In this document: one piece after another, positions 1-64,000 of the stretch
Layout of the letters: each line of letters starts with the position of its first letter
Numbering within the stretch: position 1 is the first letter of the stretch
From: Haloferax elongans ATCC BAA-1513
Lineage (GTDB): Archaea; Halobacteriota; Halobacteria; Halobacteriales; Haloferacaceae
NCBI RefSeq assembly: GCF_000336755.1
Contig: NZ_AOLK01000023.1
Coordinates: forward strand, 115,070-179,069
Direction: 5' to 3'
DNA length: 64,000 nt
Notes under the pieces: model-generated
Told to the model about the DNA's origin: nothing
What the model saw: only the letters and a program-made list of their open reading frames with translations
Database searches by the model: none
Made by a program: the position numbers and the translations under genes

Positions 1-229
1 CGCGTGCCTCGCGGTAGTCGGCTTCGACGTCGTGGCCGAACACGCGTGCCTCGCCGCCCGACTTTCGGACGAGGCCAACGAGGATGTTGATGAACGTCGT
101 CTTTCCTGCACCGTTCGGTCCCAACAAGCCGAAAAACGAGCCCTCGGGAACGTCGAGGTCGACGCCGTCGAGCGCCCTGACATCCCCGTAGGATTTCGTC
201 AAGTCGCGTATCTCTATCGCCGATTTCAT
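1..229 (-). CDS. ABC transporter ATP-binding protein, partial (N-terminal part)
   Basis: Only the first 76 codons are inside the window; the gene runs off the left edge. The ATG at 229 opens a typical ABC ATPase: a first beta strand ([20 protein letters not shown]), then the Walker A motif GPNGAGKTT at about residues 36-44 and the start of the helical region. The style (short N terminus, [12 protein letters not shown]) is that of the DrrA/CcmA or NatA type of exporter ATPase. The signature motif, Walker B and any permease partner lie outside. It is transcribed away from the ace operon, so the 230-478 region must hold divergent promoters. Family assignment is firm; substrate unknown. Confidence 0.9.
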
Positions 230-401
230 TCGTTGCTGGGGAGTCTGGTGTGGACCCGATTAAGCAGTGTGGACGCGGAACCTGTGGCCCACTGTTGCAG
301 TCCCATATACACTCGGAGCGTGGGCCACCGTCGCCCCAGAATTATCTAGTGTGTCATGAAGTACCAAATTAAGGCCTAAAATTCGACTGCACAGAATAAA
401 G

Positions 402-435
402 TCATTAACGAATATTATCATTATAAATCATTAAC
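402..435. promoter_or_regulatory. Repeated TCATTA boxes in the ace promoter region
   Basis: TCATTAAC occurs at 402-409 and again at 428-435, and the related TCATTATA sits between them at 418-425. The boxes overlap the TATA-like sequences upstream of the aceA-containing transcript. Direct repeats at a promoter suggest a regulator site, plausible because glyoxylate bypass genes are induced by acetate, but in such AT-rich sequence chance repeats are also likely. Confidence 0.3.
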
Positions 436-478
436 TTTTAGTATTACTCCCGACTCCCACCAAGCGAGGCAACGAACA

Positions 479-568
479 ATGGCAGTATCCGTACGCTCCG
501 CAGCATCTCACCGCAGTTCGACCACCCAGAGAATCGCCCGCTACCGACCGCCGACACCACCGACGTAA
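479..568 (+). CDS. Possible 29-residue leader ORF
   Basis: ATG at 479 opens a 29-codon frame rich in Ser, Thr, Arg and Pro, ending in TAA at 566-568, three bases before the ATG of the next ORF. The tight spacing would permit translational coupling and the ORF lies just downstream of the AT-rich promoter. There is no recognisable domain, and short frames like this arise by chance in GC-rich DNA, so it may be plain leader sequence. Confidence 0.25.
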   Translation: MAVSVRSAASHRSSTTQRIARYRPPTPPT

Positions 569-571
569 CCG

Positions 572-817
572 ATGACGAACCCACGAAACACGACCCGAAC
601 CGACACGACGACCCGCCAGACGACTACTACTCGCACGCCCCGTCCCTCGCGGCGCTACCCCAACAACGAGGAGAACATGGACGCGCCGCTCGTCCCCTTC
701 ATCCAAGAACCGGGTGAGGAAGACGAGATGACGGATATCCGGCGCGAACTCGCCGCCCTCCGTACTCAACTGAACCGTATCGAGCGAGCGATGCAGAACC
801 CGACCGACACGCAGTAA
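572..817 (+). CDS. Small coiled-coil protein ahead of aceA
   Basis: An 81-residue protein with a Thr/Arg-rich, probably disordered N-terminal third and a C-terminal amphipathic helix (DIRRELAALRTQLNRIERAM, about residues 54-73) that could form a coiled coil. It ends 12 bases before the aceA ATG, so it is probably on the same transcript. Function not recognised. An alternative start is the ATG at 677 (MDAPLVPF). The basic Thr/Arg-rich N terminus is unusual for a halophile and may mean that the shorter form is the real one. Confidence 0.5.
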   Translation: MTNPRNTTRTDTTTRQTTTTRTPRPSRRYPNNEENMDAPLVPFIQEPGEEDEMTDIRRELAALRTQLNRIERAMQNPTDTQ

Positions 818-829
818 TCCCCTCACCCA

Positions 830-1867
830 ATGAATCCGACAGAACTCGACGACGACGTCTTCGCACAGGATGTTGACAACCAGAAAGGCCGCGAACTCCG
901 CGAGATGCTCAACACGCAGGACTTCGTGTTCGCGCCCGGCATGTACCACGCCCTCGACGCGCGACTGGCCGAGATGACCGGCCACGACGCCGCGTACATG
1001 TCCGGTTACTCGACTGTCCTCGGGCAGTTCGGCTTCCCGGACCTGGAGATGGTCACGATGACCGAGATGGTCGAAAATGCCAAGCGCATGGTCGAAGCGA
1101 CGAACCTCCCGGTCATCGCCGACTGTGACACCGGCTACGGCGGCATCCACAACGTCCGACGCGCCGTCCGCGAGTACGAGAAAGCCGGTGTCGCCGCCAT
1201 CCACATCGAAGACCAGACGACGCCCAAGCGCTGCGGTCACATCGCGGGCAAGCAAATCGTCTCCCGCGAGAAGGCTCGCGCCCGCTTCGAGGCCGCTGTC
1301 GACGCGAAGCAGAGCGACGACACGGTCATCATCGCCCGGACGGACGCCTACGGCTCCGCCAACGGTGACTGGGAAGAACACCTCGAACGCGGTCGCATCT
1401 ACGCCGACGCCGGTGTCGACCTCGTCTGGCCAGAGATGCCGAACCCATCGCGCGAAGACGCGGTCAACTACGCCGAGACCATCCACGAGACGCATCCGGA
1501 CCTGAAACTCGCGTTCAACTACTCGTCGTCGTTCGCGTGGTCCGAAGAGGAAGACCCGCTTACGTTCCAGGAACTGGGCGACCTCGGCTACAAGTACATC
1601 TTCATCACGCTGTTCGGCCTGCACTCCGGCGCGCACGCCGTCTACGAGGACTTCAAGAAGCTCGCCGAACAGGACGAAGAAGGCCAGTTCGACCTCGAAC
1701 AGCGCTATCTCGGCCACCCGACCGAGAGCCACCACGAACTCTCGTTCGTCTCGCGCTATCAGGACATCGAGACGGAGTTCGACCCCGAGGCGCGCCGCCG
1801 CATCGAATCCTCGGAGGGATTCAGCGAGGAACAAGCCGACCCCATCACCACGAACGACGATGACTGA
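830..1867 (+). CDS. aceA: Isocitrate lyase
   Basis: This 345-residue enzyme cleaves isocitrate to glyoxylate and succinate, the first step of the glyoxylate bypass needed for growth on acetate or fatty acids. It shows the PEP mutase/isocitrate lyase TIM-barrel fold: the Mg-binding region DCDTGYG (98-104), IHIEDQ (124-129), and the catalytic Cys135 in KRCGH (133-137). It is shorter than bacterial isocitrate lyases (about 430 residues), as known for Haloferax. The stop overlaps the aceB start by eight bases, so the two are translationally coupled. Haloferax volcanii is described as having the same ace operon. Regulation is expected at the AT-rich promoter 200-400 bases upstream. Confidence 0.97.
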
Positions 1868-3161
1868 ACGACGACACGACCGTGAATTCGTGCGGACGTT
1901 CTTCACCTCGCCCACGGCGGTCGAAGGCGAGGAGGACTCCGCCAAGATGCTCCGCCGAGCGGCCCAACTCCGCGGGATGCAGGCCCCCGACGTGTGGGTG
2001 CCGGACAACGAAGACGCCACCGCGCCCTCGATGCGCGACGAAGGCGTCGAAAATATCGTCGAGGTCGTCTCCGAACACGGTGCCGACTTCCCCGGCGAGA
2101 TTCACCCGCGCATGGTCTGGCACCGCGACAGCCCGACCACTCGCTATCAGGGCTTCCAGCACATGCTCGACGTCGCCGACCCCGAACGGGGCGCAATCGA
2201 GCACATCGACGGCTTCGTCATCCCCGAAGTCGGCGATATCGACGACTGGAAGAAGGCCGACGAGTTCTTCACCATCGTCGAAAACGAGCACGGCCTCGAA
2301 GAAGGGAGCCTCAAAATGTCCGTCATCATCGAGAGCGGACAGGCAGAACTCGCCATGGGCACCCTCCGCGAGGAGATGGGGAAGCCGACGAACAACCTCG
2401 AACGCCTGTTCCTCCTCGTCGACGGCGAAGTCGACTACACGAAGGACATGCGCGCTATCACGCCGACGGGCGCACTCCCCGAGTGGCCCGAACTCCGGCA
2501 CAACACCTCGCGCGGTGCGAGCGCCGCTGGCCTCATCGCAGTGGACGGCCCGTACGACGACATCCGCGACATCGAGGGCTACCACGAGCGCATGCAGGAC
2601 AATCAGGCGAAGGGGATGCTCGGTATCTGGTCGCTGACGCCCGGACAGGTCGTCGAGGCGAACCAGTCGCCGTTGCCGCCGAAGACCGGCAGTTGGCTCC
2701 TCGACACCGGCGACGGTGAAGTCGAACTCGACTCCGAGGATGGCGTGGAAGTGTACGAGGGCGACCGCGTGTCGCTCTCGGAGACCACCGACGGCTACGA
2801 ACTCACCGTCGGCGGGTCCACGCAGGTGCTCGACAGCGACGAGTTACACGAGGAACTGCTGAACATGACCGCCTACATTCCGAGCATGGACGACATCGTC
2901 GACTCCATGGAGGAGTTCGAGGCGGCCAAAGAGGCCGGTCGCGGCGCAATCGCCATGGAGCGGTCGACAACGCTCCGCATCGGCGACACGGAAGTCGACA
3001 TCGCCACCGACCGCATGTGGGACGAAGCGACCTACCAGGCCGCGATGACGCCTATCAGCCTGTTCCAAGACGTGTACGAGAACCGGCCGGACCAACACGA
3101 GGAACTGGTCGAGATGTACAGCGAGGGCGTCGTCGAGCGCGCCATGGAGGTCGGTCTCTAA
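1860..3161 (+). CDS. aceB: Malate synthase, haloarchaeal type
   Basis: This 433-residue enzyme condenses glyoxylate with acetyl-CoA to malate, the second glyoxylate bypass step. It belongs to the short haloarchaeal class, closer to the citrate lyase beta/HpcH aldolase family than to bacterial malate synthases A or G. The N-terminal barrel contains [13 protein letters not shown] (48-60), [12 protein letters not shown] (79-90) and an acidic metal-binding segment near [11 protein letters not shown] (154-164). The C-terminal part carries a small inserted beta-rich segment (about 270-325) and a helical tail. ATG at 1860 lies inside the end of aceA. Assignment rests on sequence style, length and the operon partner. 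Confidence 0.95.
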
Positions 3162-3369
3162 CTCCTCGCATCCCGGCACGTGGTCGGTATCGACCGCGCT
3201 GCCGGACACGGCTGCCTGATTCCTCGCTGGTCTACTCGGCGTGACCGCCCAATACCGTGGGGGGCGGTGCGCCACGCTCATTTTTGCTGTTTTCGACGCT
3301 CCGCTCGGTTCGACCGTTTTCGACGCACCCGACACCACGCTCAAGTTCGCGCCGCGCGACTCGCGTCCT

Positions 3370-3915
3370 GTGGACGACCCCGTGAACTCGACACAGGCAG
3401 ACGACCGCCGACATCTCGGCGACGCCGACGCAATCGTCGACAGTGCCGACGAGGACGTAGCAGCGACTATGGAACGCCTTCGGACGGTGAGTTACTACCT
3501 CGACGAGGCGTTCGAGATTCCGGGGACGAACTACCGGGTCGGCCTCGACCCCTTCTTGGGTCTCGTTCCGGGCGTCGGCGACGCAACCGGGTCAGCACTG
3601 TCGGCGTACATCCTCGTCGAGGCAGCACTACTCGGCGTTCCCCGAGAGACGCTCGCTCGCATGTTCGGAAACGTCCTTCTCGATGCGACTGTCGGGTCGC
3701 TCCCCCTCGTCGGCGACGTGTTCGACGCCGCGTGGAAAGCGAACAGCCGGAACGTCCGGCTCCTCGAATCCCGATACGACACACCCGAAGCACGCGAGGC
3801 CGACCGCCGGTTCCTCCTCGGCGCAGTCCTCGTCGTGACCCTCCTTCTCGTCGCACTCGGTGTCGCCACTACCCTCGGGGTGCTCTGGGCACTCGGACGG
3901 CTCGGACTCTTGTGA
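3370..3915 (+). CDS. DUF4112 family membrane protein
   Basis: A 181-residue protein from the GTG at 3370 (GTG at 3382 is equally possible; the open frame extends to 3241 but the added residues look non-coding). The core YYLDEAFEIPGTNYRVGLDP, then LVPGVGDATG and the later VGSLPLVGDVFDAAWKANSR, is typical of DUF4112. One or two weakly hydrophobic helices lie in the middle and a clear transmembrane helix is at the C terminus (LLGAVLVVTLLLVALGVATT). Function unknown in the family. Its stop codon at 3913-3915 directly abuts the right end of the transposable element, so its native 3' flank has been displaced. Confidence 0.8.
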   Translation: MDDPVNSTQADDRRHLGDADAIVDSADEDVAATMERLRTVSYYLDEAFEIPGTNYRVGLDPFLGLVPGVGDATGSALSAYILVEAALLGVPRETLARMFGNVLLDATVGSLPLVGDVFDAAWKANSRNVRLLESRYDTPEAREADRRFLLGAVLVVTLLLVALGVATTLGVLWALGRLGLL

Positions 3916-3919
3916 ACTA

Positions 3920-3963
3920 CCCCACCCTACCGCTCGCCTGACGGCTCGCGCTTGAGGGTGGGG
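3920..3963 (-). ncRNA. Right-end hairpin; predicted 3' end of the TnpB omega RNA
   Basis: CCCCACCCT at 3920-3928 pairs perfectly with AGGGTGGGG at 3955-3963. In TnpB elements the omega RNA scaffold is formed from the transposon right end overlapping the tnpB 3' end and continues past the element as the guide. The tnpB TAG (3927-3929) is inside the stem. By that rule the guide here would be antisense to the last codons of the DUF4112 gene (bases below 3920). The RNA itself is inferred. Confidence 0.5.
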
Positions 3964-5219
3964 CTTCCTGTTTCTACGACGCGCTTTGCAGATACGGACG
4001 TATCCACAGGGAACGCAGTCTCCACAGGCGTTAACGAATCGCTCTGCGATTCGTTCGCACACCAGAAACCTTCGATTTCTGGGGACGTTCGTTCGGAGTA
4101 TCCCACTCCTACGTCTTCGAGGCCGCGAGAAAGAATGTTCCACGCCGCGTTCGCGTCCCTGTCCGCCTCAAACCCGCAGGCGGGACAGGAGTGGTCACGG
4201 ACCCACAACGGCTTGTCCGTCGAGACACCACAGGACGCGCACTCCTTGGTCGTCCCTCTCGGGTTGACCGCCACGAAGTGCGTCCCCTCCCGCTCACACT
4301 TGTATTCGAGCAACGAGAGGAACGTCCGCCACGCGGCAGACGCCGTGTTGCGACTGTTCGACGGCGACTCCATCATCCCCTTCACGTTCAGGTCTTCGAC
4401 CGCTACGAGGTCGTATTCCCGAGCATAGTACGCCGAGAGTTTGTGCAAGAAGTCGCGGCGCTTCCGTCGGAGGTTGGCGTGACACTCCGCGACTCGACGC
4501 CGTTGCTTTTCGTAGTTGTTCGACCCGTGTTGCTTCCGCGAGAGTTTCCGTTGCTCGCGCTCCAAGCGTTCACGCTCGTCGGAGAGGTCGAGCGACCCGA
4601 CCGCCGTACCCTCCGTGTCGTGAGCGTACTTGAGAATCCCAACGTCGATACCGACGTACTTCTCGGGATTCTCGGGCGGTTCGGGCGGTTCACGGTCCAA
4701 TTCGACGCCGAAGGTGGCGAACCACTCACCCGTCGGCTCTTTCTTGAGCGTGACCTGCTTGAGCTTCGCGTTGTCGGGGATGGCGCGGTGGAGCCGAATC
4801 GGTATGTCTGCGAGTTTCGAGAGTGACAGGACAGCCTGACCGCCCTTCTTGTCGAGCTTGAAGCCAGACTGACTGTAGGTGAAACTGCGGAACTTCCGTG
4901 GCGACTTCCACTTGAGGTGGCCGACGCCGTAGCCGTTCTCCTTGAGCTTGGAGAGGCCTTTGATGTTGTCGAACAGGCGTTCGACGACGGTTTGGAGAAC
5001 CTTCGAGTACACGTCGGAGAGGTCGTCCCACCACTGCTTGAGGTCGGGGAGCTCCGACCGGAGGGTAGTCATGGACGGCAGTTCGCCGTGTTCGTCTTGG
5101 TACTCGTTGAGGCGGTAGAGCGTGTGGTTGTAGAGTTGCCTACAAATGTCTCGATGGCGGTCCAACTCCTCGCGATGGGCGTCGGATGGCTTGAGACGGT
5201 ACTTGTAGGCGTAGTACAT
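3927..5219 (-). CDS. tnpB: RNA-guided endonuclease TnpB (IS200/IS605 OrfB)
   Basis: A 430-residue TnpB from the ATG at 5219 (MYYAYKYRLKPS, the usual family start). The RuvC-like nuclease triad is present: Asp192 in YVGIDVG, Glu275 in VAVEDLNVKG, and Asp in ADRDANAAWN (352-361). The four-cysteine zinc finger is complete (Cys327, Cys330, Cys345, Cys348). The N-terminal helix-turn-helix region is RNA-binding in this family. TnpB cuts the transposon-excised site under omega RNA guidance, favouring element retention. No frameshift or missing catalytic residue is seen. The start lies four bases after the stop of the ribbon-helix-helix ORF, so the two are probably co-translated. Confidence 0.95.
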   Translation of the reverse strand: MYYAYKYRLKPSDAHREELDRHRDICRQLYNHTLYRLNEYQDEHGELPSMTTLRSELPDLKQWWDDLSDVYSKVLQTVVERLFDNIKGLSKLKENGYGVGHLKWKSPRKFRSFTYSQSGFKLDKKGGQAVLSLSKLADIPIRLHRAIPDNAKLKQVTLKKEPTGEWFATFGVELDREPPEPPENPEKYVGIDVGILKYAHDTEGTAVGSLDLSDERERLEREQRKLSRKQHGSNNYEKQRRRVAECHANLRRKRRDFLHKLSAYYAREYDLVAVEDLNVKGMMESPSNSRNTASAAWRTFLSLLEYKCEREGTHFVAVNPRGTTKECASCGVSTDKPLWVRDHSCPACGFEADRDANAAWNILSRGLEDVGVGYSERTSPEIEGFWCANESQSDSLTPVETAFPVDTSVSAKRVVETGSPTLKREPSGER

Positions 5220-5223
5220 GGCG

Positions 5224-5343
5224 CTACTCTCGTTCCTCAATTAGTTCGTCCAGTTTCTCGCGGACGAACGACGAGAGATTGAGATGTTGGTCCTCAATCC
5301 ACTCGTCTTGGTCTTCCCGAATGGTGATTGTCTTCCGTTTCAC
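5224..5343 (-). CDS. Small ribbon-helix-helix protein linked to tnpB
   Basis: A 39-residue frame from GTG at 5343: KRKTITIREDQDEWIEDQ, then LNLSSFVREKLDELIEE. The pattern, one beta strand followed by two helices with a serine-phenylalanine turn, is the ribbon-helix-helix DNA-binding fold. It ends four bases before the tnpB ATG. Similar small ORFs precede haloarchaeal tnpB genes, where a role as repressor of the element is a reasonable guess. No upstream ATG exists in frame. Confidence 0.7.
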   Translation of the reverse strand: MKRKTITIREDQDEWIEDQHLNLSSFVREKLDELIEERE

Positions 5344-5441
5344 CGTAATGCACGCTATGCACGTTACACGTATAATAGCTTCGATGGTGTGGGCCTGTGG
5401 GCCGAGTGCCGAACGTATCTGCGCCTCGTGCGGCGCTGTAT

Positions 5442-5485
5442 CCCCTCCCTACGCCCTCCCTTCGGTCGGGCGTTGAGGAAGGGGG
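5442..5485 (-). repeat. Left-end stem-loop of the tnpB element
   Basis: The inner stem ACGCCC (5451-5456) and GGGCGT (5468-5473) is perfect, extended by an imperfect outer stem of C-rich and G-rich arms. This subterminal palindrome at the 5' side of the element is what TnpA recognises in the IS200/IS605 family. Confidence 0.65.
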
Positions 5486-5608
5486 CTTAGCGCCTCAGTT
5501 CAGCTAATTGTCTATATCACGACATTGTTACTCACGGCCTTGGGAAAGGGTATCTACCCACAAAATATAAAATAGAAGACATTTATACTCCCTCACAAAA
5601 TCCGGCGT

Positions 5609-6253
5609 ATGGAACGACGAAGATTCCTCGCAAGCGCTACAAGCGTTGGAGCTCTCCTCACCGCCGGTTGTCTCGGCGGTTCCTCGCCGTCCGGCTCTGA
5701 GAAGACCGAGACGAGCGAAACGACGACTGCCGAACCGGCTCCTGTGCCTGAGTCTGACATCTCCTTCATGCTCGAAAGCGGCGTTCTCCGCGCTGTCCAC
5801 ATGGGCGGCGACAAAATCAAAAGCTCGCACACGTCGGAAGTCTACGTGACCGTCGACGGCGAGCGTGCGACGACGTGGGTCGCAGACGAGAAAGAGACGC
5901 AACCGTACCCCGTCTCGGTCGGTAACTTCGTCGAAATCGAATCCGCCGAGTCCGGTTCGACCGTCGAGGTCGTCTGGGTCGGCCGCGCCGGAACCGAGGA
6001 AGTCCTCGCCACGCACGAAGTGGGTACCCCGACGCCCGAGGCGACGACCGCAACGAACGAGACGACGACGGCCAATGAGACCGCAACCGAAACCGCGACG
6101 AACGAGACGGTCACGTCGACCGAGACGACCGCGGTGAACGAGACGGCCACGTCGACCAACACCACAGCGACGACGACGGCCAACACGACGACCACGTCGA
6201 CCAACACCACGACGACTGCGACGAACGAGTCGACGACGACCACCGACAACTAA
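5609..6253 (+). CDS. Tat-exported lipoprotein with pilin-like domain and Thr/Asn-rich tail
   Basis: A 214-residue secreted protein. The N terminus has a twin-arginine signal (RRRFLAS) and a lipobox ending in Cys21 (LLTAGC), so it is likely lipid-anchored on the cell surface. Residues about 50-125 contain EVYVTVDGE, VGNFVEIESAESGSTVEVVW and GTEEVLATHEV, which resemble the C-terminal beta domain of haloarchaeal type IV pilins. Residues 135-214 are a low-complexity Thr/Asn/Glu tail with many N-x-T sequons, probably glycosylated. TATA-like AT-rich sequence lies at 5560-5590. Function unknown. Confidence 0.85.
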   Translation: MERRRFLASATSVGALLTAGCLGGSSPSGSEKTETSETTTAEPAPVPESDISFMLESGVLRAVHMGGDKIKSSHTSEVYVTVDGERATTWVADEKETQPYPVSVGNFVEIESAESGSTVEVVWVGRAGTEEVLATHEVGTPTPEATTATNETTTANETATETATNETVTSTETTAVNETATSTNTTATTTANTTTTSTNTTTTATNESTTTTDN

Positions 6254-6397
6254 CGTCGACCGCAGTCGATTTCAGTATCAACCCTGCCGATAGCGCTGCC
6301 CCGCTGTCGGCGATTCTTTTTGTTATAACGCGACACCAGTACCGTAGAGTCCTACCGATGGACGCGAAATCGAACAGAAACAGCCAGCAGTAGCGCG

Positions 6398-7375
6398 TCA
6401 GTCGTCTGCGGGAACGGGGTCGCGGTCCGATACGTGCTTCGGAGCGACGAGGCCAGCGCGGACGCCGATATCGCGGACTACCGGGCCGAGTGCGTTGTAC
6501 TTCATGAACGCAAACCCGGCGAGGATGAAGAGGAAGCCGGTAATCGTCGCGGGGCCGATATCCTCACCGAGGACGGCCCACCCGCTGACTGCGGCGACGA
6601 TGGGGACGGCGTAGCTGACGAGACTAATCTCGACAGCACCGATGCGGTCGAGAAGCACGAAGTAGATGATGAAGCCGACGGCGCTGCACAGCACCGCGAG
6701 AAACAGGAGCGCCCCTACGACCAGCGGGGACCACGCGACCTGTGCCAGTCCGGGTTCGCCGAGCAGTGGGCTGACGATGTGGAGCATACCAGACCCGAGA
6801 AGCATCATCCACGCCTGCATCGGCGCGACCGGCGGGTTCCCCGGCAATCGCTTGACGAGAACGGAGCCGAACGCCCAGCTCGCGGCCGCGAGAAAGAGCA
6901 AGACCACGCCGAGCAGTTGGCCACCGACGGACCCCGACGAGACGGCGATGACGACGGTCCCGACGAGGCCGAGGAAGACGCCGAGGAAGCCGAAGAAGTC
7001 CAGTCGCTCCTCGGGGAGCATCGTCCACGCGAAAAGCGGCGTCAGGACTGGCGAGAGGCTGAGGACGATGGCCGCGACGCCACTCGTTACGTACCGCTGC
7101 CCGGAGAACAAGAGCGTGAAGTGGACACCGATGAGAAGCGCCCCACCGACGAAGACCACGACCCACTCATCACGGCCGCGAGGACGCCAGTCTTCGGCGG
7201 CGACGAGAGCATAGCCGAACAAGACGAGACCGGCGATGTCGTAGCGAAGGGCGGCAAAGAGCGCGGGCGGCAGTACTTCCAACCCGACTTCGATAGCCAT
7301 GAACGATGTCCCCCACAGCACGGCGAGCAGCGCGAACAATCCGACGTTTCTATGTGTTTGATTTCCTACAGACAC
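6398..7375 (-). CDS. EamA/DMT family transporter
   Basis: A 325-residue integral membrane protein with about ten hydrophobic helices in two homologous EamA halves (LFALLAVLWGTSFMAIEVGL starts the first; LGVVLLFLAAASWAFGSVLV starts the second). The DMT superfamily exports metabolites such as amino acids or amino sugars; the substrate cannot be told from sequence. GTG at 7375 is chosen because upstream residues in the frame look non-coding and ten-helix EamA proteins are about 300 residues. It is divergent from pus10, with palindromes in the shared upstream region. Confidence 0.9.
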   Translation of the reverse strand: MSVGNQTHRNVGLFALLAVLWGTSFMAIEVGLEVLPPALFAALRYDIAGLVLFGYALVAAEDWRPRGRDEWVVVFVGGALLIGVHFTLLFSGQRYVTSGVAAIVLSLSPVLTPLFAWTMLPEERLDFFGFLGVFLGLVGTVVIAVSSGSVGGQLLGVVLLFLAAASWAFGSVLVKRLPGNPPVAPMQAWMMLLGSGMLHIVSPLLGEPGLAQVAWSPLVVGALLFLAVLCSAVGFIIYFVLLDRIGAVEISLVSYAVPIVAAVSGWAVLGEDIGPATITGFLFILAGFAFMKYNALGPVVRDIGVRAGLVAPKHVSDRDPVPADD

Positions 7376-7462
7376 GAGATATCGACCTTCGACCCAGGTG
7401 TTGCACGGGCTACCATCTCGGCGTACATGAATTTTCTCGGACCGGAGATAACACCTCTCGCG

Positions 7463-7490
7463 ACACGTGTTGGCACACATCTCAGATGTG
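7463..7490. promoter_or_regulatory. Palindromes between eamA-like gene and pus10
   Basis: ACACGTGT (7463-7470) is a perfect palindrome, and CACATCT/AGATGTG (7476-7482 and 7484-7490) is a perfect inverted repeat with a one-base centre. They lie 90-115 bases upstream of the transporter start on the divergent side, a position consistent with a regulator-binding site. No regulator gene is adjacent. Confidence 0.3.
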
Positions 7491-7556
7491 AGAGCAATTG
7501 ACGCGCCGCCAGGACACAAAGTAAGGTAGTTACGGCCCCCACGAGTGAGTCGGGAT

Positions 7557-8840
7557 ATGAGCATCCTCGAGGACGCCCGAGCACTCGCCGAGAGTGGCCC
7601 GGTCTGTGACGCCTGTCTCGGCAGGGCCTTCGCCGACCGAAGTTTCGGGTTGACGAACGCCGAACGCGGGCGGTCGCTCCGAATCGCCGCCGCCCTCGAC
7701 GACGACGAGCCGTACGAGGCAGTCGAGACCGAGACCTGTTGGGTCTGCGAAGGCATGTGCGCCGAGTTCGACGACTGGGCCGAACGCTGTGCCGAAGCCA
7801 TCGAAGACGTGGAAGTCGACACCTATCAGGTCGGCACGCGCGCCCCGCCGCTTGTCGAAGAAAACGAGATTCTCCTGCGCGAAGGGGCCGGACTCCCCGA
7901 GGACGCGGGCGAACTGTTCAAATCCGAGTTCAACCGCGAGGTCGGAAAGCGCGTCGGTCGTCTCACTGGCACCGAGGTGGACTTCACTCGCCCGGACGTG
8001 CAGTTCCTCCTCGACCTCGAAGCCGACACCGTCGAGACGCAAATCAACTCGGCGTTCATCTACGGTCGCTACCGCAAACTCGAACGCGACATCCCGCAGA
8101 CCGAGTGGCCCTGCCGCGAGTGTGACGGGTCCGGCTACCAAGGAAAAGAGCCGTGTGACTACTGCGGTGGCTCCGGTTATCTCTACGAACACAGCGTCGA
8201 GGGCTTCGTCGCCCCTGTCGCGATGGACGTGATGGACGGCGTCGACGCGAAGTTCCACGGTGCAGGCCGCGAGGACGTGGACGCCCTAATGCTCGGAACG
8301 GGTCGTCCCTTCGTCGTCGAAGTCATGGAACCCCGTCGCCGCAATATCGACGTGGAACGACTCGAAGGCGACGTGAACGCCATGGCTGACGGCGAAATCG
8401 AAGTCGAGGGGCTTCGCCTCGCCGCCTACGACATGGTCGAGCGCGTCAAGAAACTCGACGCCTCGAAGGAGTACCGCGCCGCCGTCGAGTTCGACGACGA
8501 CGTGACTGACGAGGACTTGCAGGCCGCGCTAGACGAACTCACGGGCGCGACAATCGAGCAGTACACGCCACACCGCGTCGACCACCGCCGCGCCAGCATC
8601 ACCCGCACGCGACAGGTCTACGACGCCACCGGCGAACTCGAAGACGCCCACCACGCGACTGTCGAAATCCACGGCGAAGGCGGGCTCTACATCAAGGAAC
8701 TCGTCTCGGGCGACGAAGGCCGGACGAACCCAAGTCTCGCTGGCATCCTCGATACGGACGCGGTCGTCACCGCCCTCGACGTGATTGCGGTCGAAGGCGA
8801 GGACGAACCCTTCGAGGACGACGAGTTCTTCAAGAACTGA
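7557..8840 (+). CDS. pus10: tRNA pseudouridine(54/55) synthase Pus10
   Basis: A 427-residue protein that in archaea makes pseudouridine 54 and 55 in the tRNA T-arm. The N-terminal part is cysteine-rich (CDACLGR at 17-23, CWVC at 61-64) with a THUMP-like RNA-binding region; a second zinc-type cluster (CREC at 186-189, CDYCGGSGY at 200-208) precedes the catalytic domain. The catalytic Asp lies in GREDVDALMLG (238-248), followed by RPFVVEV. The ATG at 7557 is preferred over the in-frame codon at 7545. Length and motifs fit archaeal Pus10 well. Confidence 0.96.
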   Translation: MSILEDARALAESGPVCDACLGRAFADRSFGLTNAERGRSLRIAAALDDDEPYEAVETETCWVCEGMCAEFDDWAERCAEAIEDVEVDTYQVGTRAPPLVEENEILLREGAGLPEDAGELFKSEFNREVGKRVGRLTGTEVDFTRPDVQFLLDLEADTVETQINSAFIYGRYRKLERDIPQTEWPCRECDGSGYQGKEPCDYCGGSGYLYEHSVEGFVAPVAMDVMDGVDAKFHGAGREDVDALMLGTGRPFVVEVMEPRRRNIDVERLEGDVNAMADGEIEVEGLRLAAYDMVERVKKLDASKEYRAAVEFDDDVTDEDLQAALDELTGATIEQYTPHRVDHRRASITRTRQVYDATGELEDAHHATVEIHGEGGLYIKELVSGDEGRTNPSLAGILDTDAVVTALDVIAVEGEDEPFEDDEFFKN

Positions 8841-8879
8841 ATAGAAGGCACTTGTTTCCGGGCTGAAGCTTTTCGGTCG

Positions 8880-9461
8880 ATGCCCTCCACACACGAGCGT
8901 CGCACACTGCTTCGACTCGCGGCGAGCGGTGCACTCGTCGGCCTTACTGGGTGTTTGAGTAGTGGGTCCGAAACTAATTCGCCCACGACAGCGCCGGGAA
9001 CGTCGGCGTCGGCACCGTCGGGGTCGTCAACGACACAGTCTGAGACGGCGACGACGACGACAAGACCGACGAACACCTGCGACGAACAGGCAATCACACC
9101 CGACGTGGTGGTCGAGAACACGCGCGACGAGTCGGTTGCAGTCACAGTGACCGTCGAAGACCGGACGACGGATTCGGTACTGTTGGACACGATATACGAG
9201 GTTCCAGCAGGTGGACGAGTCGAAGAAGACGACCCGCTCTTTTCGTCGCTGGACCCCGAGACGGACCACGAAATCTGGGCGACGGCAACCGTCAGAGGGT
9301 CGTCACCAGATTCGACCGACGAGGCAGACGTGTCGGTCGTCGCCCGGAACCCGACAGTCTACGGAATCCAGACGAGAGTCCACAAAGACGACGTTTCGGT
9401 CTTCGACTCCCACGGTGACCCCGGTCCCGACGTTAATTGGAACTGCTATCCACGGGACTGA
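8880..9461 (+). CDS. Haloarchaeal Tat lipoprotein of unknown function
   Basis: A 193-residue secreted protein. RRTLLRLAASGALVGLTGC gives a twin-arginine signal and a lipobox with Cys25. A Ser/Thr/Pro-rich spacer (about 26-60) follows, then a single domain starting with ITPDVVVENTRDESVAVTV, which looks like an immunoglobulin-type beta sandwich. Two cysteines outside the lipobox (in NTCDEQ and NWNCYP) could form a disulfide. No enzymatic motif. It sits between pus10 and rnhB, 39 bases from pus10. Confidence 0.8.
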   Translation: MPSTHERRTLLRLAASGALVGLTGCLSSGSETNSPTTAPGTSASAPSGSSTTQSETATTTTRPTNTCDEQAITPDVVVENTRDESVAVTVTVEDRTTDSVLLDTIYEVPAGGRVEEDDPLFSSLDPETDHEIWATATVRGSSPDSTDEADVSVVARNPTVYGIQTRVHKDDVSVFDSHGDPGPDVNWNCYPRD

Positions 9462-9501
9462 ATCGGTACGTTCAATCCCTTCCTCGAAGACCCGACCAGA
9501 T

Positions 9502-10149
9502 ATGCAAATCGGCGTCGACGAGGCCGGAAAGGGACCCGTACTCGGTCCGATGGTCGCCGCGGCGGTCCGGGCCGACCCGGAGACGCTGCCCGAGGGAATC
9601 GCCGACTCGAAGCGTCTCACTCCCGAGCGGCGCGAGGAACTCGCCGCGGAGTTGCGAGAGCGAGACGACATCTCGGTCGGCGTCGCGTTCGTCGAACCCG
9701 AGACCATCGACGATCCCGAAACGGACATGAATCTGCTCACCGTTCGGGCGCAGGTCGAAGCGGCTGCCGAAGTCGCGGCCGACGCCGACGAACTCGTCTG
9801 CGACGCGGGCGACGTGAGCGAGTCTCGGTTCGGGCGTCGCGTCCGCGACGGCGTCGCCGAGGCGGGCGCGTCTGTCGAGGTCCACGCCCAGCACCGCGCC
9901 GACGACGAACACGCCATCGTCGGGGCGGCGAGCATCGTCGCCAAAGTCGAACGCGACCGGCGTGTCGAAGCCATCGCCGACGAGTACGGCGAGGTCGGAA
10001 GCGGCTATCCGAGCGACCAGACGACCCGCGATTTCTTACGCGAATTCGTCCGCGAACACGGCATTCTCCCGGACTGCGCACGCAAGTCGTGGTCGACCTG
10101 TGCCGACCTACTGGCGGCGCACGAACAGGCGTCGCTCGGGGACTTCTGA
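9502..10149 (+). CDS. rnhB: Ribonuclease HII
   Basis: A 215-residue enzyme that cleaves RNA in RNA/DNA hybrids and removes single ribonucleotides from DNA. The N-terminal GVDEAGKGPVLGPM supplies the first two acidic residues (Asp6, Glu7); further metal ligands are in VCDAGD and the C-terminal region carries SGYPSDQTT, typical of archaeal RNase HII. A central helical stretch is rich in Ala, Glu and Asp, as usual in halophiles. ATG at 9502 follows AT-rich sequence (CCAGATATG), consistent with a leaderless or short-leader start. Confidence 0.96.
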   Translation: MQIGVDEAGKGPVLGPMVAAAVRADPETLPEGIADSKRLTPERREELAAELRERDDISVGVAFVEPETIDDPETDMNLLTVRAQVEAAAEVAADADELVCDAGDVSESRFGRRVRDGVAEAGASVEVHAQHRADDEHAIVGAASIVAKVERDRRVEAIADEYGEVGSGYPSDQTTRDFLREFVREHGILPDCARKSWSTCADLLAAHEQASLGDF

Positions 10150-10195
10150 GCCCTGAACAAAAGAGTCGAAAATTGAGTGGAGACGGCTGACCGGC

Positions 10196-10432
10196 TTACG
10201 CCATCTCGTCGAGCGAGACGTACGAACCTTCCTGTGCGGAAATCCACGTCGTCAGCAGTTCCTCCTCGGAGAGCCCGGCGGGGAAGATTGTACACTCGTC
10301 GGGCGCGTCGTCGTAGGGTGCGACGATTGCCTCGTACTCCACGTTGTCTGTCGGCATTCCGTGTCGCGACAGCCCCTTCTGCGTCGTCGTTTTCGCGTCC
10401 GTGTCGTCGTGTTGGAGAGGAGTATCGTCCAT
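10196..10432 (-). CDS. Small haloarchaeal protein (DUF7511-like)
   Basis: A 78-residue acidic protein from the ATG at 10432. The C-terminal half (EYEAIVAPYDDAPDECTIFP, then LLTTWISAQEGSYVSLDEMA) matches my recollection of the haloarchaeal DUF7511 family, whose function is unknown. The frame stays open to a TTG at 10495; the ATG is preferred. It is convergent with rnhB. A TATA-like AATATAG lies at about 10508-10520 upstream, with an inverted repeat behind it. Confidence 0.75.
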   Translation of the reverse strand: MDDTPLQHDDTDAKTTTQKGLSRHGMPTDNVEYEAIVAPYDDAPDECTIFPAGLSEEELLTTWISAQEGSYVSLDEMA

Positions 10433-10507
10433 GGTTGGAGTGTTCGCACCGTGATTACCGACGGGCGGCGGCGTCTCAGTTACCTCTTCAATCAATAGTT
10501 TAGGTCG

Positions 10508-10569
10508 GCTCTATATTATTCTGTCGAAGGCTATACCGATGTTAGAATAACCGACATCGGATACCGATG
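10508..10569 (-). promoter_or_regulatory. Promoter with inverted repeat upstream of the DUF7511-like gene
   Basis: On the minus strand an AATAATATAG TATA-like box (about 10510-10519) is preceded by an inverted repeat CCGATGT (10536-10542) / ACATCGG (10554-10560). The word ATACCGATG also occurs as a direct repeat at 10533-10541 and 10561-10569. The spacing to the TATA box suits an operator or activator site. Confidence 0.4.
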
Positions 10570-10638
10570 CAAAACAAGGATGATTTTTGGGAGATAGTTC
10601 AGAAAACCGGCGTCGAAATAGAATCAGTAACCGACAGC

Positions 10639-10662
10639 CACTGACGGGTGATGCCGTCAGTG
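10639..10662 (-). terminator. Hairpin downstream of secD
   Basis: CACTGACGG (10639-10647) and CCGTCAGTG (10654-10662) form a perfect nine-base-pair stem with a six-base loop, starting ten bases after the secD stop. No oligo-T run follows on the minus strand, so it may stabilise the mRNA 3' end rather than terminate transcription. Confidence 0.4.
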
Positions 10663-10671
10663 AGTTTGGGG

Positions 10672-12252
10672 TTATCTGTCCTCGGTCAGGAGCAGGCGCA
10701 GGATGTCACCGTACGCGGGGCGGGTGACGAGCACGCCGACGATGACACCGAGGATGGTGAAGATAGCGAAGCCCTGGAGGTCGCCAAGCGAGAGCACGGC
10801 AAGCGGGCTCATCGCGATGATGGTCGTCGCGGCGGCCGCACCGATGACCCAGAAGGCGCGGCGGAAGCGCGACTGGAAGACCTTCCGCGACGTCACGGAG
10901 CCTTCGGCCATCACCTCGTCGGCGATGATGATGAGGTCGTCCACACCGGTACCGATGACGGCGATGAAGCCAGCGATGACCGAGAGGTCGAGCGGGTAGC
11001 CGATTGCCGCGGCGAATCCGAGGAGGACGTACACCTCAGAGAGCCCCGTGACAATCATCGGAAGCGCGACCTCGGGCTTGCCGTAGCGGACGAAGACGAC
11101 ACCAGCGACAGCTAACACGGCGACGATACCGGTCAAGAGCGAATCGCTCTTGAAGCTCTCACCTTGCGTCGGCGAGATGAACGAGGTCGTGCCCCCGTCG
11201 TCACCCGAGAGGTCGAGCTTCGCCGGAAGCGCACCAGCGCGGAGGTTGATAGCGACCTGCTGTGCTTCGGTGGTGTTGCGCGTCTGAAGCTGGAAGCTCG
11301 GTGCTTCGGCCCACTCCTCGTTACGCATGGAGTCGGCCAGGTTCGGGCTCATCCCGAAGGCGTTGACGACCTCACCGTTGACGACGAGGAGCAGACAGCC
11401 CTCGGTCGCGTTGGGGTCGTCGTTGTAGGTACACCGCGTTCCGCCGGGTTGGGCGAGACCGGTCTCCTTGACAGCCTGCTGGAATTCTGGTGCCGGGTCG
11501 TCCTTGACCGAGACCGGGACGAACGAGCCGCCGCCGGTCTGCGGTTCTTGGGCGGTCCCAATAGAGGTGAAGTCCTCTTGCGTCAGGACAGCCTCTCGCG
11601 TCTCGTAGACGCGCGAGCCGTTCTCCGTGGTTGGGTAGTAGATGTCGATTTGGACTGTCCCCCGCTCGCTGACGAGTTCGCGGACAGACGAGGGGTCGCG
11701 GTTCGGCACTTCGATGAGGATGAAGTGCTCGCCCGTCGCGGTCGTCACCTGTTGGACGCTCCCGCCAGAGAGGCCAGCTTCGTTAATCTTCGATTGCAGG
11801 ACACGGACCGTATCCTGTCGGGTCATCTCGGTGACGCCGTCTCGAATCTCACCGTGAGAGTACCCCGCCGCATCGAGGGCAGCAGCCAACTGGTCGGTCG
11901 TGACGTTCTCGATGGTCACTTCGACCGTGCTGGACTCGGCTCCGCGTCGGGCGATAATGTCCGCAGCGTCAGCACCCGACAACTCGGCGGCAACCTGCTG
12001 TTCGACGACGCGGTCAGTTTCGTTTTCGAACTCGACGTCTTCGGCCGTGATGCCCACGAGCGGTGCGCGGATACGCGTCCCGCCGTTGAGCTGAAGCCCG
12101 TACTTGACGTTCGTCAGGGAGTCTTCCTCGGCTGTGGGCTGGCCGTCGACTGAGGACTGACCGCCGACAGTGGGCGAGAACAGGGCGAACGTCGATGCAA
12201 GGACTGCAATGACGAGCAGGATGACACGCCAGTTGTCGCGGAGCGTGCTCAT
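10672..12252 (-). CDS. secD: Protein-export membrane protein SecD
   Basis: A 526-residue RND-type protein that with SecF assists Sec-dependent export from the outer side of the membrane. The N-terminal helix (WRVILLVIAVLASTFALFSP) is followed by a long extracytoplasmic domain (LNGGTRIRAPLVG near 55 begins it) and five C-terminal membrane helices with GTGVDDLIIIADEV, the conserved SecD region. The ATG at 12252 overlaps the secF stop in an ATGA, showing coupling. Compared with bacterial SecD the periplasmic part is divergent, as in other archaea. Confidence 0.96.
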   Translation of the reverse strand: MSTLRDNWRVILLVIAVLASTFALFSPTVGGQSSVDGQPTAEEDSLTNVKYGLQLNGGTRIRAPLVGITAEDVEFENETDRVVEQQVAAELSGADAADIIARRGAESSTVEVTIENVTTDQLAAALDAAGYSHGEIRDGVTEMTRQDTVRVLQSKINEAGLSGGSVQQVTTATGEHFILIEVPNRDPSSVRELVSERGTVQIDIYYPTTENGSRVYETREAVLTQEDFTSIGTAQEPQTGGGSFVPVSVKDDPAPEFQQAVKETGLAQPGGTRCTYNDDPNATEGCLLLVVNGEVVNAFGMSPNLADSMRNEEWAEAPSFQLQTRNTTEAQQVAINLRAGALPAKLDLSGDDGGTTSFISPTQGESFKSDSLLTGIVAVLAVAGVVFVRYGKPEVALPMIVTGLSEVYVLLGFAAAIGYPLDLSVIAGFIAVIGTGVDDLIIIADEVMAEGSVTSRKVFQSRFRRAFWVIGAAAATTIIAMSPLAVLSLGDLQGFAIFTILGVIVGVLVTRPAYGDILRLLLTEDR

Positions 12253-13127
12253 CGGGCCACCCCCTCGAACTTCCACCAGCGAAGGAGGGTCACGTTCAGC
12301 ATGTAGGTGTTCATCAGGTCAGCAGCGAGACCGAAGACGAGCACCGTCCCGATGGCGGCGAGCAGTTGAATACCGAACAGCGTCGCCGTAATCGTCATGA
12401 CAATCATCGCGGCGATGGACGTGAGCGTCATAGTCACACCAGTCCGCATCGCGCGGTAGGTGGATTCGTAGAAGTCACCCGAGCGCCGGAGGACGTGGTT
12501 GTTCAGGAGGATGTCAGAGTCCACAGAGTACCCGATAAGCATGAGGAGGGCAGCGACGGTTCCGAGCGACAGTTCGATGCCGAGGAGGTTCATCAGCGCC
12601 ACCGGAATGACGATGTCGGAGAACGCCGAGATGACCACGGCGATGGAGGGGACGAACGTGCGGAACATCAGGAACACGAGAATGCTCATGCCGAGGAAGG
12701 CGACGCCGACACCACCGAGTGCGAGCAGTTGCGTGTCGGCTCCGAAGCTAGCGGAGACAGCGTCGATAGAGCGAACTTCGAAGCCCGCAGCTTCGGCTTG
12801 TGCTTCGATATCCGCTGTCGTCGCAGCCCCCGACTGGAACGTCACGACGTAGGTGTTACTGTTGGCGCTCCCACCGGCGGCGACGGACCGAACCGACTCG
12901 GGAGTCGCCTCGAAGGCTGCACTCACTTCGTCTTGTGAGGCGTCCGTCGCAATTCGGAGTTCTGTGCCACCGGTGAAATCGACACCGGGTGTGACCGGCG
13001 CACCGGTCATAGCGTACCACCCGGCGATGACCAATAGGGCCACCGCGAGGACCGTGAGCGGTACGGCCGCGAGTTGGCGATTCGTGTACCGGGTGAAATC
13101 TACCTCCGGTACCGTAAACTCGACCAT
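12249..13127 (-). CDS. secF: Protein-export membrane protein SecF
   Basis: A 292-residue partner of SecD. It has one N-terminal membrane helix (AAVPLTVLAVALLVIAGWYA), a short extracytoplasmic domain beginning with PGVDFTGGTELRI (the family hallmark), and five C-terminal helices including MLIGYSVDSDILLNNHVLR, the SecF signature with its conserved Asp and Asn. ATG at 13127 was chosen over upstream codons, whose residues are arginine-rich and non-coding in style. It is first in a secF-secD operon, the reverse of the usual bacterial secD-secF order. Confidence 0.96.
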   Translation of the reverse strand: MVEFTVPEVDFTRYTNRQLAAVPLTVLAVALLVIAGWYAMTGAPVTPGVDFTGGTELRIATDASQDEVSAAFEATPESVRSVAAGGSANSNTYVVTFQSGAATTADIEAQAEAAGFEVRSIDAVSASFGADTQLLALGGVGVAFLGMSILVFLMFRTFVPSIAVVISAFSDIVIPVALMNLLGIELSLGTVAALLMLIGYSVDSDILLNNHVLRRSGDFYESTYRAMRTGVTMTLTSIAAMIVMTITATLFGIQLLAAIGTVLVFGLAADLMNTYMLNVTLLRWWKFEGVAR

Positions 13128-13234
13128 GCGTTCCGGTCCAGAGCGATGCTGAATAAGGCTTCTTATCCCGCGGTCTGACGCACACCCAGCGAACCCGCGA
13201 TAGACCCATGCTCTTTGACCGATAATCGTGATAC

Positions 13235-13594
13235 ATGTCTCTCGAAACGACGACTGAATCGGTCGCGAGCACCATCGTCGTCTCCTTTCCCGACGAATTG
13301 AGCGCATGGGGCCACGACCAACTGACCGCCGACCGGTTCGTGAACTATCTCAAACGCGTCCACGACGAGGTCGCCGTCGGCGACGAGTGGGAGGAGTTCC
13401 TCGACGTCGGGTGCTGCGGCGACTCCCTGACGCTGACGCTCCGCGTCGAAGGCCTCACTCCGTCCGGTGCGACAGCGCCCGCCCCGGAAACAGACCTCGA
13501 ATTCGTCGAACGCGAAGGCAGCGTCAACGGTGGCTGGTGCGTCCAGAGCAAAGACGGTCCAGCCTCGTCCACTGGAACGCAGCGAAAACAGTAA
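13235..13594 (+). CDS. Conserved-type haloarchaeal protein, unknown function
   Basis: A 119-residue acidic protein with no domain that I recognise. The first 95 residues look folded: TIVVSFPDELSAWGHDQL, then RFVNYLKRVHDEVA and a CCGDSLTLTLRVEG strand with two adjacent cysteines at about 59-60. The tail (SKDGPASSTGTQRKQ) is probably disordered. A short leader follows the divergent secF promoter region. Coding is supported by a strongly acidic composition and codon bias like the neighbours. Confidence 0.75.
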   Translation: MSLETTTESVASTIVVSFPDELSAWGHDQLTADRFVNYLKRVHDEVAVGDEWEEFLDVGCCGDSLTLTLRVEGLTPSGATAPAPETDLEFVEREGSVNGGWCVQSKDGPASSTGTQRKQ

Positions 13595-13613
13595 CCGTCA
13601 GTTAGTCGCCTAG

Positions 13614-14087
13614 TCAGGGCATGTAGCGGACGGCCACGACGCCCGGTGCAGAGCGGACCTCGACCCGGTTCACGTCGAGTCGGGCGGCCCGCGAGAGCAG
13701 GCCTTCGCGGTCGTCGAGGACGTCGTCGACAGCCTGGTCGGTCAAGTCGTCGGGGACCGAGAGGACGTGAATCTCGCCCGTCCCAGCGCGCTCTTGTTTG
13801 ACGAGTTCGCCGTCAGGGTTGTCGCTGGCAATCTCTTTGGAGTTCGCCGTCGGCGACTCCGACGAGCGCTCGACAGCGACGGTCCAGCGCGTCTCGACAT
13901 CGACGAGTTGCCACGAGACGTTCATCGGCGGGTCGGGCGCGACGGTTCCACGGACGGCTTCGTCCTCGGAGACCCCGGGGTTCGACGAGAGCGTGTGTAC
14001 CTGCCCGGAGTGGACGTCTTTCAGCACTGCCGATTGGTCGTCGGCCGCGGTTACGAGGAACGTCCCCGTTTGTTCGGACTCGGTCAT
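13614..14087 (-). CDS. Haloarchaeal protein (DUF5812-like)
   Basis: A 157-residue acidic protein from the ATG at 14087. The beginning, TGTFLVTAADDQSAVLKDVH followed by SGQVHTLSSNPG, is what I recall of DUF5812, a haloarchaeal family of unknown function. An N-terminal beta-rich domain (to about 75), an acidic linker, and a second small domain (IHVLSVPDDLTDQAVDDVL) can be seen. The open frame extends upstream to 14534 but that part is antisense to the acetyltransferase. It is convergent with the 13235 gene, with a 19-base gap. Confidence 0.75.
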   Translation of the reverse strand: MTESEQTGTFLVTAADDQSAVLKDVHSGQVHTLSSNPGVSEDEAVRGTVAPDPPMNVSWQLVDVETRWTVAVERSSESPTANSKEIASDNPDGELVKQERAGTGEIHVLSVPDDLTDQAVDDVLDDREGLLSRAARLDVNRVEVRSAPGVVAVRYMP

Positions 14088-14201
14088 TACCCGCCCTATG
14101 CAATCGTGCCTTTTCCCCGTTTCGGGCGCTGTCGACGTGGTTTGTGATACGTACTCATCCGGGCGGTGGGCTTTTCTTGCGCCACTTCGACCCGACAGAC
14201 G

Positions 14202-14786
14202 ATGCCCGCGCTCTGGCGGTTGACCCGGACCGAAACGGCGCGCAGAGTCTACGAGACGCTGAAATCCCTCGGTATCACCGGGACGCAGATGGACGAGTAC
14301 GTCACCGAGACGGCTGCCGACCGCCCGAATCGCGAACCGGACGCCGCCATCGACATTCGCGCGCTCGCGCCCGACGACGCCCGACCGCACGAGCAAACGT
14401 ACGATGCGTTCTCCGAACTCCGAGACGACGAACAGGCGGTCTGTGCGTTCGACGGCGACGACCTCGTCGGCTATCTGTTTCTCGGAGACCCCGGGCTGAC
14501 GTACCACGTCAAACCGCTGGAAAAACGGCTCCACATTCCGGGTGGCTACATCCGGCGGGTGTTCGTCGACCCTGCTGCACGGAATCAGGGAATCGCCACG
14601 GCACTCGTCTCACGCGCCGTCGCCGAAGCCGAGAACCGAGATGCAGACACCGTCCACGCGCTCGTCGCTCGTGACAACCGCCCGTCGCAGTGGACGTTCG
14701 AGGCGAACGGGTTCCGCGTCGAGCGCACGCGGTCGTACTACCGAATCGGCCCATGGAATCGGCGGTCGGTCTCAGAGAACCCATAG
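14202..14786 (+). CDS. GNAT family N-acetyltransferase
   Basis: A 194-residue acetyltransferase. The N-terminal helix (WRLTRTETARRVYETLKSLG) is followed by a GNAT domain from about residue 50. The acetyl-CoA binding motif is visible as IRRVFVDPAARNQGIATALV, with QGIA in place of the common RGIG. The C-terminal strand-helix unit is ALVARDNRPSQWTFEANGF. Substrate unknown. ATG at 14202 is chosen because earlier in-frame residues overlap the upstream region without coding character. Confidence 0.9.
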   Translation: MPALWRLTRTETARRVYETLKSLGITGTQMDEYVTETAADRPNREPDAAIDIRALAPDDARPHEQTYDAFSELRDDEQAVCAFDGDDLVGYLFLGDPGLTYHVKPLEKRLHIPGGYIRRVFVDPAARNQGIATALVSRAVAEAENRDADTVHALVARDNRPSQWTFEANGFRVERTRSYYRIGPWNRRSVSENP

Positions 14787-14814
14787 CTATTGAGCGCTCT
14801 ATTCGGGAACGTTG

Positions 14815-14841
14815 GTATATATTTCTTAGTCGAATATATAC
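14815..14841. promoter_or_regulatory. Perfect 9-bp inverted repeat before the lipid-related operon
   Basis: GTATATATT (14815-14823) and AATATATAC (14833-14841) are exact reverse complements separated by nine bases. A TATA-like AATTTATAC follows at about 14852-14860, roughly 35 bases before the first gene's ATG at 14893. The arrangement suggests a dimeric regulator site just upstream of the promoter, though the stem could also end the acetyltransferase transcript. Confidence 0.45.
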
Positions 14842-14892
14842 TATGGAGATTAAATTTATACTGAATCGGTCGAGAGAGTCGCGTAGAGAGGC

Positions 14893-15591
14893 ATGACGGA
14901 CGAACTCAGGTCAGCGCTCCGCGGGGGATTGGACACACTCGACGCACGCGCGAACGAGGTCGTGCGGTCGTCGACGGGAGACAACATGATTTCTCGGCTC
15001 GGGACCGCCGATTGGTTGAGCCTCGGCGCGCTCTTCTGGGCGTGGGTCGGCGCGATTTTGTTCGTGTCGAACGAACCGAACTGGGCCATCCTCGCCGTCC
15101 TCGTCGGCTTCGCCTTCGACAAAGCCGACGGCTACTACGCCCGAAAGACCGGGAGCACGTCGGCGTTCGGCCGACAGATAGACTCCTTTATCGACATCTT
15201 CACCTACCTCGTCTCGGGCGCGCTCCTGTACCACGTCACGTTGGCACCGAACGCCATCGTGAGTTCTGTCGTCGGATTCGTCGTGCTCGCGTTCGGCGGC
15301 CTGCGTCTCATTCGCCACAACAGCGAGGGCTTCGGCGACGACTCGGGCACCTCGTACTACCACGGAACGACCGTGGTCCACACCCACCTCGTCGTGCTGG
15401 CGAACTACTTCCTGTTCCAGTTCGTTCCCCTCTGGAACGGCTGGGTCGCCGGTGCGACCATTATCGCCGTCTGTCCGCTCATGACGTCCGATTACAAGGC
15501 GTACAAGACTGACGCCGGCCACCTCATCGTGGGCGTCGCCGGCGCGATAACTGTCGCCCTCTGTCTCGCGTTGGAGTTCGGCCTCGTATGA
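14893..15591 (+). CDS. CDP-alcohol phosphatidyltransferase family protein
   Basis: A 232-residue membrane enzyme of the family that transfers an alcohol (such as glycerol phosphate, serine or inositol) to a CDP-lipid. The catalytic signature DKADGYYARKTG ... GRQIDSFID (about 76-103) contains the expected acidic residues D(x)2DG(x)2AR...G...D(x)3D. About six hydrophobic helices are visible. In archaea the substrate is CDP-archaeol, but the exact headgroup is not shown. The stop overlaps the next start (ATGA at 15588), so the PHP gene is coupled. It could be an archaetidylglycerolphosphate, archaetidylinositolphosphate or archaetidylserine synthase. Confidence 0.9.
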   Translation: MTDELRSALRGGLDTLDARANEVVRSSTGDNMISRLGTADWLSLGALFWAWVGAILFVSNEPNWAILAVLVGFAFDKADGYYARKTGSTSAFGRQIDSFIDIFTYLVSGALLYHVTLAPNAIVSSVVGFVVLAFGGLRLIRHNSEGFGDDSGTSYYHGTTVVHTHLVVLANYFLFQFVPLWNGWVAGATIIAVCPLMTSDYKAYKTDAGHLIVGVAGAITVALCLALEFGLV

Positions 15592-16286
15592 GCATGGGCG
15601 ACCACGGGACGACCGTCTCGGTCGACCTCCACGTGCACACGGAAGCGTCGTACGACTGCCACACGTCGGTCGAGGCGGTCCTCGACCAGGCGGCTGCGGC
15701 CGGTCTCGACGCCATCGCTATCACCGACCACGATTCGGTGGCCTCCCTCACGCGGGCGTTCGAAATCGCCCACGAGTACGGCGTCCACGTCGTCCCCGGC
15801 GTCGAGGTGTCGACCGCCGACGGACACCTGCTCGCGCTCGGTATCGACCAGTTGCTGTCACCCGGACGACCACTCGCAGAGACGACACGCGAGGTTCACG
15901 ACCGCGGCGGTCTCGCAGTCGTCCCACACCCATTCCAGAAGTCCCGACACGGCGCTTCCCGACGAGCCATCCGGGCGGCCGACGTCGACGCCATCGAGGT
16001 GTACAACGCCCACACACTCACGGGATTCAGAAACGGACAGGCACGGCGGTACGCTCGGCGACACGAGCTTCCGGGGACGGGTGGAAGCGACGCCCACAAA
16101 GCCTCGCTGGTCGGCCGTGCCTCGACGATGGTGTCGCTTCCGAAGGGCGAAGACCTCACGACCGCGGGGATTCTCGACGCGATTCGTGCTGGTCGAACCG
16201 TCGCCAACGGGACGCGAACGTCGGCGAAGCAATACTTGAAGAAGTACGCGATGAACGCCCGCGTCAAGACCGTGTCGTTCCTGTGA
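15588..16286 (+). CDS. PHP domain metal-dependent phosphoesterase
   Basis: A 232-residue PHP-fold hydrolase. The metal-binding motifs appear in order: DLHVHTEASYD (about 13-23), AIAITDHDS (42-50), VVPGVEVS (65-72), VVPHPF (near 107) and GGSDAHK (near 164). It probably hydrolyses a phosphoester; placement in an overlapping operon with a CDP-alcohol phosphatidyltransferase suggests a phospholipid-precursor phosphatase, as with archaetidylglycerolphosphate, but that is inference. Its stop overlaps the next start in a GTGA. Confidence 0.92.
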   Translation: MSMGDHGTTVSVDLHVHTEASYDCHTSVEAVLDQAAAAGLDAIAITDHDSVASLTRAFEIAHEYGVHVVPGVEVSTADGHLLALGIDQLLSPGRPLAETTREVHDRGGLAVVPHPFQKSRHGASRRAIRAADVDAIEVYNAHTLTGFRNGQARRYARRHELPGTGGSDAHKASLVGRASTMVSLPKGEDLTTAGILDAIRAGRTVANGTRTSAKQYLKKYAMNARVKTVSFL

Positions 16287-16966
16287 CTCGCCGCGTCTTC
16301 GACTCCCGCGAGGATAGAAACGAGGCCATCGTTCGCCTGTCTGCGCTCGCACTCGCGCTCGTCGTGGGAACGCTCGCCATCGCCGAGTTCGCACCATCGC
16401 TCACGGACCCGGCGTGGGTTCGAGACGCCATCGCCGCGACGGGGCCGTTCGCACCAGTCGTCTTCATCGGAATCCAGACCGCACAGGTAATTCTCGCGCC
16501 GATTCCGGGACAAGTACTGGCCTCCGTCGGCGGCTACCTCTTCGGCGGCGTCGCTGGCACGGTCTACAGTATGATTGGCGTCGTCCTCGGGAGCGCCGTG
16601 GTGTTTCTCGTCGCACGGCAATTCGGCCGCCCCTTCGTCGAGCGCGTCGTCGCCGCCGACGTTCTCTCTCGCTTCGACGACTTCGCACAGCGGCAGGGCG
16701 TCGTCGGCCTCTTCATCCTGTTTTTCCTGCCGACGTTCCCGGACGACGCGTTGTGTGCCATCGCCGGTCTCTCGCCGATTCGACTACGCACGCTCCTCGT
16801 CCTCGTCGCCGTGGGTCGGTTGCCGACGTTCGCACTCGCCGCTGTCGCCGGAGAACAGGCCGCCAGCGCCAACTACGCGACCGTCGCCGCGCTCGTCGCC
16901 GCGGCGCTCGTCGGTTCGGGACTCGTGTACGTCTACCGCGACGACCTCGCAGCTATCGGTGGCTGA
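16283..16966 (+). CDS. VTT (TVP38/DedA-like) membrane protein
   Basis: A 227-residue membrane protein starting at GTG 16283, overlapping the PHP stop by four bases. The central VTT region has the re-entrant motif GQVLASVGGYLFGGVAGTVY, then GSAVVFLVARQFGRPFVERV and FFLPTFPDDALCAIAGLSPI, all typical. Members are implicated in lipid flipping in membranes (scramblase-like in eukaryotes, undecaprenyl phosphate transport for bacterial DedA). With the two preceding genes this makes a lipid-themed operon. The next gene is convergent and 12 bases away. Confidence 0.92.
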   Translation: MTRRVFDSREDRNEAIVRLSALALALVVGTLAIAEFAPSLTDPAWVRDAIAATGPFAPVVFIGIQTAQVILAPIPGQVLASVGGYLFGGVAGTVYSMIGVVLGSAVVFLVARQFGRPFVERVVAADVLSRFDDFAQRQGVVGLFILFFLPTFPDDALCAIAGLSPIRLRTLLVLVAVGRLPTFALAAVAGEQAASANYATVAALVAAALVGSGLVYVYRDDLAAIGG

Positions 16967-16978
16967 GAAATCGTCTCG

Positions 16979-17512
16979 TCAGCGAAGAATTCGGTGGACG
17001 CCGTAGACCAGCAGGGCGCACGCGGTCGGTGGAACGAGGCCGTACAGCGGCGGGAGGTCGTAGAGCAGTTCGACGACCGGGACGAGTGTGGAGATGGTGA
17101 CCGGACCGAGCGTGAAGGGCTGAGGCGCGGTCTGGAGGTCGGTTGGCACCGAGATGACGAGGCCGACGTAGATTGACACCATGAACACGAACCCAGCGAG
17201 CGCGAGGCTCAGGTCGTAGCGACTGTCCGACCCGCTTCGGCGGTGGCGGCGCGCGACGAACAACACCGGAGCGACGAGTGGGGCAACGAGAAACAGCCCC
17301 ACGAGCACGTAGAACGACCGCGAGAGGGTGAGCGAACCACCGGGGACGGCGGCAGTCTGTCCGATGAGCACGACCAGTCCGAAGACGACGAACAACGAGA
17401 CGATGACCGACGCGAGCGCACCCACGAGGACGTAGAGTTTGAACACCCACGACTCGCTGTGCCGGAACGCGTACGGGAACGCCCCGAAGACGCCGCCGTA
17501 GTCGTCTGCCAT
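16979..17512 (-). CDS. Four-helix membrane protein, unknown function
   Basis: A 177-residue membrane protein from the ATG at 17512. The soluble N terminus (DDYGGVFGAFPYAFRHSES) is followed by four predicted helices: LYVLVGALASVIVSLFVVFG, FYVLVGLFLVAPLVAPVLFV, LALAGFVFMVSIYVGLVISV and LYGLVPPTACALLVYGVHRI. Haloarchaeal in style; no family recognised and no catalytic motif. It is divergent from pgi with only 72 bases between the starts. Confidence 0.8.
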   Translation of the reverse strand: MADDYGGVFGAFPYAFRHSESWVFKLYVLVGALASVIVSLFVVFGLVVLIGQTAAVPGGSLTLSRSFYVLVGLFLVAPLVAPVLFVARRHRRSGSDSRYDLSLALAGFVFMVSIYVGLVISVPTDLQTAPQPFTLGPVTISTLVPVVELLYDLPPLYGLVPPTACALLVYGVHRILR

Positions 17513-17584
17513 TGGTCGCCCTTGGCAGCGGCCGCGATTAAAGCGACCGGTGTCGTTTTCACGCCGGACGACGCGCGTGTTCGC

Positions 17585-18877
17585 ATGCACGTCGACCTCG
17601 GCAACGTCCTCGACACGGCATCGGTCCACGGCCTCTCTCGCGAGTCGCTCGAACGCCTCGACGAGCGCGTCGCCGCCGCCCACGACCGCATCCAACAGGG
17701 CCGCGCCGACAGCGAACACGGTTACGAAGCGCTGAACCTCCCGAGTCGCACCGACCCCGCCGCGATTCGTGACGCCGTCTCCCGATTCGACGACCCCGAG
17801 GCAATCGTCACCGTCGGCATCGGTGGGAGCGCGCTCGGCGCAGCCACACTCACCGACGCGCTCGACAGCGACGTGGACGCTTACTACCTCGACAACGTCG
17901 ACCCCGAGGCGGTCGAGTCTCTCCTCGCCGACCTCGACCTCTCGAAGACGGTCGTCAACGTCGTCTCTCGCTCCGGCACGACCGCCGAGACGCTGGCGAA
18001 CTTCCTCGTCGTCCGCGAGGCGATGGCCGACGCTGGCGTCGACTGGGCCGACCGAACCTTCGTCACGACCGGCGAAGAGGGCAACCTCCGCGACCTCGCC
18101 GAGAAACACGACCTCCCGTCGCTTCCGGTTCCAGACGGCGTCCCCGGCCGCTTCTCGGTTCTCTCGACGGTCGGCCTCGCCGCTGCGGCCATCTGCGGCC
18201 ACGACATCGAAGCAATCCTCGAAGGCGCGGCCGCACAGGAATCGCGTCTCTCGGACTCGCTTTTCGACTCGCCCGCCTACGCCTACGGAGCGGTCTCCTA
18301 CGCCCTCGCCGAGCGCGGGATGTCCGCGAACGCGATGATGCCCTACGCGGAATCGCTCGAAACGTTCTCCGAGTGGTTCGCGCAACTGTGGGCTGAGTCG
18401 CTCGGCAAGGACGGCCTCGGCCAGACCCCCCTCCGCGCGCTCGGAGCGACAGACCAACACTCCCAACTCCAACTGTACCGCGCTGGCCCGAACGACAAAC
18501 TCGTGACGCTCGTCCGCGCCACCGAGCGCGACGACGTGGCCATCCCGGAGACCGACCTCGACGGCCTCGCGTACCTCGGCGGAGCGTCACTGGGTGAACT
18601 CCTCGACGCCGAGTTCGAGGCGACCGAAGCCAGCCTCGTCGCCGCCGGACGGCCAAACGTCCGCATCGAAATCGACCGCGTGGACGAGTACGGACTGGGA
18701 GAACTGCTCTACGCGATGGAGGCTGCCTGTGTCATGTACGGCGAACTCGCCAGCGTAGACACCTTCGTCCAGCCGGCGGTCGAGTGGGGCAAACGCGCCG
18801 CCCGCGGCCTGCTCGGTGGCGGCGACTTCGAGGAAGCCGACGCGGTTGCCGACAAGGAAGAACTGGTCGTCGAGTAG
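17585..18877 (+). CDS. pgi: Glucose-6-phosphate isomerase
   Basis: A 430-residue enzyme interconverting glucose 6-phosphate and fructose 6-phosphate. It belongs to the classical PGI superfamily with two SIS domains, not the cupin type found in some archaea. VGIGGSALGA (about 77-86) and SRSGTTAET (about 124-132) bind the phosphate; the second signature region includes SLGKDGLGQTPLRALG (about 275-290) and HSQLQLYRAG (298-307). In haloarchaea it serves gluconeogenesis. A TATA-like ATTAAAG lies about 30 bases upstream of the ATG at 17585, consistent with a leaderless transcript. Confidence 0.96.
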   Translation: MHVDLGNVLDTASVHGLSRESLERLDERVAAAHDRIQQGRADSEHGYEALNLPSRTDPAAIRDAVSRFDDPEAIVTVGIGGSALGAATLTDALDSDVDAYYLDNVDPEAVESLLADLDLSKTVVNVVSRSGTTAETLANFLVVREAMADAGVDWADRTFVTTGEEGNLRDLAEKHDLPSLPVPDGVPGRFSVLSTVGLAAAAICGHDIEAILEGAAAQESRLSDSLFDSPAYAYGAVSYALAERGMSANAMMPYAESLETFSEWFAQLWAESLGKDGLGQTPLRALGATDQHSQLQLYRAGPNDKLVTLVRATERDDVAIPETDLDGLAYLGGASLGELLDAEFEATEASLVAAGRPNVRIEIDRVDEYGLGELLYAMEAACVMYGELASVDTFVQPAVEWGKRAARGLLGGGDFEEADAVADKEELVVE

Positions 18878-18886
18878 TGACAGGCC

Positions 18887-19936
18887 TCACTCCCCGTCGT
18901 CGTCCGTGGGAGCACCGCGTGCTTCGGCCTCACCGTCGAGGCCGAACGCGCGAAAGAGACGCGCCGTGACGACCGATTCGACGATATCGACGAGCGTGTC
19001 GTCATCGGTCGTGTAATCGGCGAAAATACCGAGTGGAATCTCGCCGCCAGCGGCGTCGTAGTGACCGCCAGCACTCCCGACGTCTTCGAACGCCGAGTTG
19101 AGGACGTCACCGACGTGGGTTCGCGGGTCCGGTGACCGAGCGCTGAGGTGAATCGCGTCGCGGATGATGCCGAAGACGATAGTCGTCTGGACGCCCTCGA
19201 GGGTCGTGAGATAGTCTGCGGCCTGTGGGAGCGCGTCGCGCTCTCTCGTCCGTCCGACGTTCGAGATAAGCACCGAACGGAGTATTCTGCGGTTGTCGAT
19301 GGCCGTCGCGATGGCGTCCACCGTCGCGCCGGTGACAGACGGCGACGACAATCGGTGGAGCAGTTCGCGGTCCGCGGCGTCGTGGAGAAACGTCGCTGCA
19401 CGGTATTCGTCGGTGGTCACTCCCCGGAGGAAGTCGAGCGTCTCGCGACGGATTGCAAACAACAACGCCGTCGCAAGTGTGACATCGAGTTCGATGTCGA
19501 GTTCGCGGAGGTACTCGGTGAGAATCGTCGCGGCGGCACCCACCTCCACGCGATGGTCGACGAACCGGGCCTCGATGTCGTCGGCGGGGTGGTGGTCGAT
19601 AACGACGTCGATGGGGGTTCCCTCGGGGACGCGGTTGTTCGCGCCGGGTATGGAATGGTCGACGAACGCGAGCAGCGACCCCGACGGCCGGTTCTGGACG
19701 TGCGCCGGGTCGAGTTTCTTGAGGTCGATGCCGAGGAGGTTGACGAACGCGCGGTTCTGTTGGTGAGAAATCTCGCCGTTGTAGAAGATGTGCGTCTCGT
19801 CGATGTCAGCCGCCACGGCGATTCTCCCTAACGCGAGGGCGCTCGCGAGACAGTCCGGGTCCGGGTTGTTGTGGCAGACGACGTAAAGCTCGGAGCCGTC
19901 TTCGAGGAGGTCGAAGAGCTGTCGTGCCGCGCTCAT
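18887..19936 (-). CDS. DHH family phosphoesterase (RecJ/NrnA-like)
   Basis: A 349-residue DHH-DHHA1 protein. Motifs are CHNNPDPDCLAS (21-32), FVDHSIPG (91-98), VIDHHPADD (113-121, the DHH signature) and the C-terminal GGHYDAAGG of DHHA1. The size suits NrnA-like nano-RNase/pAp phosphatase or a short RecJ-like exonuclease; the substrate cannot be told apart here. It lacks any extra nucleotide-binding domain. It is convergent with pgi, nine bases apart. The start overlaps no other gene. Confidence 0.92.
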   Translation of the reverse strand: MSAARQLFDLLEDGSELYVVCHNNPDPDCLASALALGRIAVAADIDETHIFYNGEISHQQNRAFVNLLGIDLKKLDPAHVQNRPSGSLLAFVDHSIPGANNRVPEGTPIDVVIDHHPADDIEARFVDHRVEVGAAATILTEYLRELDIELDVTLATALLFAIRRETLDFLRGVTTDEYRAATFLHDAADRELLHRLSSPSVTGATVDAIATAIDNRRILRSVLISNVGRTRERDALPQAADYLTTLEGVQTTIVFGIIRDAIHLSARSPDPRTHVGDVLNSAFEDVGSAGGHYDAAGGEIPLGIFADYTTDDDTLVDIVESVVTARLFRAFGLDGEAEARGAPTDDDGE

Positions 19937-20114
19937 TCGCTACTATACGGGCGCAGTCGTGTTAGCTTGTCCGCCGGAGATGATGACTGCGGTCGGGAGG
20001 ACGCGACCGAACGCAGTGTGCCCTGCCGTCGGTTTCGACCGAGCCCCGTTTGCGACGACGCGGAGGCGAATCGACCCGAATCGGTTATCCGACCCGCCTT
20101 CCAAACGGACGGTA

Positions 20115-20852
20115 ATGGCACACGACACCGCCCGCTCGTCGGCGACCCCGGCCGACCACCTGCAGGCGTACGGGGGCATCATCATCGTCGTCGCCCTCAC
20201 CCTCATCGTCGGCGCGGTCTTCGGGTCCATCGCACACGGACTCGCCAGCGGATTTCTCGACTCTTCGGACCCGCTTCTCGACGCACTCCAGAGCGCCGGG
20301 ACCTTCATCGGCTTCGGTGCTGTCGGCCTCGGCTACCTCGCCGCCCGCGACGATTGGGAACTCATCCGACTCGAATCGCCGTCGAAACGCGACCTGCTGT
20401 GGATTGCCGGCGGCCTCGTCGCGCTCTTCGGCGTCTATCTCGGCGGCTCGGCACTCATGAGTGCCCTCAACGTCCAAAGCGGCGACAGCGTCATCGCCCA
20501 ACAGGGCGCGCAGAGTCCGATGTACTTCCTCTATCTGACCGTCGTCACCATCGTGCTCGTCGGTCCGGCGGAGGAACTCATCTTCCGCGGCATCGCATTC
20601 GGCGAACTCCGGCGGCTCTGGGGTCCGATTCCGGCTATCGTCCTGTCGAGCGCCGTCTTCGCTTCGATTCACGTCTGGTCCTTCACGGGGGCGGGCGCGC
20701 TCGTCTCACTCGTGATGGTGTTCGTCCTCGGCGGCGTCCTCGCGGCCATCTACGAGAAAAGCGGCAATCTCGTCGTCGCGGCGGTGGTCCACGGACTGTT
20801 CAACGCAGTGCAGTTCGTCGTGAGTTACGCACAGACGACTGGATTGGTGTAG
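20115..20852 (+). CDS. CPBP family intramembrane glutamic protease
   Basis: A 245-residue membrane protein of the CAAX protease/bacteriocin-processing (CPBP, Rce1-like) family. About six to eight helices. Conserved motifs: EELIFRGIAF (Glu153-Glu154), FASIHVW (His186) and VVHGLFN (His226, Asn230). Bacterial and archaeal members cleave prenylated or bacteriocin-like peptides, but the target here is unknown. ATG at 20115 follows a CGGTA leader. Confidence 0.92.
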   Translation: MAHDTARSSATPADHLQAYGGIIIVVALTLIVGAVFGSIAHGLASGFLDSSDPLLDALQSAGTFIGFGAVGLGYLAARDDWELIRLESPSKRDLLWIAGGLVALFGVYLGGSALMSALNVQSGDSVIAQQGAQSPMYFLYLTVVTIVLVGPAEELIFRGIAFGELRRLWGPIPAIVLSSAVFASIHVWSFTGAGALVSLVMVFVLGGVLAAIYEKSGNLVVAAVVHGLFNAVQFVVSYAQTTGLV

Positions 20853-20895
20853 TTCGGACTCGATTAGAACCCCAAGGAGCGAGAGAAGTGCGTCG

Positions 20896-21093
20896 TTACT
20901 CGTTCCCGTCGAAGTTCCTGGCCAGTTCGACGACTTGGACTTCCCAGTCGTGGGGCGAGCCGCTAGTCTGGAACTCCCACGCTCCGCGTACGTCTACGCC
21001 CTCGGCCGTCGCTCTCTCGATTGCTTCCGCGAGCACGCTCTCGAAGTCCTCAACAGACGTGACGGTGACGTCTTTCAATTTGTCGCGTGTCAT
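20896..21093 (-). CDS. Small haloarchaeal protein, 65 residues
   Basis: An acidic 65-residue frame from the ATG at 21093: VTVTSVEDFESVLAEAIERA, then VDVRGAWEFQTSGSPHDWEV, ending GNE. The mixed beta-alpha-beta pattern looks like a real small fold. I recall such small proteins in many haloarchaea but no function. It is convergent with the protease gene. Confidence 0.7.
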   Translation of the reverse strand: MTRDKLKDVTVTSVEDFESVLAEAIERATAEGVDVRGAWEFQTSGSPHDWEVQVVELARNFDGNE

Positions 21094-21232
21094 AGTTCGG
21101 TTCCGCGATGTTCTCGACCCGAAGAGGGGGCACCTCCCCAGACCGTTCGCACGCCGATACGGCCTGTTCTCCGCGAAGAGCGTTCGTTCTCTGAAGCGAG
21201 GCCAGCCAGTGCAATAGACCTACCGTTCACCA

Positions 21233-21271
21233 TGGTACACCAAGTTCTACCTCTTGGGGTGGTACACCAAG
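21233..21271 (+). promoter_or_regulatory. Tandem TGGTACACCAAG repeats at a regulator promoter
   Basis: The 12-base word TGGTACACCAAG occurs at 21233-21244 and 21260-21271, 27 bases apart start to start, about 50-85 bases upstream of the HTH_10 gene ATG (21318). A third GTACACCA core is at 22030-22037 just before the next regulator gene. Inexact TATA sequence (CCATACTTAC) follows at about 21276-21285. A shared binding site, possibly for autoregulation, is likely. Confidence 0.5.
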
Positions 21272-21317
21272 CCTCCCATACTTACCCCGTTCGCTCACGT
21301 ACTCTATACGAACAGTA

Positions 21318-21989
21318 ATGTCCGTCATCGCCCATCTTCGCATTCCGGCCTCCTCCTTCGAACTGGGGCGTATCCTCGAAATGGAGGGCGGGACCAGCAT
21401 CGTCCTCGAAAACTTGGTTCCACTCGGTGAGAAAGCCGTCCCGTTCTTTACCGTCCACGACGCATCGCGGGACGCGTTCGAGAAGAACGTCAGAAAACAT
21501 CCTTCGGTAGAGAGTATTCGAGAGGTGAGCAAACACAACAGCCAGACGTTGTACGCCCTAGGCTGGGCAGTCTCTCGTGATCTCTTTTTTCAGGCGATAG
21601 TGGAGGCCGACGCACAGTTGCTGAGTGCAACTGGGACGTCAACCACGTGGGAGTTCGAACTCCGATTTCCGACCCACACGGCGCTCAGTGAGTTCCAAGA
21701 ATCCTGCTCGAACGGTCGCATCCCCCTCGAAGTAGGGCGAATATACAACCCGACGAAACCGGGGACTGGACCGTGGTATGGACTCACAAACACCCAGCGG
21801 GACACGCTGATGCGGGCCGTGCAGGGAGGGTACTATTCGATTCCACGGCGGATGTCGACCAAGGACCTCGCAGAAGCGTTCGATATTTCGGACCAGGCAG
21901 TCACAGAGCGGTTACGCCGTGCGATTATCACGCTCGTCGAGAACACGCTCGTTGCAGCCATGGACGATGAGTTCGAGGCAGTCGATTGA
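21318..21989 (+). CDS. HTH_10 (Bat-type) transcriptional regulator
   Basis: A 223-residue regulator. The N-terminal two thirds form the bacterioopsin-activator-type domain (SVIAHLRIPASSFELGRILE), probably a ligand-sensing fold. The C-terminal HTH_10 domain starts at LTNTQRDTLMRAVQGGYYSI and contains STKDLAEAFDISDQAVTERL, the recognition helix region. There is no PAS or receiver domain. Its promoter carries two copies of TGGTACACCAAG, and a winged-helix gene follows, so a small regulatory unit is likely. Ligand and targets unknown. Confidence 0.92.
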   Translation: MSVIAHLRIPASSFELGRILEMEGGTSIVLENLVPLGEKAVPFFTVHDASRDAFEKNVRKHPSVESIREVSKHNSQTLYALGWAVSRDLFFQAIVEADAQLLSATGTSTTWEFELRFPTHTALSEFQESCSNGRIPLEVGRIYNPTKPGTGPWYGLTNTQRDTLMRAVQGGYYSIPRRMSTKDLAEAFDISDQAVTERLRRAIITLVENTLVAAMDDEFEAVD

Positions 21990-22075
21990 GGGTGCGGGCG
22001 GTTTCTAACAGCAGTACCGGATATTCCTTGTACACCATGCCAAACGCAAAGGTGCGTCCGGTGTCTGTTCTCTGT

Positions 22076-22384
22076 ATGACCGTCGGCAACCAGATCGACC
22101 GTGCGTTGGATGCGGTGAGTCACACGTATCGCCGACGGCTGCTGGTCGCATTACTCGACCACAGCCCCAGGTACGGAATGGGGGCACTCAGAGCGGGAAA
22201 CGGTGTAGGCACGGATTTGCAGGCCAGCGAGATACAGTTGTTCCATAGCCATCTCCCGAAGCTCGAAAAACAGGGATATATCACGTGGAATCGGGAGAGC
22301 GGCGAGTTTGGTAAGGGCCCGAATTGGGGAGAAGTCGAGCCACTGCTCCGACTGCTTCGGGATTACGAAGACGACAGACCCTGA
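22076..22384 (+). CDS. Winged-helix transcriptional regulator (DUF7344-like)
   Basis: A 102-residue protein from the ATG at 22076; the frame is open upstream and ATG 22037 is an alternative. DRALDAVSHTYRRRLLVALL (about 7-26) is the family-typical first helix pair, and the wing follows KLEKQGYITWNRESGEF. This ArsR-type fold binds DNA or a partner protein. It follows the HTH_10 gene by 87 bases, and a GTACACCA core at 22030-22037 matches the repeats upstream of that gene. Start choice is uncertain; the family call is good. Confidence 0.8.
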   Translation: MTVGNQIDRALDAVSHTYRRRLLVALLDHSPRYGMGALRAGNGVGTDLQASEIQLFHSHLPKLEKQGYITWNRESGEFGKGPNWGEVEPLLRLLRDYEDDRP

Positions 22385-22607
22385 CTGCTTCGACCGTACC
22401 ATGAGCGTTGAGGATACCTAGAGAGCCATCGCGTCGACGAGAGACGCCGCTGGGCTCTCGAAGTCGGGGACTCTCACGTGGTGCGTCGAGCTCGCGCGGT
22501 CAGGCTTGGTCTGACTTCTCGAACGCTCTGGGCGGGTCGGCGTCGATGCCGGACGCTCGGCTCTTGGTCGATGCTGAGCTGAATTCGGGAAAAACGCTCG
22601 CGCCGTC

Positions 22608-23066
22608 TTACGCCGGGTTCTTGCGCGAGAGGTCCATCCCGCAGATTGGACAGCGCTCTTTGTCTTCGTCGAACTCACGGCCGCAGCCCTGACACTGGAA
22701 CTTCCAGTCGCGCTGCTCTGTGATGCCGTCCTGCGCGATGACTTCGACTTCGACGCCGAGGTGTTCGGCGACGTTCTGCATCGCGTAGTCGTCCGTGACG
22801 AGGATGGCGTCGAGTTCGAACGCGGCGGCGATGAGGCGCGCGTCAGTTTCGGAGAGGACGCCCTTGTCACCGGTTTCGCCACCGGCGCGGAGGACCTTGT
22901 CGACGGTTCCCTGTCCGGGGATGTGGACATACATGCCCGCCCCTTCGAGCGCGTCGAACCGGAAGGCGTGCTCGCCGGTGAGTTCTTCTTTGACGAGCGG
23001 GATAGACGCCGTCTCGTCGTCAGTGTGATACTCGTGAATGAACGCAGACGTGTCGAGAATTCGCAT
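22608..23066 (-). CDS. nob1: rRNA maturation endonuclease Nob1
   Basis: A 152-residue endoribonuclease that trims the 3' end of 16S rRNA precursor. It is a PIN domain, beginning MRILDTSAFIHEY with the metal-binding Asp5, later acidic residues in SETDARLIAAA and LVTDDYAMQ, followed by a zinc ribbon (CQGCGREFDEDKERCPICG, about 123-141). Length and arrangement match archaeal Nob1. It ends a two-gene unit with the PRC-barrel gene, four bases apart. About 220 bases with no gene follow before the convergent regulator. Confidence 0.96.
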   Translation of the reverse strand: MRILDTSAFIHEYHTDDETASIPLVKEELTGEHAFRFDALEGAGMYVHIPGQGTVDKVLRAGGETGDKGVLSETDARLIAAAFELDAILVTDDYAMQNVAEHLGVEVEVIAQDGITEQRDWKFQCQGCGREFDEDKERCPICGMDLSRKNPA

Positions 23067-23070
23067 CTGC

Positions 23071-23316
23071 CTAGCGTTGGACGACGATGTAATCTTTCAC
23101 AGCCTGCACGCGGTTGACCGGAATAAGGAACCGACCGTGGTCGTCGCGGTCGAATCCGACGCGGCTCGGCGCGATTTGCTCGTTCGGCTCGACGAGTAAG
23201 TTGTGAAGCTCACCCGACTTGAGATTCATCGTAATGTTGTACAGCATCCCGAGTTCCGTCCCATCAGACCCCATGACGGCCTTCCCAGACAGGTTCTCGG
23301 CGAGTATATCGGCCAT
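23071..23316 (-). CDS. PRC-barrel domain protein
   Basis: An 81-residue single PRC-barrel protein: MADILAENLSGKAVMGSDGT and LGMLYNITMNLKSGELHNLL lead to a repeated IPVNRVQAVKDYIVVQR end. PRC barrels bind RNA or proteins, as in RimM, which helps 30S maturation. It sits four bases upstream of nob1 in the same direction, which fits a ribosome maturation role, though that is inference. ATG at 23316. Confidence 0.9.
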   Translation of the reverse strand: MADILAENLSGKAVMGSDGTELGMLYNITMNLKSGELHNLLVEPNEQIAPSRVGFDRDDHGRFLIPVNRVQAVKDYIVVQR

Positions 23317-23540
23317 GCACGGACCTACCTCGTCCCCTCACATAAACGCCACGGGGGCGTCTGACGAGTGACCGACGGGAAGCTCCGTATCGTCGAACAA
23401 TCGGGGGCGAGAGTCCGTCTGCGGACCTCGGTGGAGTTCTGTGCTCCCACGTAACATGGATTACGGGCGTGCGTGACGATGGACTTAACTTGAGTCACCG
23501 ACTCGATTCCCGTAAGGAACTTTCTCCGGGGCGATTCTTC

Positions 23541-25343
23541 ATGTCCGATACTGATTCGACGTCACAATCCGATACGCTTCGCACACCCATCGTGGCGGTC
23601 CTGGGCCACGTCGACCACGGGAAGACCAGTCTCCTCGACAAGGTTCGCGGGTCGGCCGTGAGCGAGGGGGAAGCCGGTGCTATTACCCAGCACATCGGCG
23701 CGACCGCGGTCCCGTTAGACACGGTCTCGCAGATGGCCGGCAGCCTGGTCAACCCCGACGACTTCGACCTGCCGGGACTGCTCTTCATCGACACGCCGGG
23801 GCACCACTCGTTCAGCACCCTCCGCTCTCGCGGGGGCGCGCTGGCCGACATCGCCATCCTCGTCGTCGACGTGAACGACGGGTTCCAACCACAGACCGAG
23901 GAGGCCATCGACATCCTCAAACGAACGGGGACGCCGTTCATCGTGGCCGCCAACAAGGTCGACACGACGCCAGGGTGGAACCCACAAAAGGGTGAACCAA
24001 TCCAGAAATCGCTGGAGGCGCAGTCCTCTCGCGCGAAGTCCAAACTCGACGAGAGTCTCTACGAACTCATCGGCCAACTCTCCGATAGAGGCTTCTCGTC
24101 GGACTTCTACTGGCGCGTCCAGAACTTCCAGAAGAACATCGGTGTCGTCCCCGTCTCCGCGATGACCGGCGAGGGAATTCCGGACCTCCTCGGCGTCCTC
24201 ATGGGTCTCTCGCAGCGGTACATGAAAGACGAGATGGCCATCGACGTGGCCGGTCCCGGCTACGGAACCGTCCTCGAAGTCAAGGAAGAACGCGGCTTCG
24301 GTGCCACGCTCGACGTCGTCCTCTACGACGGGACCATCCGCGCGGGCGATACCATCGTCGTCGGCGGGGCCAACGAACCCATCGTGACGGAAGTCCGCGC
24401 TCTGCTCCAACCCCGGCCGAACGCCGAGATTCGCACCGAGAAGCGCTTCGACAAGGTCGAAGAAGTCGGTGCCGCGGCCGGTGTCAAGATTGCCGCCCCG
24501 GACCTCGAAGACGCGATGGCCGGCGCACCAGTGCGCGTCGTCGGCGACCGCGACGTGGACGAGGTCATCCACGAAGTCGAAGCGGAACTCGCCGACATCG
24601 AAGTCACGACCGAAGAGGAGGGTGTCGTCGTCAAGGCCGACACACTCGGCAGCCTCGAAGCCATGGCGAACGCCCTCCAAGAGGCCGAAGTGCCCATCCT
24701 CCGCGCCGAAGTCGGCGACATCGCCCCGCGTGACGTGGCTGTCGCCTCGACCGCCCGCGAACCCGAGCACAAGGTCATCCTCGGATTCAACGTGGACGTG
24801 CTCTCGAACGCACAGGACGAACTCGACACGAGCGACGTGAAACTCTTCGACGACGACGTCATCTACCAACTCATCGAGGAGTACGAGGAGTACGTCGACG
24901 AGATGAAGCGCGAACAGCAGGAGACGATTCTCGACAAAATCGTCCGGCCATGTCGCTTCCGCATCCTCGAAGACCACGTCTTCCGGCAGAACAACCCCGC
25001 CGTCGTCGGCGTCGAAATCATGTCCGGGACCATCAAGAACAACATGAACGTCGTCAAGTGGGAAGACGGCGAGCCGAATCGCGTCGGCCAACTCTCCGGG
25101 ATTCAAGAACAGGGCGAAGACGTGTCGAGCGCCCGCGCTGGCTCCCGCGTCAGTGTCGCCATCGACGGCCCGACCGTCGGCCGCCAAATCGACGAAGGCG
25201 ACGAACTCTGGATTGAAGTCCCCGAGAAGCACGCGAAGATTCTCGAACAGGAACTCCGCGACGACATCCCGGTGGACGAACTGGAGGCGCTTTCGGGCTA
25301 CCTCGACAAGCATCGGCGGCGTGACCCCTTCTGGGGCAAATAG
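23541..25343 (+). CDS. infB: Translation initiation factor aIF5B/IF2
   Basis: A 600-residue GTPase that joins ribosomal subunits and places initiator tRNA. Domain order: GTPase with P-loop GHVDHGKTS (about residues 22-30), switch region IDTPGHHSF, and NKVD; then domain II (from about 230), III and IV, ending LDKHRRRDPFWGK. No long N-terminal extension, as in archaeal aIF5B. ATG at 23541 is chosen because upstream in-frame residues (RDDGLNLSHRLDS) lack conservation. It is divergent from the PRC-barrel/nob1 unit. Confidence 0.97.
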   Translation: MSDTDSTSQSDTLRTPIVAVLGHVDHGKTSLLDKVRGSAVSEGEAGAITQHIGATAVPLDTVSQMAGSLVNPDDFDLPGLLFIDTPGHHSFSTLRSRGGALADIAILVVDVNDGFQPQTEEAIDILKRTGTPFIVAANKVDTTPGWNPQKGEPIQKSLEAQSSRAKSKLDESLYELIGQLSDRGFSSDFYWRVQNFQKNIGVVPVSAMTGEGIPDLLGVLMGLSQRYMKDEMAIDVAGPGYGTVLEVKEERGFGATLDVVLYDGTIRAGDTIVVGGANEPIVTEVRALLQPRPNAEIRTEKRFDKVEEVGAAAGVKIAAPDLEDAMAGAPVRVVGDRDVDEVIHEVEAELADIEVTTEEEGVVVKADTLGSLEAMANALQEAEVPILRAEVGDIAPRDVAVASTAREPEHKVILGFNVDVLSNAQDELDTSDVKLFDDDVIYQLIEEYEEYVDEMKREQQETILDKIVRPCRFRILEDHVFRQNNPAVVGVEIMSGTIKNNMNVVKWEDGEPNRVGQLSGIQEQGEDVSSARAGSRVSVAIDGPTVGRQIDEGDELWIEVPEKHAKILEQELRDDIPVDELEALSGYLDKHRRRDPFWGK

Positions 25344-25402
25344 CGTTCGTTCGAAGCAGACGGACCATCCCGAAACCACCCCTAACCGCCCGCCCGCGCC
25401 GT

Positions 25403-25428
25403 AACAAATTTGTTCTATTATCCAATAG
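25403..25428 (+). promoter_or_regulatory. Adjacent palindromes at a small membrane protein promoter
   Basis: AACAAATTTGTT (25403-25414) is a perfect 12-base palindrome; the next bases CTATT-ATCC-AATAG (25415-25428) form a second inverted repeat that includes a TATA-like CTATTATC. The ATG of the next gene at 25448 is about 27-30 bases from the TATA centre, so a leaderless start with an operator abutting the TATA box is likely. Confidence 0.45.
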
Positions 25429-25447
25429 GGTACAGTGAGGTAGAATC

Positions 25448-25792
25448 ATGCGCAAACGAACATCCCATAGCGACAGCATCGTCTCAGAGACACGCTACGA
25501 CGTCATCCTCGCGGCGCTCCCGGTTCCGCTCTTCGTGGGAGTCACCGTGGGGGCATTGACCGGACAACCGCTCTCGTTGACGACCGGTGCCGGGGGGTTC
25601 GTCTCAGCGCTCGTCCTCGCCTATGGGCTGTTCGTCGCCGCACCGACTGACGCGGTGCGGTCGTCCACACCTGATGTCAGTCTCAACGCCAACAACATGA
25701 GTCTCGACGCCAACAACGTGGGCCTCGACGCGACACACGAGTCGGACAGAGACGAACCCACGACGACGGGGCGTCGATACCGCGGTATCTAA
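25448..25792 (+). CDS. Small membrane protein with heptapeptide repeats
   Basis: A 114-residue protein with two predicted membrane helices (DVILAALPVPLFVGVTVGAL and GGFVSALVLAYGLFVAAPTD) and a cytoplasmic or external C-terminal tail. The tail contains three tandem seven-residue repeats, SLNANNM, SLDANNV, GLDATHE. Domain content not recognised. A leaderless start is supported by the TATA-like element in the palindrome just upstream. It is convergent with the next small gene. Confidence 0.75.
   Translation: MRKRTSHSDSIVSETRYDVILAALPVPLFVGVTVGALTGQPLSLTTGAGGFVSALVLAYGLFVAAPTDAVRSSTPDVSLNANNMSLDANNVGLDATHESDRDEPTTTGRRYRGI
25679..25741 (+). repeat. Three tandem 21-bp units
   Basis: AGTCTC(A/G)ACGCCAACAAC(A/G)TG occurs at 25679-25699 and 25700-25720, and a decayed third copy lies at 25721-25741. 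They are in frame and encode the heptapeptides SLNANNM, SLDANNV and GLDATHE of the small membrane protein. The first two copies differ at only two bases, pointing to a recent duplication. Confidence 0.8.
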
Positions 25793-25805
25793 CCGCCTGT
25801 GTTCC

Positions 25806-25967
25806 TCACGGTCGGTTCCACTCCCAAATCCAGTAGGCCGCGCCGAACAACATCAACCCCACACCGAATGCCGACGACGCGGGTTCGGGGATAATGACCA
25901 GAACCAACCCGATGAAAATAATCGCTGTCGGCCCAATCTCGTCTGCGTATTGCTTGAGTGGGTCCAT
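25806..25967 (-). CDS. 53-residue membrane protein
   Basis: The frame runs from the ATG at 25967 to the TGA at 25806-25808. The protein begins MDPLKQYADEIGPTAIIFIG and holds two short hydrophobic segments (PTAIIFIGLVLVIIPEP and SAFGVGLMLFGAAYWIWEW), ending NRP. It is too short for long-ORF searches, but the amphipathic N terminus and membrane helices look like a real small haloarchaeal protein. Function unknown. Confidence 0.65.
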   Translation of the reverse strand: MDPLKQYADEIGPTAIIFIGLVLVIIPEPASSAFGVGLMLFGAAYWIWEWNRP

Positions 25968-26060
25968 ACGTCACCTACGCGCTTCGGGGTGAAGTGAGTT
26001 GTTGCGATTCCGATGGGATGGTAAAAAGGAGAACGCCAGAAATCGTGTCTTCCGTCCGGG

Positions 26061-26540
26061 TTAGGCCGGAAGCGGCCCGAGGAACTCGAAGCCGTACTGC
26101 TCGCCGATTGCAAACAGTTCCTGCAGTTGCTCGTCGGTCACCTCCTGCGGTTCGGGAAGCGTGCGACCATCGGCCGGGACGCCAGCCTCGACGAAGAACG
26201 CTTCCGACCCACCGGGTGACATGACTGCGATGACGCGGCATACCTCGTCGGTTTCGTTGGCGAATCCGTGTGGGACTTCACTGCCGACGTAGCCGCTCAT
26301 CCCCGGCGAGAGCGTCTGGTCGACGCCGTCTACATGAAGTCGTGCTTCGCCCTCGATGACATGGAATACTTCAGACGGCGCGTGTGTGTGCAGACCGTTC
26401 TCGAACCGCGGCGGAACGAGCATGTCGAGAACTGTGTACTCCCCGTCTGTGTCGTCGCTTCCCGCGGTGACGCTAATGAGTGCGCCGAGAACCTGCAGAT
26501 GCTGTGCGTTCGAAAACTCCCTCGTCGCGTGCTGTGACAT
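26061..26540 (-). CDS. Cupin domain protein
   Basis: A 159-residue single-cupin protein. Cupin motif 1 is LHTHAPSEVFHVIEG (about 50-64) with the histidine pair and the glutamate; motif 2 is VGSEVPHGFAN (about 87-97). It would bind a divalent metal. The pattern resembles quercetin 2,3-dioxygenase-like cupins, but substrate is unknown. A C-terminal helical tail (EVTDEQLQELFAIGEQYG) is usual for the haloarchaeal members. ATG at 26540. Confidence 0.88.
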   Translation of the reverse strand: MSQHATREFSNAQHLQVLGALISVTAGSDDTDGEYTVLDMLVPPRFENGLHTHAPSEVFHVIEGEARLHVDGVDQTLSPGMSGYVGSEVPHGFANETDEVCRVIAVMSPGGSEAFFVEAGVPADGRTLPEPQEVTDEQLQELFAIGEQYGFEFLGPLPA

Positions 26541-26671
26541 TACACTACTCCGGGCGGAGAGACGGCTGCTGAGGATATAATCACGTATTGCGCGGGTACG
26601 GTATGTCCGGCAGAACGGACGCTCACGAGGCGAGGGTCGTCGGTAGCAAAAAGAGGAGAGTGCGAGCGAAC

Positions 26672-27055
26672 TTATCGAGCCGCCGGGGTCATGTCGTCGC
26701 CGACGGCGCTCATCACCTGAAAGGCGGCGCTCGCGGCGAGGCCACGGGCGACCTCGTCGCGGTCTTCGTCGGTGAGACCGGTGTCGAGGTCCTCAGTGTC
26801 GGGAGAGAAGCCAGCGCTGACCGGGTGGCCGATAGGTGGGTGGACGGCCACCGTCGCCATCGGACCCCCGGTGGTCGTCGAGAGTTCGGACCCGACGGCG
26901 AACCCCTCGGGGAGATACGACTCGGTACGTGAGACGATGCCGGCGACAGCCCGCCGGAGCGAATCCATCTGCTCCGGGGTCAGCTCGACAGCATCAGACG
27001 TCCGGCCGGCACCAGGGACGCCGGGAGCGCCCGCATATGGGTTGTTCCCGTTCAT
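26672..27055 (-). CDS. Haloarchaeal protein (DUF5811-like)
   Basis: A 127-residue protein starting MNGNNPYAGAPGVPGAG, followed by a helix (ELTPEQMDSLRRAVAGIVSR) and a conserved-looking core TTTGGPMATVAVHPPIGHPV. I recall this as DUF5811, of unknown function and restricted to haloarchaea. C-terminal helices (EVARGLAASAAFQVMSAVGD) end the protein. No membrane segment or catalytic motif. Confidence 0.75.
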   Translation of the reverse strand: MNGNNPYAGAPGVPGAGRTSDAVELTPEQMDSLRRAVAGIVSRTESYLPEGFAVGSELSTTTGGPMATVAVHPPIGHPVSAGFSPDTEDLDTGLTDEDRDEVARGLAASAAFQVMSAVGDDMTPAAR

Positions 27056-27122
27056 CAGTCGTCATGGCTACGGGGAGGACGTGTAAAAACCCGTCGTCAT
27101 CCGTGAGTCAGGGTACCACTGG

Positions 27123-28052
27123 TCAAAGAGACCACGCAGCCGTTATCGTCCCGAGTCCCACAGCCGACTCGTCAGTCGTTGTCGGGAGGTGAATCGAGAC
27201 AATAGTCCCGTGCGGTGAGCGCGTCTCGACGTCAAGCGACCCGCCAGAGGCCTCGACGGCGGCCCAGACGAGCCACAGTCCGATTCCAGTCGTATGCGTT
27301 AGCTGCGTCTCTGTCCCGTTGATGATGGCGTCGCGCTCGATTTTCGGGATTCCGGGACCGTCGTCGGCGACGGCAACACAGACCTCTTCGCCGGTTCGCG
27401 TGACTGAAATCTCGATGGTCGGTTCGTCGTCGCTGTGGACCGCAGCGTTGTCGAGAAGTTCGGCGATTCCCCGCGGCAATGCCGGGTGTGCTTCCACGAC
27501 GACCGCTGGTGGGATATCAACGGATACCGCTGCGTCTGGATGTTCGAGCTTCGTGTCTTCGACCGCGTCGGTGACGGCGCGAACAAGGTCGATTTCGACC
27601 TCGACTCCCTCCGCTTTTTCGACCGACCGAAGCAGCGAGACTTCGTTGCTCACATCGACTAATCGTTGTGCGCGCGCCTGAATCGACGCCACGGCGTCGA
27701 TGTCGTCGGGGACGTCCGAGCGTGCTTCGACGAGTTCCGTGTATCCCAAAATCGCTGTGCAGGCGTTTCGGATATCGTGGCGGAGGACTCGGTGCAGGAC
27801 GCTCGTCTGCGTCAGCGTCGTTTCGAGGCGGGCGGTCGTCTCGGCGAGTTCGGTGTGACTGCGATTGACGAGAACGTACACGAGACCAGCAGAGAGTACG
27901 ACAAACAGCAACCCCTTCGAGGTCTGGAGGAGCGCGTGGTTCGGCATGTGCTCGACGAAGTAGTCGCTCACGAGGACCCAAACGAACCCGAAGACAGCGT
28001 AGACCGCCGCGATTCGCCCGGGTGAGTAGTCGAACGCGTCCTCCCCCTTCAT
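27123..28052 (-). CDS. Membrane histidine kinase
   Basis: A 309-residue sensor kinase. Two helices (about 13-30 and 46-63) anchor it, with only a short external loop between them. The phosphoacceptor is His92 in VLHRVLRHDIRNACTAILGY. The HATPase domain has PRGIAELLDNAAVHS (N box), VADDGPGIPKIERD and TTGIGLWLVWAAVEASGG (G boxes). No adjacent response regulator is present, so it is an orphan kinase. ATG at 28052 avoids the upstream arginine-rich non-coding frame. Confidence 0.92.
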   Translation of the reverse strand: MKGEDAFDYSPGRIAAVYAVFGFVWVLVSDYFVEHMPNHALLQTSKGLLFVVLSAGLVYVLVNRSHTELAETTARLETTLTQTSVLHRVLRHDIRNACTAILGYTELVEARSDVPDDIDAVASIQARAQRLVDVSNEVSLLRSVEKAEGVEVEIDLVRAVTDAVEDTKLEHPDAAVSVDIPPAVVVEAHPALPRGIAELLDNAAVHSDDEPTIEISVTRTGEEVCVAVADDGPGIPKIERDAIINGTETQLTHTTGIGLWLVWAAVEASGGSLDVETRSPHGTIVSIHLPTTTDESAVGLGTITAAWSL

Positions 28053-28134
28053 CAGCAGTGGATTGTCACCACCCCTGATTAGTGCGTCGGTCACACGTCC
28101 GACAGGAAACGAGCGTCTCAGCGGTGACGACGAC

Positions 28135-28608
28135 TCAGAAAATAGATTCGCTATCGCCGTACGCCGCAACCGTGACGACGGTCGTGTAGCCGTCACCCTC
28201 GTGTTCTGCCGCGGTAAGCGCGACCTGTTCGTCGTCGAACTCCCACTCTCGGAGCCCGCGACCGGCGTCGAGACCGTCGATGACTGCTGTGTGAACGGCG
28301 TCTTCGTCGGTTCCCGAGGCCTCGTAGAACAGACCAGGGCCGGGTCCAGTCGCCCACCCAAGGCCGGCGACGACCGTCTCACCGGGCGTGGACGTCGTCT
28401 CGCGGGCTTCGACGACCGTCAGGCGGGTGCCTGCCGGGCCGAGGTCGGGCGCGACATCGACTTCCTCGACCGTCGCGTCCGCGGGAACGACAGACGAGAC
28501 AGCGACGAGGTTGTAGTTGTGGATGTTGGCGGCGGCGAGGGCGGCGTCGTAGGACGCCATCTCCGTCGGGGCCGTACCGACCCCGCGGACGACGCGGATG
28601 ATGCTCAT
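28135..28608 (-). CDS. pdaD: Pyruvoyl-dependent arginine decarboxylase
   Basis: A 157-residue enzyme forming agmatine from arginine, needed in archaea for polyamines and for agmatidine in tRNA-Ile. It is made as a proenzyme that self-cleaves between two serines to create the pyruvoyl group; the candidate pair is Ser38-Ser39 in NLVAVSSVVPADA. The alpha-chain motif WATGPGPGLFYEASG and the C-terminal TTVVTVAAYGDSESIF fit the PvlArgDC family. ATG at 28608. Confidence 0.93.
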   Translation of the reverse strand: MSIIRVVRGVGTAPTEMASYDAALAAANIHNYNLVAVSSVVPADATVEEVDVAPDLGPAGTRLTVVEARETTSTPGETVVAGLGWATGPGPGLFYEASGTDEDAVHTAVIDGLDAGRGLREWEFDDEQVALTAAEHEGDGYTTVVTVAAYGDSESIF

Positions 28609-28773
28609 GTCTGAACGAACGCGCCAGCTAAAAAGGGGGTTACGGATGAGAACGGACAAATCGGAAGTAAAGCCGGGGGAGTCTCAATACAGAGTGCTGA
28701 AATCGGAGACGGCTCCGTAGTTCGGCCCCGAGTTAGTGCCGACTCCGTATCAGACGCCCCAGTTCGGGTCTGC

Positions 28774-30012
28774 TCAGTACTGGTAGTCGGTGAATCCGGA
28801 GATGGGGCCGGTGCCGGACTCTTCGACCTCTTCGAGTTTCTCGTGGGCCGCGTGGAAGTCGGCTTCTGTCACTTCGGTACGCTCGTCGCGGATAGCGAAC
28901 ATGCCCGCCTCGGTGGCGAGCGAGGCGACGTCGGCACCGGAGTAGTCGTCCAGTTCCTCGGCGAGCGCGTCGAAGTCCACGCCGTCGGCGACGTTCATGT
29001 CGCGGGTGTGGATGTCGAGGATGCGACGGCGACCTTCGACGTCGGGCTTGGGAACCTCGATGAGGCGGTCGAAGCGACCGGGACGGAGAATCGCTTCGTC
29101 AAGCATGTCGAAGCGGTTGGTCGCCGCGATGATGCGAATCTCGCCGCGGTCGTCGAAGCCGTCCATCTCCGAGAGCAGTTGCATCATGGTCCGCTGGACC
29201 TCGGCGTCACCGGAGGTCTTCGAGTCGGTACGCTTGGAGGCAACCGCGTCGATTTCGTCGATGAAGATGATTACTGGTTCGCGCTCGGCGGCGAGTTTGA
29301 ACAGGTCGCGGACAAGGCGCGCACCCTCGCCGATGAACTTCTGGACGAGTTCGGACCCGGCCATCTTGATGAACGAGGCGTTGGTCTCGTTGGCGACGGC
29401 CTTCGCGAGCATCGTCTTCCCGGTACCCGGCGGGCCATAGAGGAGGACGCCAGACGGTGGGTCGATGCCGACCTTCTCGAACATCTCGGGGTTTTCGAGG
29501 GGTTGTTCGACCGCCTCGCGAACCTCCCGGACCTGCTCGTCGATGCCGCCGATGTCGTCGTAGCAGACGGTCGGCGAATCGACAACTTCCATCGCCTGCG
29601 CGCGGGCGTCCGTCTCGTCGTCCAGAATGGTCTGGATGGCAAACGAGTCGTTGATGGCGACGCGGTCGCCGGGTTCGAGGTCCTCGTACGTGAGGTTCGG
29701 CGCGAGGTCGGTCAGCACCTCCTGATTGTTGCCGTGCTGTTTGATGACGACGCCGTCGTCGGTCACCTCTTCGACCGTGGCGATGTAGTACGACGCGGTC
29801 TTCAGCGCGTCGTTACGCGCTTTTATCTGTTCGACTTCGTCGACCAACTCGGCCCGCTTCTCGTCTACCGCCTGAAGGCGCTCGTCGAGTTCGCGGTTGA
29901 CCTCGACCATCCGTTCGAAATGCTGTCGGAGTGCAGAGAGACGCTCTGCTTCCGACATGTCGGGGTCCAGATCGAGATGAGGACGTTCTGGGAGAGATGG
30001 ACTCCGTGACAT
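28774..30012 (-). CDS. pan: Proteasome-activating nucleotidase
   Basis: A 412-residue AAA+ ATPase that unfolds substrates for the 20S proteasome. The N-terminal coiled coil (about 20-75) is followed by an OB domain (about 77-130). Walker A is GPPGTGKT (193-200), Walker B FIDEIDA, and the second region of homology includes ATNRFDMLDEAILRPGRFDR. The C-terminal residues are DYQY. The canonical HbYX gate-opening motif requires a penultimate Tyr, and here it is Gln, so docking may differ. A TATA-like ATTTACG near 30040 supports a leaderless ATG at 30012. Haloferax has two paralogues, PanA and PanB; which one this is I cannot prove. Confidence 0.96.
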   Translation of the reverse strand: MSRSPSLPERPHLDLDPDMSEAERLSALRQHFERMVEVNRELDERLQAVDEKRAELVDEVEQIKARNDALKTASYYIATVEEVTDDGVVIKQHGNNQEVLTDLAPNLTYEDLEPGDRVAINDSFAIQTILDDETDARAQAMEVVDSPTVCYDDIGGIDEQVREVREAVEQPLENPEMFEKVGIDPPSGVLLYGPPGTGKTMLAKAVANETNASFIKMAGSELVQKFIGEGARLVRDLFKLAAEREPVIIFIDEIDAVASKRTDSKTSGDAEVQRTMMQLLSEMDGFDDRGEIRIIAATNRFDMLDEAILRPGRFDRLIEVPKPDVEGRRRILDIHTRDMNVADGVDFDALAEELDDYSGADVASLATEAGMFAIRDERTEVTEADFHAAHEKLEEVEESGTGPISGFTDYQY

Positions 30013-30306
30013 CGGTTAGTGGGGGAAATTAGGCTCGTGCGTAAATGTGCCTTTGGGTCGGAGAACACGTGTTTGGAAATTTGGGCGAGCCTCGCCAGTG
30101 GGCGAGCACTGAAACAGGGAGGAAAACGCGGAGGCGGGTAGTCCACAGGTCGCCCCTCGCTCGGCCCGGACGTCTCCCCTCCGCACTGGTACATACGTGG
30201 CAAGCGAACTTGAAACGAGTTCGTCATTCTACGGAACGTCGGGGAAACGAGACGGTCGGTCTGACGCACCTGATAGACGGTCGAAAGTACCGAATCGTGT
30301 CAAGTG

Positions 30307-30780
30307 CTACTCGGTTCGCTCGCCCTGATAACTCCCGTCGTAGGTGTCGTCGTGGGTCGCCTCGGCCAGGACGATTTGAGCGACGCGCGCGCCGCGTTCG
30401 AGTTCGATCGGGTGGTGGACCTGTAGCAGCCCCTCACCCTTCCCTTCGTATCCGGCGTCCCAGACGGCCGTGTTCAGCATACAGGAGTTCCGCATCAGCG
30501 ACGACCGGGGGTAGATGTAACCGACGTGGCCCTCGGGGATGTGGACCGTCTCGGCGTACTGAAGGACGTAGCCACCCGGTTCGAGGTGGTAGGTCTCTGT
30601 CACGGGGTCGCTGACGTCGAGCGCGCGACGCTCGCCGATGGTCTTTCCCTCGCGGCCGATACGCCCGGATTCGACCTGTTCGAGAATGGCGTCGAGTGTC
30701 AAATCGACGCCGTTCGGTTGGACCTGGTCCTCGGAGACGGGCGTGATGTGCTGTGCGACGAATGAACCGGCGCGGTACAT
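30307..30780 (-). CDS. dUTP diphosphatase (dCTP deaminase/dUTPase superfamily)
   Basis: A 157-residue enzyme of the trimeric dUTPase/dCTP deaminase fold. Motif PRSSLMRNSCMLNTAVWDAG, followed by YEGKGEGLLQVHHP, is the family signature; VQPNGVDLTLDAI gives an early motif. It would hydrolyse dUTP to dUMP, keeping uracil out of DNA. The ATG at 30780 is preferred over the GTG at 30798. It could instead be a dCTP deaminase; the haloarchaeal proteins of this size are usually called dUTPase. Confidence 0.85.
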   Translation of the reverse strand: MYRAGSFVAQHITPVSEDQVQPNGVDLTLDAILEQVESGRIGREGKTIGERRALDVSDPVTETYHLEPGGYVLQYAETVHIPEGHVGYIYPRSSLMRNSCMLNTAVWDAGYEGKGEGLLQVHHPIELERGARVAQIVLAEATHDDTYDGSYQGERTE

Positions 30781-30996
30781 ACTCGAATGCGAGTCCACGG
30801 CGTCTAAAACGATGCCGAACTTCGGTGACCCAGTCGAGACGGCTCCTCAGGTCGTGATGGAGGTGGAACCTGCCACCACCACCTGTCTGATGACAAGTGG
30901 CATGGGGCAACCACCAAGGAGTTTAATCGTCCTTAGACGGTAGAAACCGTCAGACTGCGGTATCCTTCACGTTCGAAGATAGGGAAGTACGCGGGA

Positions 30997-31004
30997 TTTA
31001 TATT
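30997..31004 (+). promoter_or_regulatory. TATA box for aconitase
   Basis: TTTATATT centred about 28 bases upstream of the ATG at 31030, the distance expected for a leaderless haloarchaeal transcript. Purine-rich sequence GCGGGA sits just upstream, consistent with a BRE. Confidence 0.65.
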
Positions 31005-31029
31005 CGAGGCCCATCGACATTCGCCTGTT

Positions 31030-32997
31030 ATGGGACAGACGCTCACTGAACAGATTCTATCGGACCATCTCGTCGAGGGTGACCTCACCCCCGGAGAGGA
31101 GATTGGAATCGAAATCGACCAGGTTCTGATGCAGGACACGACTGGGACCATGGTCTGGCTGCAGTTCGAGGCACTCGACCTCGACGAGGCACAGACCGAA
31201 CTCGCCGCCCAGTACTGTGACCACCAGACCTACCAGTTCGACTTCAAGAACACGGACGACCACCGCTTCCTCCGTTCTGCGGCCGGGACATACGGTGCCC
31301 ACTTCTCCCGACCCGGTAACGGTATTTGCCACAACGTCCACAAGGAGAACTTCGCCGCACCCGGCAAGACGCTCCTCGGCTCCGACTCGCACACGCCGAC
31401 GCCCGGTGGCCTCGGTCAGCTCGCCATCGGTGCTGGTGGCCTCGACATCGCCGTCGCCATGGGTGGCGGCGCGTACTACGTCGAGATGCCGGAAGTCGTC
31501 AACGTCCGCCTCGAAGGCGAGCTTCCCGAGTGGTCCTCCGCGAAGGACGTCATCCTCGAGATGCTCCGCCGCGAGACCGTCAAGGGCGGCGTCGGCAAGG
31601 TGTTCGAGTACACCGGCCCCGGTGCTGAATCGCTCTCCGTGCCCGAGCGAACGACCATCACCAACATGGGGACGGAACTCGGTGCGACCTCGTCCATCTT
31701 CGAGACGGACGAGAAGACCAAAGACTACCTCGAACGACAGGGTCGCGGCGACGAGTACGTCGAACTGACGGCCGACGACGACGCGGAATACGCCGACGAA
31801 ATCGTCATCGACCTCTCGGACCTCGAACCGCTCATCGCCTGCCCGTCGATGCCGGACAAGGTCGTTCCCGTCCGCGAAGTCGCTGGCAAGAAGGTCGAGC
31901 AGGTCCTCGTCGGTTCCTGTACGAACGGTGGCTACGAGGACATCCTCCCGGCCGCGAAGATGTTCGAGGGCCGCGAAGTCGCAAAGCACCTCGAAATGAT
32001 TGTCGCGCCCGGTTCGAAGCAGGCCGGTGAGATTCTGGCCCGCGAAGGCTGGACGGCCGAGATGATGGCCGCCGGTGTCAACGTCTCCGAGGCGACCTGT
32101 GGTCCGTGTATCGGTATCGGCCACGTGCCTGCCTCCGACTCTATCTCTCTGCGTACCTTCAACCGCAACTTCGAGGGTCGCTCCGGTATCGAGGACGACA
32201 ACGTCTACCTCTGCTCGCCGCAGGTCGCTGCCGCCGCAGCACTCAAGGGCGAAATCATCGACCCACGCGACCTCGCCGACGAACTCGGCGACCTCGAGTC
32301 GCCCGGTGTCGAACTCCCCGACAAGTACGACGGCTCCAAGACGGACCTCATCTACGCGGAAGACGCCATCGACGACGAACTCATCAAGGGCCCGAACATC
32401 GGCGAAGTCCCACTTCAGGACCCGCTCGGTGCCGACATCTCCGGTGAGACGCTCCTGAAGATGGAGGACAACATCACGACGGACCACATCATTCCGGCGA
32501 CGTCCGACATCCTCAAGTTCCGCTCGAACATCGAGCGCCTCTCGGACTTCACGCTCTCGCGTGTCGACGAGACGTTCGCCCAGCGCGCCAAGGAAGCCGG
32601 TTCCGGTGTCCTCGTCGCTGGCGAGAACTACGGTCAGGGTTCCTCGCGTGAGCACGCCGCGATGTGTCCGATGTACCTCGGCATCGAGGCCGTTCTCGCG
32701 CAGTCGTTCGCTCGCATCCACAAGGCGAACCTGTTCAACTTCGGTATCGTCCCCCTCGCCATCGACGAGGAGACCTACGCGAAGATCGAACAGGGCGACG
32801 ACGTCGAAATCGTCGACGACGTGGCTGCCGCAGTCGAATCCGGTCAGGAAGAGTTCACCATCCGCGTGAACGACGACTGGGAAGCGACGGCGGAACTCAA
32901 CGCATCCGAACGCGAGCGCAACATCCTCGCGGCCGGTGGCAAGCTGACCCTCACGAAGCAGCAGGCCGAAGGCGGCGCTGCCCCCGCGGACGACTAA
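31030..32997 (+). CDS. acn: Aconitate hydratase
   Basis: A 655-residue aconitase interconverting citrate and isocitrate. The iron-sulfur cluster cysteines are in GSCTNG (about 298-303) and CGPCIG (about 357-362), with the substrate-binding regions SDSHTPTPGG (about 119-128) and, in the swivel domain, GENYGQGSSREHA (about 532-544). The large and small domains are fused in one chain. Expressed from a strong-looking TATA box, probably leaderless. It stands alone between divergent dUTPase and rimI, supplying isocitrate to aceA and the TCA cycle. Confidence 0.97.
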   Translation: MGQTLTEQILSDHLVEGDLTPGEEIGIEIDQVLMQDTTGTMVWLQFEALDLDEAQTELAAQYCDHQTYQFDFKNTDDHRFLRSAAGTYGAHFSRPGNGICHNVHKENFAAPGKTLLGSDSHTPTPGGLGQLAIGAGGLDIAVAMGGGAYYVEMPEVVNVRLEGELPEWSSAKDVILEMLRRETVKGGVGKVFEYTGPGAESLSVPERTTITNMGTELGATSSIFETDEKTKDYLERQGRGDEYVELTADDDAEYADEIVIDLSDLEPLIACPSMPDKVVPVREVAGKKVEQVLVGSCTNGGYEDILPAAKMFEGREVAKHLEMIVAPGSKQAGEILAREGWTAEMMAAGVNVSEATCGPCIGIGHVPASDSISLRTFNRNFEGRSGIEDDNVYLCSPQVAAAAALKGEIIDPRDLADELGDLESPGVELPDKYDGSKTDLIYAEDAIDDELIKGPNIGEVPLQDPLGADISGETLLKMEDNITTDHIIPATSDILKFRSNIERLSDFTLSRVDETFAQRAKEAGSGVLVAGENYGQGSSREHAAMCPMYLGIEAVLAQSFARIHKANLFNFGIVPLAIDEETYAKIEQGDDVEIVDDVAAAVESGQEEFTIRVNDDWEATAELNASERERNILAAGGKLTLTKQQAEGGAAPADD

Positions 32998-33117
32998 CGC
33001 CACACCCAACACTTCTCACATTTTTCGACCGCCGAGCGACAACGTCGTCGCCGAGGCGCCCCCGTGTCTCGGAGTCGAGCCCGCGTGTTTTTGCATGCCC
33101 ACCACGTAGCGGCGCGC

Positions 33118-33606
33118 GTGACGGGTTTCGACGACGCTCGCCCCGACGACGTGGTCGTCCGGCGGGCCGACCGCGCCGACTTACTCGACGTGCTCCGTAT
33201 CGAGCGCACGTGTTTCGACGAGCCGTGGCCGTACTCGGCGTTCGAACTGTTCGTCGACGAACCCGCATTTCTCGTTGCCGCCCGCGGCAACGACATCCTC
33301 GGTTACGTCGTCGCCGACGTGATGCCGAATCACGGCAACGACATCGGCCACGTCAAGGATCTCGCGGTTCGACCCGAGGCCCGCGGACGGGGGCTCGGAC
33401 GGCACCTGCTGGTCAGTGCGTTGACGAGGCTCGTGATGGCGGGTGCGACCGTCGTCAAACTCGAAGTCCGCGTCTCGAACGACCCGGCGCTCGACCTCTA
33501 CCGAAGCGTCGGCTTTCAGGCCGCACGACGGAATCCCGGCTACTACTCGAACGGCGAAGACGCCTACATCATGGTCCTCGACCTCGACGAGTGGAAGAGT
33601 AGGTGA
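33118..33606 (+). CDS. rimI: Ribosomal-protein/N-terminal acetyltransferase RimI
   Basis: A 162-residue GNAT enzyme from the GTG at 33118. The acetyl-CoA loop is VKDLAVRPEARGRGLGRHLL (RGRGLG), followed by TVVKLEVRVSNDPALDLYRS and VGFQAARRNPGYYSNGEDAY, the RimI/Ard1 signature with the conserved YY-GEDA segment. It acetylates protein N termini, including ribosomal proteins. The open frame begins at 33064 but the first residues are basic and unlike the family. It follows aconitase by 120 bases. Confidence 0.93.
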   Translation: MTGFDDARPDDVVVRRADRADLLDVLRIERTCFDEPWPYSAFELFVDEPAFLVAARGNDILGYVVADVMPNHGNDIGHVKDLAVRPEARGRGLGRHLLVSALTRLVMAGATVVKLEVRVSNDPALDLYRSVGFQAARRNPGYYSNGEDAYIMVLDLDEWKSR

Positions 33607-33663
33607 CAGTATTGTAATCTGTTCCATGGTAGTCCTTAACATAGATTGCCCCGTACATCGACT

Positions 33664-36600
33664 GTGTCACCGTCCGCAACTGTGCTCTGTGTCAGCGACG
33701 ACAGCGAGTTCGTCCAAACGCTCGAATCGTCGCTCCGGACTCGCATCGAGGACATCTCGGTACGTCACATCACAGACACCAGCGCGGCGCGCACGGAGTT
33801 TTTCGCTAGCCAAAACGACATCTACTGCGTCGTCTTGACGACCCCGCTCGCGAGCGGCGGTGGCCTCCAACTTCTGCACGACATTCGCCGCCACGACCGT
33901 GGTATCCCGGTTATGATCGCGAGCGACGACCAGGACCACGTGTCCGACGCCATCGACGCGGGTGCAACCGATTACGTCCATCGGTCCGATGACCCGGAGA
34001 CGATGGCGTGGCTCGGGTTCCGCGTCGAACAGGCAATCGCCGACTACCGCGTCGAACGGTCGAATCGGACTCGCCTCACCCAACAGCAGGTCGTCTCCGA
34101 AGTGGGCGCGCTCGCGCTCACGACACTGGACCTCGACGGCGTGTTCGAACTCCTCGTGAATCGTGTCGGCGAAGTGCTCGGCGCGGAGTCCGTGCTGGTA
34201 CTCGAACACGTCGAAGAGCAACAGCAGTTCAGTGTCGCTGCGGCGTCAGGGACAGGCACGGAACCCGTCGAGACGGTCCTCGACGACACCGGTGGAACGC
34301 TTGTCTCGGAGACGTTCCGCCGCGGTCGGTCAGTCGTCGTCGATAGCTTCGCCTCGGACGAGCGATTCGACCCGATTGAGGGCGTCGTTCCGCGTGGTGT
34401 CAAAAGTGGGATGAGTGTCCCAATTGGCGTCGATGCGGACCGGTGGGGAGTCCTGTGTGCCCACGCGACCGCCCCCGGGCAGTTCTCCGACGACGACATC
34501 CACTTCTTGGAAAACATCGCAGCCATCGTCGGGGCTGCAATCGACCGCCACGAACTCAAAAACGCCCTGACGGAAGTACTAGACCGCGTCGGCGAAGGGG
34601 TTATCGCGTTCGACACGGACTGGCGGTTGACGTACGTCAACGCACGGGCCAAAGACGTGATGGACGAACCGGCGATGGACCTCATCGGCCGACACCTTCG
34701 AGACCTCGTCCCGGAGTCCTCGTCGTTCCAACCGGAGTTCGAGGCGGCGATGCAGACACAGGAGCCGAGGGAGTTCGAGGCGTACTCCGAAAACACGGAT
34801 ACCTGGTACGCAGTCAGAGCCTATCCATCCGAGACGGGGCTGTCGGTGTACTTCACCGTCATCACCGAACAACGAGAGCGGAAAGCGAAGGTCGAACAGT
34901 ACGCTCGCATGCTCGAAACCGTCGGCGACGCGGTGTACGCCTTAGACGACGACGGCCGGTTTACGGCCGTCAATCCAGCGTTCGAGCGTCTCACGGGCCG
35001 CACGAGAGAGGACATCATCGGGGTATCAGCCAGTCAACTCGCCGACGAACTCGGCTTGACAGAGCGAGAAGCGGTCGGCTTCGCTTCGTCGTCCGGTGAG
35101 ACGGTCGAGTTCGAACTGCCAGCGCAGAACGACTCGACCGTCCGCGTCGAAGACCACCGGACACCGCTCGTCGTCGACGGCACAGCGATTGGCTCTGTCG
35201 GCGTCCTTCGTGACGTGACGGCTCGCTACCGCTACGAGCGACTGCTCGCAACGTTACACGAGCGGACACGAGAGATGATGACCGCGCCGGACCGCAATGC
35301 AGTTCTCGACGTAGCGGTCAGGGCCTGCGACGAAGTACTCGGCGACGCCCGAACCGAACTGTTCGTCTTCGACGACGAGCAAACGAAGCTCACGAGAGTC
35401 GGCGAAGCGGGGACGGGCCTCGGCGACAAACCACTCGGCAGCGGAATCACTGAAGGCAGCGTGTGGGATGCCTTTGTCGACGGTAACGTGCGCGTAGTCG
35501 AAGTGGCCCCCGACGGCGGGGTCGTCGACGGTGTCGAGCGTGTCATCGCAGCCCCGCTCGGCCGCCACGGAATTCTCGTCACTGGCCACCCGGGGACTGT
35601 CGCACCGACCGACGTGGACGTCGAACTCGTGAACTTACTCACGGCGACCGTCGAGGAGTTGCTCGAACGAATTCGGGCAGAAGAGAAGTTGCGTGAGCGC
35701 GACCAGCGACTCGCCGAACAGAACGAGACGCTCAGAGAACTCGACCATAAAAACACGACCATTCGAAACATCAATCAGTCGCTCATCAAGGCACCCACCC
35801 GTCGTGACGCGCTGGCCGCAGTCGGCGAACACCTCGCGCGCGCCGACCAGTACGCGGTCGTCTGGCACCTCGAACCCCACGAGGTTGGTGAGCAGTTCGA
35901 ACCACAACCCGACGTCGTCCACGGTGCCGACTCCGCCTACGCTGACAGACTCGGCGAGGTTGCGAACGCCGAACCGCTCTCTGGACTGCTCGAACGGGCG
36001 ATAGAGACGAAGTCGATGCAGCGGATCGACGACGTCCTCGACGACGACGCCTGGGGGAGCCACCGCGGCGACGCACTCACCTACGGATTCCGCTCGCTCG
36101 CCGTCATTCCCGCCGTCGCGGACGAGCGAGTCGAGGCACTGTTCGTCGTCCACGGAACCACGACCGACGCGTTCGCCGACAGTGACCGACTCCTGCTCGA
36201 AGAGTTAGGAGACACTGTCGCCCACGCTGTCGCGTCCACGGGGCGTGCAGGAGCGATGTTGGCAGACCGTCGCGTCGAAGTGGAAGTCAAGCTCGGCAGT
36301 GACCGCCTGTCTCTCACCCGACTCGCAAACCGCATCGACTCCGGGGTCACACTCACGGGACTTCTCCCCCAATCAGACGGCTCGCTCGTCGCGTTCGTCA
36401 CCGCCGACGCAGACCACGCGGGAATGGTCGCTGCCGGAACAGATGTCGCGACGAACGTTCGCTTGCTCTCTGCGGACGAAGACGGCGGCCTGTTCGAACT
36501 CCGTCTCCCGCGGGAAGCGCTCTTCGAGACCCTGTACGCGTCTGAGGCGGAGCTACGAGAACTCCGGTCAGACGGCACACAGACGACGGTGACCGTGGAC

Positions 36601-36912
36601 GTACCGGAACGGATTCACGTTCGGTCGTTCGTCGAGGCGATAGCGGCCGACTATCCCGGAACCGCACTGCTGTCTCGGCGGACGAAGACGAAAGAAGCCG
36701 AGTCGCCGGCGACGTCCTCCACGATGATGCGCGACGAGTGGACCGACCGCCAGTACGAGGCGATTCGGGCGGCGTATCTCGCTGGGTTCTACGAATGGCC
36801 CCGACAGAGTACCGCAGAAGGGCTCGCCGAGACACTCGACATCAGCGCGCCGACCTTCCAGTACCACCTCCGCGCCGCAGAGCGAAAACTGGTCGACGAA
36901 CTGTTCGACTGA
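33664..36912 (+). CDS. Bat-like multi-sensor regulator with degenerate receiver domain
   Basis: A 1082-residue soluble sensor-regulator. Order: N-terminal receiver-like domain (about 1-120), GAF (about 140-295), PAS (about 305-410), a second PAS (about 420-535), GAF (about 545-690), coiled linker and GAF (about 720-870), then bacterioopsin-activator domain and HTH_10 (about 885-1082; recognition region STAEGLAETLDISAPTFQYH). The receiver has the acidic pair DD, but the phosphoacceptor Asp is replaced in VVLTTPLASGG, so it probably cannot be phosphorylated. The GTG at 33664 lies about 27 bases after a CTTAACAT TATA-like box; TTG 33646 is an alternative. Signals and targets unknown; GAF/PAS domains suggest light, redox or small-ligand sensing. 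Confidence 0.93.
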   Translation: MSPSATVLCVSDDSEFVQTLESSLRTRIEDISVRHITDTSAARTEFFASQNDIYCVVLTTPLASGGGLQLLHDIRRHDRGIPVMIASDDQDHVSDAIDAGATDYVHRSDDPETMAWLGFRVEQAIADYRVERSNRTRLTQQQVVSEVGALALTTLDLDGVFELLVNRVGEVLGAESVLVLEHVEEQQQFSVAAASGTGTEPVETVLDDTGGTLVSETFRRGRSVVVDSFASDERFDPIEGVVPRGVKSGMSVPIGVDADRWGVLCAHATAPGQFSDDDIHFLENIAAIVGAAIDRHELKNALTEVLDRVGEGVIAFDTDWRLTYVNARAKDVMDEPAMDLIGRHLRDLVPESSSFQPEFEAAMQTQEPREFEAYSENTDTWYAVRAYPSETGLSVYFTVITEQRERKAKVEQYARMLETVGDAVYALDDDGRFTAVNPAFERLTGRTREDIIGVSASQLADELGLTEREAVGFASSSGETVEFELPAQNDSTVRVEDHRTPLVVDGTAIGSVGVLRDVTARYRYERLLATLHERTREMMTAPDRNAVLDVAVRACDEVLGDARTELFVFDDEQTKLTRVGEAGTGLGDKPLGSGITEGSVWDAFVDGNVRVVEVAPDGGVVDGVERVIAAPLGRHGILVTGHPGTVAPTDVDVELVNLLTATVEELLERIRAEEKLRERDQRLAEQNETLRELDHKNTTIRNINQSLIKAPTRRDALAAVGEHLARADQYAVVWHLEPHEVGEQFEPQPDVVHGADSAYADRLGEVANAEPLSGLLERAIETKSMQRIDDVLDDDAWGSHRGDALTYGFRSLAVIPAVADERVEALFVVHGTTTDAFADSDRLLLEELGDTVAHAVASTGRAGAMLADRRVEVEVKLGSDRLSLTRLANRIDSGVTLTGLLPQSDGSLVAFVTADADHAGMVAAGTDVATNVRLLSADEDGGLFELRLPREALFETLYASEAELRELRSDGTQTTVTVDVPERIHVRSFVEAIAADYPGTALLSRRTKTKEAESPATSSTMMRDEWTDRQYEAIRAAYLAGFYEWPRQSTAEGLAETLDISAPTFQYHLRAAERKLVDELFD

Positions 36913-36981
36913 GTGCACAGCGGGGCTCCCGTTCGCCACGTGCCACTCACATACCAGTATACCACGTAGTTCTCACCTTCG

Positions 36982-36999
36982 ACTCTAGGTACCTAGAGT
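36982..36999. promoter_or_regulatory. Perfect 18-bp palindrome
   Basis: ACTCTAGGTACCTAGAGT reads identically on both strands. It lies about 50 bases upstream of a CCATATATCC TATA-like box (37036-37045) for the HalOD1 gene, and 70 bases after the Bat-like gene's stop. A dimeric operator for the HalOD1 gene, perhaps bound by the neighbouring regulator, is the simplest reading. Confidence 0.5.
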
Positions 37000-37095
37000 G
37001 CGACGTTCAACCAGTACTAGCCAGATAGCAACGAACCATATATCCTACACCTGTGTTGGGCTACCTGTCGGCGAGGCGCCGACGCGAATCGAACC

Positions 37096-37482
37096 ATGGA
37101 CGAGGCACGTGTGATACAGAACAGCGACGAGGGATGGAATACGGGCACAACTAACGAAGTCGTCGCACGGCACGACTGGAACGGGCAAGATACGCTAGCT
37201 GTAACTATCGTAACAGCCACAGCCGAAGCGACAGCCGTCGACGCACTCGACCTTCCACCACTCACGGACGTAGTGAACCCCGATGCTCTCGGCCGGCTTT
37301 TTCACTCGCCGGTCGTGGCATCGATGTCAGAGGCAGCAACTGACCGTGAGACGCAGATGTCAGAGGCAGCAACTGACCGTGAGACGCAGTCGCCATCACA
37401 CGGACGCGTCCGGTTTCGGTACGCATCCTGTGACGTAACCGTCTGGGCCGACGGAACGGTTATCGTCACACCTGCAGCGTAG
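37096..37482 (+). CDS. HalOD1 output-domain protein
   Basis: A 128-residue protein of the haloarchaeal output domain 1 type. LPPLTDVVNPDALGRLF and the C-terminal VRFRYASCDVTVWADGTVIV give the domain, which is commonly found near PAS/GAF regulators in haloarchaea and whose role is unknown. Between them residues 77-98 are two identical copies of MSEAATDRETQ, from a 33-base tandem duplication. A CATATATC TATA-like box lies about 55 bases upstream, implying a short leader. The adjacent Bat-like regulator suggests a functional pair. Confidence 0.85.
   Translation: MDEARVIQNSDEGWNTGTTNEVVARHDWNGQDTLAVTIVTATAEATAVDALDLPPLTDVVNPDALGRLFHSPVVASMSEAATDRETQMSEAATDRETQSPSHGRVRFRYASCDVTVWADGTVIVTPAA
37324..37389 (+). 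repeat. Exact 33-bp tandem duplication
   Basis: Bases 37324-37356 and 37357-37389 are identical, including silent positions, and stay in frame inside the HalOD1 gene (two MSEAATDRETQ copies). Perfect identity indicates a recent slippage or recombination event, and copy number may vary between strains. Confidence 0.95.
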
Positions 37483-37646
37483 TATCGCCAATCGGTATCA
37501 CCATCACCACCACAACCACACACTCCAACACTAACTCGCGGCCCGTCGGCAACCTGTGCGCCTACACCACGCACAATGGCCGCGACTCCCTTCTCACCCT
37601 GACGGACGACGACGCATTTTGGTACGTTCACGCACTACCGGTGAGC

Positions 37647-38174
37647 ATGGGATATGCCTGTCCGGTCTGCGACGCGCCACAACGCGACGAGACACATCTC
37701 GCGAACCACCTCGCGTTACAGGCCATCGTCCACGGTGACGACCACGAGACGTGGCTCGACGAACACGAGCCCTCGTGGGCGTCGATGAACCCCGACACGC
37801 TCGGGCCACTTGTCGCCGACGAAGCCGAAGAACGCGAGTTCGACGAAGTGTTCGAAGATACCGTCGACCGCCGCGAGTCGAGACCGTCACCCTTCGACGA
37901 CGGCCACGGTCACGAGCACATGGCCGGCCACGACCACGACCACACACACAGTCACGACCATGGCAGACAGCAGTTCGGCGGTGGTGGCGAGCCGAACCTC
38001 ACGGGCGACGCGGCACGAATTTTCGAGGAGGCCAGAGCCATGACCGAAGAGATGCGCGCCGGTGAAGACGAAGGGGACGAAGCCGCAGCGTCTGGCGGCG
38101 ACGACGCGACAGATTCCGCTGGCGACGAATCAGGCAGCGACGGCGACGACGCCCCCGACGAGAAAGAGTCGTAA
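37647..38174 (+). CDS. Haloarchaeal zinc-finger-like protein with His-rich segment (DUF5810-like)
   Basis: A 175-residue protein. The start MGYACPVCDAP with later HLANHLALQ gives a C2H2-like zinc site (CxxC and HxxxH, about residues 5-25). A histidine-rich run (HGHEHMAGHDHDHTHSHDHG, about 90-109) could bind Ni, Zn or Co, and the C-terminal tail is acidic and disordered. I recall the family as DUF5810. It is 24 bases before the DUF5809-like gene, a pair seen together. ATG 37647 is preferred over GTG 37641. Confidence 0.8.
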   Translation: MGYACPVCDAPQRDETHLANHLALQAIVHGDDHETWLDEHEPSWASMNPDTLGPLVADEAEEREFDEVFEDTVDRRESRPSPFDDGHGHEHMAGHDHDHTHSHDHGRQQFGGGGEPNLTGDAARIFEEARAMTEEMRAGEDEGDEAAASGGDDATDSAGDESGSDGDDAPDEKES

Positions 38175-38198
38175 GTCCGGCACCCAAACCAGAGGCTG

Positions 38199-38639
38199 AT
38201 GGAGACCCACGGGACAATCTCCCCCGAGACACTGGACGAAGCCGAGCGCGAATTCGACCGCGTCGGCCCGACCGCACAAGTCGTCGTCAGAGAGACGGCG
38301 AAAGCGATGGACTTCGACCGCGAGGAGTACCGCGACCGCGTCACGGGAGACGTCATCGAGACGGTCCGAAACGCGCTCTTCGCCGAGTCCCTCGCGGTGC
38401 ACGTCGGCTCGCGCGAAGCGTTCGACGACTGGTGTGCCGACAACGCGGCGTACGAGGTCGTCGAACTGGGCAACCCCGACGTCGACCGCGTCGCGTGGCA
38501 CGCGATTCCGTTCGCCGAGCAGGTCGTCGCCACGACCTTCCAAGAAGAGCGCGACGCCGCCGTGAGCACGCTTCGGCGCAACGCCTTCGGTCGCGTCTAC
38601 CGCGACGCGATTCTCGGCGAGGAATCGGCCGAGAACTGA
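38199..38639 (+). CDS. Haloarchaeal protein (DUF5809-like)
   Basis: A 146-residue protein, METHGTISPETLDEAEREFD then VGPTAQVVVRETAKAMDFDR, later NPDVDRVAWHAIPFAEQVVA and a helical end. I recall it as DUF5809; function unknown. It is followed 45 bases later by a Nudix gene and forms part of a likely operon with the DUF5810-like gene before it. No metal-binding motif. Confidence 0.78.
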   Translation: METHGTISPETLDEAEREFDRVGPTAQVVVRETAKAMDFDREEYRDRVTGDVIETVRNALFAESLAVHVGSREAFDDWCADNAAYEVVELGNPDVDRVAWHAIPFAEQVVATTFQEERDAAVSTLRRNAFGRVYRDAILGEESAEN

Positions 38640-38684
38640 CAGCGTCCCGTCGGCTACAAGTCCATCGGCGACCCACGAAGACTA

Positions 38685-39278
38685 ATGACCGACGACGGTT
38701 CCCAAGACAATCTGCACCCCGACGACGGCCGCCGCCACGAACCTCTCCCTGACCCCGAGTGGACGGTGTTAGAGTCGAAAACCGAGTACGAGACCGGCTG
38801 GTACACCGGCGGCTACGACCTCGTCGAACAGCCGAACGGAACGACGAAGCAGTACTACTGGGCGGAACTGGCGACTGCAGTCGTCGTCGTCGCAGTCGCG
38901 GACGACCAGGTCGTGTTCGTCGAGCAGTACCGCCCGACGATTCGACAGACGCAACTCGAACTTCCCGCCGGTATCGTCGAGAAAGGAGAATCCTTCAGCG
39001 ACGCCGCCGTCCGCGAACTCCGTGAAGAGACCGGCTTCGCTGCCGACTCCGCCTCCGTCATCGGCGACGTGTGGTGTTCGACCGGCGTCCTTCGACACCG
39101 CCGTGGATTCGTCTTCGCCGAGGGACTCACCCCCGTCGAGCGCGACCTCGACGAAAACGAGTTCCTCTCGGTCCACGCCGTTCCAGTCGAGGAAGCCCTC
39201 GACCGCGCGCTCGAAGCCCCGACGAACGACGCGACCATGGAAGGAATCCTCCTCGCACGCGAAAAGGGGGTGCTGTAG
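38685..39278 (+). CDS. Nudix hydrolase, ADP-ribose pyrophosphatase type
   Basis: A 197-residue Nudix hydrolase. The Nudix box is GIVEKGESFSDAAVRELREE, followed by TGFA (about 105-128). The upstream region VVVVAVADDQVVFVEQYRPT and the downstream WCSTGVLRHRRGFVFAEGL suit ADP-sugar pyrophosphatases (the RQYR-like sequence before the box is EQYRP). It would cleave ADP-ribose or a similar nucleotide sugar. Three bases separate its stop from the next gene's GTG. Confidence 0.92.
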   Translation: MTDDGSQDNLHPDDGRRHEPLPDPEWTVLESKTEYETGWYTGGYDLVEQPNGTTKQYYWAELATAVVVVAVADDQVVFVEQYRPTIRQTQLELPAGIVEKGESFSDAAVRELREETGFAADSASVIGDVWCSTGVLRHRRGFVFAEGLTPVERDLDENEFLSVHAVPVEEALDRALEAPTNDATMEGILLAREKGVL

Positions 39279-39281
39279 GCG

Positions 39282-39608
39282 GTGGACAGCGAAATCTCAC
39301 CCGAGAAGGTGGCCGAGCGCCTCGACAGCGACGACCCGCCGCTCGTCGTGGACGTGAGCACGCCGCCCGAGTTCGCACTGAAGCACATCCCCGGCAGCCT
39401 GAACGTCCCGCTTTCGGACCTCTACTCGCATCTCGACCGCCTCTCGGAGGCCGACCACATCGTCACGGTCTGCCCGCGAGGGGAAGCAAGCCTCCAAGCG
39501 GTCAGACTGCTGTCCGCCTACGAGGGGACGAACGACGCGACAATCGAGAGCATGGCCGGCGGGCTGGATGCGTGGGACGGCCCGCTCGAATCAGACGCAG
39601 ACGACTAG
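39282..39608 (+). CDS. Rhodanese-like sulfurtransferase domain protein
   Basis: A 108-residue single-rhodanese protein from the GTG at 39282. Motifs: VVDVSTPPEFALKHIPGSLN, then IVTVCPRGEASLQAVRLLSA with the active-site loop C-P-R-G-E-A-S starting at Cys65, and SMAGGLDAWDGPL. It carries sulfur as a persulfide on the Cys. Coupled to the Nudix gene. Sulfur-transfer partner not visible here. Confidence 0.92.
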   Translation: MDSEISPEKVAERLDSDDPPLVVDVSTPPEFALKHIPGSLNVPLSDLYSHLDRLSEADHIVTVCPRGEASLQAVRLLSAYEGTNDATIESMAGGLDAWDGPLESDADD

Positions 39609-39620
39609 CTGTCTCCACCA

Positions 39621-39660
39621 CAGACCGGCGCAGACCGATACAGACCGATACAGACCGGCG
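39621..39660. repeat. Four tandem 10-bp repeats between convergent genes
   Basis: CAGACCGGCG, CAGACCGATA, CAGACCGATA, CAGACCGGCG follow each other without gaps, in an A-B-B-A pattern. They lie 12 bases after the rhodanese stop and 62 bases before the aIF1 stop. No coding role is possible here. The period of ten bases is close to a DNA helical turn. Confidence 0.85.
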
Positions 39661-39722
39661 CGGCCGCTCTTCGATGGTGACTTTCTGAAAAGTACTCGAC
39701 GACGGGCGTGGTTAGAGTGCAG

Positions 39723-40028
<306 letters not shown>

Positions 40029-40082
40029 TTACAGGATGGGGATATTAAACAGTATCGGGAGCCACTGTCACGGTCGCAGAAA

Positions 40083-41150
40083 TCAGGTGGCCGAACCGTC
40101 GTCGGTGGTCGTCTCAGTGTCGTCTGTCGTGGACTCATCTGACGAGTCGTCGCCAGTGGCCGAATCGCTCTCTTCGCTCGCCGACCCCTCGTCACTCGCC
40201 GACCCGCCAGTCTCTGGGTCTTTCGCCTGTTTGTCCTGTCCTGGCGGCGTATCTGGTGCGTTGTCCTGTCCGTTTCCAGAGCTCGAATTCGACTTCTCCC
40301 CTGCGTTTTCACCCTGTCCGGGGTTGTCGTCGCTGCTGGAGTTCTCGTCAGACGCACTCGCGCCGTTGCCAGCACCGTTTCCGTTGCCTGCATCGGAGCC
40401 GTTTCCGTTGCCGTTACCCCGCTCACGGTCGCCGTTCTTTCGGTTTTTCTCGGCTCGGTCGAGTCCCTTACCAGGAGTGTCGCCAGTGAGGTTGCGCGCG
40501 ATTTCAGCCACTTCGGGACCGGTGAGTTCGCTGGCGTTGTCACGGAGTCTGTCGAGTTCCGTTTTGTTCACGCCCGTCTTCTGGAGGTCTTCCTCCGGAA
40601 TCGTCGCCGCAGCGTCGGCCGTCTGATTCAGGATGGATTTCGCTTGCTCGATGTCGGCGACGACGCGGGTTATCTGCACGCGGTAGCGACCCTCTGGAAT
40701 CGACCCGTTTTCGTGCCGCGCTTCGAGTCGGTCGCGGCGCTGTTCGAGTTCCGTCAGTCGCTCGCGGACCGTCTCGACCTGTTCGGCGACGACACCGGCT
40801 TTCGAAGCGTTCGAATTCGCGTTCGACAGTCGCGTCTCGAACGCCCGGCGCTCGATGACACCGTCTGTCTCGGAGCCCTGGACGCCGATGACGCCCGCGA
40901 GCCGTTGTCCCGGCGGGACGAACTCGCCGTCGTTCGTCTCGTTTGGTGCAGTCTCGGTGGCAGTTGCCGTCTCGTTACGTGTCGTCTCGTTACTCGGCCC
41001 GTCTTGGGCGGCCGGGGAAACAGCCTCGTCGGTCACGGCGGCACCGTTGGATGCGTGGCTCACGCTTGCATAAGACGCGAGCGCGAGCGGTGCGCTCGCG
41101 CTCACAATCAGCACCGCAGCAACGACGAGCACAGCAAATCGTCGGCTCAT
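40083..41150 (-). CDS. Secreted coiled-coil protein with Asn/Gly/Ser-rich tail
   Basis: A 355-residue protein from the ATG at 41150. A Sec signal peptide (RRFAVLVVAAVLIVSASAPLALASYA) is followed by a Thr-rich segment with N-x-T sequons and a helical coiled-coil core (about 95-200: VETVRERLTELEQRRDRLEA, then VVADIEQAKSILNQTADAAA). From about 240 it is low complexity, rich in Asn, Gly, Ser, Asp and Glu. No sortase-like or membrane anchor is seen. Surface or secreted glycoprotein; function unknown. Confidence 0.8.
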   Translation of the reverse strand: MSRRFAVLVVAAVLIVSASAPLALASYASVSHASNGAAVTDEAVSPAAQDGPSNETTRNETATATETAPNETNDGEFVPPGQRLAGVIGVQGSETDGVIERRAFETRLSNANSNASKAGVVAEQVETVRERLTELEQRRDRLEARHENGSIPEGRYRVQITRVVADIEQAKSILNQTADAAATIPEEDLQKTGVNKTELDRLRDNASELTGPEVAEIARNLTGDTPGKGLDRAEKNRKNGDRERGNGNGNGSDAGNGNGAGNGASASDENSSSDDNPGQGENAGEKSNSSSGNGQDNAPDTPPGQDKQAKDPETGGSASDEGSASEESDSATGDDSSDESTTDDTETTTDDGSAT

Positions 41151-41297
41151 TACACCACCGTTCGTCCCACATTCTGATATAAACGGATGTTCGTCCGTGC
41201 GAATCAACGCGGTTCAACACCGATTCGACGCGTCGAGAAGATGCACCGCAGTCGGTCGGTTAGGGGCGATGAAACCGAGTAAATGGTCGTGATATTT

Positions 41298-42530
41298 TTA
41301 AGCGTCCTCGGGCTCGTCGTCCTCCGGCAGTCGGAGGACGTTCTCCCGACCGAGGCGGAACCCTTCGATAGTCCCTTCGTCGCGCATCCTGCGGACGACC
41401 TTGCTGGTCTTCGCGTCGGTCCACTCCAGCGCGCTCGCGACCTCCTGTTGTTTGATTCGGCCGCCACGAGACTCGATGAGTCGAAGGACGCGCTCTTCGT
41501 TGCTGAGCAGTTCCGAGGGAACGTCTTCGGTGTCGGCGTCGTCGGTCGCAGCCGCTTCCTCGGCCGTCTCCGCGTCGTCCGAAGTGACCTTGCCTGCCGA
41601 TTCGCCCGGCGCAGTCTGCGACACGTCAGTTTCTGCATCCGTGTCGCGAGTGGCGGACGCTGCGACTGCCGCTTCGTCCCCACCGGCTTCATCGCGTGCG
41701 CCGCCACTGCCGAAGACGCCGCGCGACCGGAGATAGAACCCGGCACCGACGACGAGCACCCCGACGAGCGCGAGTGCCGCAAGTGCGCCCGTCGTCAGGA
41801 AGGGGTCGTCAGCGGTCGCAGGCGTCTGCGCCGCCGTCTGCGTCGCAGTCGGACTCGTCGCGGGTGCGCCGCCGCCGACTTCGAGGACGACACGCGGTTC
41901 GCCGGAGACGAATTCGGTGTCGGCACCACGCCAGATGACGGTGTTTTCACGCGTATCGTCGGCCGTCGGGGCGACCGTCGTCGGGCCGTACTCGTCGGGC
42001 CACGAGAGGATGAGCCGCGAGCCCGAATCGAGGAAGAAGCCCTCGATAGCGTCGCCGACGACGAGCGAGTCACCATCGACCGCCGCGAAGTTGGACCACT
42101 CGAACGAGTAGGTGACGACGCCAAAACTGTCCGGCAGCGACCGCGTCTCCGCGGCGACCGAGACGTTCGTCGCCGACATCTCGCGGCCGGTCGAGTTCGA
42201 TGCCGCACTCACCGTGCCGTTGATTCGGTCGGAGAACGCCGAGGTGTAGTCCGTCGGGTTCGCACCGATATCGTCTTCGAGCGAGGCGAACGCGTCAGTC
42301 GTGTTCTGGTCGTCGAGGCGCGTCCAGTACTGAATCTCCCACCGTGCGTCGCCGTCTTCCGCTACCTCGACGACGATGCGAGTGCTATCGGGCTCGACGC
42401 CTTGCTGGACCAGCGGTTCGAGACCCGGCCCGGTGGCTGCGTCGTCGGGGGCTGCTATCGCGGGGGGGACAGCCGCGAAGACGCAGCACACGGCACACAG
42501 GAGTGCAACGACCGCCTGTCGTGTCGCCAT
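41298..42530 (-). CDS. Membrane-tethered winged-helix regulator (DUF7345/DUF7343-like)
   Basis: A 410-residue single-pass protein. The signal peptide (VVALLCAVCCVFAAVPPAIA) precedes a secreted beta-rich domain (about 28-230) with GVVTYSFEWSNFAAVDGDSL in its core. A transmembrane helix (GALAALALVGVLVVGAGFYL) and a long acidic linker lead to a cytoplasmic winged helix: LLSNEERVLRLIESRGGRIK, then EVASALEWTDAKTSKVVRRM. I recall these as DUF7345 and DUF7343. This topology could pass an extracellular signal directly to DNA. It is 40 bases from the transglutaminase gene and in the same orientation. Confidence 0.85.
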   Translation of the reverse strand: MATRQAVVALLCAVCCVFAAVPPAIAAPDDAATGPGLEPLVQQGVEPDSTRIVVEVAEDGDARWEIQYWTRLDDQNTTDAFASLEDDIGANPTDYTSAFSDRINGTVSAASNSTGREMSATNVSVAAETRSLPDSFGVVTYSFEWSNFAAVDGDSLVVGDAIEGFFLDSGSRLILSWPDEYGPTTVAPTADDTRENTVIWRGADTEFVSGEPRVVLEVGGGAPATSPTATQTAAQTPATADDPFLTTGALAALALVGVLVVGAGFYLRSRGVFGSGGARDEAGGDEAAVAASATRDTDAETDVSQTAPGESAGKVTSDDAETAEEAAATDDADTEDVPSELLSNEERVLRLIESRGGRIKQQEVASALEWTDAKTSKVVRRMRDEGTIEGFRLGRENVLRLPEDDEPEDA

Positions 42531-42570
42531 TGAACCACAGTCTGAACACAGGGATGAAAAAGAACGAGGT

Positions 42571-44850
42571 TCAGGTCAGCACTCGTCTGACGACCGGCAG
42601 ACGCGACCGAACCGCGGCGTCGGCGACCGACATCGCCTCGTCGGCGTCTGCTCGGGCGACGCCGTCGCCGTACTTGGCACGCTCGTAGAGCTGACCCACC
42701 TGTCGGGTGCGCTCGTCGAGGCCGACACGCGAGAGCGCATCGAGGTAGTGGCGAACCGTCTCGCCTTGGCGTCGCGGCCGGTACTCACGGCCAAGCACGT
42801 GTTCGAGGCGGTCGTAGGCGCGAAACACGTCTCTCGCCGGTGAGTCCGTCCGCCGCTGGTAGACGAGAAGCGCCGCGAGTCGGATGTGCGCTGGCGCGCG
42901 CGTCCGACGCGCCCCGGCGACGATGCCGACAGCAGCAGCGAGGCCGACGAGCATCGTCTCACGCGACGGGAGCGTCGGGACGAGTCCGTCTTCCGACTCC
43001 TCACCCGGTGGCGTCTCGACCGTCGGCGTAATACCGAGTCGCTCGCCGACACCCGGCGCAATCGAGTCAGTCGTCGTGTTGTTTGCGGTCGTCCCGGTTT
43101 CCGACTCAGGGGCGACCGGCGTAATCTCCTGTGAGCTGTTCGCCTGCAGTTCCGTCTCGTTAGTGTCGATTCCGGATTGTCCTTCTTCGCGAGCATCGGT
43201 GAGCGCCTGCGACTCGGCAGATTGGCGCGGCGCGGCGGGCGTGGGGTCGAAGCGGACCCAGCCAGTGTCTTCGAAGTACACCTCGACCCACGCGTGCGAG
43301 TCGAGGCCGCGAACGACGTACTCGTTGTCGCCGACGCGCTCGCCCGTCGTGTAGCCGGTGACGAATCGCGCTGGGACGCCCTCCGAGCGGAGGAGGACGA
43401 CCATCGTCGACGCGTAGTAGGTGCAGTAGCCCGCGTCCATCTCGAACAGGAACGACTCGGCGATGTCACCCTCCGGCCGCGACACCTGCAACGAGTACCG
43501 CTTGTTCTCTTGTAACCACGTCTCGACCGCGACAGCCTTGTCGTACGGCGTCTCGGCTTCGGCCGTGATTTCGGCGGCACGCTCACGGACCCGGTCTGAC
43601 GTACTGTCCGGCAGTCCGAGGTAGCGTTCGCGTATCTCGTCGGGGTAGTCGGTTCCCGTGCGACGCAGTGAGGCTGGCGTGTACTGCGGCACCTCGCTCG
43701 TCACAGTGTAGTTTTCGTCGGTGCCGACAGTCCGCGTCGGCCGGAAGTTCCCCTGTTGGGTGACGACCGTCTCCGACTCCACGTCACCGCTGACGGCGAC
43801 CGGTCGCCACGCAGCAGGCATCGAGTCGAGTGGCGTCTCCGGGGTGACTGTCTGTTGGACGAGCCTCGATGGCCCCTCCGGACCGCTGAGTCGGCCGCCG
43901 GTGTACGGCTTCGTATCACCGGTTCTGACCCACCCGTCACCGGTATAGCGGTCGAACGAGGCAGTCTGCCAGTACGACGGGGCGGTACTCTCGACGTTAA
44001 ACCGCACGTCCGGCGAGAGGCTGATGCTCCCGACGACGGAGATTCGGTCGGTCGCGCTCACTAGGTTGGCCTCGACAGTCGGTTGCTCTGCGACGCCGTG
44101 ACTGGGGAGAATAGGCGACCCACCGGTTCCGGGGAGGACCGTGATAGTCGCCGAGAGGACAATCATCGAAGCGAGGGCGATGGCGAGCACGTCGAGTTGC
44201 CCGCCACCGACGCCGTAGCGGTCGAGACTGTCGAATCCGAGTGCGGCGATGCCCGCGGCGACGCCAGCGAGCGTGAGCGCCCCGCTCGCGTCACCGGTCA
44301 AGACGAACATCCCGAGTCCGCCGCCAGCGACGGCGACTGCCGGAGCAATCCGACCGCGGACGGCGAGATACCACGCGAGGAACGTCGGCGCAGGCGTCAC
44401 GGCGAGCGCCCACACGTCGGCCGAGAGCAACCGCAGGACCGACAAGCCACTCAAGAGCGCGACGGAGTCGGCGACGAGTTGCTCCGGCGAGAGCAACGCG
44501 AGTTGGCTCTTCGGAAGAGCGAGAATGTACGCGAGGAAGCCGACACCGAGCAGGACCGCCGTGAGTCCGAACGCGGCCCGCGGGCGGAAGAGTCGGGCGA
44601 CGGCAGTGGCAACAACCACCGTCACGCCCGCGATGAGGAGGAATTCGCTTCGCCCGCCGACGACGTCCGTCACCTCGTAGAGTACCGAGAGGAACGACCC
44701 CAACAGGACGAACGTGGCGGCCACTGCGAACATCGACACTGGGACGCCGAGGAGTGTCTGTTCTCCGGCCTCAGCCGTCGCCGAGTGAGCGCCGGGGCGA
44801 CTCGGCGACGACTGGTTCGACCCTCGCCCAGTGCGTGTGTCGGTGCTCAT
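42571..44850 (-). CDS. Transglutaminase-like membrane protein (TgpA/DUF3488-type)
   Basis: A 759-residue protein. About six to eight membrane helices (36-240), an external transglutaminase core with the catalytic triad Cys476 (DAGYCTYYAS), His519 (SHAWVEVYF) and Asp535 (FDPTP), another helix at about 640-660, and a cytoplasmic helical C-terminal domain (DUF4129-like). The class, TgpA-like, is always near MoxR and DUF58 genes, and the role is probably in assembling or processing a cell-surface component. Overlap of four bases with the DUF58 gene shows coupling. Confidence 0.92.
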   Translation of the reverse strand: MSTDTRTGRGSNQSSPSRPGAHSATAEAGEQTLLGVPVSMFAVAATFVLLGSFLSVLYEVTDVVGGRSEFLLIAGVTVVVATAVARLFRPRAAFGLTAVLLGVGFLAYILALPKSQLALLSPEQLVADSVALLSGLSVLRLLSADVWALAVTPAPTFLAWYLAVRGRIAPAVAVAGGGLGMFVLTGDASGALTLAGVAAGIAALGFDSLDRYGVGGGQLDVLAIALASMIVLSATITVLPGTGGSPILPSHGVAEQPTVEANLVSATDRISVVGSISLSPDVRFNVESTAPSYWQTASFDRYTGDGWVRTGDTKPYTGGRLSGPEGPSRLVQQTVTPETPLDSMPAAWRPVAVSGDVESETVVTQQGNFRPTRTVGTDENYTVTSEVPQYTPASLRRTGTDYPDEIRERYLGLPDSTSDRVRERAAEITAEAETPYDKAVAVETWLQENKRYSLQVSRPEGDIAESFLFEMDAGYCTYYASTMVVLLRSEGVPARFVTGYTTGERVGDNEYVVRGLDSHAWVEVYFEDTGWVRFDPTPAAPRQSAESQALTDAREEGQSGIDTNETELQANSSQEITPVAPESETGTTANNTTTDSIAPGVGERLGITPTVETPPGEESEDGLVPTLPSRETMLVGLAAAVGIVAGARRTRAPAHIRLAALLVYQRRTDSPARDVFRAYDRLEHVLGREYRPRRQGETVRHYLDALSRVGLDERTRQVGQLYERAKYGDGVARADADEAMSVADAAVRSRLPVVRRVLT

Positions 44851-45866
44851 GCTGTGGCCTCCCGACGAGCGTCGTCGTCGAGTTGCAGCGACGAGAGTAT
44901 CTCGTCTGGCGCACCCGGTTCGGCGCGGAGTCGTTCGAACGTCGTCTCGTGTCCGCCGAAGACGATGTGCGTCTGGCCGACATCGCCGCGAACGACGACC
45001 CCAGCGTTCTCGTCTGGAACCGACCCGGCATCCATCTGCGCGAGGTGGGCGAAGACGTGGCGCTGGTCGCCGGGGGTGGCGTCGATGGTTCCGCCGGGCG
45101 ACGTGAGGTGAATCGGCACGCCAGCGTCCAGAAGCGACCAGCAGAGCGAGGCGGTCGCTTCGGCCACGTCGTCGACGCGGCCTTCGATACTCCCGACCGA
45201 GACGGCGACTGCGTCGGGGTCGGCGTGGTCGGCGAACGCCTTCACCACGAGGTCGCCCGACCGAGCAGTCGATTTCCAGTGAACGTCCCGAAGCGAGTCA
45301 CCGGGGACGTACGGCCGGAGGCGGTCGAACTCGCCGCGCTCGTCGCTCGCACCGAACTGCGAGAGCAACGAGAGGTCTCTGCGGGCCGTCGCGGACAGCG
45401 ACCTGAGTCGCGGATAGACCAGTATCTCGGTCGTCCCGCCGACGGTGAACGTTCGGGTGAAAAATCCGAGAACGTCGGTCGCGACGATAGACGCCGGACC
45501 GATAGTCGCCAGCCCGCGAGACTGGTAGGTCACGTCGTACGAGATGGTCCCGTCGCCGACGAGCGACTGGGTTTTCGAGTCGCCGTCGAGACCGTCAGAG
45601 AGCGTGTCGGTCGTCGTCGCGGGGAACGGCCGATTCGACTCGATGTCGAGCGTGACTGTGTGGGTCTCGCCGGGGAACCCATCTTCCGGCGGTGAACGCA
45701 CTGCTCGTGGCGGCGAAATACGCCACACCTGCACCGCGCCGACTGCGAGCGCGACGACGACGGGAACGACGACGGCGTCGAGCGCCCGCGGGCCGAATGC
45801 GATGGCATTTCCGACACCCAGTGCGACGACGACCAGCGCCGCCCAGCCTCGGAGTGTGGGTCTCAT
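44847..45866 (-). CDS. DUF58 family protein (von Willebrand A-like)
   Basis: A 339-residue protein. Two N-terminal membrane helices (WAALVVVALGVGNAIAFGPR and VVVPVVVALAVGAVQVWRI) precede a beta-rich domain and the DUF58 signature EFDRLRPYVPGDSLRDVHWK. The rest resembles a vWA fold; the signature fits MIDAS-linked proteins that partner MoxR ATPases. ATG at 45866 overlaps the moxR stop. It is the middle gene of the moxR-DUF58-transglutaminase operon. Confidence 0.92.
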   Translation of the reverse strand: MRPTLRGWAALVVVALGVGNAIAFGPRALDAVVVPVVVALAVGAVQVWRISPPRAVRSPPEDGFPGETHTVTLDIESNRPFPATTTDTLSDGLDGDSKTQSLVGDGTISYDVTYQSRGLATIGPASIVATDVLGFFTRTFTVGGTTEILVYPRLRSLSATARRDLSLLSQFGASDERGEFDRLRPYVPGDSLRDVHWKSTARSGDLVVKAFADHADPDAVAVSVGSIEGRVDDVAEATASLCWSLLDAGVPIHLTSPGGTIDATPGDQRHVFAHLAQMDAGSVPDENAGVVVRGDVGQTHIVFGGHETTFERLRAEPGAPDEILSSLQLDDDARREATA

Positions 45867-46819
45867 TCGACCGGGACGAAATCGAGTGCGCGTTCGACGA
45901 CGTCTCGGCCGTCGTTGCTGCCGGTGGTTCGGATGCGGTGTGCCCAGACGCTCTGGGCCTCACGTTGCACGTCGTCGGGGACGACGTAGTCGCGGGCATC
46001 GAGCGCAGCGCGGGCCTGTGCGGCCCGAACGAGAGCAAGCGACCCTCTAGGGCTCACACCCAGATTCGCCCGGTCGCGGGTGTCGGCGGCGAGTCGCGAG
46101 ACGTATCGGCGGACCGGTTCGCTCACCCGCACGCCCAAAATCGTCTCGCGGGCGGTGCGAACGTCGGCGGCCGTCGCGACAGGTTCGAGTGACTCGATGG
46201 GGTGGTGTCCGGCGAGTCGGCCGAGCAGTTCGGTCTCTTCGGCCTCGCTCGGATAGCCGAGATGGATTTTCTTCATAAAGCGGTCGAGTTCGGCCAGCGG
46301 GAGGTCGTAGGTTCGGTCGGGTTCGACGTCGTTCTGGGTCGCGATGACGGTAAAGGGGTCGGGAACCCGTCGTGTGACGCCATCGACGGTGACCTGCAAC
46401 TCCTCCATGACTTCGAGGAGTGCGGCCTGCGTCTTCGGCGGAGCGCGATTGATTTCGTCGCCGAGGACGACGTTCCCGAAGACCGGCCCCTCGCGGAACT
46501 CGAACTCGTTCGTCTTCTGGTTGAAGACGTTCACGCCGGTCACGTCGGACGGCAAGAGGTCGGGCGTGAACTGGATACGTTCGAACGAGCCCTCGATAGA
46601 CGTGGCGATAGCCCGGGCGAGCATCGTCTTGCCGACGCCGGGAACGTCCTCCAAGAGGAGGTGGCCCCGGGCGAACATCGTCACGACGATGTCTTCGATG
46701 GCATCGTGGTGGCCGACGATGACTCGTTCGACGTTCTCAGAGATACGCGCGGCGAGGTCGGATACCGCTTCGACCGACTGCTCGCGGTCGAAGTCGGCGT
46801 CTGCATGTACATCAGTCAT
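45863..46819 (-). CDS. MoxR family AAA+ ATPase
   Basis: A 318-residue ATPase from the ATG at 46819. Walker A is EDVPGVGKTMLARA (about 57-70); Walker B GNVVLGDEINRAPPKTQAAL; the sensor regions include FTVIATQNDVE. C-terminal MoxR lid domain includes SPRGSLALVRAAQARAALD. MoxR proteins act as chaperones or metal-insertion factors for vWA-domain partners, here the adjacent DUF58 protein. The open frame runs upstream but those residues are not conserved. Confidence 0.93.
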   Translation of the reverse strand: MTDVHADADFDREQSVEAVSDLAARISENVERVIVGHHDAIEDIVVTMFARGHLLLEDVPGVGKTMLARAIATSIEGSFERIQFTPDLLPSDVTGVNVFNQKTNEFEFREGPVFGNVVLGDEINRAPPKTQAALLEVMEELQVTVDGVTRRVPDPFTVIATQNDVEPDRTYDLPLAELDRFMKKIHLGYPSEAEETELLGRLAGHHPIESLEPVATAADVRTARETILGVRVSEPVRRYVSRLAADTRDRANLGVSPRGSLALVRAAQARAALDARDYVVPDDVQREAQSVWAHRIRTTGSNDGRDVVERALDFVPVE

Positions 46820-46996
46820 TGATATGCGGGGTGTCCCGCCTGCCGCTCCGAGATGGTCGACGGGACCTCTGTCATGAACTATTGCGTCAGTCCACGTAAC
46901 GTTGCTGGATGTGTGCATACCACACTCCAATGGAGACGGTGGGACCGAACGCTGGGTTCCCGGGTGCTTTTGTCGTTCGGCGACTCCGTACCGGAT

Positions 46997-49831
46997 ATGA
47001 ACACGGACGCCGAGCGTGAGGAAGTCTACGGCGCGCCAGAAGCTATGCTGGCGGTCCGAGACGACCTGACGCCGATGCTCTCGCAGTACGCCGACCTCTG
47101 TGAGACGCACGACGACGCCCTCGTGTTGTTTCAGGTCGGCGACTTCTACGAAGCCTTCTGCGAGGCGGCCGAGACGGTTGCGCGGACCTGCGAGGTGACG
47201 CTCACCCAGCGTGAGGACTCCACTGGGACGTGGCCGATGGCGGGCATCCCCATCGACAACGCGGCGGGCTATCTCGAACGCCTGCTCGACGCGGGGTATC
47301 GCGTCGCGCTCGCCGACCAAGTCGAAGACGCCTCCGAAGCCTCTGGACTGGTGGACCGCGCCGTCACACAGCTCATCACCCCCGGAACCGTCGTCGACGA
47401 GGAACTGCTGGAAGCCGGGCGAGCGACCTACCTCGGCGCTGTCGCCCGCGACGGCGACGACTACGGCCTCGCAGTCGTGGATGTCTCGACCGGCGAGTGT
47501 CTCGTGACGGGTGCCGACCGCGCACTGCTGCTCGAAGAACTAGACCGACTCGCGCCCGCCGAACTCGTCGTCGGGCCGAACTGCGACCTGCCGGAGCATT
47601 CGTTCGACCCGATGGAGACACCGTTCGACCCCGGTGCCTTCGACTCCGAGGCAGCGACAGAGACGCTTTCGTCGTACGTCTCCCGCCCCGATGCGGTCGT
47701 CGACGCCGACGTGGAACGCCGCGCTGTCGGTGCCCTTCTCGCCTACGCCGAGTACGCACAGGGCGACTCGAAACTGGAGTACGTCACCCGAATCACGCGA
47801 TTCGACCCGCGAGAGTTCCTGCAACTCGACGCGACGGCCATCCGCAGTCTCGAACTGTTCGACTCGCGAAGCGCACACGCGGGAAGTACCCTCTTTTCGG
47901 TGCTCGACGAGACGGCCTGCGCACCGGGCCGTCGTCGCCTCGAAGCGTGGCTTCGCCGCCCGCTCGTAGACAGAGACGCTATCGAAGCACGACTGGACGC
48001 AGTCGGCGAACTGGCCGACGACGCCCTCACGCGGGCCGACCTGCGCGAGCACCTCTCAGCCGTCTACGACCTCGAACGCCTCGTCGCCCGCGTCTCGCGA
48101 GAGCGCGCGAACGCCCGCGACCTGCGGTCGTTGCAGACGACGCTCGACCGCGTTCCCGAGATTCGTGGGACGCTCGACAACGTCGATTCGGGTCGCCTCG
48201 CCGACCTCCGCGACTCACTGGACGACCTCGCAGACGTTCGGGACTTGATAGACCGCGCTATCGTGGATGACCCGCCACAGGAGATTACCGAAGGCGGCGT
48301 CGTCGCATCGGGATTCGACGACGAACTCGACGACCTCCGGGGGACCGCCACCGAAGGCCGCGAGTGGGTTTCGGACCTCGAAGCCCGGGAGCGAGAGCGC
48401 ACCGGCATCGACTCGCTCGACGTAGGCTACAATCAGGTCCACGGCTACTACATCGAGGTCACGAACCCGAACCTCGACAAGGTGCCCGACGATTACGTCC
48501 GCCGACAGACCCTGAAGAACTCCGAGCGCTTCTACACGCCCGAACTGAAGGAACGCGAAGACGAGATTCTCAGCGCCACCGAGCGGGCGGAGACCCTCGA
48601 ATACGACCTGTTCTGCGAGGTTCGTGCCGAAGTCGCCGCCGAATCCGAGCGCATTCAGGCGGTCGCAGACGCCCTCGCCGACCTCGACGTCCTTCGCACC
48701 CTCGCGGACGTTGCCGTCGCCAACGACTACACGCGACCGGAGTTCCGCGAGGAGGGCACAGAGGCCCACGGCGGAATCGAAATCGAAGCCGGTCGCCACC
48801 CCGTGGTCGAGCGCACGCAAGACGAGTTCGTCCCGAACCCGACTTCGCTCCCGCAGGGGGGCGTCGCACTCGTCACCGGCCCGAACATGTCGGGAAAATC
48901 GACCTACATGCGACAGGTCGCGCTCGTCTGCATCCTCGCGCAGCTGGGGAGTTTCGTCCCCGCCAGAGCCGCCTGTCTGCCGGTCGTCGACCGCGTGTTC
49001 ACCCGCGTCGGAGCCTCCGACGACATCGCCGGTGGCCAATCGACGTTCATGCGCGAGATGAGCGAGTTGACCGAAATCCTCCACAACGCCACCGAGGATT
49101 CCCTCGTCCTCCTCGACGAAGTCGGCCGGGGCACCTCCACGGCCGACGGCCTCGCCATCGCCCGCGCAACCACGGAGTTCATCCACGACGAAGTCGGCGC
49201 GATGACGCTCTTCGCGACCCACTACCACGACCTGACCGACGCCGCCTCGGAGCGGTCGGGCGTGTTCAACCTCCACTTCACGGCGGCGCAGACCGATGGC
49301 GAGGTGACCTTCCTCCACAGCGTCGCGGAGGGGCCATCGTCCTCTTCCTACGGGGTCGAAGTCGCGCAACTCGCGGGCGTTCCACCGGCTGTCGTAGACC
49401 GCGCTCGCGGCCTCGTTGACGCCGACAGCGCCGACGACGCTTCCGAGTCGAACGCCGGTGGTGTCGACGACGCACCCGATGCCGCCACCACTGAACCGAC
49501 GCCGACCGAATCCGTCGTCTCGAACTCGACTCGAAACGAAGGGGTTGCTGAGGCGGCGCACGATGCCGAAAATGGAACCCTCGCGGCGTACGTAGATGAC
49601 CTTGGTAACAACCCACATGCCTCGAATGGGGAGTCCTCCGGGGCTTCCGGGCCGAGAGCCGAACCCAACAGTAAAGCGACTTCGAGGGTCGGTTCGAGTG
49701 GAACCCACACCGCCGCCAGCGACGACACGCTCGACGAGGTGGCCGCCGAACTCCGAGACGCCGACCTCGTCGACACCACCCCACTGGAAGCGCTGAACCT
49801 CCTGTCGGACCTCAAAGGCCGACTCGAATGA
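46997..49831 (+). CDS. mutS: DNA mismatch repair protein MutS
   Basis: A 944-residue MutS1. Domain I with the mismatch-contacting [10 protein letters not shown] (Phe-x-Glu), connector, lever, clamp and the ATPase domain: Walker [29 protein letters not shown] (Walker B region) and THYHDLT. Between the ATPase end and the terminal helices ([20 protein letters not shown]) there is a low-complexity insertion of about 100 residues rich in Ser, Asp, Asn and Thr, longer than in bacterial MutS. ATG at 46997 was chosen; the frame continues upstream without conservation. mutL follows 52 bases later. Confidence 0.96.
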
Positions 49832-49883
49832 GATGAGATGGTCGGATAGGGTCGAAGATGAGACGAAACGAAAATGAGATAAG

Positions 49884-51536
49884 ATGATTCACGAACTCGA
49901 CCGGCAGACACGGGCGCAAATCGCGGCGGGAGAGGTCGTCACCCGACCGGCGAGCGTCGTCGTGGAACTCGTGGAAAACGCCCTCGACGCGGGTGCCGAA
50001 ACCGTCGAAATCGAAATCAGTGGCGACGGAACAGACCGAATCCGCGTCAGCGACGACGGAGTCGGAATGAGCGAGCGCGACGCCGCGCTCGCGGTCGAGC
50101 GCCACACGACCAGCAAGCTAGACGACGCGGCCGACCTCGAAACGGTCGAGACGTTGGGTTTCAGGGGTGAGGCACTTCCGAGCATCGCGGCTGTCTCCCG
50201 ACTGGAACTGACGACCAACGCCAGTGGCCCACGCGGGACGCAGGTGGTCGTCGAGCGGGGCGAAAAGTCGGTCACTGCGGCGGGTCGCGCCCGCGGAACC
50301 ACCGTCGAAGTCACGGACCTCTTCGCCGAGCGCCCCGCCCGAAAGAAGGCACTCGCGTCGGCGAAAGCCGAGTTCGCCCGCATCTCGCGTGTCGTCACCC
50401 GGTACGCGCTCGTCCGCCCCGACGTACGGTTCGTCCTCCGGCACGATGGTCGCGAGACGCTCACGACGCCGGGAACCGACCGTTTTACGGATGCCTTGCT
50501 CGCCGTCTACGGCCGCGAGGTCGCCAGTCACGCCTCGACGTTCGACGCCAGCCGCGAGCTCCGAATTGGGACTGAGTCGGACGAGATGGCCATCGACGGC
50601 GTCCTCTGTCACCCGCTCGTGAGTCGCGCCCGGCGGGACCACGTCCACGTCTCGGTCAACGGTCGCGCCCTCGCCGAGTCGCGGATTCGCCGCGCCGTCT
50701 CCGACGCCTACGGGACGCTCCTCCCGGACGGCCGCGAACCTGTCGCCGTCGTACGCCTCTCGCTTCCCCCGTCGTGGGTCGACCACAACGTTCACCCCGC
50801 GAAATCGGACGTCGAGTTCAGAGACACCGAGGTGGTCGCCGACGCGGTCGAAGCGAGTGTCAACGACGCCCTTTCGACTGCCGACCTGCGCCGGAGCGGC
50901 GAACTGGCGATGGACCTCGACTCGTCGCTGTCGCCGGTCGAGGCGGAGTCCGTATTCGACGACGTGCGCGTCATCGGCCAGTTCCGCGACCTCTACGTCC
51001 TCTGTGAGGTCGGCGACGAACTCCTCGTAATCGACCAGCACGCGGCCCACGAGCGCGTGAACTACGAGCGCCTGCGGGAAGCCGTCGAGAAAGCGGGCGT
51101 CGATTCCGTCCCGGTCGACCCACCAGTGAGTGTGTCGCTGTCGCCGCCCGAAGCGGCGCTTCTGGAGGCGAATCGAGACGCCGTCGAGCGACTCGGCTTC
51201 CGCGTCGCCGACTTCGGCGGCGGAACCTACCGCGTCGAGGCGGTTCCAGCCCCACTGGGCCGACCGTTCGCGCCCGACGCACTGGCAGACGTTGTGTCCG
51301 ACCTCGCTGCGAACGACCCGCGGGACCCGCGCGACGAGTTTCTGAAGGACCTCGCGTGTCATCCCTCGATAAAAGCAGGCGACGACCTCTCGGTCGCGGA
51401 CGCAACGCGTCTCGTCTCCCGACTCGGGTCGTGTGAGGCGCCCTATACGTGCCCGCACGGTCGGCCGACAGTCCTCGCCATCGACGAGGACGCCTTCGTT
51501 CGTGGGTTTGGTCGGCGAAGCGGGCGACTGGGATAA
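49884..51536 (+). CDS. mutL: DNA mismatch repair protein MutL
   Basis: A 550-residue MutL. The GHKL ATPase is N-terminal: IAAGEVVTRPASVVVELVEN, DDGVGMS, TLGFRGEALPSIAAVSR. The C-terminal domain carries the endonuclease motif DQHAAHERVNYERL and the supporting ACHPSIKAGDDL and CPHGRP motifs, so it can nick DNA, unlike E. coli MutL. It follows mutS in the same direction. The start ATG at 49884 is preceded by a low-complexity GATGAGA run. Confidence 0.97.
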   Translation: MIHELDRQTRAQIAAGEVVTRPASVVVELVENALDAGAETVEIEISGDGTDRIRVSDDGVGMSERDAALAVERHTTSKLDDAADLETVETLGFRGEALPSIAAVSRLELTTNASGPRGTQVVVERGEKSVTAAGRARGTTVEVTDLFAERPARKKALASAKAEFARISRVVTRYALVRPDVRFVLRHDGRETLTTPGTDRFTDALLAVYGREVASHASTFDASRELRIGTESDEMAIDGVLCHPLVSRARRDHVHVSVNGRALAESRIRRAVSDAYGTLLPDGREPVAVVRLSLPPSWVDHNVHPAKSDVEFRDTEVVADAVEASVNDALSTADLRRSGELAMDLDSSLSPVEAESVFDDVRVIGQFRDLYVLCEVGDELLVIDQHAAHERVNYERLREAVEKAGVDSVPVDPPVSVSLSPPEAALLEANRDAVERLGFRVADFGGGTYRVEAVPAPLGRPFAPDALADVVSDLAANDPRDPRDEFLKDLACHPSIKAGDDLSVADATRLVSRLGSCEAPYTCPHGRPTVLAIDEDAFVRGFGRRSGRLG

Positions 51537-51552
51537 GAGCGTTCAGGCGGCG

Positions 51553-51831
51553 CTACCAGTCTTTGCAGTCGTGACAGACGTACTGCTCGCCGTCGAGCCA
51601 CCGCTTTTGGACCGTGTCGCCGCAGACAGGGCACGCTGTTCCGTCAGGCGTCCAGCGGTAGGTGGCGAGGGTGTCGAGGGCGTCGCGGTCGGCTTCTGTT
51701 TCGGTGTCGTCGGGGACGGATTCGACGGTGTCGTCGGACACAGATTCGACCGAGTCGTCGGACACCGACTCAACAGCGTCGTCGTCATCGTCCGGGCCGC
51801 CAGCGAAGTCGTCGAGCGAGCGGTTCGACAT
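51553..51831 (-). CDS. Small zinc-ribbon protein with acidic repeats (DUF7573-like)
   Basis: A 92-residue protein from the ATG at 51831: SNRSLDDFAGGPDDDDD, then three near-identical eight-residue units (ESVSDDSV, ESVSDDTV, ESVPDDTE), and a C-terminal zinc ribbon with CPVCGDTVQKRWLDGEQYVC followed by HDC. I recall the haloarchaeal family DUF7573. Function unknown. It is convergent with mutL, 16 bases apart. Confidence 0.75.
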   Translation of the reverse strand: MSNRSLDDFAGGPDDDDDAVESVSDDSVESVSDDTVESVPDDTETEADRDALDTLATYRWTPDGTACPVCGDTVQKRWLDGEQYVCHDCKDW

Positions 51832-51926
51832 GTCCCGATGTGTGGACGGGTGGGCCTTATCCGTGCCGACCTGCAAAATCGTGTGAAATCCACACAGTCT
51901 TTATCCCCGAATCCTCAGGGACATCT

Positions 51927-52142
51927 ATGGCAACCCTCACGGACTTCATCGTGGCACTGTTGCAGAGCGTCGTCGAGCTGCTCGTGAACTTCTCCAGCGT
52001 AGCGCTGAACGACCCGCTCTCGCCGATTCTCGTTATCTTCGGCAACCTGTTTATCATCGCGGCAGTCGGCGCACTGGCCTACGTCGTCCTCGGCGCACTG
52101 GGTGCCGAACTCGGTCTCGGAACTACGCCCGGCTCTCGGTAA
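51927..52142 (+). CDS. 71-residue membrane protein
   Basis: The frame runs from ATG at 51927. The N-terminal helix (LTDFIVALLQSVVELLVNFS) is amphipathic-hydrophobic and a second helix (ILVIFGNLFIIAAVGALAYV) is followed by GALGAELGLGTTPGSR. Looks like a two-helix hairpin membrane protein. Its last 20 bases overlap the 3' end of the convergent LLM gene. Function unknown. Confidence 0.7.
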   Translation: MATLTDFIVALLQSVVELLVNFSSVALNDPLSPILVIFGNLFIIAAVGALAYVVLGALGAELGLGTTPGSR

Positions 52143-53103
52143 ACGCCCGCGCAGCTAACGAAATCGCTTCTTCGAGGTCGGGTCCGATTGGTGACCCGAC
52201 GACGATTCCATCCGCGTGGTCGAGCACCGCGGCCATCCGCTCGCTCACGTCATCCGGCGTGCCAGCCATCGAGAAGGCGTCTATCATCGCCGGGGTGACG
52301 AGGCCGAACGCCTCCGAGAACTCGCCCGCCGAAATCTTGTCGCCAATGTCGCTTGCGAGGTCAGCATCGAGACCGTGCCTGTCGAGGACCGGCGGGGCTG
52401 CTCCGGCGGTGATGAACGCGACAGGTGGGCGTGCCGCCTCGCGGGCCGCCGACTCGTCTTCCGAGATGGAGACGCTGGCGTAGGCCGCGAGCGTGAACTC
52501 GCCGCGCGAGTCAGGACGGTCGTCGCGGCCGATATCGACCTGTTCGCGTGCCCACGCGAGGTCGTCGGGATGGGAGCCGTTGAAGAGTAAGCCGTCGGCG
52601 TGCTTGCCCGCCATTCGGCACATGTGCGGCCCTTCGCCGCCGACGTAGACCGGAATCTCACCGGGAACGTCGAAATTGAGTCCAGCGTCGGTCGCTTCGA
52701 AGGTTCCGTCGTGGGTGACGCGTTTTCCGTCCCAGAGGTCCTGTGCGACTTTGAACGCTTCCAAGACAGAGCGGAGGCCGCGCTGGTCTTCGAGACCGAG
52801 GTTGCGGAGGGTCGAGGGGTCTCCAGGACCGATACCGAGGAGGCCGCGACCGTCCGAGGCTTCGGCGACGGTCGCCACCTTCGCGGCGAGCGTGACGGGA
52901 TGCATCTCGTAGGGGTTGGCGACACCGGGGCCGAGGCGAATCTCGTCGGTCTCGGCCGCGAGTCGCGCGAGGACCGCAAAGGGGTCGCGGTTGTTGTAGT
53001 GACACGAGACGAAACACGAGTCGTAGCCCTCGCGTTCCGCCTGCGTTCCCAGTTCGACGAGGTCAGATACCGGATGTTCCGGCGTGAGTTCGAGTCCGAG
53101 CAT
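52123..53103 (-). CDS. mer: LLM-class F420-dependent oxidoreductase (Mer-like)
   Basis: A 326-residue TIM-barrel flavin/F420 enzyme of the luciferase-like superfamily. Motifs: GYDSCFVSCHYNNRDPFAVL, the non-prolyl cis region and cofactor-binding GRGLLGIGPGDPSTLRNLGL, then VGGEGPHMCRMAGKHADGLL. It resembles 5,10-methylenetetrahydromethanopterin reductase, which haloarchaea are thought to use with tetrahydrofolate. It is next to cofE, which makes F420, supporting F420 as cofactor. Substrate is inferred, not shown. Confidence 0.85.
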   Translation of the reverse strand: MLGLELTPEHPVSDLVELGTQAEREGYDSCFVSCHYNNRDPFAVLARLAAETDEIRLGPGVANPYEMHPVTLAAKVATVAEASDGRGLLGIGPGDPSTLRNLGLEDQRGLRSVLEAFKVAQDLWDGKRVTHDGTFEATDAGLNFDVPGEIPVYVGGEGPHMCRMAGKHADGLLFNGSHPDDLAWAREQVDIGRDDRPDSRGEFTLAAYASVSISEDESAAREAARPPVAFITAGAAPPVLDRHGLDADLASDIGDKISAGEFSEAFGLVTPAMIDAFSMAGTPDDVSERMAAVLDHADGIVVGSPIGPDLEEAISLAARAFTESRA

Positions 53104-53124
53104 GGTGTGAAAGTGAGCGTTCGG

Positions 53125-53889
53125 TCAGTTCGTATCGGGGTCGTAGGTCCACCCGCGGAGCGCCTGTCGGACGAAGTCGCCCTCGATGTCGCGGTAGTGG
53201 GCGTGGCTCTCGCCGTGGTCGCCCCACTCGAAGCCGCGAACGACGACCACGGGCGTTCCGTCGTCGCCCTCTCCTTGGACGAGGTTGGCGGCCGCGGCGA
53301 GTTCGTCCACGACGCTCTCGACAGTGACGCCGAGTTCGCGCCCGTCGCGGTCGGTCTCACCGCGCCAGTCGCGCGAGGGGGCCATGCCCGCCCAGCCGAG
53401 TGCGACACCCCGCTGGCCGTGACGGAAGGGCCGCCCCGACGTGTCGGAGACGATGACGCGGTCGGCGTCGATACCGGCGCGGATGCGCTCGGCCGACTCG
53501 CTGGGGCGCTTCGGGAGCAACAGGAGGTCGTGGTCGGGGACGTTCGACCGGTCGATACCGGCGTTGACGCCGACGTGGCCGAACCGCGTCTCCGTCAGGA
53601 GGAACGGTTCGGTCATCACGAGGTCGACGCTCTCTTCGAGGACCGCCTGCGCGAATCGCGGGTCCTTCTCCTCGTCGGTGAGTTCCGAGAGGCGGGCCGC
53701 GAGTTCTCGCGCCCGCGGACCGGCCGGGAAATCGTCGAGGTCGGCGAACCGCCCTTCGGCCTTCGAGACGACTGTCGAAGCGACGCACACGACGTCGTCG
53801 GGGCGGAGGTCGACGCGCTCGGCGATGATGCGCGCGAGGTCGTCGCCCGCGCGAATCTCGGGCACGTCGGGAACGGCGAACAACTCCAT
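53125..53889 (-). CDS. cofE: Coenzyme F420-0:L-glutamate ligase
   Basis: A 254-residue enzyme that adds glutamates to F420-0 using GTP. Motifs: DVVCVASTVVSKAEGRFADL, VGVNAGIDRSNVPDHDLLLL and VIVSDTSGRPFRHGQRGVAL (with the conserved SDTxGRPFR). Length fits the archaeal stand-alone enzyme without the FbiB nitroreductase fusion. ATG at 53889. It lies 21 bases upstream of the LLM gene in the same direction, a likely operon for F420 use. Confidence 0.95.
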   Translation of the reverse strand: MELFAVPDVPEIRAGDDLARIIAERVDLRPDDVVCVASTVVSKAEGRFADLDDFPAGPRARELAARLSELTDEEKDPRFAQAVLEESVDLVMTEPFLLTETRFGHVGVNAGIDRSNVPDHDLLLLPKRPSESAERIRAGIDADRVIVSDTSGRPFRHGQRGVALGWAGMAPSRDWRGETDRDGRELGVTVESVVDELAAAANLVQGEGDDGTPVVVVRGFEWGDHGESHAHYRDIEGDFVRQALRGWTYDPDTN

Positions 53890-54012
53890 ACGGGAGGGGA
53901 CGGCGACGGCGGTGAAAAACCACGGGATGCTGGCGAAGGGGGCCGGTATCGGGACCGCCCGACAGGGAGGAACCCGCGACATTGTTAAGATGTGTCAAAC
54001 ACAGGTCAGCGC

Positions 54013-54399
54013 ATGGACGACCGACCGATAGACCCCATGGGGAGAGACACGGTCGAGGAGTACCTCGAATACGTGGGGCGCGTTCCGCAGGAGATTCGCG
54101 ACCGCGTCGACAGAGACGTCCATCCGCTGACTGGCGAGAAGACCTCGTTTCGGCTGAACAATCACGTTCTCTTCGCGGAACTGTATCTCTTGGCCGAGGA
54201 GTCGGAGACGAGTCCGACGCCGGTCGATATGACGAAGTTCGGCGCATTCCACGTCTCCTTTTACCGCGACCGCTTCGGGACGTTCGCCTGTGGCGTCGAG
54301 TTCGCCGGTCTCGAACCGAACTTCCATTCGCCCGAAGAGCGATTGCGATACGACGAATACGACGTCTCGGAGTTCTACACCCAGCCGAGAGACGACTGA
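54013..54399 (+). CDS. Haloarchaeal protein of unknown function, 128 residues
   Basis: From ATG 54013, about 27 bases after an ATTGTTAAGA TATA-like box, hence probably leaderless. MGRDTVEEYLEYVGRVPQEI, then VHPLTGEKTSFRLNNHVLFA and VSFYRDRFGTFACGVEFAGL. One cysteine and several aromatic residues. No family recognised. It is divergent from cofE and convergent with the phosphoesterase. Confidence 0.75.
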   Translation: MDDRPIDPMGRDTVEEYLEYVGRVPQEIRDRVDRDVHPLTGEKTSFRLNNHVLFAELYLLAEESETSPTPVDMTKFGAFHVSFYRDRFGTFACGVEFAGLEPNFHSPEERLRYDEYDVSEFYTQPRDD

Positions 54400-54442
54400 C
54401 TGAAGCCGAAACCAGGACCGACGACCTCACCGAGACAGGTCG

Positions 54443-54937
54443 TCAGTCCCCACTGACGACATCGACTTCGAGGTCCCCGTCCTCGACGGTTCCGACCATC
54501 ATCGTCGCGTCGTCACTCGGGTCCGGCGCGGTCGCCGTTCCCGGATTGAGGACTCTGACGCCGTTGGCGACCTCGTCGACGACTTCGTGTATGTGACCGG
54601 CGATACCGATTGCGTCCCGTCCGGCGGCGTCGATGACCGTCTGCGCGACCCGCGACACGTACCCGGTTCGCGTCCCCGTCCCGTGGGTGACGACGAACGT
54701 CGCCCCGGCGGCCTCGACGATATCCACGTACGGCAGGTCGATACGCGGCGGGTCGACGTTTCCGCGGACCCCGACGAACTCCGTGGCGAGGTCGCGAATG
54801 TGTTCGAGCGTCTCCGGCGAGTCGAAGTCGCCCGCGTGAATCACGAGGTCGGCGCGTTCGACGCGAGTTTCGACCCACTCCGGAATCGTCGACGCTCTCC
54901 CCGGGACGTGCGTATCGCTCAGGATGGCCAGATACAT
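54443..54937 (-). CDS. YfcE/MJ0936-type metallophosphoesterase
   Basis: A 164-residue phosphodiesterase from the ATG at 54937. Metal-binding motifs: LAILSDTHVPG (D-x-H), VIHAGDFDS, VGVRGNVDPP (GN-D), FVVTHGTGT and IGIAGHIHEV (GH-H), in the order typical of the family. Members hydrolyse phosphodiesters in vitro; the physiological substrate is unknown. It is divergent from the following gene with 61 bases between. Confidence 0.92.
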   Translation of the reverse strand: MYLAILSDTHVPGRASTIPEWVETRVERADLVIHAGDFDSPETLEHIRDLATEFVGVRGNVDPPRIDLPYVDIVEAAGATFVVTHGTGTRTGYVSRVAQTVIDAAGRDAIGIAGHIHEVVDEVANGVRVLNPGTATAPDPSDDATMMVGTVEDGDLEVDVVSGD

Positions 54938-54998
54938 GTCTCTCACATAGCGCGACGGTGGAATAGTCATTTTGTCACTGCCGAGCGTACTTCAGGAT

Positions 54999-56261
54999 AT
55001 GGCACACGTCGTCACCGCGTTTCTCCGCAACCGGGGACGCATCCTGCTCACCCGCCGCAGCGACGCCGTCGGCACCTACAGCGGTAAGTGGGCTGGCGTC
55101 TCGGGATACGTCGAGGGCGACCCTAACGACGCCGAAGACGACGCGCGAAGAGAACTCGAAGAGGAAGTCGGCGTCACCGAGGCGACGCTGGCCAACACCG
55201 CCCAACCGATGCACATCACCGACGGCGAGCGCGAGTGGACCGTCCACGCGTTCATGTTCGACGTGAACCACCGCGACATTGCTCCGAACGAGGAACTCGC
55301 CGCGGTGGAGTGGGTCCACGCCCCGGTCATCTGCGAGCGCGACACCGTCCCCGAGTTGTGGCCGACGTACCGCCGAGTGGCACCAACGCTCGAAACCGTC
55401 CAGACAGACGACGCCCACGGCTCTGCGTGGGTGTCGCTTCGGGCGCTCGAAGTCCTCCGGGACGCCGCCTCAGACGCCGAATCGTGGGAAGTACTCGTCT
55501 CGTTTGGCCGCAGCCTACGCGACGCCCGGCCCAGCATGGCCGCCGTCACGAACCGCGTGAACCGCGTGTTGGCCGACGCCGCAGGGGACACGGAGGCGCT
55601 GTGCCAACGAGCTGCGGCGGAAATCGACGCCGCAGCAGAAGCCGACGACGTCGCCTCGGCGGAGGCTGCGCAACTGCTTCGAACAGAGGGCTACGACCAC
55701 GTGGCGACGCTCTCGCGCTCAGGGACCGTCCGCGCAGCACTCGAAGACGCGGGGCCGAGCGTCCTCGTCGCCGAGTCCCGGCCGGGGCTCGAAGGAGTCA
55801 CCGTCGCCGAATCGCTGGCGAAGAAGGGTCTCGAAACCACGCTCACGACCGACGCCGCGCTTCCCGGCCTCGTCGCGGACGGGGCTGTCGATGCTGTCCT
55901 CGTCGGTGCCGACGCTGTTCTCTCGTCTGGAGACGTGGTGAACAAGGTCGGAAGCTACCCCGTCGCACTGGCGGCCGCCCGCGCCGATGTGCCCGTTTTC
56001 GCCGTCTGCGCCCGCGACAAGATTCGCGGCGACGACACCGTCGTCGGCGAGGAAGGCGGCGCGTTGTACGACGGAGACCTGCCGATTACGGTATCGAATC
56101 CGCTGTTCGAACTTGTTCCGTCGGACCTCGCCGATGGCGTCGTTACTGAGGAGGGGAGGCTGGATTCGGACGGTGTCGAGCGCGTCGCGGCCGAGCACGC
56201 CGAACTCGCTCGGTGGGACGAGTCCACGTCGTCGGGAGCGGACGCGGGCGGCGACGGCTAA
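54999..56261 (+). CDS. Fusion of Nudix hydrolase with an eIF2B-like domain
   Basis: A 420-residue protein. Residues about 1-140 are a Nudix domain (GVSGYVEGDPNDAEDDARRE, then LEEEVGV; the Nudix box has one extra residue in the loop but the EExG end is intact). From about 175 a domain like the eIF2B alpha/ribose-1,5-bisphosphate isomerase family follows: EGYDHVATLSRSGTVRAALE, then VLVAESRPGLEG and DAVLVGADAVLSSGDVVNKV, the sugar-phosphate/nucleotide-binding signature. Such fusions are known in haloarchaea; a role in nucleotide or ribose phosphate salvage is plausible. ATG at 54999. Confidence 0.88.
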   Translation: MAHVVTAFLRNRGRILLTRRSDAVGTYSGKWAGVSGYVEGDPNDAEDDARRELEEEVGVTEATLANTAQPMHITDGEREWTVHAFMFDVNHRDIAPNEELAAVEWVHAPVICERDTVPELWPTYRRVAPTLETVQTDDAHGSAWVSLRALEVLRDAASDAESWEVLVSFGRSLRDARPSMAAVTNRVNRVLADAAGDTEALCQRAAAEIDAAAEADDVASAEAAQLLRTEGYDHVATLSRSGTVRAALEDAGPSVLVAESRPGLEGVTVAESLAKKGLETTLTTDAALPGLVADGAVDAVLVGADAVLSSGDVVNKVGSYPVALAAARADVPVFAVCARDKIRGDDTVVGEEGGALYDGDLPITVSNPLFELVPSDLADGVVTEEGRLDSDGVERVAAEHAELARWDESTSSGADAGGDG

Positions 56262-56344
56262 GAGATACTTGCGGGTCGTCTCGCGCGGCCGCCAAATTGA
56301 TGCTACCGTAGGGAGAGCACCGTCACAGGGCCCCGTTCCGAACG

Positions 56345-56500
56345 ATGGCAAACCCAGTCGAAGTGCTCAGTTTGTTGGTGGTGCTGGAGTTCGTGATTAT
56401 GTCCGCGATAGTGCTGGTCTTGGTTCCGCTGGAAGTTGCAGCCCCGATTATCCCGCTTTTGCTCGTCTTCTTGGTCGCGTTGCAGTTGTATCGTTCGTGA
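56345..56500 (+). CDS. 51-residue membrane protein
   Basis: ATG at 56345 to TGA at 56498-56500: MANPVEVLSLLVVLEFVIMS, then AIVLVLVPLEVAAPIIPLLL and a short end QLYRS. Almost entirely hydrophobic, so two membrane helices are likely. The frame is short, but its uninterrupted hydrophobicity supports it. It is the last gene with host-like composition before the AT-rich island. Confidence 0.6.
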   Translation: MANPVEVLSLLVVLEFVIMSAIVLVLVPLEVAAPIIPLLLVFLVALQLYRS

Positions 56501-56934
56501 GGCTGTGACTGTATTCCGAGTGGGAGTAGGCAGGTTAGTTCACGAACTTGGTGTGTCGATGTCGATTCGGCCGTCGCCCGTGACTCGCACGGCGACACTC
56601 TTCACGGCGACAGAAGTCGATTCTTGTTGCCATTTATATGATTAGTTAAGTGTATGTTCGGGCTCTTCTTTCAGCAACGTTTGAGAATATTGCTGATTTG
56701 GTGTTTTAGCCGAGTTGAATTAAAATGGTTTTACTATATGACTTGATAGTCAACAAAGGCATCGCTGAAGTCAGGTATTCGCCGATAGCTTCACCAGAGA
56801 AGTCAACAATTTGTCATCAAGAATGTACTGAACTAATTCGTGTTGGCCCTCTGATGTACACCCAATGATCCGTGAAGAAATGCTGCCCTACTCGTAATCC
56901 CGGAGTGCCATTAATTCAAACGCCGCCACTTAGT
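56501..56934. other. Intergenic composition boundary
   Basis: GC-rich to about 56630 and then distinctly AT-rich, with no convincing gene until the methyltransferase stop at 56935. The frames that cross it are overlap shadows. The shift from chromosomal to island composition falls here; I could not find a tRNA gene or clear attachment-site repeat. Confidence 0.6.
56540..56605 (-). pseudogene. Possible tiny ORF or remnant at the island edge
   Basis: GTG at 56605 to TGA at 56540-56542 encodes 21 residues (KSVAVRVTGDGRIDIDTPSS) with host-like codon use and a beta-strand pattern typical of haloarchaeal proteins. A CATATAAATGG TATA-like box lies about 30 bases upstream on the minus strand. It could be the tail of a gene cut by the island, or chance. 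Confidence 0.2.
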
Positions 56935-59091
56935 CTACTGAATGCTTCCCACAGTAGAAGGTTCAGAGTCAATTTGAATTTCCTGATGGAACATGTCGGC
57001 GAGGTATGTATCGATCTGTTTGATGACGTCTTCCTCGTCCTCAGAGTCGCTACGTGCAGTAGTGCAGAGGTCGTCGAAGAGACTAGCAAGAGTGGTAGTT
57101 TGTTCATCCGTGAGGTCTCCTGGGTCCATAACGAGTGCCTCTTTCAACTCGTTTGGTTCTACCTTTTTAAGTCCAGTAGCATATGTTCGGCCTGCTTTTC
57201 GAACAATTTCGTCGGCAACACTGCTGTTGAGATACGAAAGAAGCGCTTTCGTTTGCTGTTTGTCGTATTCGTCAACATATATGCAGTGCAGGTTGTTCAG
57301 GTTCCGAACTCCGGCTTCGTTGTGGGTGAATTTGAAACCCTGTTTTGACATATAGGTCGCGAGAATGTCTGCCGGTTCTCGACGTTCCACAAGGTACCAT
57401 GGGTCACGGTTACTAGCCAAGTAGCTCGTATCTGCTCCTATTTCTTCCCCATACCGTAGGTATGCGTCAAGCGCAACGTCGTCGATCTCGCTACGGTTCT
57501 CATTGACGTGGTATAATAACCAAACTTCCTCACCATCAGCTGTCCACTCCTCAAAATCTTCGTCGGTGTAATTGTAGCGAGGTTTGCCTCGCGACTTCCG
57601 AACTAGAGGGGACAAGTATTTCGTATCGAGTTGCGCCGCTTTCACTTCGTGTTCTGTGAGGCAGAAGTAATCATTCTTACCTGTTGCAATACCTCGCTTT
57701 AGAGTCCCGATTTCTCGGAGAGGCTTTAGATCAGGACTCTTGGCGATTGGATTGGTTTCGGTGTCTGGTCCGAAATGGTGAGTCCATTTCTCATCTGGTG
57801 ATAGTTTAGTTTGGTCGACCAATTGGATGTGACCATAATTTGTGACTCCTTCGGCACCGTTCTTGATATCGTCGAGTAGTTCGTCGCCCAGTGACCAATC
57901 AGATAGCTCAATGAACTGGGTATGGCCCGAATCTTCGTCACCTGTTTTCTTTTCGAGGAGTGTGATACAGGAGGTTGTTTTTGCACCGTCGAATATCAGC
58001 GAGTCCTGGTTGTTGTGTAGGATTAGGGCCTTGATGTGGAACTCGTTGAGCAGGAACTGCTTGAGTGGTTCTCCATAGTTCGTTTCCAAGAACTCAGATG
58101 GAGTGAGGAACGCCATTTTCCCCCCAGGTGCCAGGAACTGCGCTGCGTGGATGAAAAAGAAGAGATACATTGGAGAGTGTCCAGATAGTGATAGGCCCGA
58201 CTCAGCTTGTGCGATCTCTTTGATTCGGCTTTTATCGAACTTACTCAGTTCGTGGTGACGTGAATATGGTGGATTGGATAGGATAGCATCGAATTCAGGG
58301 AATTGGATCGCTTTCTCGGTATCCAGTCGCTCCTTTGCGTCTGGGTTGACAGTCTCCATGAAGTCTCCGGCGAATACCTTTGGTGACCCTTCGCCGTTCA
58401 CGAGTTTGAGTGCGGTAGCAGACATCACCACGGCGAGTTCACTGAGATCGATACCATACATCTCATTGACGCGAGAGGGCCCAGGAAGCCCGATCTTGGT
58501 TTCGTACGCACATGCGGTTAACGCACCTGCCCCCATGCCCGGATCAAGTACTGTATCTTCTGCTGTATCAATCGACCAGTCAGCTAGTATTCGTGCAACG
58601 TGGTCCGGGGTTCGGAATTGGCCGAGTTTACGGCGAGAATCTTGGAGGACTATCTCCTCAAAGATACGCCCGATTAGCTCAGGTTTATTATCGGCATCTA
58701 ACAGAAGGTGACGGGCGTCGATAACCGGGTGAAGCGTATCATCGCCTGCTGCCTGTGCTATTTCGTCAAGGAAGTATCTAGTGAACGCTTCGTTATTGGT
58801 TTCTTTTTTAGCAATGGCGAAGCATTCAGCGAGAGTTTGCTGCGAGCCCAGCTTTGGGAGGTCGACACCGTCAAGTCTGTAAACGGAGTACAGAGCAGAT
58901 TTCAGTAGAGTACTAAATGCTGCCTGTTTGGCTATTGTAAGGTTAGAATTTTCGTGTTGATCGAGTCCATGGAGACTCTTCCAGTGTTCCGCTTTTTTAT
59001 TAAGTGTGGATTCTTGGGCAAGGGGAACCTGCTGGTGTATGGCCTCTCCAGCTTCAATAATCGAGTCATGGAGTGATGGCCTTTCAGACAT
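56935..59091 (-). CDS. N6-adenine DNA methyltransferase
   Basis: A 718-residue class I methyltransferase from the ATG at 59091. Motif X region RRKLGQFRTP (153-162), AdoMet motif I VLDPGMGAGAL (181-191), GIDLSELA (213-220) and motif IV NPPY (273-276) are in the gamma-class order. The C-terminal third, from about 440, should be the target-recognition domain (YFCLTEHEVKAAQL, then NNLHCIYVDEYDKQQTKALL), resembling TaqI/Eco57I-type proteins. No nuclease or helicase motif is visible in the chain. Whether it is the modification half of an R-M or BREX-like system or an orphan is not shown. Codon use is AT-richer than the host genes. Confidence 0.92.
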   Translation of the reverse strand: MSERPSLHDSIIEAGEAIHQQVPLAQESTLNKKAEHWKSLHGLDQHENSNLTIAKQAAFSTLLKSALYSVYRLDGVDLPKLGSQQTLAECFAIAKKETNNEAFTRYFLDEIAQAAGDDTLHPVIDARHLLLDADNKPELIGRIFEEIVLQDSRRKLGQFRTPDHVARILADWSIDTAEDTVLDPGMGAGALTACAYETKIGLPGPSRVNEMYGIDLSELAVVMSATALKLVNGEGSPKVFAGDFMETVNPDAKERLDTEKAIQFPEFDAILSNPPYSRHHELSKFDKSRIKEIAQAESGLSLSGHSPMYLFFFIHAAQFLAPGGKMAFLTPSEFLETNYGEPLKQFLLNEFHIKALILHNNQDSLIFDGAKTTSCITLLEKKTGDEDSGHTQFIELSDWSLGDELLDDIKNGAEGVTNYGHIQLVDQTKLSPDEKWTHHFGPDTETNPIAKSPDLKPLREIGTLKRGIATGKNDYFCLTEHEVKAAQLDTKYLSPLVRKSRGKPRYNYTDEDFEEWTADGEEVWLLYHVNENRSEIDDVALDAYLRYGEEIGADTSYLASNRDPWYLVERREPADILATYMSKQGFKFTHNEAGVRNLNNLHCIYVDEYDKQQTKALLSYLNSSVADEIVRKAGRTYATGLKKVEPNELKEALVMDPGDLTDEQTTTLASLFDDLCTTARSDSEDEEDVIKQIDTYLADMFHQEIQIDSEPSTVGSIQ

Positions 59092-59431
59092 TTCAGTTAT
59101 GTTGTTGGTGGTAAACGGAAGGATGATTCTTATAAATACTGACTTCACTATCAGGAATATCGTCTATTTGAAATGAGAGGGGTGTTTGGATTGAAAGTGT
59201 ATGCATTCTCACTCTTTTATACTCATTGACCTTGTTCTAGAAAGACCTATCCTTACGTTCTCGGCAGTCCTTTTTTACAAACAGATTATCTGTGGTGTCG
59301 CATATCGGGTTCAACATGTCACCTGATGTGATGAAGCGGATGGTGAAGAGATTCTAGTAGTCCATGCACCAGGTGCTTGAACCACCACTACATTGGGAAG
59401 GCCACCGTTGAGAATGGCACCTAGAGCCCGC
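59092..59431. other. AT-rich gap upstream of the methyltransferase
   Basis: About 340 bases without a credible gene. A minus-strand TATA-like AGTATTTATA (59131-59140) lies about 40 bases upstream of the methyltransferase ATG, suggesting an own promoter with a leader of about 14 bases. A long minus-strand frame at 59311-59625 overlaps the peptidase gene and is not credible. No RNA-gene-like or repeat-array structure is seen. Confidence 0.5.
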
Positions 59432-60169
59432 TCAAACAGGCCCTTGAGAGAGAAGTCGTTGCCACTGGCGATTATGATGCACGGCGTACCAGAATCCCTG
59501 TAGTTCGTCCCGGTATGTTTGGTACCCCGGCACGAGAGTATCCACGAGTTCCCAGAATGCCTCAGTGTGGTCTGGTTCACGCAGGTGGGACACCTCGTGG
59601 GCGACAAGATAGCGGAGGTGTCCAATTGGGAGGAACGCGCAGCGCAGATTGAAATTTAACGTGTCTCCGTTCGAACAGCTGGCCCATTTTGTCCGCTGTG
59701 AACGGATACTTAATTTCGAATAAGTTACATTTATCTGCTCACAGAAATCTGAAGCAATCGCCTTAATTGCAACAGAAAGTGCCTGTCGAAGCTTATTATA
59801 GAGGTACTGTTCGGTTGACTTCGATTCGGGTGATGTAACACGTAATGTCGCAGCATCGATGCTGAGATCGTATTGGCCAGTCCGTTCAATGAGGGAGTAG
59901 CTCTTTCCCCAAATAGTGAATTCTTCTTCCAATACCTCGTACTGTTCTCGAATCGCTAAGAGCTTAGCCTGCTGTTCATGATACTCTTCCGCAATCCAGT
60001 CCTCTTCGCGAGCAACCAATGTGTGCCCCGGTGTGTCCGGCGGAACAATGACAGCAAGCGTGCCATCAGGATTGAGTGTGATTCGGGGGTGCTCAACCTC
60101 TCTCCGGTCAATTGAGTAAGGAAGTCGCTCGCCGGAAGGGAGAGTCACCGATTTCGGGCCGCTGCTCAC
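59432..60169 (-). CDS. YgjP/DUF45-type zinc metallopeptidase
   Basis: A 245-residue protein from the GTG at 60169. The catalytic core is LRYLVAHEVSHLREPDHTEA with the HExxH pair (His191, His195) and a third ligand in DHTEAFW; TKWASCSNGDTLNFNLR is a typical upstream region. YgjP-like proteins are often found next to type I restriction genes. The start 60169 is preferred over the GTG at 60187 because it lies about 28 bases from the shared TATA-like box, so it could be leaderless. It precedes the methyltransferase by 340 bases in the same direction. Confidence 0.9.
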   Translation of the reverse strand: MSSGPKSVTLPSGERLPYSIDRREVEHPRITLNPDGTLAVIVPPDTPGHTLVAREEDWIAEEYHEQQAKLLAIREQYEVLEEEFTIWGKSYSLIERTGQYDLSIDAATLRVTSPESKSTEQYLYNKLRQALSVAIKAIASDFCEQINVTYSKLSIRSQRTKWASCSNGDTLNFNLRCAFLPIGHLRYLVAHEVSHLREPDHTEAFWELVDTLVPGYQTYRDELQGFWYAVHHNRQWQRLLSQGPV

Positions 60170-60194
60170 GCTGGTGAAAGCGTACACCCTGGAT

Positions 60195-60202
60195 ACTTTT
60201 AA
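60195..60202. promoter_or_regulatory. Single TATA-like box between two divergent leaderless genes
   Basis: ACTTTTAA (minus strand TTAAAAGT) lies about 28 bases from both the GTG at 60169 (leftward) and the ATG at 60227 (rightward). Both spacings are what is needed for leaderless starts, so one element may serve both genes. No other AT-rich box lies in the 57-base gap. Confidence 0.45.
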
Positions 60203-60226
60203 CCTTGCCTACGGTGAGATTAGCCA

Positions 60227-62596
60227 ATGGCCGACTCAAACCAAGAGACAGTCACATTTACAATTGACAGTCGGCTTCTGGAGGAGTTGGGTGAAAACCT
60301 AGTCACCCGAAACCACGTCGCTGTCGGTGAACTGATCAAAAACGCGTATGACGCTGACGCGACAGAGGTGATCTTAGAGTTTGAAGACGCGACAGCAGAC
60401 GATACGACTGACAGTGAAATCCGCGTCATAGACGATGGAATCGGGATGACAATGGAAGAAGTCCAGGACGACTTCATGCGGATCGCGACAACGAACAAGC
60501 GTCGCAATCCCATCTCAGAGAAATTTGGCCGGGAGAAAGCAGGTGACAAAGGGATTGGTCGATTCGCCTGTCGACGGCTTGCAAACATTCTCGAGATCGA
60601 AACGACTGCTAAGAACTCAGACGGGGCCTACGAACGGACAGTATTGGAGATTGACTGGCGGGAGTATGCGGCTGATCAGGAAATTGAGGAAGTCACCTTC
60701 CAAGCCGACGTCGAGATTCTCGAAGAAGAGGATGAAGCCGAAATATCGACGGGAACGACTCTCCGGCTACGAAACCTTCAGGATTCGTGGTCACAACGGG
60801 ATTTCGACACGCTCCGACGGAATGTAGTGAATCTCGCGATAGTTCAACCACAAAACCGCCCAGAAGGTGAAGAGCCTGACCCGGGATTCGATATAACGTT
60901 CCGGGCACCAGAGTTTGAATTAGGAGATGGATCCCTCTCCGAGCAAGTTCACGACGCTAGCTGGGGCTGCCTCGAAGGAGAGATTGGTTCTAATGGTAAA
61001 GTGAGCTTAGAACTCAATGCGAAGCTGATCGGGCATCGATCGTATTCCTTCAACCACGACTCAACGGGACTCAAAGGTACAACGTTCAAAATATCGTATA
61101 TCCCATTGGATACGAAAGAGCACTATCGCGACTCCAAGACTTTAAGCCTTGGACGAGCCCGTGATATAGCCGATGACCAGAGCGGGGTTCGTGTGTACAA
61201 AGGTGGGTTTCGGGTGTTCTCCTATGGCGGCCCGGATGACGACTGGCTAAATGTCGATCAAAAAAAGACAACTCACGCAAACCGATCGCCCAGTGAAACG
61301 TTCAAAGGGCTGCGTGGGAACATGGACTTCCACCGGGACTTCGATAACATCCTCCTATCAGGCCCCTCAAACAGGAATCTGGTAGGGCGGGTAATGATCA
61401 GTTCTGACGCCGATCTGAAGATGGCATCGAACCGAGAAGACTTCATGGAGAGTGATCTCATGGATGACCTCCGTGAGATCGTTAGCCTCAGTCTGGAATG
61501 GCTCACACTCCAGTGGAGCCATTACAAAGCGGTGAAATCACGGAAAGAACTCGAGGAAGAAACTGAGAAGTTTCTGGACGAAACGACAGATGGCAATTCA
61601 GACCGTGAATCGGGGGACGTTGGTCTAGATAAGTGGAATAAAGACAGTCCTGACGAGGATACATCTGACGAGGAAGATGAGCCCGAGCGAGAGCCCGTTG
61701 ATAGTGCGATTGATTTGTTGGAGGGTGTCGCGGACACTGCAACAGATACCGTTCCCGAAGATGAGCGGCAAGTCTCGAACGAAGCGGTCGAAACTGCGAC
61801 ACGCGTAATCCGTAACACGATCGACCAGAAGGAACGCGAGATCGACTTCTTCCGGTCGGCATTTTCTGTTAATCAGGTCGTTTTCTCGTTCTCCCACGAA
61901 CTCCGGTCCATGGTTGGGCGTCTAGGAAGTAATGCGGCCGAGATTGAGAGAGTGTTAGACGATATTCCGGAGTCCCGCCGCGACGATTTCGAAGAAGTAA
62001 TTTCGGATCTCCGAACCATGGAAGAGCGGTTCAAGAACCAGATGGAACTCTTCGGCCTCTTTATGGAAACAGGAAATCAAAAGACAGCAGAGGAGCAGCA
62101 CGTACGCGAGATCGTAGACGACGTTATTGAAGCAACGGAATATATCGCAGAGTATTATAATGTTGAGATCAGTCAGGATATCTCAGACTTGTTATATACT
62201 CCGCCGATGTTTAAGTCAGAACTTTATTCAATCGTTATAAACCTACTAACTAACAGTATCAAAGCTGTGGGAACATCTGGAAAAGACGGAAATAGAATTC
62301 ACGTGGATGCCAAACAATCAGAGGAAGGAGTTCGCCTGCGAGTTTATGATAACGGTGTTGGACTCCCAGAGGGGGCGCGTGAAGAGGCTTTCCAACCGCT
62401 TATTTCAGACCCAGTAAACAACATTTACGAGGATCTATCCACCCAAATGCCTGCAGAGTTGTCTGATCAGTTGGGCCGAGGGACTGGTCTTGGGCTCAGT
62501 ATCGTTCGGAATATCGCTGAGAAGTATGATGGTCAAGCTCAGTTCATTGATACTGAAAATTGGTCGACCTGTGTTGAGGTGACGCTGAATGAGTGA
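60227..62596 (+). CDS. Protein with two GHKL ATPase domains and an HisKA-like region
   Basis: A 789-residue protein. The N-terminal ATPase (about 1-200) is of the MutL/Hsp90/MORC type: GELIKNAYDADA (34-45, Glu35, Asn39), DDGIGM (69-74) and GDKGIGRFACRR (107-117). After a middle domain (about 230-420) and an acidic coil linker, a histidine-kinase-like dimerisation helix has FSHELR with His557 (553-560), and a second GHKL domain at the C terminus has INLLTNSIKAVG (Asn676), DNGVGLP (708-714) and GRGTGLGLSIV (750-760). No membrane segment. Two GHKL modules in one chain are unusual. The stop overlaps the receiver gene by eight bases. Promoter box ACTTTTAA is 27 bases before the ATG. Confidence 0.9.
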   Translation: MADSNQETVTFTIDSRLLEELGENLVTRNHVAVGELIKNAYDADATEVILEFEDATADDTTDSEIRVIDDGIGMTMEEVQDDFMRIATTNKRRNPISEKFGREKAGDKGIGRFACRRLANILEIETTAKNSDGAYERTVLEIDWREYAADQEIEEVTFQADVEILEEEDEAEISTGTTLRLRNLQDSWSQRDFDTLRRNVVNLAIVQPQNRPEGEEPDPGFDITFRAPEFELGDGSLSEQVHDASWGCLEGEIGSNGKVSLELNAKLIGHRSYSFNHDSTGLKGTTFKISYIPLDTKEHYRDSKTLSLGRARDIADDQSGVRVYKGGFRVFSYGGPDDDWLNVDQKKTTHANRSPSETFKGLRGNMDFHRDFDNILLSGPSNRNLVGRVMISSDADLKMASNREDFMESDLMDDLREIVSLSLEWLTLQWSHYKAVKSRKELEEETEKFLDETTDGNSDRESGDVGLDKWNKDSPDEDTSDEEDEPEREPVDSAIDLLEGVADTATDTVPEDERQVSNEAVETATRVIRNTIDQKEREIDFFRSAFSVNQVVFSFSHELRSMVGRLGSNAAEIERVLDDIPESRRDDFEEVISDLRTMEERFKNQMELFGLFMETGNQKTAEEQHVREIVDDVIEATEYIAEYYNVEISQDISDLLYTPPMFKSELYSIVINLLTNSIKAVGTSGKDGNRIHVDAKQSEEGVRLRVYDNGVGLPEGAREEAFQPLISDPVNNIYEDLSTQMPAELSDQLGRGTGLGLSIVRNIAEKYDGQAQFIDTENWSTCVEVTLNE

Positions 62597-63659
62597 GTAC
62601 ACTATCTGGTGGATCGATGACAATGAGAGTCGCATTGAGGATTCTGAACGCCTAGAAGATGAATTGAACAACGCTACAGTCCAGTTCACAGGGCCTGATA
62701 AAGCCATAGAACAACTCAATCCAGAGCACGAGAATATCGAGGGTTTGGACGAGCTTGATTTGGTACTCATCGACTGGAAGTTACACGAGAAGAGCAAGTT
62801 CCCTGGCAAAGGTCTCACGATGGCAGGGCGAGTTCGTGAGGTATATCCGGGAGTCCCGATCTATGGCTTTAGTTCTGAAATTTCCGCACTACGTGCAGGT
62901 GCTGGAGACGATCAATTTGAAGCTATCTACGAGGACAGCGATCTAAAAGGGGGTGATAATGCGGCTCTGATTGAGTCTGATCTCGAAGACTACGCTACGA
63001 TTGAAGCAGCTCGTGGGGAGGGATTCGAGGCACTCATTGAAACACTCAATCCCCCGGAGGACGCGATAGAGGCCCTTCGAAGTGTCGTCCCGCGTGAGTA
63101 TAATAATGGACTGAGATCAGATCCCAATGTCAAAGGCGGAAGTACAATCCAATTTGGACGCTGGATCCGTAGCCGGTTCTTAGAAACGCCTGGTCCGCTC
63201 ATCGATAATGTCTGGGCTGCGACGAAAATTGGGCTCCGTCCTGACCAACTGGAAGATTATCACGATGAGTTAAACGGGACAAACCGCGGTGAAATCACCT
63301 ACGATGGAGTGTTCAGCCACCGAGTTCCAGACCGGTGGTGGTCGACATCAGTGATCGGTGCAGTTGTCGCAATTGCAAGTGATCGTGAGGCCCAGTTCGG
63401 GAAACTGAACACTTTTGGGAAAGACGTCTTCGAAGTAGATGAACTTCCGCGGTGCCAGGTTTGTGGTGAAGAACTCCCCGAAACAGTTGCAGCAGGACGA
63501 GATGGTAGAGACGCAGAGAGTCAAGTTCACCTGAGGTGTAGCCATGTACATCATACTAGAGAGGGTGAGTTCGAAGACTACCGCATTGCGGACAAACTGG
63601 AAGTTTCAGAAGAAACAGAAGAGCCCCCAATAAATCCGGAACAGGAGGGCTCTAACTAG
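62589..63659 (+). CDS. Receiver-domain protein with C-terminal zinc site
   Basis: A 356-residue protein. Receiver-like N terminus: WWIDDNESR (Asp10, Asp11), phosphoacceptor Asp62 in LVLIDWKL, and YGFSSE (93-97) with a Ser at the Thr/Ser position; the usual lysine is not evident (EAIYEDSDLK). A novel middle domain (about 140-285) includes WIRSRFLETPGPLIDNVWAA. Near the C terminus CQVC (289-292) and CSHVHH (317-322) look like a zinc-binding site. It overlaps the preceding GHKL gene by eight bases, and the next ORF starts one base after its stop, so it is the second gene of an operon. The two-component likeness suggests signalling from the GHKL partner. Confidence 0.85.
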   Translation: MSEYTIWWIDDNESRIEDSERLEDELNNATVQFTGPDKAIEQLNPEHENIEGLDELDLVLIDWKLHEKSKFPGKGLTMAGRVREVYPGVPIYGFSSEISALRAGAGDDQFEAIYEDSDLKGGDNAALIESDLEDYATIEAARGEGFEALIETLNPPEDAIEALRSVVPREYNNGLRSDPNVKGGSTIQFGRWIRSRFLETPGPLIDNVWAATKIGLRPDQLEDYHDELNGTNRGEITYDGVFSHRVPDRWWSTSVIGAVVAIASDREAQFGKLNTFGKDVFEVDELPRCQVCGEELPETVAAGRDGRDAESQVHLRCSHVHHTREGEFEDYRIADKLEVSEETEEPPINPEQEGSN

Positions 63660-63660
63660 A

Positions 63661-64000
63661 ATGCCGCGGCTACCTTCTCCGGACACTTTACTCCCAAAGC
63701 CTAAAGAGCTGTATTCACGGTTAGTGGATGAGGTTAGATTTCTCAAAGATCAAGCTGGAATGAAAGAGAATAACAAAAACAGCCTCGAGCGGAGCTACCA
63801 CAGACTCTCTAACCAGGAACCAACAGATTGGACTCTCAATATTCAGCCAAATTGGATAATTAAGATTGAGGCGCCCGATGAACGAACACAGCGAGACAGG
63901 TCACGGGATTTCAGTAACGATGATGGATGGGCAGTAATCGGGGGATATATTTCAGTTAGAGACAATGAATACACTAACTATTCAATCAATCTAACTATAT
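63661..64000 (+). CDS. Third gene of the GHKL cassette, partial
   Basis: ATG at 63661, one base after the receiver gene stop, opens a frame that stays open to the window end (at least 113 codons). MPRLPSPDTLLPKPKELYSR, then VDEVRFLKDQAGMKENNKNS and PTDWTLNIQPNWIIKIEAPD; the last visible part is YTNYSINLTI. Strongly AT-rich, no recognised domain. A short coiled helix then a beta-rich region. Its frame beginning right after a stop shows tight operon coupling. Confidence 0.7.
   Translation, partial: MPRLPSPDTLLPKPKELYSRLVDEVRFLKDQAGMKENNKNSLERSYHRLSNQEPTDWTLNIQPNWIIKIEAPDERTQRDRSRDFSNDDGWAVIGGYISVRDNEYTNYSINLTI

Follow-up and report, generated by a model that had tools for sequence, protein, structure and literature searches.

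What does the change of base composition in this stretch of Haloferax elongans DNA mark? The window, by which we mean the whole stretch of 64,000 nucleotides that was analysed, covers bases 115070-179069 of a 269-kb contig in a genome of 3.95 Mb, and at the boundary in question the GC content drops from ~0.65 to ~0.48. The best single break gained 77.5 log units in the 5 kb around the boundary, compared with at most 13.9 in 49 five-kb windows from the rest of the window. Its maximum-likelihood position was 56340-56341 (support 56289-56393), and a model with two breaks (56610 and 56845, with a GC of 0.37 in the middle) was better by 3.3 log units and no more. The GC content changes stepwise, from 0.64 at 56262-56344 to 0.53 at 56345-56540, 0.59 at 56541-56630 and 0.41 at 56631-56934, so that the lowest GC begins at about 56631. 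The first-pass annotation of this DNA had described a sharp boundary between GC-rich and AT-rich sequence near 56630. The change that it saw is real, but the placement is blurred, with the best single break at 56341. The deviating composition is of the kind by which genomic islands are recognised. As detailed below, the boundary is the left border of a recently acquired foreign gene cassette of 8 kb in an insertion hotspot. The account as a whole, namely a foreign cassette in a hotspot, moved recently by homologous recombination and carrying defence-like cargo, we consider probable by a modest measure. The features at the two borders are as follows:

54990..56261, plus strand: gene (open reading frame) for a protein of 423 aa with NUDIX and eIF2B/MtnA-like domains; conserved left anchor, native flank
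56262..56344, no strand: native intergenic sequence, GC 0.64; 83% identity to H. larsenii, which is ordinary divergence
56345..56500, plus strand: gene for a 51-aa hydrophobic protein; missing from empty sites, probably older content of the hotspot
56487..56554, no strand: left boundary of the near-identical tract and most probable place of the exchange junction (two-rate maximum likelihood and base-level alignment)
56543-56641, minus strand: open frame of 33 codons without ATG; homologue only in H. larsenii
64526-64592, plus strand, outside the window (L041 10595-10661): predicted C/D-box guide RNA gene of 67 nt; right anchor

The two anchors define the site in the whole genus. The left anchor protein matched NCBIfam models of eIF-2B-related and NUDIX proteins, every one below its curated cut-off, and its gene is present in 15 of 15 genus genomes. 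In all of them the guide RNA gene lies after it, with H. profundi and H. marinum read through matching contigs. Nine of the 15 sites are empty, with the guide RNA 51-126 bp past the stop of the left gene (counted by the RNA core). Four hold other genes (2.2 kb in G005 and G006; 2.2-2.4 kb in G007, which is H. marinum, and G012, which is H. profundi). The remaining two, those of this genome and of Haloferax larsenii JCM 13917, hold the island, and here the spacing from anchor to RNA is 8.3-8.4 kb. In a wider survey that used the 19 Halobacteria loci among 80 loci retrieved, the RNA was found downstream of the left gene in 19/19 and within 41-182 bp of it in 14. Since the content between the same two neighbours varies across relatives, the region between the NUDIX/eIF2B-like gene and the guide RNA gene is, judged by this comparison, a hotspot. 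The first-pass annotation had taken the boundary for the start of an island acquired by a Haloferax and had proposed a comparison with a Haloferax genome lacking the island; the empty sites in 9/15 genus genomes provide that comparison and bear the reading out. They do not support 56630 as the junction: the segment 56262-56640 is also missing from the empty sites, and within that segment the identity with H. larsenii switches from the ordinary level to near-complete at 56487-56554.

The same annotation had proposed that a 21-codon frame on the minus strand was the tail of a gene cut by the event. Such a frame exists (33 codons from stop to stop, at 56543-56641), and the GC there is moderate (0.59 at 56541-56630). 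Nevertheless, a search of 14 genus genomes gave a best match of E 0.12 outside this genome and H. larsenii, and there was no homologue below E 0.1 in the 12 other genus genomes searched and no DNA match in the flanks of nine other cassette loci; the empty sites, too, contain no gene of this kind. Without a recognisable homologue, the frame is not identifiable as the tail of a host gene, and we regard a cut gene with a surviving 3' end as very unlikely. On two further points the earlier observations agree with ours. A scan of the window and of 12 loci from its flanks or from relatives found no tRNA gene. The longest direct repeat between the two island ends was 7-8 bp, which is within chance, since control pairs had equal or longer matches in 76-99% of draws. 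Insertion at a tRNA, target duplication and terminal repeats were ruled out, none of these having been found.

To the right of the border, the island carries five genes and ends at ~64470, about 470 bases past the end of the window:

56935..59148, minus strand: N6 adenine DNA methylase, Eco57I/TaqI-like, 737 aa (PF02384, PF07669, PADLOC MTase_II)
59432..60187, minus strand: YgjP-like metallopeptidase, 251 aa (PF01863, 131.9 bits against a cut-off of 26)
60227..62596, plus strand: protein with two GHKL ATPase domains, 789 aa (PF13589, 80.9 bits; PF02518, 91.6 bits)
62589..63659, plus strand: predicted receiver-like protein, 356 aa (W-I-D-D and D-x-D-W invariant in an alignment of seven homologues)
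63661..64000, plus strand: protein of 269 aa whose gene extends past the window, to 64470; no family match

The comparison with the nearest relative, H. larsenii JCM 13917, bears on the age of the event. That genome holds the same island at the same place and with the same gene order. Across the cassette region, 56935-64470, a BLAST-based count gave 14 differences in 7536 bases (99.8% identity), compared with a mean identity of 93.6% outside the island (168 kb aligned, two syntenic contigs). Of 165 one-kb bins, those reaching an identity of 0.985 were seven island bins and one isolated bin. A two-rate maximum likelihood model applied to the alignment placed the near-identical tract at 56487-64601, with its ends supported at 56487-56554 and 64578-64601; the right end, outside the window, is the 3' end of the guide RNA gene. 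Position and gene order, being the same in both species, could also be explained by an old insertion in the common ancestor that was kept by selection. However, the noncoding parts of the island are near-identical too (five differences in 434 bases at 56501-56934), whereas native intergenic sequence outside the tract differs at 14/83 positions (17%) at 56262-56344 and at 27/136 (20%) at 64603-64738, which makes ancestral inheritance hardly credible. A single block of 99.8% identity in two genomes that are both drafts also looks like the product of cross-contamination or of an assembly in which two related genomes were mixed. To this explanation we give next to no weight: the copies differ at 14/7536 aligned positions, each is embedded in species-specific flanks that continue unbroken on a large contig (269 and 369 kb), and the H. 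larsenii copy has a 91-bp tandem duplication of its own in the peptidase gene. This duplication (59712-59801; contig 17 of H. larsenii) shifts the reading frame, so the cassette may be decaying in that species. The carriers of the island at this site that could be compared are these two draft genomes.

The left end of the tract separates two levels of divergence. In the 51-aa gene at 56345-56500, 6/156 bases differ from H. larsenii, which is the level of ordinary genes, while the cassette is near-identical. From this we infer that the site probably has two layers, an older one consisting of the gene for the small membrane protein and a recent one that comprises the cassette together with the guide RNA and the element upstream of it. 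A homologue of the 51-aa gene adjoins hisF in other Haloferax. In the 900 bp upstream of hisF (eight loci), this hisF-side homologue was absent from the present genome, H. larsenii, G010 and G005. The gene thus stands beside the eIF2B-like gene here and beside hisF in other Haloferax, as a relocated small gene.

On the right, the foreign sequence ends at ~64471-64482, and the composition break there falls at 64523 (support 64469-64599); both lie outside the window. The RNA gene at this border was characterised from an alignment of 17 sequences, made up of the 19 Halobacteria loci minus H. larsenii (whose sequence is the same as that of the window), H. prahovense, H. denitrificans and H. massiliensis, plus L041 and L040. 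Its closing stem is paired in 102/102 cells of this alignment, with two pairs changed on both sides. Boxes C, D', C' and D are recognisable, although C, D' and D are degenerate in some species. In the 23S rRNA of the same genome, helix 69 contains GGGGGUAAC, with which the guide GTTACCCCC pairs. In C/D guides, the target is the fifth base before D'. Applied here, this rule gives G1950 of 23S rRNA as the target. PMC2584109 locates the antisense element of such RNAs just upstream of D or D'. According to the same source, G1950 is Gm in H. marismortui and is assigned to a C/D guide; the pairing of the present guide with helix 69 likewise sets the fifth base before D' on G1950. The RNA gene at the border is therefore predicted to be the guide for Gm1950 assigned in PMC2584109. 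An initial pattern for the rRNA target matched only the guide RNA itself and was dropped. A cmscan search of four flank loci (L041, L037, L035 and L038) at gathering cut-offs gave no Rfam family for the guide RNA. In H. denitrificans, a different AT-rich insert of 2.3 kb lies directly right of the same guide RNA gene (L037 ~1880-4146; L091 11346-13700), and its two genes resemble, as judged by eye, PIN-type and ASCH-type proteins.

How did the cassette come to lie between these anchors in both species? Profile searches found no integrase or recombinase among the five cassette genes. We propose that the cassette was recently transferred from one of the two lineages to the other, or reached both from a shared source, through homologous recombination between flanking sequences once cells had mated. 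On the right, the crossover would lie within the guide RNA gene or at its end; on the left, it would lie close to the gene for the small membrane protein. The cassette would need no integrase of its own. The segment 64483-64601, which spans the guide RNA gene along with the element upstream of it, shows no difference from H. larsenii, and identity that runs across both to the 3' end of the RNA fits recombination better than adjacent insertion.

The main competitor to recombination is site-specific insertion, in which the recombinase of another element would have inserted the cassette independently at the same point in both species. The tract ends near the cassette on both sides, with near-identity stopping within ~150 bp right of the cassette and, on the left, before the first cassette gene. 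Such proximity of both crossovers to the cassette is unexpected for one long exchanged tract and counts against recombination. In addition, this cassette is also known from other loci and from a plasmid, and intergenic sites are described in PMC8371274 as usable by archaeal integrases. On the other hand, there is no integrase and no terminal repeat, and the 11-base guide core is present as a single copy in the genome, which means that the guide core was not duplicated as an attachment site. Moreover, an element inserted left of the guide RNA would not replace 64483-64601, yet the identity covers that stretch. We thus consider independent site-specific insertion unlikely, and prefer recombination in the flanks with moderate confidence. 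For recombination, the guide RNA gene is not the sole possible anchor, because blocks of perfect match that could serve recombination are frequent elsewhere in the flanks: 160 kb contained 258 perfect-match runs of 77 bp or more. Right of the tract, the nearest such block that reaches 60 bp begins at 65706.

Similar events have been described elsewhere. In bacteria, the account of hotspots by Oliveira et al. 2017 (PMC5635113) includes integrase-less ones with recombination in flanking core genes. These resemble the present site in their variable content between conserved neighbours, in having no integrase and in the flank recombination proposed; here, by contrast, the host is an archaeon, a gene for a small guide RNA forms the right neighbour, and the content was found in two genomes only. 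The islands reported from Halorubrum ezzemoulense (PMC11078007) are likewise low-GC cassettes with defence genes, located between conserved genes and exchanged among relatives. As they are described, many of those islands have integrases or lie near tRNA genes, whereas this island has neither, and here the near-identity crosses a species border. Literature searches combining both species with genomic islands, or archaeal box sRNA with integration sites, returned no title concerning this locus. The event is therefore ordinary in kind, and the guide RNA gene at the border is its unusual landmark. A tentative extension is that, in haloarchaea, gene cassettes repeatedly settle beside this conserved C/D-box guide RNA gene, whose short, near-invariant sequence would act as a perfectly matching recombination anchor even where the flanks of two species have diverged. 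If this were true, defence cassettes could cross species borders cleanly, in the way that tRNA genes serve integrases but free of an integrase, and if other guide RNA genes prove to act as anchors too, their surroundings would be a new place to seek archaeal defence genes. In any case, what began as a composition step is now a mapped exchange, with two conserved anchors, an empty site and tract ends located within tens of bases, and mating could test directly whether a defence-like cassette passes cleanly from one Haloferax species to another.

The gene content suggests a function for the cargo. The methylase exceeded the cut-offs of both Pfam families (PF02384, 69.7 bits against 20.4; PF07669, 68.1 bits against 25.3) and matched PADLOC MTase_II at 2e-61, so that, as predicted from sequence, the methylase component of a type II restriction-modification system is present. 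The GHKL protein has an N-terminal HATPase_c_3 domain and a C-terminal domain of the histidine-kinase type. The product of 62589..63659, which had no family match in Pfam, PADLOC and NCBIfam profile searches, is probably receiver-like, and its plasmid homologue carries the annotation response regulator. The last two cassette proteins had no match in searches of family profiles or PDB profiles, and their structure models are of low confidence (mean pLDDT 55.8 and 57.9). The combination of a methylase, a GHKL/kinase-type sensor and a receiver suggests modification-based defence, possibly with an effector switched by the sensor. Most likely, the five-gene cargo would work as a DNA-modification-based, signal-controlled defence system.

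The cassette as a whole (methylase, double-GHKL protein, receiver-like protein and fifth partner) fits no defence model tried, and no model of a complete known system in PADLOC or NCBIfam was matched in full. Two candidates were rejected. For MADS, NF047738 gave 45.1 bits against a cut-off of 720 and PADLOC mad2 hit the methylase at 1.8e-27, with no other mad gene among the matches listed. For BREX, PglX (NF033452) gave 31.4 bits against a cut-off of 500, with no other BREX gene among the matches listed. As to a cognate restriction endonuclease, the N-terminus of the GHKL protein shows a resemblance to BbrUII/HgiDII enzymes that is confined to residues 10-200 (87.1 bits, below the cut-off of 550). 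ParaMORC ATPases combine a GHKL with an S5 module; of these two, Pfam recognised the GHKL domain. As in the MORC/paraMORC restriction-modification neighbourhoods outlined by Iyer et al. 2008 (PMC2292703), a GHKL ATPase stands beside DNA methylase genes in a sporadic, mobile setting. In contrast to those neighbourhoods, the cassette is without a superfamily II helicase or a recognised nuclease, and it has two GHKL domains in one protein, followed by the gene for the predicted receiver-like protein; the main text of that paper mentions neither receiver nor YgjP. Among viral contigs, there was no relative of the GHKL protein. Phage records gave four weak partial matches to it, one weak match (residues 13-129, E 5e-6) being with a phage protein that carries the annotation ParaMORC3.

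The cassette is also found in other genera and on a plasmid. The GHKL protein was matched at E 1e-30 in 9/148 family genomes, including this genome and H. larsenii. The complete set of five genes, in unchanged order, is present at four other loci (L068-L071); in L068 and L071 the methylase gene is inverted. Other loci are less complete: L072 has no detectable methylase or peptidase, the short locus L060 has a partial methylase and is without the 269-aa gene, and L073 has, besides the GHKL protein, only a methylase and a peptidase match of 30 residues. In L072 (7967-10401, genome G101), the GHKL protein lies in two frames and is perhaps broken or truly two-part. The Halomicrobium plasmid pLC1Hm-01 (NZ_CP044130.1; L174 3661-11188) carries all five genes near an orc1/cdc6 gene; the fifth is missing from its gene table. 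Finally, the present genome has a second pair of methylase (52% identical) and GHKL genes (L074 7850-12619, contig ~90.8-95.6 kb), which sits in a low-GC stretch of 43 kb that is not aligned to H. larsenii contig 17.
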